Shown in pieces: positions 1-23,098 of a stretch of 23,098 nt of DNA; within the stretch, counting starts at the first letter, position 1, and each line of letters opens with the position of its first letter. The notes beneath the pieces were generated by a model. The model was not told the DNA's origin. It was given only the letters and a program-made list of their open reading frames with translations, and did not search any database. The position numbers and the translations under genes were made by a program. Origin of the DNA: a virus; the IMG/VR virus record IMGVR_UViG_3300032331_003052, positions 1 to 23,098 of that record; one strand, given 5' to 3'.

Positions 1-1
1 A

Positions 2-94
2 GGAAGTTTATGGAAAGCGAACTTCGTCTTGTATTGTATTGCGGGACTATTTTTTGGATTCTATATCTACTTTCGCAGATTATCTAAACGTTAA
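2..94 (+). CDS. Possible 3' end of a small membrane protein (partial)
   Basis: The reading frame is open from the window edge to a TAA at 92-94. It encodes about 30 residues: a hydrophobic stretch (FVLYCIAGLFFGFYIYF) followed by a basic tail (RRLSKR), which resembles the last transmembrane helix of a small membrane protein. It would converge on the neighbouring - strand gene and overlap its stop codon. The next frame over (1-87) is also hydrophobic and ends in a stop, so the frame choice is uncertain. The start lies outside the window. Confidence 0.25.
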   Translation, partial: GSLWKANFVLYCIAGLFFGFYIYFRRLSKR

Positions 95-1581
95 AGTGCT
101 TTGAGTTCTCCTGATTTGAATGCTTCAAAATTAGGACCTTTGATTAAGAAATAATCTTTACCAATCTTTCTGTAACCTAATATACCCGCATTTTTTGCTG
201 CCGCAAAGAATGATGAATGCTGACCTCTAAGTTCTCTTGGTTCGTAGATGTGATTACCTTTAGTTTTTCTATATTTTGTTTTACCGTCCTGTGTAATTTT
301 TTCTAAGTATCCAATGTCAACAAGGAAATCTAACTTTGTTCCTATTTTACCTGAATCTAAAAATTTGACAAGTTTACTCACCCACCCTTTATTTTGACGG
401 AAGGTGTATCCGTATGTTGGATTGAATACCTTAGATGTACCAACTAATTTTTGGGTTAATTTTGGATTATTAACAATATGGTCTAATACTCTTGATGCGA
501 TATGTCTTCTAACACCTTCGGCAGTTTCCGCAGGGGTTTTACCAATATTATAGGTCACATCTATTCCCCAATTTTCAAGACCAAGGTCCTCAATGTCATC
601 TCTTTTTACATCATCATCACCCATAAATCCTATACTTGCGGTAAATGTTTTTTCATCTTTAGATTTGTACGTAATAAAAAGTCTATATGCGTCAATTAAT
701 TTATTGTCTCCAACATGTGAATTTAATGATATTGATAAAAGAGCCTCCGAATGACCAAATCCCAAACCATGGTTATTTTGAAATCCTGTAATATATGTTG
801 CTAAATTATAAGTTGAGTTCAAATAATTTTTACTTTCTGCGGAATTTTCACCTATAGAATCAAACGCCTGAGTTAAAAACTTATCCGTCATTGACCCTGC
901 ATATACCTTGTAGTCATTTTTAATTACCTCAATCATTTCAGGGAATGCGTATTCAAAAACATCTACTTCCCTTTGAGACATTTGAGAATCTTGAGCGTCC
1001 CAATATCTCATACTTCCACCATCATCGAAATGTATTGCAACTTTTGAGTAGTTTTTATTTGTAGATTTGGCTTTGTTGATTATGAAATATAATCCTTGTC
1101 GTCCTGCGGTATATCTACCAAAATGACCTGAATTTTTTGATGTAACACACCACTTTGTATTTGAACCGTATTTACAAGAAGCTTGCTCAGTTTTTGGTTG
1201 AATAACTACAAAGTCTCCTTTTTCGTAAATCTTTTTTGCCTGACCTTCTAATTCTTTATCCCTATTTTTAACTCTTACAAAATTGACCACCTTTTCCAGC
1301 TCATTCAAAGATACATATTGATTTATATCTTTTTTAGGAAATTGACTTTGGTATTTATTAAAATCTTTTATAAGTTCTATTAAGTATTCTAATTCATCAG
1401 TATCTAATTCCCCATCACCATCTGTATTTTTTAATACAAAATCGGTGTATTTGTGATTAAAATCTTTTAAATCAGAAATATTCAAAATAAATTCTAAATC
1501 TTGTTCATTGAACTTTGTAGAATATTTTTTCTTTAAATCTTCTTTACGACCTTCCCTTAAAAGAATACCCATGAATTTCAT
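91..1581 (-). CDS. Large-phage protein with YG..TKWC signature and an EF-hand-like loop
   Basis: This 496-residue protein has no function I can name. Residues 52-63 (NTDGDGELDTDE) match the 12-residue EF-hand calcium loop at positions 1, 3, 5, 6, 8, 9 and 12, and both flanks look helical. Residues 134-170 carry ASCKYGSNTKWCVTS followed by a GLYFIIN strand. I recall this signature from unannotated proteins of large marine phages, but could not check it. The C-terminal 80 residues (HSSFFAAAKNAGILGYRKIGKDYFL) look like a small alpha/beta or winged-helix domain. There is no signal peptide or membrane segment. ATG 1579-1581 is preceded by a TATTTATC box. It is the last gene of a - strand run, 15 bp below the membrane-protein gene. 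A virion or early accessory role is possible and undecided. Confidence 0.75.
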   Translation of the reverse strand: MKFMGILLREGRKEDLKKKYSTKFNEQDLEFILNISDLKDFNHKYTDFVLKNTDGDGELDTDELEYLIELIKDFNKYQSQFPKKDINQYVSLNELEKVVNFVRVKNRDKELEGQAKKIYEKGDFVVIQPKTEQASCKYGSNTKWCVTSKNSGHFGRYTAGRQGLYFIINKAKSTNKNYSKVAIHFDDGGSMRYWDAQDSQMSQREVDVFEYAFPEMIEVIKNDYKVYAGSMTDKFLTQAFDSIGENSAESKNYLNSTYNLATYITGFQNNHGLGFGHSEALLSISLNSHVGDNKLIDAYRLFITYKSKDEKTFTASIGFMGDDDVKRDDIEDLGLENWGIDVTYNIGKTPAETAEGVRRHIASRVLDHIVNNPKLTQKLVGTSKVFNPTYGYTFRQNKGWVSKLVKFLDSGKIGTKLDFLVDIGYLEKITQDGKTKYRKTKGNHIYEPRELRGQHSSFFAAAKNAGILGYRKIGKDYFLIKGPNFEAFKSGELKAL

Positions 1582-1584
1582 ATA

Positions 1585-1592
1585 GATAAATA
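1585..1592 (-). promoter_or_regulatory. TATTTAT-type box upstream of the TKWC-signature gene
   Basis: TATTTATC on the - strand, 3 nt before the ATG at 1581 and just past the stop of the preceding gene. It is one of the recurrent sense-oriented boxes in this window. The short gap leaves almost no room for a leader if this is a -10 element. Confidence 0.35.
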
Positions 1593-1596
1593 CCCA

Positions 1597-1944
1597 TTAC
1601 TTCCAAAACAATTGAATGGCTACGATAGAAACTGATAAGCCAAGGCATACACCTGTTTTAAGTGTTATGTGTTCTTTGAATAAGAAAGTTGATAGTAGTG
1701 TAAAAACCATAATACCGAGTGCAAATCCTATTAATCTACTTGGCCATATTTGACCTGCGAATGCATCAACATACAAGTTTACTGCTCTAATGTATATGTA
1801 ACTTATTGGTATACTACATAGTAAAATAACCCATAAATATTTCTCGTACCAACCAAACTTAATCCCCCCTTGTAATTGCAAAAAAGAACCTATTTGACCT
1901 AAAATCATCAGTAGGGTTGCAATTATTAATTTTGTTATATTCAT
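1597..1944 (-). CDS. Small four-helix membrane protein, DMT/SMR-like
   Basis: This 115-residue protein is almost entirely hydrophobic, with four predicted membrane segments at roughly residues 3-25, 36-56, 67-88 and 93-113. Length and helix count resemble the small multidrug resistance/drug-metabolite transporter fold. However, helix 1 (KLIIATLLMILGQIGSFLQL) has no acidic residue, and SMR pumps need a conserved glutamate there, so drug export is not supported. The WPSRLIGF segment and the final IQLFWK resemble unannotated membrane proteins I recall from marine phages. It would sit in the host inner membrane, with unknown substrate or partner. It lies between the YkgJ-like gene, from which a terminator separates it, and the TKWC-signature gene 15 bp downstream. 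Confidence 0.7.
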   Translation of the reverse strand: MNITKLIIATLLMILGQIGSFLQLQGGIKFGWYEKYLWVILLCSIPISYIYIRAVNLYVDAFAGQIWPSRLIGFALGIMVFTLLSTFLFKEHITLKTGVCLGLSVSIVAIQLFWK

Positions 1945-1972
1945 TCTTTAATGATAGTAAATTATTTGAAAT

Positions 1973-2003
1973 AAAAAACCCCCACCTAAAAAGATGAGGG
2001 TTT
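1973..2003 (-). terminator. Rho-independent terminator after the YkgJ-like gene
   Basis: Read on the - strand, an 8-bp stem (CCCTCATC with GGTGGGGG, including G-U pairs; 1993-2000 and 1979-1986) closes a 6-nt loop. It is followed by six Ts (1973-1978) and sits 9 nt past the stop codon at 2009. Confidence 0.8.
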
Positions 2004-2008
2004 AATCA

Positions 2009-2398
2009 CTATTGTGTCAAACTATTTGAGAGATATTCACACTCATACTCTTGACAAGTTTTTGGCCTTATATCGTACATTGAACATGCCTTAACTTTAG
2101 TATTGTAAAAAATACACGGAAGTCTTGGGTTGTAAAAATCTACTCTAAATGCTGGATATGAACCAGGGTTTTGCCAAGTAGATTTGTTTGGAAATAAAGT
2201 TTTTCCTTCTTCGTAATCCACAAAAACTTCTCTGTATTCAATTTCTCTTCCTAACTTATCTGATAATCTTTCAACAAATTCTTCAGCATCAGGATGAGGG
2301 CCAATAATAAAATCCCTGTCCTCTAAAGTACAACAACTTCCATGGTGTCCTGGCATTCCATAACACTTGTTACTACATATATTACAATCTGTACCCAT
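2009..2398 (-). CDS. YkgJ-family cysteine-cluster protein
   Basis: This 129-residue protein has nine cysteines at 5, 8, 12, 22, 23, 95, 105, 115 and 120. The C-terminal stretch, CIFYNTKVKACSMYDIRPKT then CQEYEC, fits the YkgJ/CxxCxxCC family (PF03692) pattern of C-x-F, C-S-x-Y, RP and C-x-x-x-x-C. That family is predicted to bind zinc or an iron-sulfur cluster, but its biochemical role is unknown. The tandem CC at 22-23 also fits. There is no signal peptide, so it is probably cytoplasmic. The ATG at 2396-2398 is 9 nt beyond the T-run of the tmRNA terminator, so it needs its own promoter or read-through. A terminator follows at 1973-2003. Confidence 0.8.
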   Translation of the reverse strand: MGTDCNICSNKCYGMPGHHGSCCTLEDRDFIIGPHPDAEEFVERLSDKLGREIEYREVFVDYEEGKTLFPNKSTWQNPGSYPAFRVDFYNPRLPCIFYNTKVKACSMYDIRPKTCQEYECEYLSNSLTQ

Positions 2399-2407
2399 AA
2401 TAAAAAT

Positions 2408-2434
2408 AAAAAAAGGTTCACATTACTATGAACC
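2408..2434 (-). terminator. Rho-independent terminator of the tmRNA gene
   Basis: On the - strand GGTTCA (2429-2434) pairs with TGAACC (2415-2420) across an 8-nt loop, followed by seven Ts (2408-2414). The stem starts 2 nt after the tmRNA CCA end, as expected for a stand-alone RNA gene. Confidence 0.8.
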
Positions 2435-2436
2435 TA

Positions 2437-2834
2437 TGGTGGAGATGGCGGGAATCGAACCCGCGTCTTACAATATTAACATAAACAGACTACACGTTTA
2501 GTACAACATCGGTTCTCAATGTTACGAAATATTAAGTTTGATATATGTGGGAACCAAACTTACAAATTACCTGGTCTCGAAATTATTTTAAACGAGCTCC
2601 GACCTGTGACCCGTATAGCGGACTTCTGTTCCTAGGTTATATGTCCTAACCGACCCGAACGTTGTTCTCTACTATTAAGCAGCAACAACAGACGCTTCTC
2701 TAGTTAAACCTAAAGCAGCCATCTTAGCAAAAGTATTGCCATTTGAATTTTTTCACCGTGGATTTAAGTCATAGATGAATTCTGACTACGTGCCTGCGTA
2801 CCCTAAGTATCGCAATCAATACCTGGACATCCCC
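2437..2834 (-). ncRNA. ssrA: Transfer-messenger RNA (tmRNA)
   Basis: This is a complete one-piece tmRNA of 398 nt. The 5' end GGGGATG (2834-2828) pairs with CATCTCC near the 3' end in a 7-bp acceptor stem with one G-U pair, followed by discriminator A and an encoded CCA (2440-2437). The T-arm is GCGGG-TTCGATT-CCCGC. The tag frame ends GCT GCT TAA TAG, with TAA at 2677-2675. Starting at the GGC codon (2740-2738), the tag begins GNTFAKMAAL and ends TREASVVAA: 21 encoded residues, against about 10 in E. coli. The resume codon is not certain; AAT or TCA just upstream would lengthen the tag by one or two residues. The hydrophobic ...VVAA end resembles the ALAA-type degron read by ClpXP/ClpAP. tmRNA needs SmpB, which is not in this window. 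A sigma-ABfr-type promoter lies upstream and a terminator directly follows. Confidence 0.95.
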
Positions 2835-2854
2835 ATAATTTCAATGAACTGATA

Positions 2855-2885
2855 CAAAGATAAGAATAAATACTGTAAAACCAAA
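2855..2885 (-). promoter_or_regulatory. Bacteroidetes primary-sigma promoter for tmRNA
   Basis: On the - strand TTTG (2885-2882), a 19-nt spacer and TATCTTTG (2862-2855) match the Bacteroidetes consensus TTTG-N17-23-TAnnTTTG exactly. The mature tmRNA 5' end (2834) is 20 nt past the -7 box, leaving a short leader for RNase P to remove. A TATTTATT box (2872-2865) lies in the spacer. Confidence 0.7.
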
Positions 2886-2894
2886 CTGAAATCA

Positions 2895-2902
2895 TATTTA
2901 TT
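2895..2902 (+). promoter_or_regulatory. TATTTAT-type box upstream of the 346-residue protein
   Basis: TATTTATT, 6 nt before the ATG at 2909. It is the same box as before many other genes here. It lies back to back with the tmRNA promoter. Confidence 0.4.
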
Positions 2903-2908
2903 AACAAT

Positions 2909-3949
2909 ATGGCATCGTACGATACTTTTATGGCTTTGAAGGGTTACGTTAAAGGTAACATATCTAGATATGAATTAGAAGATTCTGACCCAGACATTTA
3001 TCATGTTAGAGAAGATAGGTCTAACCTTGGACAAAGCGTTATTAAATTAGGTTTTAATGATGATAAATTTTGGAAAAATGTAGGGTTACACGAAGATGAT
3101 GTTTGGTTTATGAAGATGATTAATTCACATTATTCAGATTATGAATTTATGGATTCATATAGTGTTAAGGAAGATTTTAGTAATGGGTATACCATTTTTT
3201 ATGAGTTAAATGACGATAATATTGAAAAATTAAAACTAATATCAAGATATATTTTTCCTAAAAAATTTGACTTAGAAAACGAAGAGTTCAGGTCAGACTT
3301 TGCCGAAAAATTATTAACTTCATTTAAAAAACAAACCGAAGATATTCTTGACGACTATCATACCGAAAAAAATAGAGAAATGACACACGTTGCTCAAGAA
3401 TCAATTAAGAAAGAATTGGACAATTATTTTAATGAGTTTGGGTTTACCTACATACCCGATGACGAATTTACAACAACCGTTGCAAATCTTATGATGTGGT
3501 ATATTAGGGAAAATGCTGTACATGAGCCGATTGAAAAATTACTACCTAAAATTTTTAGTTCGAGTAAAATCTCAGTAGGTGGATGGCAAGAGAATAGTTA
3601 TGAATATCAAGACGACCAACATTTTGATAAAGACTCATTCAACAATTATACTGAACGTAAATTAGATGAAATAATTGAAAAGATTGAAGAGGGGTATGAC
3701 GGAGATTTTAAAATTCAAGATTATCTTGATATGGTACAAAGAGTTAGTAAAAAGTTTGAAGTTGGTAAATGGCATAACTTACCAAAAAAGAAAGACGTTA
3801 GATTTTATATTGAAAATTTTGAAATGAATCCAGATAAGATTATTGTTAAACTTTCTAAAGCATTCAAACAAAGAGAGTTAAAATTAAGTGAAGAGAATTT
3901 CTACCACTTACTTTATCAGCCGACATTATTTAATTTGGAAGAAATCTAA
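2909..3949 (+). CDS. Hypothetical acidic protein
   Basis: I do not recognise this 346-residue protein. It is rich in Asp, Glu, Lys and aromatic residues, has no cysteine cluster, no membrane segment and no signal peptide, and reads as a soluble, largely helical protein. Residues 85-165 (roughly from DDNIEKLKLISRYIF onward) and 250-345 have heptad-like Leu/Ile/Lys patterns. The ATG at 2909 is supported by the TATTTATT box 6 nt upstream and by the absence of an earlier in-frame start near the tmRNA promoter. It is transcribed divergently from the tmRNA and lies 20 bp before the M20 peptidase gene, which appears to have its own promoter overlapping the end of this gene. Confidence 0.75.
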   Translation: MASYDTFMALKGYVKGNISRYELEDSDPDIYHVREDRSNLGQSVIKLGFNDDKFWKNVGLHEDDVWFMKMINSHYSDYEFMDSYSVKEDFSNGYTIFYELNDDNIEKLKLISRYIFPKKFDLENEEFRSDFAEKLLTSFKKQTEDILDDYHTEKNREMTHVAQESIKKELDNYFNEFGFTYIPDDEFTTTVANLMMWYIRENAVHEPIEKLLPKIFSSSKISVGGWQENSYEYQDDQHFDKDSFNNYTERKLDEIIEKIEEGYDGDFKIQDYLDMVQRVSKKFEVGKWHNLPKKKDVRFYIENFEMNPDKIIVKLSKAFKQRELKLSEENFYHLLYQPTLFNLEEI

Positions 3950-3965
3950 ATTTTTACTATATTTG
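3934..3965 (+). promoter_or_regulatory. Bacteroidetes-type promoter for the M20 peptidase
   Basis: TTTG (3934-3937), a 20-nt spacer and TATATTTG (3958-3965) match TTTG-N17-23-TAnnTTTG. The box ends 4 nt before the ATG at 3970, so transcription would start at or next to the start codon and the mRNA could be leaderless. Confidence 0.5.
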
Positions 3966-3969
3966 TGGT

Positions 3970-4812
3970 ATGACACAAAATATAGACTTACTAAAAGAAG
4001 TTCTTAGCATCCCTAGTAAAACATACAGAGAAGACCTTATGGTTGAATTCTTGGTTAATTGGTTGACTGAGAATAATATCGAACACTACGTGGATGAACA
4101 TAAAAATGTTTATGCGACAAAACAAGAAAGTCCTCTTGTTTCCGAAGACTTTTATTTCCCATTAGTAATTGCTCACACAGACACAGTACACGAGATTGAA
4201 GGTATTTTTATTCAGGAAGAACAACTACCTAACGCTCAAGGACAAATTAAAGATGCGTTAAAGGCTTACAATGCTTTGGGCAATCCAACAGGAATTGGTG
4301 GTGATGATAAGTGTGGTGTTTTTGCTTGTTTAACATTACTTAAAGAATTACCATATTTGAAAGCATCATTCTTTGTTTCTGAAGAAACTGGATGTCATGG
4401 GTCAAAAAAGGCTGACGAAAGATTTTTTACAAATGTTGGATATGGAATCCAATTTGATGCACCAGAAAACTGGATGATTACCGAAAAATGTTTTGGTCAA
4501 ATCTTATTTGATAGAGAAAGTGAATTCTTTGAAAAAATTGACCAAGTATTAACTGAAGGTATGGTCAGAGAGGATATGCAATATATGGTTCACCCATACA
4601 CTGATGTTTATGCTTTGAGAAATAAATTTGATTTTTCTTGTATCAATTTTTCAATCGGATATTACGATTATCATACCAAGAATGAATATGTTGTTATTGA
4701 AGACGTATTCAATGGAATTGAAATGGGTAGAAAAATGATTAATGGGTTAGGTTATAAATTACATTTTAAAAAATCTGTACCGTACGACCCAATGAAAAGA
4801 TATACTATATAA
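3970..4812 (+). CDS. M20-family metallopeptidase-like protein, compact
   Basis: The protein (280 residues) keeps the dizinc peptidase site of the M20 family (peptidase T, carboxypeptidase G2 and relatives) in order: HTDTVH with ligand H69 and catalytic D71, GGDDKCG with bridging D112, SEETG with general base E138 and ligand E139, QFDAPEN with ligand D163, and YHTKNEYV with ligand H235. The reaction would be zinc-dependent hydrolysis of a small peptide or amino-acyl bond in the cytoplasm; the substrate is unknown. M20 enzymes are usually 370-450 residues with an inserted dimerisation/lid domain between the fourth and fifth ligands. Here that interval is about 70 residues, so the lid is mostly missing, as in M28-like or minimal forms. 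It has its own promoter and a terminator-like hairpin at 4845-4889. Its last 8 bp overlap the convergent metallopeptidase gene. Confidence 0.85.
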   Translation: MTQNIDLLKEVLSIPSKTYREDLMVEFLVNWLTENNIEHYVDEHKNVYATKQESPLVSEDFYFPLVIAHTDTVHEIEGIFIQEEQLPNAQGQIKDALKAYNALGNPTGIGGDDKCGVFACLTLLKELPYLKASFFVSEETGCHGSKKADERFFTNVGYGIQFDAPENWMITEKCFGQILFDRESEFFEKIDQVLTEGMVREDMQYMVHPYTDVYALRNKFDFSCINFSIGYYDYHTKNEYVVIEDVFNGIEMGRKMINGLGYKLHFKKSVPYDPMKRYTI

Positions 4813-5473
4813 AATTCTCTAGTTTATCAATATGACGTTTAACCATCGGGTGGTCTTGAATATCAGTAAATTCGCCACCCGATTTTTTTATCTGTATAAT
4901 GCTCTTCACAATTTGTTCTAAATGTGAAGTAACCATTTTAGACATGGATGGGTAATTTTCTATATAACCTGATAATTTAAAGTTATTTTTGGCAATGTCT
5001 AATGGTATATCTAACTTGATTATAAGTTTAGCAACCATTTCTTTTGCGAATCGGTCAGCATCCATTTCCATTTCCCAGTATTGTTCTGATAGGTTCTCAA
5101 AATCTTCTAAGTCATAATCAGTTAAAGGATTGTCCATTTTAAGGTCACGAATTTGTTCTTCGTGCCTTATTTCATGAAATATAGTGTATAGGAAATCTCC
5201 AAGAGTTGCCATAAAGCTTGGAGAACAAATTATTATTTGGTCTCTTGTTCTAACACCAGAAAATCCTGCAGAACAAGAATTAAGAAATTTGACTGTAAAA
5301 TTATGGTCTTTAATATAATCAACAACAAATTCACCAATAGCATCAACTTTTGATTTTAATTCGTCAGGAAATGTAGTTTTAAATTGGTATAATAGTCTAT
5401 TTAGATTTGATTGAGGAATAGGTTCATCACCCTCAATAGTTTCTCTAATCAATCTTTTAATCAAATCTTTCAT
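4805..5473 (-). CDS. Predicted zinc metallopeptidase (HExxH)
   Basis: The 222-residue protein carries HEIRHEEQ at residues 100-107, the HExxH zinc motif preceded by a hydrophobic helix (DFLYTIF). About 30 residues later comes EMEMDADRFAKEM (134-146), whose Glu/Asp residues can supply the third zinc ligand, as in the ImmA/IrrE and related gluzincin-like families (E..AD.FA). The N-terminus (KDLIKRLIRETI) is a basic amphipathic helix. There is no signal peptide or membrane segment, so it is probably cytoplasmic. No DNA-binding partner gene of the ImmR type is adjacent, so a repressor-cleaving role is not supported. The ATG at 5471-5473 follows a TATTTATA box. The gene lies directly downstream of the ClpC terminator and converges on the M20 gene. 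Confidence 0.7.
   Translation of the reverse strand: MKDLIKRLIRETIEGDEPIPQSNLNRLLYQFKTTFPDELKSKVDAIGEFVVDYIKDHNFTVKFLNSCSAGFSGVRTRDQIIICSPSFMATLGDFLYTIFHEIRHEEQIRDLKMDNPLTDYDLEDFENLSEQYWEMEMDADRFAKEMVAKLIIKLDIPLDIAKNNFKLSGYIENYPSMSKMVTSHLEQIVKSIIQIKKSGGEFTDIQDHPMVKRHIDKLENFI
4845..4889 (+). terminator. Terminator-like hairpin for the M20 gene, inside the opposing gene
   Basis: ATCGGGTGG (4845-4853) pairs perfectly with CCACCCGAT (4875-4883) and is followed by a T-run to 4889. It begins 33 nt past the M20 stop. The loop is 21 nt, longer than usual. It lies antisense within the 3' coding part of the HExxH gene. Confidence 0.45.
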
Positions 5474-5477
5474 TAGT

Positions 5478-5485
5478 TATAAATA
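5478..5485 (-). promoter_or_regulatory. TATTTAT-type box upstream of the HExxH gene
   Basis: TATTTATA on the - strand, 4 nt before the ATG at 5473 and immediately after the T-run of the ClpC terminator. Confidence 0.4.
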
Positions 5486-5486
5486 T

Positions 5487-5512
5487 AAAAAAAGGGGGAA
5501 TATTCCCCCTTT
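5487..5512 (-). terminator. Rho-independent terminator of the ClpC-like gene
   Basis: GGGGG (5494-5498) and CCCCC (5505-5509) form the core of a perfect inverted repeat about AATATT, followed on the - strand by seven Ts (5493-5487). It begins just after the ClpC stop codon at 5515. Confidence 0.85.
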
Positions 5513-5514
5513 AA

Positions 5515-7530
5515 TTATCTACCCTTCTTTTCAATTTTGACCGTATCATCTTCTACTTTTAATTTGTAGGATTTACCCTCAATCAATTTACCTGTAAGGA
5601 CCTCCTCAGATAATAAGTCTTCAATCTTATCTTGGATTGCTCTCTTTAATGGACGAGCTCCGTATAATTCATCAAAACCTATTTTAGCCAAGTAATCAAC
5701 AAGTGTTTCGTCGTAGGTAAGTTTGTATTTCATTTCATCTAAACGAGAAACTAATTTCTTAAGTTCAATCTCAGTGATTTTCTTAATGTCTTCAGGACTC
5801 AATGAATTGAATACAATAGTATCATCAATACGATTTAAGAACTCAGGAGAGAAGAAATTCTTCATTTCTTTCATCAATACTTGTTTCTTAGCTTCTTCAT
5901 TGCTGTAAGTACTAGAACCAAATCCAATACCTGTACCAAAGTCTTGTAACTTCTTAACACCTAAGTTTGAAGTTAAGATGATTAAGGTATTCTTGAAGTT
6001 AATTTTTCTACCTAAACTATCTGTAACGTGGCCGTCATCTAAGATTTGAAGTAAGATTGTGAATACATCTTTGTGAGCCTTTTCAACCTCATCAAATAAA
6101 ATTACTGAGTATGGTTTGTTTTTAACCTTTTCAGTTAATAATCCACCTTCTTCATATCCAACATATCCTGGAGGAGCTCCTACTAATTTAGATATTGAGT
6201 GTTTCTCTTGGTATTCAGACATATCCACACGGATAAGTGAATCTTCAGAGCCAAACATTTCTTTCGCTAATTGTTTGGCCAAGTAAGTTTTACCAACACC
6301 TGTTGAGCCTAAGAACACAAATGAACCAATTGGACGGTTAGGGTCTTTAATACCTAAACGGTTTCTTTTAATAGATTTTGCAATCTTAATAACTGCCGCA
6401 TCTTGACCAATAACTTTACCCATTAACTCTTTATCCAAGTTTAATAATGTTGACTTATCATCAACACTCATCTTATTAACAGGGATTTTGGTCATGTTAG
6501 ATACAACATCATATACATCTTCTACAGAAATTTTTTGTTTGTCTTTTTCCATAGCCTCTTCAAACTTACGTTTTTCAGAATCTAATTTGTCTAACAATTT
6601 CTTTTCCTTGTCTCGTAATTGAGCTGCTTGTTCGTAGTTTTGTTTTTTAACTACGTCTACTTTTTGTTGACGAATCTCAGCAGCCTTTCTTTTCAATTCC
6701 TCAATTGCTTCAGGAACCTTAAGTTCAGTTTGCATACGTGCCCCAACTTCATCCAAGATGTCAAATGCTTTATCAGGAAACTCACGGTCAGTAATATAAC
6801 GGTCAGCCAACTTAACACAAGTTTCGATAATTTCATCACTATATGTAACTTTATGATAAGACTCATACTTATCACGGACGTTTTTCAAGATTTGAATCGT
6901 CTCAACAACTGTAGATGGTTCAACAATTACTTTTTGGAATCTACGTTCCAACGCTCCATCTTTTTCAATGTTCTTACGGAACTCATCTAAAGTGGTTGCA
7001 CCAATCACTTGGATTTCGCCACGAGATAATGCAGGTTTAAAGATGTTTGAACCATCCATAGACCCTGATGAATTACCTGAACCTACAAGGGTATGGATTT
7101 CATCAATGAATACGATGATGTTAGGGTTAGCTTGAAGCTCCTCAATAATAACCTTCATTCTTTCTTCAAATTGACCACGGTATTTTGTACCAGCAACCAC
7201 AGAAGTTAAGTCAAGGTTTACAATTCTTTTATCCACCAAATTTCTTGGACAATCACCACTAATAATTTTCATTGCTAAACCCTCTACGATTGCGGTCTTA
7301 CCACAACCAGGTTCACCTAAGATAATAGGGTTATTTTTCTTTCTACGAGATATGATTTGAGCAATTCTCAAAATCTCTCTATCTCTACCAATAACAGGGT
7401 CTAACTTACCAGCCTCGGCTAATTTGTTTAAATCTCTACTGAAATTGTCTAATACAGGTGTACTACTATCTGATGATTGTTTTTGTTTCTTACTCATCAT
7501 TTTGTCGTCGTCATCCATTAAATCGTTCAT
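5515..7530 (-). CDS. clpC-like: ClpC-like AAA+ unfoldase lacking the Clp N-domain
   Basis: The protein (671 residues) is a class I Clp/Hsp100 ATPase with two AAA+ modules. D1 has Walker A GEPGCGKT (72-79), Walker B IVFIDE (139-144) and ALERRF with the arginine finger (193-198). A middle domain follows with a UVR motif (KKQNYEQAAQLRDKEKKL, 295-312), the mark of ClpC rather than ClpA or ClpB. D2 has Walker A GSTGVGKT (408-415), pore loop GYVGYE (455-460), Walker B VILFDE (476-481) and LTSN (519-522). An IGFG loop (535-538) sits where ClpC proteins dock on ClpP. The usual ~140-residue N-domain, which binds adaptors, is replaced by a short Asp/Lys-rich tail. The ATG at 7530 is preferred over an upstream in-frame TTG at 7560. 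No clpP lies in the window, so it would have to use host or distant phage ClpP. It is divergent from the UVR-motif gene. Confidence 0.92.
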   Translation of the reverse strand: MNDLMDDDDKMMSKKQKQSSDSSTPVLDNFSRDLNKLAEAGKLDPVIGRDREILRIAQIISRRKKNNPIILGEPGCGKTAIVEGLAMKIISGDCPRNLVDKRIVNLDLTSVVAGTKYRGQFEERMKVIIEELQANPNIIVFIDEIHTLVGSGNSSGSMDGSNIFKPALSRGEIQVIGATTLDEFRKNIEKDGALERRFQKVIVEPSTVVETIQILKNVRDKYESYHKVTYSDEIIETCVKLADRYITDREFPDKAFDILDEVGARMQTELKVPEAIEELKRKAAEIRQQKVDVVKKQNYEQAAQLRDKEKKLLDKLDSEKRKFEEAMEKDKQKISVEDVYDVVSNMTKIPVNKMSVDDKSTLLNLDKELMGKVIGQDAAVIKIAKSIKRNRLGIKDPNRPIGSFVFLGSTGVGKTYLAKQLAKEMFGSEDSLIRVDMSEYQEKHSISKLVGAPPGYVGYEEGGLLTEKVKNKPYSVILFDEVEKAHKDVFTILLQILDDGHVTDSLGRKINFKNTLIILTSNLGVKKLQDFGTGIGFGSSTYSNEEAKKQVLMKEMKNFFSPEFLNRIDDTIVFNSLSPEDIKKITEIELKKLVSRLDEMKYKLTYDETLVDYLAKIGFDELYGARPLKRAIQDKIEDLLSEEVLTGKLIEGKSYKLKVEDDTVKIEKKGR

Positions 7531-7546
7531 ATGTTTCTGTTTTTTA

Positions 7547-7578
7547 CAAAGTAATAACAAATTTTATACTTAACCAAA
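7547..7578 (-). promoter_or_regulatory. Candidate promoter of the ClpC-like gene
   Basis: On the - strand TTTG (7578-7575), a 20-nt spacer and TTACTTTG (7554-7547) match the Bacteroidetes promoter with one mismatch in the -7 box (TT for TA). It would leave a leader of roughly 10-15 nt before the ATG at 7530. The operator-like repeat at 7584-7596 lies just upstream of the TTTG. Confidence 0.35.
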
Positions 7579-7583
7579 TTATT

Positions 7584-7596
7584 TGACAAATTGTCA
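7584..7596. promoter_or_regulatory. Operator-like inverted repeat 1 (TGACAAATTGTCA)
   Basis: A perfect 6+1+6 inverted repeat in the 169-bp region between the divergent ClpC-like and UVR-motif genes. A near copy lies 31 bp away. This is the form of a dimeric repressor site. It is neither a CIRCE (HrcA) nor a CtsR site. Confidence 0.5.
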
Positions 7597-7614
7597 GTTT
7601 ATATTATATTTTAC

Positions 7615-7627
7615 TGACAAGATGTCG
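7615..7627. promoter_or_regulatory. Operator-like inverted repeat 2 (TGACAAGATGTCG)
   Basis: It matches the first site at TGACAA and TGTC, with an imperfect outer base. Start-to-start spacing is 31 bp, close to three helical turns, so proteins bound at both sites would face the same side of the DNA. Confidence 0.45.
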
Positions 7628-7699
7628 TAAACACTTGGTCGGCATTAAACTTGATAAGACAAAGATAAATAATAAAACTGAAAATAAAAAATTAAAATT

Positions 7700-8083
7700 A
7701 TGTTTGGAAACAGAAAAAACTACAACGACATGTTCAGATTATTTGATGAAATGTTTGAACAATTTAATTTAAACAATGGTGGGTGGAAAACTCAAACCAG
7801 AATGTCCGAAGACGGAACAACAAAAGTAACAACTCATTATTGGAGTAACGATACAGCAAATCCAAAATCAACTGGAGGTGTTGAAAGTTTGAAGGCTCAA
7901 CTTGAATATGCAATTGAAAACGAAGATTTTGAATTGGCGGTTAAGCTTAGAGACCAAATCAAAAGTTTGGAATCAAACCAAGAAGAAATCGACAAACTTG
8001 AATTGGAATTGAAAAAATCAATTAAGGAACAAAACTTTGAAAAGTCTATTGAGATTAGAGACCAATTGAAAAAATTAAAATAG
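7700..8083 (+). CDS. Small protein with two UVR motifs, possible ClpC partner
   Basis: This 127-residue protein has two tandem UVR motifs: residues 64-90 with NEDFELAVKLRDQIKSLE, and residues 101-127 with EQNFEKSIEIRDQLKKLK. UVR motifs occur in UvrB/UvrC, in the ClpC middle domain and in the ClpC adaptor/kinase activator McsA. Residues 1-60 are rich in Phe, Asn and Thr and contain no cysteine, so the McsA zinc fingers are absent. With a ClpC-like gene divergently next door and a possible shared operator region, a role as an adaptor or regulator of that unfoldase is a reasonable inference, not a demonstrated one. A UvrABC-related role is the main alternative, but no repair genes are near. A terminator follows the stop within 10 nt. 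Confidence 0.75.
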   Translation: MFGNRKNYNDMFRLFDEMFEQFNLNNGGWKTQTRMSEDGTTKVTTHYWSNDTANPKSTGGVESLKAQLEYAIENEDFELAVKLRDQIKSLESNQEEIDKLELELKKSIKEQNFEKSIEIRDQLKKLK

Positions 8084-8089
8084 TAATTA

Positions 8090-8116
8090 CCCTCACTTTG
8101 GTGGGGGTTTTATTTT
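8090..8116 (+). terminator. Rho-independent terminator after the UVR-motif gene
   Basis: CCCTCAC (8090-8096) pairs with GTGGGGG (8101-8107) across a 4-nt loop, with one T-G pair, followed by TTTTATTTT. The T-run overlaps the stop codon of the convergent sulfotransferase gene. Confidence 0.75.
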
Positions 8117-8769
8117 AAATAATTAAATTTAGTAAAGTCCTCGTCAAACAACTCTATAATTATATCTTTAATTTCAGGAGTTATTAAATCCATGTGGTTG
8201 TTTAAACCTTGAGAATTAATCATAGGTAATTTTTTAAGACTAATACCAAGGAAATTTTCTAGTTCGCTTATGTCTGTTGTTAAGTTTTCAAGTTTAAAAT
8301 ATTTTACATTTGCATCAATATTATCCCAACTAATTTGAGTGTCAAATAATCTACTGCCACCCCAATGTTCTCCACGTTTAATTGAACTATTAATAAATGA
8401 TGTGTCTCCATAAAAAGATTCAATAAAATTATTACTTTTTTTAGAATCTAATAGATGTTTTGAGAATTCTGTTAAATTAAAATTTTTGAAATTAGGATTA
8501 TAATTTTCGGGTATAATTCTGTTTTGATAAAAAAATGATGATACGTATCGATGATATGGATTTCTTGTAATTTGCATTATTTTGTATTCTGATAAATCAG
8601 TTACATTGTACAGGTCAATAATTTCACTTAGTCTTAAATGTATTTTAGGTAAACCCATTTTCAAATGTATTGAAAATACGTATTCAAATTGTTGTAATAA
8701 AGCTCGTATTGAATTTGATGCAGTTTTAGGGGGCATCAATATAATAAGTTTTTTGTTTTTAGAAATCAT
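8110..8769 (-). CDS. Sulfotransferase-family protein
   Basis: The protein (219 residues) has the two PAPS-binding signatures of Golgi-type and bacterial sulfotransferases. The 5'-phosphosulfate loop is MPPKTASNSIRALL (residues 12-25), with K15 and S18/S20. The 3'-phosphate segment is QITRNPYHRYVSSFFYQ (66-82), with the Arg and Ser of the RxPxxRxxSxF pattern. It should transfer sulfate from PAPS to a hydroxyl of a sugar or protein; the acceptor is unknown. There is no signal peptide, so it would act in the cytoplasm of the infected cell. The ATG at 8769 is chosen over a TTG at 8805 because it starts at MISKNKKLI, just before the first motif strand. Its ATG overlaps the last codons of the hydroxylase-like gene, so the two are probably translated together. 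Confidence 0.8.
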   Translation of the reverse strand: MISKNKKLIILMPPKTASNSIRALLQQFEYVFSIHLKMGLPKIHLRLSEIIDLYNVTDLSEYKIMQITRNPYHRYVSSFFYQNRIIPENYNPNFKNFNLTEFSKHLLDSKKSNNFIESFYGDTSFINSSIKRGEHWGGSRLFDTQISWDNIDANVKYFKLENLTTDISELENFLGISLKKLPMINSQGLNNHMDLITPEIKDIIIELFDEDFTKFNYLK

Positions 8770-9328
8770 ATTTTTTAAATAAAGATTCTTCAACCCAGTC
8801 AACAATCAAATGAATTCTGTCAGTGTCACCAAAATTGTCTACTGAGTGTTCTTTTTTGTCGTTATTTATTTCCCATAATTCACCAACCTTTAAATTTCTT
8901 TTGTCATCACCAACGGTAAAATAACATTCATCGTTAGTCTCTATCGGTATGTGAATTCTTCTACAAACAACCAAACTAAACCCTACAACGTCAACGTGAG
9001 GACGAATAGATTTTTTTGATGTAAGTTTTACCAGTAACGCTCTCATGATTTTACCTTCTTCTCCTGTATTCAATCTGATTTCATCTTCAATCTTACTAAT
9101 CTCATCTTTGAATAAAGGGTGATGATTGGTAGGTATAATTTTTAAATGTTGAAAATTAAAAGATTTATCAAAAATTATTGGTATTGTTTTGGTATGTAAA
9201 TGTTCTGTTCCTGGTTTATTTTGTCGAACCGTGTATTCGTCCCAACTTAAATTATTGTCTGAAATAATTTTAATGATTGGATTTACATCTATTTTACCAT
9301 GTAATAAAAAAGTATCTGTATTATTCAT
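8759..9328 (-). CDS. Aspartyl/asparaginyl beta-hydroxylase-like 2OG-Fe(II) oxygenase
   Basis: The protein (189 residues) matches the Asp/Asn beta-hydroxylase domain (PF05118). It has the iron-binding RPHVD (109-113: H111, D113), RRIHIPIETNDECYF (124-138), VGELWEINNDKKEHSVDN with distal ligand H161, and DRIHLIVDW with R171, which would hold 2-oxoglutarate. The reaction would be hydroxylation of an Asp, Asn or similar side chain with 2-oxoglutarate and O2. Bacterial relatives act on proteins or lipids, and the substrate here is unknown. The ATG at 9328 is chosen over an upstream in-frame start at 9397, which would extend through the neighbouring gene. Only 10 bp separate this start from the divergent gene at 9339. 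It overlaps the sulfotransferase gene by 11 bp. Confidence 0.82.
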   Translation of the reverse strand: MNNTDTFLLHGKIDVNPIIKIISDNNLSWDEYTVRQNKPGTEHLHTKTIPIIFDKSFNFQHLKIIPTNHHPLFKDEISKIEDEIRLNTGEEGKIMRALLVKLTSKKSIRPHVDVVGFSLVVCRRIHIPIETNDECYFTVGDDKRNLKVGELWEINNDKKEHSVDNFGDTDRIHLIVDWVEESLFKKYDF

Positions 9329-9335
9329 ATTTATA
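9328..9335. promoter_or_regulatory. TATTTATA / TATAAATA box between divergent genes
   Basis: It reads TATTTATA on + and TATAAATA, the T4 late-promoter core, on -. It fills most of the 10-bp gap between the start codons of the hydroxylase-like gene (-) and the 111-residue gene (+). Confidence 0.35.
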
Positions 9336-9338
9336 ATT

Positions 9339-9674
9339 ATGAAACCATTTGAAAAATTTTTAGAAAGTAGTGTCACTATGAGAGAATTACTAGACAATTA
9401 CCTTGAATTAAGGTTACATCTTCAAGAAGAGGGATTTAGTCAAGAACAATTGAGCAGGTTTATGCAACCCACAATCAAGATGATGACATTACGTGAAAAG
9501 TTTACTAACAAAAAAAATGCTTTATTTAGACAAATTAAAGATTATGGTTTTGACGTGACTAGCGATGAATTAAATGGATACATTTTACCATTGTTGTCTA
9601 AAATTGATGATATAACACCTTTAAATAATGGCAATAACGAAAGAAGAAATCAAGGGGACGAAGATTTTGAATGA
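9339..9674 (+). CDS. Hypothetical small helical protein
   Basis: This 111-residue protein is not recognised. It starts MKPFEKFLESS and is mostly charged and helical, with EEGFSQEQLSRFMQPTIKMM (residues 30-50) and a polar Asn/Glu-rich end. There is no cysteine and no membrane segment. ATG 9339 follows the TATTTATA box. An extended in-frame start at 9189 would read through the opposing hydroxylase gene and give a hydrophobic, atypical N-terminus, so I rejected it; ATG 9378 is a possible later start. The 3' end overlaps the KTSC gene by 47 bp in another frame. Confidence 0.65.
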   Translation: MKPFEKFLESSVTMRELLDNYLELRLHLQEEGFSQEQLSRFMQPTIKMMTLREKFTNKKNALFRQIKDYGFDVTSDELNGYILPLLSKIDDITPLNNGNNERRNQGDEDFE

Positions 9675-9870
9675 AATTAAATCTTCAAACATTAAAAAAA
9701 CAGAGTACGATACTGAAACAAGTAAGTTAATCGTTGAGTTTAATAACGGATTAAAATATGAATACGAGGGAGTACCTCATCAGGCGTACACTGCCTTTAG
9801 AAAATCCGAATCACAAGGTAAGTATTTTACTACCGACATTTCAAAGAAGTACAAGTATAAGAAACTGTAG
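9628..9870 (+). CDS. KTSC-domain protein
   Basis: The protein (80 residues) matches the KTSC domain (PF13619) over residues 18-77: SSNIKKTEYDTETSKLIVEF, then a Tyr-rich YEYEGVPHQAY, then GKYFTTDISKKYKYKKL. This small beta-rich domain occurs alone or fused to tRNA-synthetase or nuclease-like proteins, and its molecular function is not established. It is common in phages and plasmids. ATG 9628 is the only reasonable start and lies 47 bp inside the previous gene, which suggests coupled translation. The nucleotidyltransferase gene follows after 12 bp. Confidence 0.8.
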   Translation: MAITKEEIKGTKILNEIKSSNIKKTEYDTETSKLIVEFNNGLKYEYEGVPHQAYTAFRKSESQGKYFTTDISKKYKYKKL

Positions 9871-9878
9871 TATTTATT
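9871..9878 (+). promoter_or_regulatory. TATTTAT-type box upstream of the nucleotidyltransferase
   Basis: TATTTATT directly after the KTSC stop codon and 4 nt before the ATG at 9883. Confidence 0.4.
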
Positions 9879-9882
9879 AAGG

Positions 9883-10635
9883 ATGAGTAAGTACGAAAAA
9901 ATTTTACACAGCTTTTCTATTAAAGATACGTTGAATCCAAAAGTTTGGGAAAATCCTGAAGACCCAAAAAAGGCGACAATGATTTCAAAAGTTAGAAAGG
10001 CACTTATGCGTATTGCCGAAGAGTTTGTTGATGACTTGGGAGATGATGTTTTTGTTGAAGACATTTATCTTATGGGGTCATTGGCAAATTTTAATTGGTC
10101 AGAATACTCCGACTTTGATTTACATGTTATTATAGATTTTGAAAGATACGATGACCAAGAGGAATTGTATAAAGAACTTTTTGATTTGAAAAAGAAACTT
10201 TTTAACGACAAACATGACATTAAAATTTTTGGGTACGATGTTGAAGTTTATGCCCAAGGGACTTCAGATGAAGCTCATAGTGATGGAGTTTATTCCGTAA
10301 TGAATAATGAATGGATTCATCAACCAACAAAATTGAATTATAAATTAGATATGTCAGTTTTAAAAACCAAAATTAAAAGTTGGACTGATAAAATTGATGA
10401 CGCAATTGAGGAAGCCAAATCTGAAGGTAATTCAGATAAATTAAAAACGTTAAAAGATAAACTAAAAGATTATAGGCAATCAGGACTTAACAAAGAAGGA
10501 GAGTTTTCTTATGAAAATTTAGTCTTCAAATTCTTAAGAAGGTCTGGCCATATTGGTAAACTTTTTGACGAAAAAACTAAAATTAAAGATAAAGAGTTGT
10601 CTATAGAGACACAAATTCAAGAAATCCGTAAATAA
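9883..10635 (+). CDS. Predicted nucleotidyltransferase (pol beta-like fold)
   Basis: The protein (250 residues) has the nucleotidyltransferase signature MGSLANFNWSEYSDFDLHVI (64-83): the helix-turn GS at 65-66, and catalytic D77 and D79. A third acidic residue probably lies in YDVEVYAQ (118-125, E121). The fold transfers a nucleotide from NTP to a protein, small molecule or RNA; the target cannot be inferred. Residues 26-60 form a helical lead-in, and 160-250 are a Lys/Glu-rich helical tail. No HEPN or MNT-style antitoxin partner is adjacent, so a toxin-antitoxin reading is weak. I recall similar proteins near structural genes in marine phages. It ends 35 bp before the Thr/Pro-repeat gene. 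Confidence 0.75.
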   Translation: MSKYEKILHSFSIKDTLNPKVWENPEDPKKATMISKVRKALMRIAEEFVDDLGDDVFVEDIYLMGSLANFNWSEYSDFDLHVIIDFERYDDQEELYKELFDLKKKLFNDKHDIKIFGYDVEVYAQGTSDEAHSDGVYSVMNNEWIHQPTKLNYKLDMSVLKTKIKSWTDKIDDAIEEAKSEGNSDKLKTLKDKLKDYRQSGLNKEGEFSYENLVFKFLRRSGHIGKLFDEKTKIKDKELSIETQIQEIRK

Positions 10636-10650
10636 TTAGTATAAATCATA

Positions 10651-10658
10651 TATTTATT
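10651..10658 (+). promoter_or_regulatory. TATTTAT-type box upstream of the Thr/Pro-repeat gene
   Basis: TATTTATT, 12 nt before the ATG at 10671. The leader that follows ends ATTAGATG, as does the one before the prohead protease gene. Confidence 0.45.
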
Positions 10659-10670
10659 AAGAAAAATTAG

Positions 10671-12053
10671 ATGGCATTAGTTACATATCTTATAGGTCCT
10701 TGCGCTGGCGGAGCTTCAATATTAGTTGATTTTGATAGTTCATCCTTACCCGCGGTTAATGGAAATTATTATTTAACCTTTACTGGTGGAACAACCCCTG
10801 GATGTTATGATATTATCGATAATGCCGAACCATCAACTGGAATTGACAAAGTATTAACTATGTCAATAGATTATACTGATTGTGCTACTTGCCAAGCTAT
10901 TGTAACTCCAACACCAACAGTAACAACAACTCAAACTAAAACGCCAACACCAACAGGAACTGCAAGTGTAACATCTACACCAACACAGACAGGAACTGCA
11001 GGAGTAACTCCAACACCATCAACAACACCAACTAATACTCCAACAAATACTTTAACACCAACAGTAACAACAACTCAAACTCAAACATCAACACCAACAG
11101 GAACTGCAAGTGTAACATCTACACCAACAGGAACTGCAAGTGTAACATCTACACCAACACCAACTAATACATCAACTCCAACTAATACACCAACTATATC
11201 TGTTACACCAAGTAATACACCTAATGTTTGTAAAACATATGAATTATACGGTGGAACTGATGGTACAACATTTGTTGGTAAAGATTGCAATGGTTTTACA
11301 TTTAATATACCAGTTCAACCATACAATACAACAATAGTATGTGCGAAAGAAGTATTTGTAGTTCAAGGAAATGGATATTATGTTTCAATAGGGTCGTGTC
11401 CATTACCAACACCAACACCATCGGTAACTTCAAGTGTTACTCCAACAAACACATCAACACCAACTAACACTCCGACAAATACTACAACAAACACATCAAC
11501 ACCAACTAACACTGCAACCAATACATCAACGCCAACACCAACCAATACATCAACGCCAACTAACACTGCGACCAAAACCTCTACACCAACGCCAACAAAT
11601 ACTGCAACGCCAACAAATACTGCAACTAATACACCTTCAGTTACACCAACAAATACAGGTACACCAACAGTTACACCAACAAATACAGGTACTCCAACAG
11701 TTACACCGACAAATACAGGTACACCAACAGTTACACCGACAAATACAGGTACGCCAGCGGCTACACCAACTCAAACAGGTACACCAGCGGTTACACCAAC
11801 AAAAACAGCTACTCCAACTCCAACAGGTACACCAGCTGTTACACCAACACCATCACAAACACCAGGATTTACAGGATTTTCTGCAGACCAACAATACGCT
11901 TACACTCTTGAGATTTTAGGAAGTTTCAGTGGTGGAAGTGCAGATTTTAGTGGAGCATACGCACCGCACCCTGTATTTACAAATGAATTAGGTGAGGCAG
12001 TACAACAATTAAACGCAATCACAATAGGTGGATTTAACGGATTAAATAATTAA
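10671..12053 (+). CDS. Thr/Pro-repeat protein, probable virion surface component
   Basis: The protein (460 residues) alternates small domains with long Thr/Pro/Asn/Ser linkers. An N-terminal domain (1-78) has cysteines at 11, 45, 71 and 74. A first TPT-rich linker (79-183) follows, then a central domain (about 184-246, starting [11 protein letters not shown] and ending SIGSCPL), a second linker (247-400) with 10-residue repeats of the [10 protein letters not shown] type, and a C-terminal domain (from [13 protein letters not shown]) rich in Gly, Ser and Asn. Such stiff, extended linkers are typical of surface-exposed fibre or decoration proteins. There is no signal peptide for host export. It lies upstream of the packaging genes and has its own TATTTATT box. 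The linkers could also be glycosylated; no evidence for that is visible. Confidence 0.75.
11641..11820 (+). repeat. 30-bp coding tandem repeat, six units
   Basis: Six consecutive 30-bp units (11641, 11671, 11701, 11731, 11761 and 11791) encode variants of [10 protein letters not shown]. The first four differ mainly at third codon positions (CCA/CCG, ACA/ACT), and the last two have diverged further. Less regular TPT-coding repeats extend over 10906-11220 and 11401-11860. Confidence 0.85.
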
Positions 12054-12055
12054 AA

Positions 12056-12063
12056 TATAAATA
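12056..12063 (+). promoter_or_regulatory. TATAAATA, T4 late-promoter-like box
   Basis: TATAAATA, identical to the T4 late promoter core, 9 nt before the ATG at 12073 and just after the stop of the repeat gene. It could drive the 12073-17590 gene run. Confidence 0.4.
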
Positions 12064-12072
12064 AAAATATAT

Positions 12073-13305
12073 ATGGCAGATTTAAAACCAATTGGTAGTG
12101 AAAAACTTCAAGGCCAAGATAAAATAAAAAGAATAATGGAAATTGCTCGTTTCAATGAAACAGCTCCATCAAATATAAATGAAACTGCAAAGAGTGAGTA
12201 TAACAGAACTTTAGCTGACGGTAATACCTATGAAATTATAAAAGAAAGACAAGGTTATATCATCAAGAAAAATATCTCAGAATCTGAAACAGAATACATT
12301 GAGCCGATGAAAAATAGAAAATATTATTCATCATATTCTCAAGCATTAAAAAGATTAAATCTTGTTGCAGGAGAGTTGAATAGACTTAACGAAAATGAAG
12401 AAGGTACTTCTATGTTTGGAGAACAAAAAAGATTTACTCTAAAGACTCCAAAACCAGCTCCAGCACCTGCTGCTGAAGTTCCAATGGCACCACCTGCAGT
12501 ACCATCACCTGAATTACCTCCATCACCAGTTGATGTTGGAATGGATATGGGCGGCGAAGATGAGTTTAGCGTTGATGTTGATGCAGAAGAAATGGGTCCT
12601 GAAGGGGATGTTGATGTAGATGCCGATATTGATGTTGAATCACCAGAAGGAGAAGAAGAAAAAGTAACTTTTAAAACAATCCAAAAACTTACAGGTAAAT
12701 TAACTCAAAAAATCAGAACTTTAGATAATGAAGAAGGAATGACTTCTGAAAATGTGAAATACGTTATTAATATGGTTTTGTCGGCTTTAGATTTGAAAAA
12801 CTTATCTGAAGAAGATAAAGATGATATTATGAGTAAATTTGACGAGGCAGAAGAAAGAGAAGAAGGTGGTGATGATATGGGCGGAGAAGATTTTACGGAT
12901 GATACAGAAGTTGAAGATATTCAAGCTGATATGGATATTCCAGTTGAAAGTGAAATGTATGAAGATGAAGAAGAAGATTATGGAAACGGAGCAATCTTAG
13001 ACCATATTTTTGGAGAATCTAAAGTTGATAAAGTTATTTCAAAATATTTTGAAATTTCAAAAAAAGAAATTTTAGAAAGTAGAGAAAAAACAGCTAAGAA
13101 AAAAATCAAACAAATTTCTGAAAGTAGAAAACAAATGGGTGCGGTTATTAAATTAACTGAAACTATTGAACAAGAATTGGCTTCTAAGAAATTTTTATCA
13201 GAAAACACTTCAGCTAAAATTGTTGGTATTACTAACAAGAAAAACTTAGTGTTTGAAAATAAAGGAAAACAAGTAAGAATATCACCTGAAGGACAAATTT
13301 TGTAA
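12073..13305 (+). CDS. Acidic phage protein, possible head or scaffold component
   Basis: The protein (410 residues) has no recognised domain. Residues 1-110 are mixed charged and contain a small beta-like segment (DGNTYEIIKERQGYIIKKNI). Residues 125-155 are a Pro/Ala linker (PAPAPAAEVPMAPPAVPSPE). Residues 160-300 are strongly acidic with Met/Gly/Asp repeats (VDVDADIDV). Residues 310-400 are a Lys/Glu-rich coiled-coil-like helix. The Pro/Ala linker resembles the one near the end of the portal protein here. The high acidity and helical content resemble T4 core proteins but are not diagnostic. It is first in a tight + strand run (gaps of 3, -11, 4 and 8 bp) that ends with the terminase, which suggests a shared transcript and a morphogenesis role. 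Confidence 0.7.
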   Translation: MADLKPIGSEKLQGQDKIKRIMEIARFNETAPSNINETAKSEYNRTLADGNTYEIIKERQGYIIKKNISESETEYIEPMKNRKYYSSYSQALKRLNLVAGELNRLNENEEGTSMFGEQKRFTLKTPKPAPAPAAEVPMAPPAVPSPELPPSPVDVGMDMGGEDEFSVDVDAEEMGPEGDVDVDADIDVESPEGEEEKVTFKTIQKLTGKLTQKIRTLDNEEGMTSENVKYVINMVLSALDLKNLSEEDKDDIMSKFDEAEEREEGGDDMGGEDFTDDTEVEDIQADMDIPVESEMYEDEEEDYGNGAILDHIFGESKVDKVISKYFEISKKEILESREKTAKKKIKQISESRKQMGAVIKLTETIEQELASKKFLSENTSAKIVGITNKKNLVFENKGKQVRISPEGQIL

Positions 13306-13308
13306 TCT

Positions 13309-13701
13309 ATGAGTAATCTGATATACGTAAACGGTTTAGGACCCAACTATAAGGGAGACAATCTTTACGAATTCATATTCTCAGACAGTCTGGATGTGTG
13401 GGGTGAATCTTGGGAAAGTAAACCATCTAATGGGTACCCAGGACCACCTGAAATAAAATATATTAAAAAGGTAGGAGTTCTGAGAAATACTGATATAAAA
13501 TTGGAATTGATTCAGAACTCCGATTTTTTTTGTATGATAGATGCAATAGATGATGTTGTCGCATTAGCCTGGGAAACTGATGATGAAGATGGTAAAAGAT
13601 TAGTCTTCAGATTTGGAATGACTGAACAACAAATAAAAGACAAACTCTACGAAAGAGATTTGATTTTGGAATTTGAAAAGAAAGTAGTTTATGAAAATTA
13701 A
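13309..13701 (+). CDS. Hypothetical small phage protein
   Basis: This 130-residue protein is not recognised. It is aromatic and acidic (NLYEFIFSDSLDVWGESW, residues 18-35; SNGYPGPPEIKYIKKVGVL, 40-58) and looks like a compact alpha/beta protein. FRFGMTEQQIKDKLYERD lies near the end. There are no membrane segments or cysteine motifs. The ATG is 3 nt after the preceding stop codon, and the last 11 bp overlap the next gene, so it is translated as part of the run from 12073 to the terminase. Confidence 0.7.
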   Translation: MSNLIYVNGLGPNYKGDNLYEFIFSDSLDVWGESWESKPSNGYPGPPEIKYIKKVGVLRNTDIKLELIQNSDFFCMIDAIDDVVALAWETDDEDGKRLVFRFGMTEQQIKDKLYERDLILEFEKKVVYEN

Positions 13702-14506
13702 TAGAAAAGCGTTAGAACTTATTGAAAAAGGTTTATCATCTAAAACTGTCAGTAAGTTAGATGAATCACAAATCAACACGTTACATACAAAATTGTTAGG
13801 GGAACAAGTTGAAGAAATTCCTTCTAAAAAAACTTATAAAGTTGGGCAAAAAGGTGGAAATTTACCGCCAGCACCAAAAGGATATAATGTAAAGAAAACA
13901 CAGACAGGTGATGTTGTTGCAACTCCAAATGAATCTGAATTAGAGGAAGATGCCGATTTAGATGATTCAGCAGAAAAAGATAGTGGTTTTGACCCTTATG
14001 CTGGTAATAGTGTTGGAAATGACGACGGTCCATCTAGTGATGATGGATTTGGTGGTGGAGATGATGGAATGGGTATGTTTGAAGAAAAAAAATATGAAGG
14101 AAAATCAAACCCATGGTCTATTTGTCATTCTCAAGTAGGTCCAAAAAAATCAAGAAAATGGGAAAGATGTGTAAAGGAAGTTAAAAAACAATTGGGAGAA
14201 GGAAAAAATCCCGTATCTTTGTTCATAGAAAATCAAATTATGAATATTGTAGAAAAAAATTTACCTCCAAGAATTACTAAAGGTGATTTAGTGAAGTATT
14301 TGTCAGAGGCCCCATCAACCGCTCCTTCAAAACCAAAGACATCACCAACAACAAAACCAGGTGCACCTGATAAAAAACCAAGACCATCACATCCTGGTAA
14401 AAATCCAAACCCTGGCGAAAAAGAATCTCCAAAAGCAAAAAAAATATCGGCTGAACAAGCTAAAGATGAGGTTATAGATGTTATTATGCAACTTTTACAA
14501 AAATAA
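13691..14506 (+). CDS. Hypothetical phage protein with low-complexity linkers
   Basis: This protein of 271 residues is not recognised. Residues 1-38 are a helical segment (RKALELIEKGLSSKTV). Residues 70-130 are acidic and Gly/Asp-rich (DDGFGGGDDGMGMFEE). Residues 135-172 hold a conserved-looking block (NPWSICHSQVGPKKSRKWER followed by CVKEVKK) with two cysteines. Residues 205-250 are a Pro/Lys-rich linker, and the end is a short helix (AKDEVIDVIMQLLQK). The domain-linker pattern matches its neighbours and suggests a virion or core protein. It overlaps the previous gene by 11 bp and precedes the next by 4 bp. Confidence 0.7.
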   Translation: MKINRKALELIEKGLSSKTVSKLDESQINTLHTKLLGEQVEEIPSKKTYKVGQKGGNLPPAPKGYNVKKTQTGDVVATPNESELEEDADLDDSAEKDSGFDPYAGNSVGNDDGPSSDDGFGGGDDGMGMFEEKKYEGKSNPWSICHSQVGPKKSRKWERCVKEVKKQLGEGKNPVSLFIENQIMNIVEKNLPPRITKGDLVKYLSEAPSTAPSKPKTSPTTKPGAPDKKPRPSHPGKNPNPGEKESPKAKKISAEQAKDEVIDVIMQLLQK

Positions 14507-14510
14507 GAAA

Positions 14511-15827
14511 ATGGCAAAAAAATTAAAAGAACAATTAGATTACGGTAATAGACCCGAAAGAATGGACCCAAGTTTGGAAAGAAAATTGGCTAGTCCTGAC
14601 AGTTTATATGCACAAAATCCTGCAATGAAAAAGGGTCCTGCTGACGTACAAAGATTGGTTAGCCAAAGATTTGGTAAAGTTGCAGATAAATTAAAAGAAG
14701 TTGTAGGTAATAGAAATATTAGTTCTCAACAAGTTCAAGGGATGATTTATAATGAGATGATGGGCAAGCTCAGAAATATCATGTCAATTGAAGCCGCTCA
14801 TAAAGATGAACTTGAACAATTAGCCGTTGATGCCAGTTTAGAAGAACAAGAAGTACCTGAAGGATGGTACCAAATTGAACCTCATTTAGGACAACAACCT
14901 GATGTTTCAGATTTTAGATATGCACCTGAAGAACCTAAGGATGACGAAGAAGAGGAAGAAGAAAAATTAGAAATCCCATCATTTGATGTTGAGGATTTAA
15001 CTGATGAAGAAGAATTAGAATTAGAAAAACATAAGAGAAATATAATAAATGCCATTATTCAAGGGGCGGCAAAAAAAGGACATTACCTTTTTCAAAAACC
15101 TGACATTAAAGCGAGATTAGATGCTATTGACCCATCTTTATATAGAGACTATTTGGGAATTATGGCAATCAACGATTTTATGTATTTTACCATGGAACAA
15201 ATGATTGAAATGATGAGTCAAACAGGTCAAGGCGTTGCGGGTAAAGTATCATTAGATGATGCTGATGAGGAAGAGGATGCTGAAGAAGGTGGTGAAGAAC
15301 AACCAGACACAAAGATTATTGCGGTCGGTTTGATTTTCCCAATTTTATGTCACGAAATTATTAAAGGTTTAGAAGAAGCTAAAGGTAGACATGGTCATTC
15401 TAAAAATCCTGATATTCGTGATAAAGTAAGAGGTGCTGTAGATGTATTATCTAACGAACCAATGCAATTAAGAATAGGACCCGAAATTGTAGAGAAGTTT
15501 AGACACGCAATGCCTGATGAAATGTTTGATGAATCAAACAAGGGTCTAATAAACTGGTTTCAAATTTTGTTATACCAAATACCAGCGCAAGAATTCTTAG
15601 AAATTATCGGAAACGCGATTTCTGAAGACGCATCTAAAGTTAAAAAAGCAACTAATAGATTTAGAGAAATTATGAGAGAAGCCCAACAAATGAAAAGTGA
15701 TTTTGAAGATTATAAAGAAGATGAAGGGATTGAATCTGGTAATGACAATGATGATTTTGGTGGTGATGATGACGATGATGATTTAGATGATTTCTTAGGT
15801 AGTTTAGGTATATCGAGACCTAAATAA
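14511..15827 (+). CDS. Acidic phage protein preceding the terminase
   Basis: The protein (438 residues) has no named domain. The ATG at 14511 (MAKKLKEQLDYG) is preferred over one at 14478, which would overlap the previous gene. Residues 1-105 are helical. Residues 130-170 are highly acidic (DDEEEEEEKLEI). Residues 175-235 and 270-390 are helical and hydrophobic enough to be folded (IIAVGLIFPILCHEIIKGLE; FQILLYQIPAQEFLEIIG). The last 40 residues are Asp/Gly-rich (GGDDDDDDLDDFLGSL). Its place directly before terL would suit a small-terminase or packaging accessory role, but it is far larger than a typical TerS and shows no helix-turn-helix, so I do not call it that. Confidence 0.72.
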   Translation: MAKKLKEQLDYGNRPERMDPSLERKLASPDSLYAQNPAMKKGPADVQRLVSQRFGKVADKLKEVVGNRNISSQQVQGMIYNEMMGKLRNIMSIEAAHKDELEQLAVDASLEEQEVPEGWYQIEPHLGQQPDVSDFRYAPEEPKDDEEEEEEKLEIPSFDVEDLTDEEELELEKHKRNIINAIIQGAAKKGHYLFQKPDIKARLDAIDPSLYRDYLGIMAINDFMYFTMEQMIEMMSQTGQGVAGKVSLDDADEEEDAEEGGEEQPDTKIIAVGLIFPILCHEIIKGLEEAKGRHGHSKNPDIRDKVRGAVDVLSNEPMQLRIGPEIVEKFRHAMPDEMFDESNKGLINWFQILLYQIPAQEFLEIIGNAISEDASKVKKATNRFREIMREAQQMKSDFEDYKEDEGIESGNDNDDFGGDDDDDDLDDFLGSLGISRPK

Positions 15828-15835
15828 TTCCAAAA

Positions 15836-17590
15836 GTGACTAAAGAACAATTAATTATAGAAGTTACGAAGTGTATGAGGAATACTCCTTACGCACTTCG
15901 TACTTATTTACAAACATACGACAACACTGTTTCCAAGTATGTTCCCTTAGATTTATTTCCTGACCAAGTTAGTCTTATTGAAGACTATGACGCTTACAAT
16001 GAAAATATTGCTTTGAAATATCGTCAGGCGGGTGTATCAACAGTTACTGCAGCTTGGGCGTCAAAAAAATTAGTATTTGCCAAAAAACAAAAACCTGAAA
16101 AAATTCTAATCATTGCAAACAAATTGGATACATCTGTAGAGATGGCCAATAAGATTAGAAGTTTTACTGAACAATGGCCTTCATGGGTCGGTATTGGATT
16201 TTCAAAAGAAAAAAATTCACAAAGACATTTTAAACTAACTAACGACTGTGAAGTAAAAGCGGTTGCAACATCAAAGGATGCCTTGAGAGGTTACACTCCA
16301 ACCATTCTTATTTTTGATGAGGCAGCCTTCATCGAAGCTGACGGAGATTTCTGGTCAGCGTGTATGGCCTCACTATCTACGGGTGGTAAGGTTATTGTAG
16401 TATCTACACCAAACGGATACGACCCAATCTATTATGAAATTTATGACCAGTCACTAAGAAACATGAACGATTTTAAAATATCAGAAATGTTTTGGTACCG
16501 TGACCCAAGATATACTAAAGATTTGTTTATGGTTAAAACAAATGACTTGGTTCACTTCTTATTGAACAGGGAAGAGTATTCTGAAAAAGATGTTATTAAT
16601 TTATCGATAGAAAATCCATACGAAAGAGACCATTCAATTACCACAGAATATATGGAGCAAGGGTATAAACCATGTTCTGCTTGGTTTGAGGGGATGGTTA
16701 AAAAATTAAAGTTTGATAGACGTAAAGTAGCTCAGGAGTTGGAATGTAACTTCTTGGGTTCTGGTGACAACGTGTTTGAATCTGAGTTAATGCAAGGTAT
16801 TGCAAAAAATACATTACGTGAGCCTCAAGCAAAACTTATGGGAGGGTCACTGTGGATATTTAAAGAACCCGTAAACGGTCACAAATACGTTATGGGTGTC
16901 GATGTATCCCGTGGTGATTCAGAAGACTTCTCGTCTATTCAAATCATCGATTTTGACGAAAGAGAACAAGTATTAGAATACGTTGGTAAAGTCCCCCCAG
17001 ATGTTATTGCGGAAATAGCATATAAATGGGGTAATATGTATAATGCTTATTGTGTAATAGATATTACTGGAGGTATGGGAGTATCAACTGCAAGAAAAAT
17101 GCAAGAACTTTCTTATGGGGGAGGATTGTATGTTGACAACATTGATACTACAAACAAATGGAAATATGACCCTAAAATGAATGAAAGAATTCCTGGAATT
17201 AACTTTAACAACAAAAGGGTTCAAATTATTGCTTCATTTGAAGAAGCTGTAAGACATGGGTTTAAAGTTTATTCTCATAGATTATATAATGAAATGAATA
17301 CATTTATTTATGTAAATGGAAGACCAGACCATCAAAAAAATCATCATGATGACTGTATTATGGGAATCTCTATGGCAATATATGTTGCAGAAAAATCATT
17401 TACATCTTTGAATAAGGTTGTCAACCATACTAAGGCAATGTTAAACTCGTGGTCTACCGTAATGAATGAAAATAAAAACAGTTCAGATTTCTTTAATCCA
17501 TTAGTTCCTCAGATGGGTAGACAAGACCAATTTAATCAAGGGGCCACTAAAGCTGATTACCAAAAATATGGATGGTTATTTGGTGCGTAA
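15836..17590 (+). CDS. terL: Terminase large subunit (packaging ATPase and nuclease)
   Basis: The protein (584 residues) is a T4 gp17-like DNA-packaging motor. The ATPase half has Walker A KYRQAGVST (61-69), Walker B ILIFDEAAF (157-165; D161, E162) and motif III STPNG (190-194). The nuclease half has RNase H-like acidic residues in YVMGVDVSRGDSEDFS (D356), CVIDITGG (D409) and HHDDCIMG (D505/D506). The P-loop lacks the usual GK(S/T) lysine; K61 at its start can serve, as in phage lambda gpA. It docks on the portal, pumps DNA into the prohead and cuts the concatemer. The start is GTG (15836), 8 nt after the preceding stop, with no nearer ATG. The portal gene follows after 40 bp. Confidence 0.95.
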   Translation: MTKEQLIIEVTKCMRNTPYALRTYLQTYDNTVSKYVPLDLFPDQVSLIEDYDAYNENIALKYRQAGVSTVTAAWASKKLVFAKKQKPEKILIIANKLDTSVEMANKIRSFTEQWPSWVGIGFSKEKNSQRHFKLTNDCEVKAVATSKDALRGYTPTILIFDEAAFIEADGDFWSACMASLSTGGKVIVVSTPNGYDPIYYEIYDQSLRNMNDFKISEMFWYRDPRYTKDLFMVKTNDLVHFLLNREEYSEKDVINLSIENPYERDHSITTEYMEQGYKPCSAWFEGMVKKLKFDRRKVAQELECNFLGSGDNVFESELMQGIAKNTLREPQAKLMGGSLWIFKEPVNGHKYVMGVDVSRGDSEDFSSIQIIDFDEREQVLEYVGKVPPDVIAEIAYKWGNMYNAYCVIDITGGMGVSTARKMQELSYGGGLYVDNIDTTNKWKYDPKMNERIPGINFNNKRVQIIASFEEAVRHGFKVYSHRLYNEMNTFIYVNGRPDHQKNHHDDCIMGISMAIYVAEKSFTSLNKVVNHTKAMLNSWSTVMNENKNSSDFFNPLVPQMGRQDQFNQGATKADYQKYGWLFGA

Positions 17591-17594
17591 TAAC

Positions 17595-17602
17595 TATTTA
17601 TA
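17595..17602 (+). promoter_or_regulatory. TATTTAT-type box upstream of the portal gene
   Basis: TATTTATA, 4 nt after the terminase stop and 28 nt before the portal ATG. A second AT-rich stretch (TTATAAT) lies right before the ATG. Confidence 0.35.
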
Positions 17603-17630
17603 TTATTGAGGTAATAAGTAAACTTATAAT

Positions 17631-19472
17631 ATGGCAGAACAAAACATGACGGTCTGGCAAAGACTGTCACAAACATTTGGACCGAATTCGTTATTAAACC
17701 AAGATTATCCTACTTTTAAGTTTGATAAGAAGGAATTATTACGCACAACTAGTAGACAAGATTATGAGATGGAAAAACTCCAAGCTCAACAAACTTACTA
17801 CTTAACGAATCAATGGGCTAAAGTTGAGAATAACCTCTATTCTCAAGCAATTTATTATGAACCAACAAGATTATCCGCCCAATATGACTATGAATCAATG
17901 GAGTATACTCCTGAAATTTCAGCAGCACTTGACATCTATGCAGAAGAATCTACAACAACAAACGAAGATGGATTCATTCTTCAGATTTATTCTGAGTCAA
18001 AAAGAATAAAAGGTGTATTGGCGGACTTGTTCAATAACAATTTGGATATTAATACTAACTTACCAATGTGGACAAGAAACACTTGTAAGTATGGTGACAA
18101 CTTTGTTTACTTAAAATTAGACCCTGAGAAAGGAGTTGTTGGAGTACAACAATTACCGACAATTGAAATTGAAAGACATGAAGTTGGTGTTAGTGCAAAA
18201 ATTTCAGTTGATATTACAAAAGAATTAGATAAGGATAAGAAAGCCCTTCACTTTACTTGGAAGAATAAAAACATGGAATTCCAATCATGGGAAATTGCTC
18301 ACTTTAGATTATTGGGTGATGATAGAAAACTTCCTTATGGTACTTCTATGTTGGAAAAAGCTAGAAGAATTTGGAAACAACTTTTATTATCAGAAGATGC
18401 GATGTTGATTTATCGTACATCAAGAGCACCTGAAAGAAGAATGTTTAAAGTATTTGTTGGAAATATGAATGACGATGATGTTGAAGCATATGTACAACGT
18501 GTTGCAAATAAATTCAAGAGAGAACAAATTGTAGATAGTAAGACAGGTAATGTGGATATGAGATTTAATCAAATGGCGGTAGACCAAGATTATTTCATTC
18601 CTGTTAGAGACCCCGCAGCACCAGACCCAATTACAACATTACCAGGTGCTACAAACTTGTCAGAAATTGCCGATATTGAATATATTCAAAAGAAATTATT
18701 AACAGCACTTCGTGTACCTAAGGCGTTCTTAGGTTTTGAAGAAGTTGTTGGTGATGGTAAAAATTTAGCTTTACAGGATATTAGATTTGCTCGTACAATC
18801 AATAGAATCCAAAAAAGTATGATTCAAGAACTTAATAAGATTGCAATTGTGCATTTATTCTTATTAGGATTTGAAGATGAATTATCTAACTTTACTTTAG
18901 GTTTAACTAATCCGTCAACTCAAGCTGACTTATTAAAAGTTGATATTTGGAAAGAAAAAGTTTTATTATACAAAGATTTAGTATCTGACCCAGGTAACGG
19001 AATTCAAGCAACTTCGTCAACATGGGCTAAGAAACACATCTTTGGTTGGTCAGATGAAGAAGTTCGTTTGGATTTACAACAACAAAGAATTGAAAGAGCG
19101 GTAGGTGAAGAACTTAAAGCAACTCCAACAGTTATTACTAAAACAGGTTTATTTGATAATATTGATAAGTTATATGGAAGTGCTACAGGAGGTACTGCAA
19201 CAGCTGCTGCGGCAAATGCTGCGGGTGAAGTAACGGCTCCTCCACCAGGAGGCGGTTTTGAAACGGCTCCACCACCACTTGAACCTGCACCAGCTGAAGA
19301 AGCTCCACCTGCAGGAGGCGAGCCAGAATTAGCTCCTGAGTCCAAGAAAAAAGACATGAACATTTTAATTGAAAATAACTTAATTGAAGGGTCTCGAATG
19401 ATTGATTTAGGTCAAGCTCAAGATTCTTTAGGAGAAATTTCAAAAGAATTGGATAAGTTATTAAATTCATAG
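17631..19472 (+). CDS. Portal protein, T4 gp20-like
   Basis: The protein (613 residues) forms the dodecameric ring at the prohead vertex through which DNA enters and to which the tail joins. Family features include the N-terminal TPEISAALDIYAEESTTTNE (about 93-112), the TRNTCKYGDNFVYLKLD segment (about 148-165), WEIAHFRLLGDDRKLPYGTSMLEKARR (about 221-247), and the long helix region YIQKKLLTALRVPKAFLGFE (about 350-370) followed by DIRFARTINRIQKSM. T4 gp20 is 524 residues. The extra length here lies in a C-terminal Ala/Pro/Gly linker (about 520-565) and a final helical segment (SRMIDLGQAQDSLGEISKEL). It follows the terminase directly. Confidence 0.92.
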   Translation: MAEQNMTVWQRLSQTFGPNSLLNQDYPTFKFDKKELLRTTSRQDYEMEKLQAQQTYYLTNQWAKVENNLYSQAIYYEPTRLSAQYDYESMEYTPEISAALDIYAEESTTTNEDGFILQIYSESKRIKGVLADLFNNNLDINTNLPMWTRNTCKYGDNFVYLKLDPEKGVVGVQQLPTIEIERHEVGVSAKISVDITKELDKDKKALHFTWKNKNMEFQSWEIAHFRLLGDDRKLPYGTSMLEKARRIWKQLLLSEDAMLIYRTSRAPERRMFKVFVGNMNDDDVEAYVQRVANKFKREQIVDSKTGNVDMRFNQMAVDQDYFIPVRDPAAPDPITTLPGATNLSEIADIEYIQKKLLTALRVPKAFLGFEEVVGDGKNLALQDIRFARTINRIQKSMIQELNKIAIVHLFLLGFEDELSNFTLGLTNPSTQADLLKVDIWKEKVLLYKDLVSDPGNGIQATSSTWAKKHIFGWSDEEVRLDLQQQRIERAVGEELKATPTVITKTGLFDNIDKLYGSATGGTATAAAANAAGEVTAPPPGGGFETAPPPLEPAPAEEAPPAGGEPELAPESKKKDMNILIENNLIEGSRMIDLGQAQDSLGEISKELDKLLNS

Positions 19473-19480
19473 TATTTATT
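19473..19480 (+). promoter_or_regulatory. TATTTAT-type box downstream of the portal gene
   Basis: TATTTATT immediately after the portal stop and 5 nt before the ATG at 19486. Confidence 0.4.
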
Positions 19481-19485
19481 TGAAA

Positions 19486-20193
19486 ATGAGCAAAATGACC
19501 TTCGGAACCATAAAATCCATAATCGAGAACAATCTTCTTGAATCTTACAAAGACGAGAAAGAATTTAAGAAGTCTTTACGAGAATTCAAACACAACGTAT
19601 TGAGTGATAAATCTATGTCAAAAGCATATGCATTATATGACCAATTGAGTTCTGCACAAGGTCTTTCAGAAGAAACAGCCAAAGAATATTTGGAAGAAGG
19701 AGTTAATTTACTACAAAAAATATTACCAAATATTAGATTGCCAAAATCATCATCAAAAAATGTTAATAACAAATATTCTGATATTGATGCACTTGTTTAT
19801 ACAAACAAATTAGATTTATTAGAAAGAATCCAAGCAAAAAAGAATATTGTTTCATTATTAACATCTGCCAATAATGTGGTTAAAGAATCTATTAATATTC
19901 CTGTTAAATCAATGGTTAGCATTGCAAATCAAACTTTAAGAAATTATATTGATACTTTGGATGAAAATTCTAAAAAAGAATTTTTACAATTAATATCGGA
20001 GGATACAAAATCTCTTGAGACTAAGTTTGAAACAATTCGTGAAAGTGCTATTAAAAAACTACAAACAATTTTAGAAAAAGAAGAAGAGTTTGAACTTAAA
20101 ACAAAATTGTCAGAAACAATTGACAAATTAAAAATTGAGAAGTTCGACCAAATGAATTTTATACGATTAAAAAATCTTGAAGAATCAATTTAA
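19486..20193 (+). CDS. Helical protein in the T4 gp67/gp68 position
   Basis: This 235-residue protein is almost entirely charged helix (KEFKKSLREFKHNVLSD, 24-40; LQTILEKEEEFELKTKLSET, about 195-214) without a recognised domain. It lies between the portal and the prohead protease, where T4 has the prohead core genes 67 and 68. A core or scaffold-associated role is therefore suggested by position alone. ATG 19486 is chosen over an in-frame TTG at 19480 that lies within the TATTTATT box. Its last codons form the upstream arm of a terminator, and the gene overlaps the convergent bS21 gene by 9 bp. Confidence 0.75.
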   Translation: MSKMTFGTIKSIIENNLLESYKDEKEFKKSLREFKHNVLSDKSMSKAYALYDQLSSAQGLSEETAKEYLEEGVNLLQKILPNIRLPKSSSKNVNNKYSDIDALVYTNKLDLLERIQAKKNIVSLLTSANNVVKESINIPVKSMVSIANQTLRNYIDTLDENSKKEFLQLISEDTKSLETKFETIRESAIKKLQTILEKEEEFELKTKLSETIDKLKIEKFDQMNFIRLKNLEESI

Positions 20194-20210
20194 TTGATTC
20201 TTCTTTTTTT
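20179..20210 (+). terminator. Strong terminator overlapping the ends of two convergent genes
   Basis: GAAGAATCAATT (20179-20190) and AATTGATTCTTC (20192-20203) form a perfect 12-bp inverted repeat, followed by seven Ts. Stop codons of the + gene (20191-20193) and of bS21 (20185-20187) lie within it. On the - strand the same hairpin is followed by AAGATTTTTT, so it may work both ways. Confidence 0.85.
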
Positions 20211-20376
20211 GTATATAAATTGCTTTTAAAAGTTTTGTTCTTTTTACTACAGACGGTTTTATAAATTCTTTTCTTTCTTGTAATTTTTGAGTTTGTTTAG
20301 TCTTAATAACTTTAGATTTCAAAGTCTTTAGAGCCCTCTCAAGGTTTTCATTATTTTTAATTTCTACTACTATCAT
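20185..20376 (-). CDS. rpsU: Ribosomal protein bS21, phage-encoded
   Basis: The protein (63 residues) matches bS21 along its length: MIVVEIKNNENLERALKTLK at the start, KTKQTQKLQERKEFIKPSV in the middle and KRTKLLKAIYIQ near the end. The AIYIQ segment, with Tyr at 54, is the Bacteroidetes-type ending; E. coli S21 ends with a longer Arg-rich tail. bS21 sits on the 30S platform near the 16S 3' end, and in Flavobacterium it helps hide the anti-Shine-Dalgarno sequence. A phage copy could replace the host protein and change which mRNAs initiate. ATG 20376 is chosen over TTG 20385 because it gives the canonical MIVV start. No Shine-Dalgarno sequence precedes it. It is the only - strand gene inside the head module. 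Phage-encoded bS21 is known from other large and marine phages. Confidence 0.92.
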   Translation of the reverse strand: MIVVEIKNNENLERALKTLKSKVIKTKQTQKLQERKEFIKPSVVKRTKLLKAIYIQKKKNQLN

Positions 20377-20451
20377 ATTATACAAATATCTTATTTTATA
20401 AAAATTTTGACATTAATGGTTATATGTGTTATTTTTTAATAAACAAATAAA

Positions 20452-20459
20452 CATTTATA
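20452..20459 (+). promoter_or_regulatory. Variant AT box (CATTTATA) upstream of the 146-residue gene
   Basis: CATTTATA differs by one base from the TATTTATA box before 9339, and both are followed by ATTATG. The ATG at 20463 opens an 18-codon frame; the annotated gene starts at 20473 in another frame. Confidence 0.25.
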
Positions 20460-20472
20460 ATTATGAAAATTA

Positions 20473-20913
20473 ATGAAAAAAGGAAAGAGTGTAAAGCTTC
20501 AACTGTTCAACCCAATTAAATCGGTATATGGAACAGTCGATTCAAAAAACCTAAAATCGGTTTATATAAACATTCAGTCATGGGTGACCCCTAAAAAAGA
20601 ATTAGACAATTGGAATCGAGTTGTGTCTAATTTAGGTAGAGAGATAAAACATTCTGTTTTTGAATCAATAAACACAAATTTATTTCAGGAAAAAAGTATT
20701 GTAGACTTAGACCTTAGAACCAGTGGAATATCTCACGGTAAAAAATCATTCTTTAATTTAGAAATCAATTTATATACAACATCTGAAATGGATTTTAAAT
20801 CTCTTGAAATTAAAGATTCAATAAAAAAAATTGTAAAAAGTGTATTCAAAAATAACATTAATCAAAACAAGTATTTTGACTTTTCTATTTCAAAAAACCC
20901 AATAACTGAATAA
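20473..20913 (+). CDS. Hypothetical protein upstream of the prohead protease
   Basis: This 146-residue protein is not recognised. It is a mixed alpha/beta, basic protein (SVYINIQSWVTPKKELDNWN, about 29-48; SFFNLEINLYTTSEMDFKSLE, about 91-111) with no cysteine, signal peptide or membrane segment. The start codon overlaps a short out-of-frame ORF beginning at 20463. It lies 36 bp before the prohead protease gene and downstream of the strong terminator at 20179-20210, so it probably begins a new transcript. A role in head assembly is possible from position only. Confidence 0.7.
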   Translation: MKKGKSVKLQLFNPIKSVYGTVDSKNLKSVYINIQSWVTPKKELDNWNRVVSNLGREIKHSVFESINTNLFQEKSIVDLDLRTSGISHGKKSFFNLEINLYTTSEMDFKSLEIKDSIKKIVKSVFKNNINQNKYFDFSISKNPITE

Positions 20914-20929
20914 ACATTGTTAAATGGTA

Positions 20930-20937
20930 TATTTATC
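20930..20937 (+). promoter_or_regulatory. TATTTAT-type box upstream of the prohead protease
   Basis: TATTTATC, 12 nt before the ATG at 20950. The leader ends ATTAGATG, the same as before the Thr/Pro-repeat gene. Confidence 0.45.
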
Positions 20938-20949
20938 ATAAAAGATTAG

Positions 20950-21666
20950 ATGAAAAATTTGAGAATATTAGAAGCTAACGAGCTTGGTCATGGCATCTTA
21001 ATTGAAATGGATGCTGGTTGGGTTTCACCAAAAGATGAACGTAATATGTCAGTTTTAAAAGAAGCGACAAATTTAGATTATAGAAATCCATTTGAATTTT
21101 ATGCGGTACTTCAAAAGTATGATACACCAAATAGAAACGGCAGATTTTACCCTGAAAGAATCTTAAAAAGAGAGGCGGAAAATTATAAGAAAACAATTGC
21201 CAAAGGTTTATCTACTTCCGAGTTGAATCACCCTGAATCTTCACTTATTGATTTAGATAGAGTTTCTCATATCATCACTGACATTTGGTGGGATAAGAAT
21301 ATTCTAATGGGAAAACTTAAATTATTAACATCACCAGGATTTCACGAAAAAGGAATTGTTTCGACAAAAGGAGACATTGCTGCAAATCTAATGAGACAAG
21401 GTGTTACTATGGGAGTATCCTCAAGAGGGGTTGGCTCTTTAAAAAAGGTTGGAGAAAGAAATGAAGTACAAGACGATTTTGAATTAATTTGTTTTGATTT
21501 AGTTTCATCACCATCTACACCAGGAGCTTACTTATTTTCAAATGCTGAAGATAGAAACAAATACGAAGAAAATTTAGATGAAGAAAGAAATCGTAAAGAA
21601 CCAAATGATTTTGCTGAGAAATCAGTTGACTTAATGAAAAAATTAAACGATTTTTTAGGAAAATAA
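20950..21666 (+). CDS. Prohead core protease, T4 gp21-like
   Basis: The protein (238 residues) is a serine protease of the herpesvirus-assemblin/T4 gp21 type, which removes scaffold and trims head proteins in the prohead before packaging. Key features are LQKYDTPNRNGRFYPERIL (54-72), the catalytic histidine in ELNHPESS (H94) and the catalytic serine in MGVSSRGVGSL (S157 or S158), followed by the FELICFDLVSSPSTPGAYLF block. Length and order match T4 gp21 (212 residues). The last 35 residues are charged and may be an autocleavage tail. It stands between the portal region and the scaffold-like gene, as in T4. Confidence 0.92.
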   Translation: MKNLRILEANELGHGILIEMDAGWVSPKDERNMSVLKEATNLDYRNPFEFYAVLQKYDTPNRNGRFYPERILKREAENYKKTIAKGLSTSELNHPESSLIDLDRVSHIITDIWWDKNILMGKLKLLTSPGFHEKGIVSTKGDIAANLMRQGVTMGVSSRGVGSLKKVGERNEVQDDFELICFDLVSSPSTPGAYLFSNAEDRNKYEENLDEERNRKEPNDFAEKSVDLMKKLNDFLGK

Positions 21667-21670
21667 AATT

Positions 21671-21880
21671 ATGGACGAAAAATACTTTGTAGCAAAAATT
21701 CAGTACGATTTACCTGACGATAGTACAGGAAAGATTAAAAAAATTAGAGAAGAAAAACTTGTTAAAGGTTTTTCTGTAACAGATGTGGAGGCTAAAGTAA
21801 CAAAACGATATGAGGGTTTCACTCATGATTGGAGAATTACTTCAGTTTCAGAAAGCAAAATTGATGAGGTAATTGAATAG
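21671..21880 (+). CDS. Small protein resembling DUF4494
   Basis: This 69-residue protein starts 4 bp after the protease gene. The pattern YFVAKIQYDLPDD, KIKKIREEKLVKGFSVTDVEA and a final HDWRITSVSESKIDEV resembles DUF4494, a small family from Bacteroidetes and their phages in which a K-[VI]-x-Y strand is followed by EKYLVDA-SFTEAEA-like and FEVTDI-like segments. Function is unknown. The assignment is from memory of the pattern. A terminator follows within 25 bp. Confidence 0.65.
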   Translation: MDEKYFVAKIQYDLPDDSTGKIKKIREEKLVKGFSVTDVEAKVTKRYEGFTHDWRITSVSESKIDEVIE

Positions 21881-21902
21881 CATCAAAATTGTAAAATTAT
21901 TT

Positions 21903-21930
21903 AAAGTGGTCTTATGACCACTTTTTTTTT
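21903..21930 (+). terminator. Rho-independent terminator after the DUF4494-like gene
   Basis: AAAGTGGTC (21903-21911) and GACCACTTT (21916-21924) pair perfectly across a TTAT loop and run into a stretch of Ts to 21930. It closes the protease and DUF4494-like transcript. Confidence 0.9.
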
Positions 21931-21939
21931 GCTTGGAGA

Positions 21940-21947
21940 TATTTATT
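21940..21947 (+). promoter_or_regulatory. TATTTAT-type box upstream of the 110-residue gene
   Basis: TATTTATT, 11 nt before the ATG at 21959 and 9 nt after the terminator T-run. With a terminator directly upstream, this gene must have its own promoter, which makes the box a good candidate. Confidence 0.5.
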
Positions 21948-21958
21948 AAATAAAAATT

Positions 21959-22291
21959 ATGAATTTCTTAGCAACACTTACAGATTCTGGTACTCCTGTT
22001 AACAAAGTTATAAATGCAAACTCTTGGTCATCATGCTTAGCGTATTGTGAAGGAACTGGATTTGACATTAATAATTTAACATTACTTTCATCAAATGTCA
22101 CGGTCGTTTTAAATAACGTATCAAGTGAAAATTGTTTTACCGTTTTTCTTATTTCAACTGAAACAAATGCTAGTTCTAACTATTTTGTATTTGATACTGA
22201 CTTTGAAAGTTTACAAACTTGGCTTAATGCACAAACTGGAAAGACGGTCATTAGCATTCAAACAAATAAAAAATCTTACGTAACAGTATAG
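21959..22291 (+). CDS. Hypothetical small beta-rich protein
   Basis: This 110-residue protein is not recognised. It is rich in Thr, Ser, Asn and Val with alternating polar and hydrophobic residues (NNLTLLSSNVTVVLNNVS, about 38-55; YFVFDTDFESLQTWLNAQTG), typical of a small beta-sandwich or virion accessory protein. It has three cysteines, one in SSCLAYC. It has no signal peptide. Flanking terminator and AT boxes suggest a single-gene transcript between protease and scaffold, a place where small head or decoration proteins can occur; the role is not established. Confidence 0.7.
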   Translation: MNFLATLTDSGTPVNKVINANSWSSCLAYCEGTGFDINNLTLLSSNVTVVLNNVSSENCFTVFLISTETNASSNYFVFDTDFESLQTWLNAQTGKTVISIQTNKKSYVTV

Positions 22292-22319
22292 TCAAAATGA
22301 ATTTTTTTCGTTTTGATAC

Positions 22320-22327
22320 TATTTATT
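22320..22327 (+). promoter_or_regulatory. TATTTAT-type box upstream of the scaffold-like gene
   Basis: TATTTATT, 22 nt before the ATG at 22350. Confidence 0.4.
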
Positions 22328-22349
22328 AGTTAAAATAACCAATTTTTTC

Positions 22350-23098
22350 ATGCAAGAAAATAAAAATTTAGTACAAGAGGCACTCATTCAAATGAAAAAC
22401 GTTGAAGAGGCTATTGCCGAAAACGCAAAAGGAATACTTGCTTCTACAATGAAGGAAGAAATCAATCAATTAGTAAAGGAATCTCTATCAGAACAAGATG
22501 ATGAAGAAGAGGTTGATTTAGACGTAGATACTGACATGGATGATGTTGACGATGAAGTTGACATTGATATGGATGTAGATACAGATAATGAAGATGAAAT
22601 GGACATGGATTTTGACATGGACATGGATTCTGAAGAAAGTCCAATAGATTTAACTGACGCTTCTGACGAAGAAATTCTTAAGGTGTTTAAAGCAATGGGT
22701 GAAGAAGACGGAATCATCGTTAAAAAAGATGGTGAAGATGTCCATTTAACTGACAGCAACTCCGATACAGAATATCTTGTTAAGCTTGGCGAATCTGAAG
22801 AAGACGAAAACTTAGATGAAACTATGAATGTAGATGAAATCGACGAGATGGACGTTGACACAGAAGATGTGATTAACGCTATTTTCTCAAAAGACGGTAA
22901 CGCTTCTGATATTGAAGTTGACCAAGAAGAAGACGAAGTTATGTATGAAATCGAATTTGACGAAGAAGACGACGACATGGATGACGAAGAAATGTTTGAA
23001 CAAGAAGACGACATGGATGACGAAGAAATGTTTGAACAAGAAGACGACATGGATGACGAAGAAATGTTTGAACAAGAAGACGACATGGATGACGAAGA
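22350..23098 (+). CDS. Acidic scaffold-like prohead protein (gp22 position), 3' partial
   Basis: The frame is open to the window end: 249 complete codons plus two bases. Residues 1-45 are helical (ENKNLVQEALIQMKNVEEAI). After that the protein is extremely acidic, with Asp/Met alternation (MDMDFDMDMDSEE, about 90-102). A folded-looking block follows (DASDEEILKVFKAMGEEDGI) and then a 12-residue repeat (EDDMDDEEMFEQ). T4 gp22, the major scaffold, is also acidic and helical and directly follows gp21. Here two small genes intervene, so the assignment is by position and composition only. The - strand frame over the same region is a Ser-rich shadow. Confidence 0.7.
   Translation, partial: MQENKNLVQEALIQMKNVEEAIAENAKGILASTMKEEINQLVKESLSEQDDEEEVDLDVDTDMDDVDDEVDIDMDVDTDNEDEMDMDFDMDMDSEESPIDLTDASDEEILKVFKAMGEEDGIIVKKDGEDVHLTDSNSDTEYLVKLGESEEDENLDETMNVDEIDEMDVDTEDVINAIFSKDGNASDIEVDQEEDEVMYEIEFDEEDDDMDDEEMFEQEDDMDDEEMFEQEDDMDDEEMFEQEDDMDDE
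22968..23098 (+). repeat. 36-bp coding tandem repeat running off the window end
   Basis: The units at 22968-23003, 23004-23039 and 23040-23075 and the partial unit 23076-23098 encode EDDMDDEEMFEQ. Copies 2-4 are identical at the DNA level over the visible length; copy 1 differs in its first codon (GAC for GAA). True copy number is unknown because the window ends inside the array. Confidence 0.95.

Follow-up and report, generated by a model that had tools for sequence, protein, structure and literature searches.

A phage ClpC without the N-domain, its exchangeable chaperone neighbours, and a likely host-type sigma-54 heat-shock promoter between them

The stretch of DNA analyzed here (the window, 23,098 nucleotides) represents part of the genome of a large phage of Bacteroidota and includes genes for terminase, portal, and prohead protease. 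Between the last two, on the reverse strand, lies a gene for ribosomal protein S21 (20185–20385; PF01165, E 4e-12). According to the accessible parts of the report on bS21 phages, a reverse-strand S21 gene among the head genes is the signature of that group (PMC9723584), and we group the phage with them because the window shares this arrangement; its hosts are likely Flavobacteriia. The same parts of that report mention chaperones and Clp protease, and in the moraphages, as far as the portion consulted goes, the Clp ATPase is core and DnaK, DnaJ, and Hsp20 are reported (PMC12619734). What is common to both groups and to the phage studied here, within the sections of the two papers at hand, is therefore a large Bacteroidota phage carrying a Clp ATPase/protease and chaperones. 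Elsewhere in the window, a threonine/proline-rich repeat protein (10671–12053) is a probable virion or adhesion component.

The locus described in this study consists of two divergent genes whose starts are 169 bp apart. The first (5515–7530, reverse strand) encodes a ClpC-like ATPase of 671 residues, made of AAA-1, a UVR M-domain, and AAA-2 with an IGF loop. The longest open reading frame (5515–7560) begins at a TTG, and since this TTG is located upstream of the predicted –7 box of the gene, the ATG at 7530 is the likely start. Pfam detects AAA, AAA_lid_9, AAA_2, and ClpB_D2-small, together with a weak UVR match, below the Pfam cut-off, at residues 281–312; Clp_N (PF02861) does not appear among the matches listed (the best 25 of 38 Pfam families). 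Residues 11–656 align to residues 147–793 of Staphylococcus aureus ClpC (E 1.4e-223), and as the alignment begins at residue 147 of the latter, the absent part is the N-domain. Clp_N was not found in the two longest phage ClpC relatives scanned either, and it is present in host Bacteroidota ClpCs. In comparison with ClpC of the Hsp100 class I (S. aureus and Bacillus subtilis, PDB 6em8 and 3j3t, and Bacteroidota), the phage protein thus shares the two AAA+ modules, the short UVR M-domain, the pore loops, the Walker motifs, and a ClpP-docking loop of the [ILV]G[FL] type, whereas it is encoded by a virus and, in the window protein and those two relatives, lacks the Clp_N double domain. The IGF tripeptide is found within FGTGIGFG (residues 531–538). 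Among 147 distinct phage ClpCs the loop reads IGF in 90, VGF in 52, and LGF in 1, with none in 1 and the sequence cut off in 3, and the Walker A/B motifs, arginine fingers, and pore loops are retained throughout, a few truncated rows excepted. Several INPHARED records named as Listeria or Staphylococcus phage (OR846854.1, OR848744.1, and similar) carry a ClpC of about 50% identity and look like bacterial contamination.

Just downstream of clpC, the gene at 4805–5473 encodes a zincin-like HExxH motif (HEIRHEEQ) without a Pfam family, and it is adjoined by a gene with weak similarity to M20/M42 peptidases (3970–4812), so that three protease-related genes are consecutive. On the other side of the locus (8110–9397), sulfotransferase-like and aspartyl/asparaginyl hydroxylase-like genes occupy an accessory slot that varies among relatives.

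The second gene of the pair (7700–8083, forward strand) encodes a protein of 127 residues in which PF02151 matches two stretches (E 2e-15). The UVR motif is common, by sequence comparison, to this protein, the ClpC M-domain, and McsA. Like McsA and the plastid proteins EXE1/2 and UVR2–4, which are small ClpC-associated proteins, the phage protein is built on the UVR motif; it differs from them in having two such motifs and no zinc fingers, and in an N-terminal helix and β-hairpin that match no known family. McsA-type zinc fingers are absent because the protein contains no cysteine at all, and no CxxC was seen by eye in 35 aligned relatives; its score on the NCBIfam McsA model is 41.3 bits, below the curated cut-off of 210, and, in a further difference from McsA, no McsB gene was seen adjoining the UVR gene. 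A structure model (mean pLDDT 66, modest confidence) predicts a helix at residues 8–20, a β-hairpin at 28–49, and, at 60–126, two helical hairpins formed by the UVR motifs; a fold search of this model against the PDB gave no match at E ≤ 0.001. No match was obtained among 50,697 phage records, and as to a chromosomal orthologue, the 20 weak matches of a genome scan, most of which cover the UVR part and none of which lies in a Bacteroidota-titled record, were discarded. The picture drawn in an earlier note, that of a ClpC that retains its two AAA+ modules, a UVR middle domain, and an IGFG loop, is devoid of its N-domain, and is flanked by a divergent 127-residue double-UVR protein without the zinc fingers of McsA, is therefore confirmed by the Pfam matches, the loop and S. 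aureus alignments, and the lack of cysteine.

The pairing of the two genes is conserved. A search with the UVR family retrieved 80 viral loci, 77 of them with room for a neighbour, and a divergent ClpC gene adjoins in all 77, which is more than chance; when loci were retrieved by ClpC only, the UVR gene fills the slot in 39 of the 78 with room. The conserved adjacency for which the earlier note had proposed a search is thus present, and so is the pairing implied by its idea of a dedicated partner; exclusivity is not, for many close relatives have Hsp20 or DnaK in the same slot, and UVR relatives additionally head dnaK operons. In the divergent slot of the 147 distinct ClpCs we count UVR 94 times, HSP20 22, DnaK 12, and none 19, figures that combine loci retrieved by UVR, DnaK, palindrome, and ClpC and are therefore not natural frequencies. 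Close relatives that lack the UVR gene there mostly have Hsp20 (PF00011), a few DnaK, and on the ClpC tree the partner switches about 20 times: the slot beside clpC is interchangeable among UVR, small heat-shock protein, and DnaK. At 12 dnaK-retrieved loci the UVR gene heads the dnaK operon, co-directional and a few bp upstream of dnaK; one phage (G006) has clpC near 103 kb and UVR-dnaK near 152 kb, and at one locus (L291) clpC, UVR, and dnaK are all adjacent.

These arrangements bear on what the UVR protein does. Since UVR relatives also belong to dnaK operons in phages whose clpC is located at another place, a general stress protein fits these cases as well as a ClpC adaptor does, and a co-chaperone, acting as a holdase or assisting DnaK, that is co-regulated with clpC and has no direct action on it has to be considered, mainly because of the exchange with Hsp20 and DnaK in one slot. 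The position directly ahead of dnaK in other phages points the same way, as does an N-terminal FxxxFDxMF helix that resembles the arm of small heat-shock proteins, although the similarity to Hsp20 extends over 14 aligned columns only and is not significant, and derivation of this N-terminus from Hsp20 was accordingly rejected. The co-chaperone reading does not account for a motif specifically common to the ClpC M-domain and McsA, nor for the fact that every UVR gene seen at a locus with room had Clp or DnaK beside it, and we regard it as rather unlikely.

What unites the UVR, hsp20, and dnaK genes is a shared promoter. The gap between clpC and the UVR gene contains two palindromes spaced 31 bp, TGACAAATTGTCA on the clpC-proximal side (7584–7596) and TGACAAGATGTCG on the UVR-proximal side (7615–7627, a position read from the sequence), the latter matching the consensus TGACA-N3-TGTCA at 9/10 positions. 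The whole window has three matches to this element, two of them in the gap, with 0.20 expected. Twelve nucleotides after palindrome 2 (7628–7639), a sigma-54-like –24/–12 promoter of the UVR gene, CGGCATTAAACTTGA (7640–7654, forward strand), was assigned from the sequence and from family statistics; it has the GG-N10-G spacing of such elements. For clpC itself, a Bacteroidota sigma-A-type promoter is predicted (7547–7578, reverse strand), with a –33 box TTTGG (7574–7578) and a –7 box TTACTTTG (7547–7554) that recur in relatives, and a sigma-54-like site on the clpC side was found in 0 of 139 cases at a score of at least 11.

Across the family, 9 or 10 of the 10 palindrome positions are matched in 68 of 87 distinct clpC upstream regions, and the element follows the partner rather than the ATPase, being present at 126 of the 128 loci that have a chaperone beside clpC versus 1 of the 19 that do not (147 ClpCs), so that clpC may need no such control. 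The palindrome and the sigma-54-like site occur in this order ahead of 89/95 UVR, 35/42 hsp20, and 32/60 dnaK genes versus 4/1942 others. The gaps between palindrome and –24 element are mostly of 12 bp (11–13), otherwise of 22–24, 31–35, or 42–45 bp, that is, whole helical turns. When viral contigs were scanned with tandem palindromes as the sole criterion, hsp20 genes with no ClpC neighbour detected came up in further phages, among them the AT-rich contigs L139, L144, L161, L164, L169, L171, L186, L195, L205, and L207. In the same scan, 40 of 78 loci had none of the listed chaperone genes beside them and were put aside, many being GC-richer and resembling unrelated repeats, and palindromes within coding genes of large phage genomes were left out as coding context. 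Non-coding palindromes near small genes of unknown function in three large phage genomes (L465, L467, L471) may mark further regulon members.

A corresponding arrangement exists in the hosts. Sigma-54 control has been predicted in Bacteroidota for GroEL, GroES, DnaK, DnaJ, GrpE, IbpA, and COG0542 (PMC12316311). Among Bacteroidales records of PLSDB, the sigma-54 score reaches 12–13 out of 13 in 4/4 groES, 3/3 dnaK, and 4/7 hsp20 promoters, and a palindrome of at least 8/10 positions lies within 80 bp upstream in 9 of those 11, the hsp20 promoters being the subset selected by sigma-54 score, versus 2.9% of random windows. The corresponding binomial value, 7e-13, overstates independence, because the species are few and related. 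In the Bacteroidales, from which most of this promoter evidence comes (the likely phage hosts being Flavobacteriia), the palindromes are a degenerate version of the phage element, and the host clpC genes have the sigma-54 site and not the palindrome. No perfect copy of the palindrome occurs in about 150 kb of host DNA. Two host htpG sites (Bacteroides finegoldii and Phocaeicola) were dropped, as they overlap an apparent clpC terminator hairpin. Some PLSDB "plasmid" records (NZ_CP072187.1, NZ_OY725963.1, NC_022111.1, and similar) contain gyrA, ileS, and clpC and look like pieces of chromosome. The phage promoters thus have in common with the Bacteroidota regulon (PMC12316311) the –24/–12 elements on dnaK, groES, hsp20, and clp genes, and they differ in residing on a virus and in having strong, often tandem, phased palindromes. 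Against a sigma-54 reading stands the distance of 12 bp to the –24 element, unusually close for a classical enhancer site; taking both sides together, we consider it likely that the promoter is of the host sigma-54 heat-shock type. The activator is presumably encoded by the host, because no separate sigma-54 activator was seen in 20 large phage records: each has one PF00158 match, in a ClpC-sized open reading frame, and ClpC itself scores on PF00158.

A phage ClpP, the putative partner of the ATPase, is encoded by relatives, the window being too short to show clpP. The earlier note had suggested that the two proteins could redirect the host's ClpP in the course of infection, and the docking loop would allow it, as an IGF/VGF-type loop is kept in 143 of the 147 phage ClpCs (3 others are cut off) and the host loop is VGF. 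Nevertheless, a phage-encoded ClpP is present in 18 of the 20 large related records, which makes such redirection unnecessary and, in our view, very improbable. The Ser, His, and Asp catalytic motifs are intact in both phage ClpP sequences read, and one of the phages with their own ClpP (G014) has a UVR protein that shares 96% identity with that of the window.

It is very likely that the module serves protein quality control. The phage would make an N-domain-less ClpC and, from elsewhere in the genome, its own ClpP, as shown in relatives. Transcription of the partner gene would start at a promoter of the sigma-54 type preceded by phased palindromes, as at host Bacteroidota heat-shock genes, and the resemblance to these promoters suggests that the host activator would raise the partner when unfolded proteins build up upon infection or heat. 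The UVR helical hairpins would then pair with the corresponding hairpin in the M-domain of ClpC. In S. aureus ClpC the M-domain is repressive, its contacts holding the resting state, MecA relieves the repression by binding it, and deletion of the N-domain alone does not activate the enzyme (PMC5699869); plastid CLPC1, in turn, traps UVR-domain proteins (PMC8889267). From these precedents and the shared motif, we infer a direct action of the UVR protein on the M-domain, to which we give slightly less than an even chance. Such pairing would release ClpC from its head-to-head resting state, an effect that MecA has in Firmicutes and that would here need no N-domain, and the amphipathic N-terminal helix and β-hairpin of the UVR protein would aid the binding or recruitment of substrates. 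Relatives with Hsp20 or DnaK in the slot would supply ClpC(P) substrates by another route.

The same M-domain contacts (PMC5699869), and the UVR M-domain that host ClpCs share, would also suit a UVR protein directed at full-length host ClpC, or an anti-adaptor that locks ClpC in its resting state, sparing phage proteins or blocking regulated proteolysis of the host. Its gene, however, adjoins the phage's own clpC and is exchanged with canonical chaperones, which favours helping over blocking proteostasis, and we hold this possibility, along with the purposes it would serve, to be improbable. On balance, we lean towards a ClpCP module made by the phage, in which the partner gene has joined the sigma-54 heat-shock regulon of the host and the UVR protein may act on the M-domain. 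More tentatively, we propose that in large Bacteroidota phages self-made ClpCP with swappable partners is plugged into the host sigma-54 circuit, the UVR protein being an activator of a new kind that works through the M-domain only and makes the N-domain dispensable.

Beyond the Clp ATPase, the protease, the chaperones, and the S21 gene on the reverse strand among head genes, a trait common to the window and, in the part of that report consulted, to the bS21 phages (PMC9723584), the accessible portions of PMC12619734 and PMC9723584 contain no description of the UVR protein, a ClpC devoid of its N-domain, the swap of partners, or the control by sigma-54 and palindromes. We found no named activator for the sigma-54 heat-shock response in Bacteroidota, and TGACA-N3-TGTCA, phased to the –24 element, is proposed as its operator. 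The phage protein pair offers a minimal ClpC system in which the control of ClpC by M-domains alone may be studied. If the promoter reading holds, the locus would be a concrete case of a virus that reads the protein-stress state of its host through a host transcription factor.
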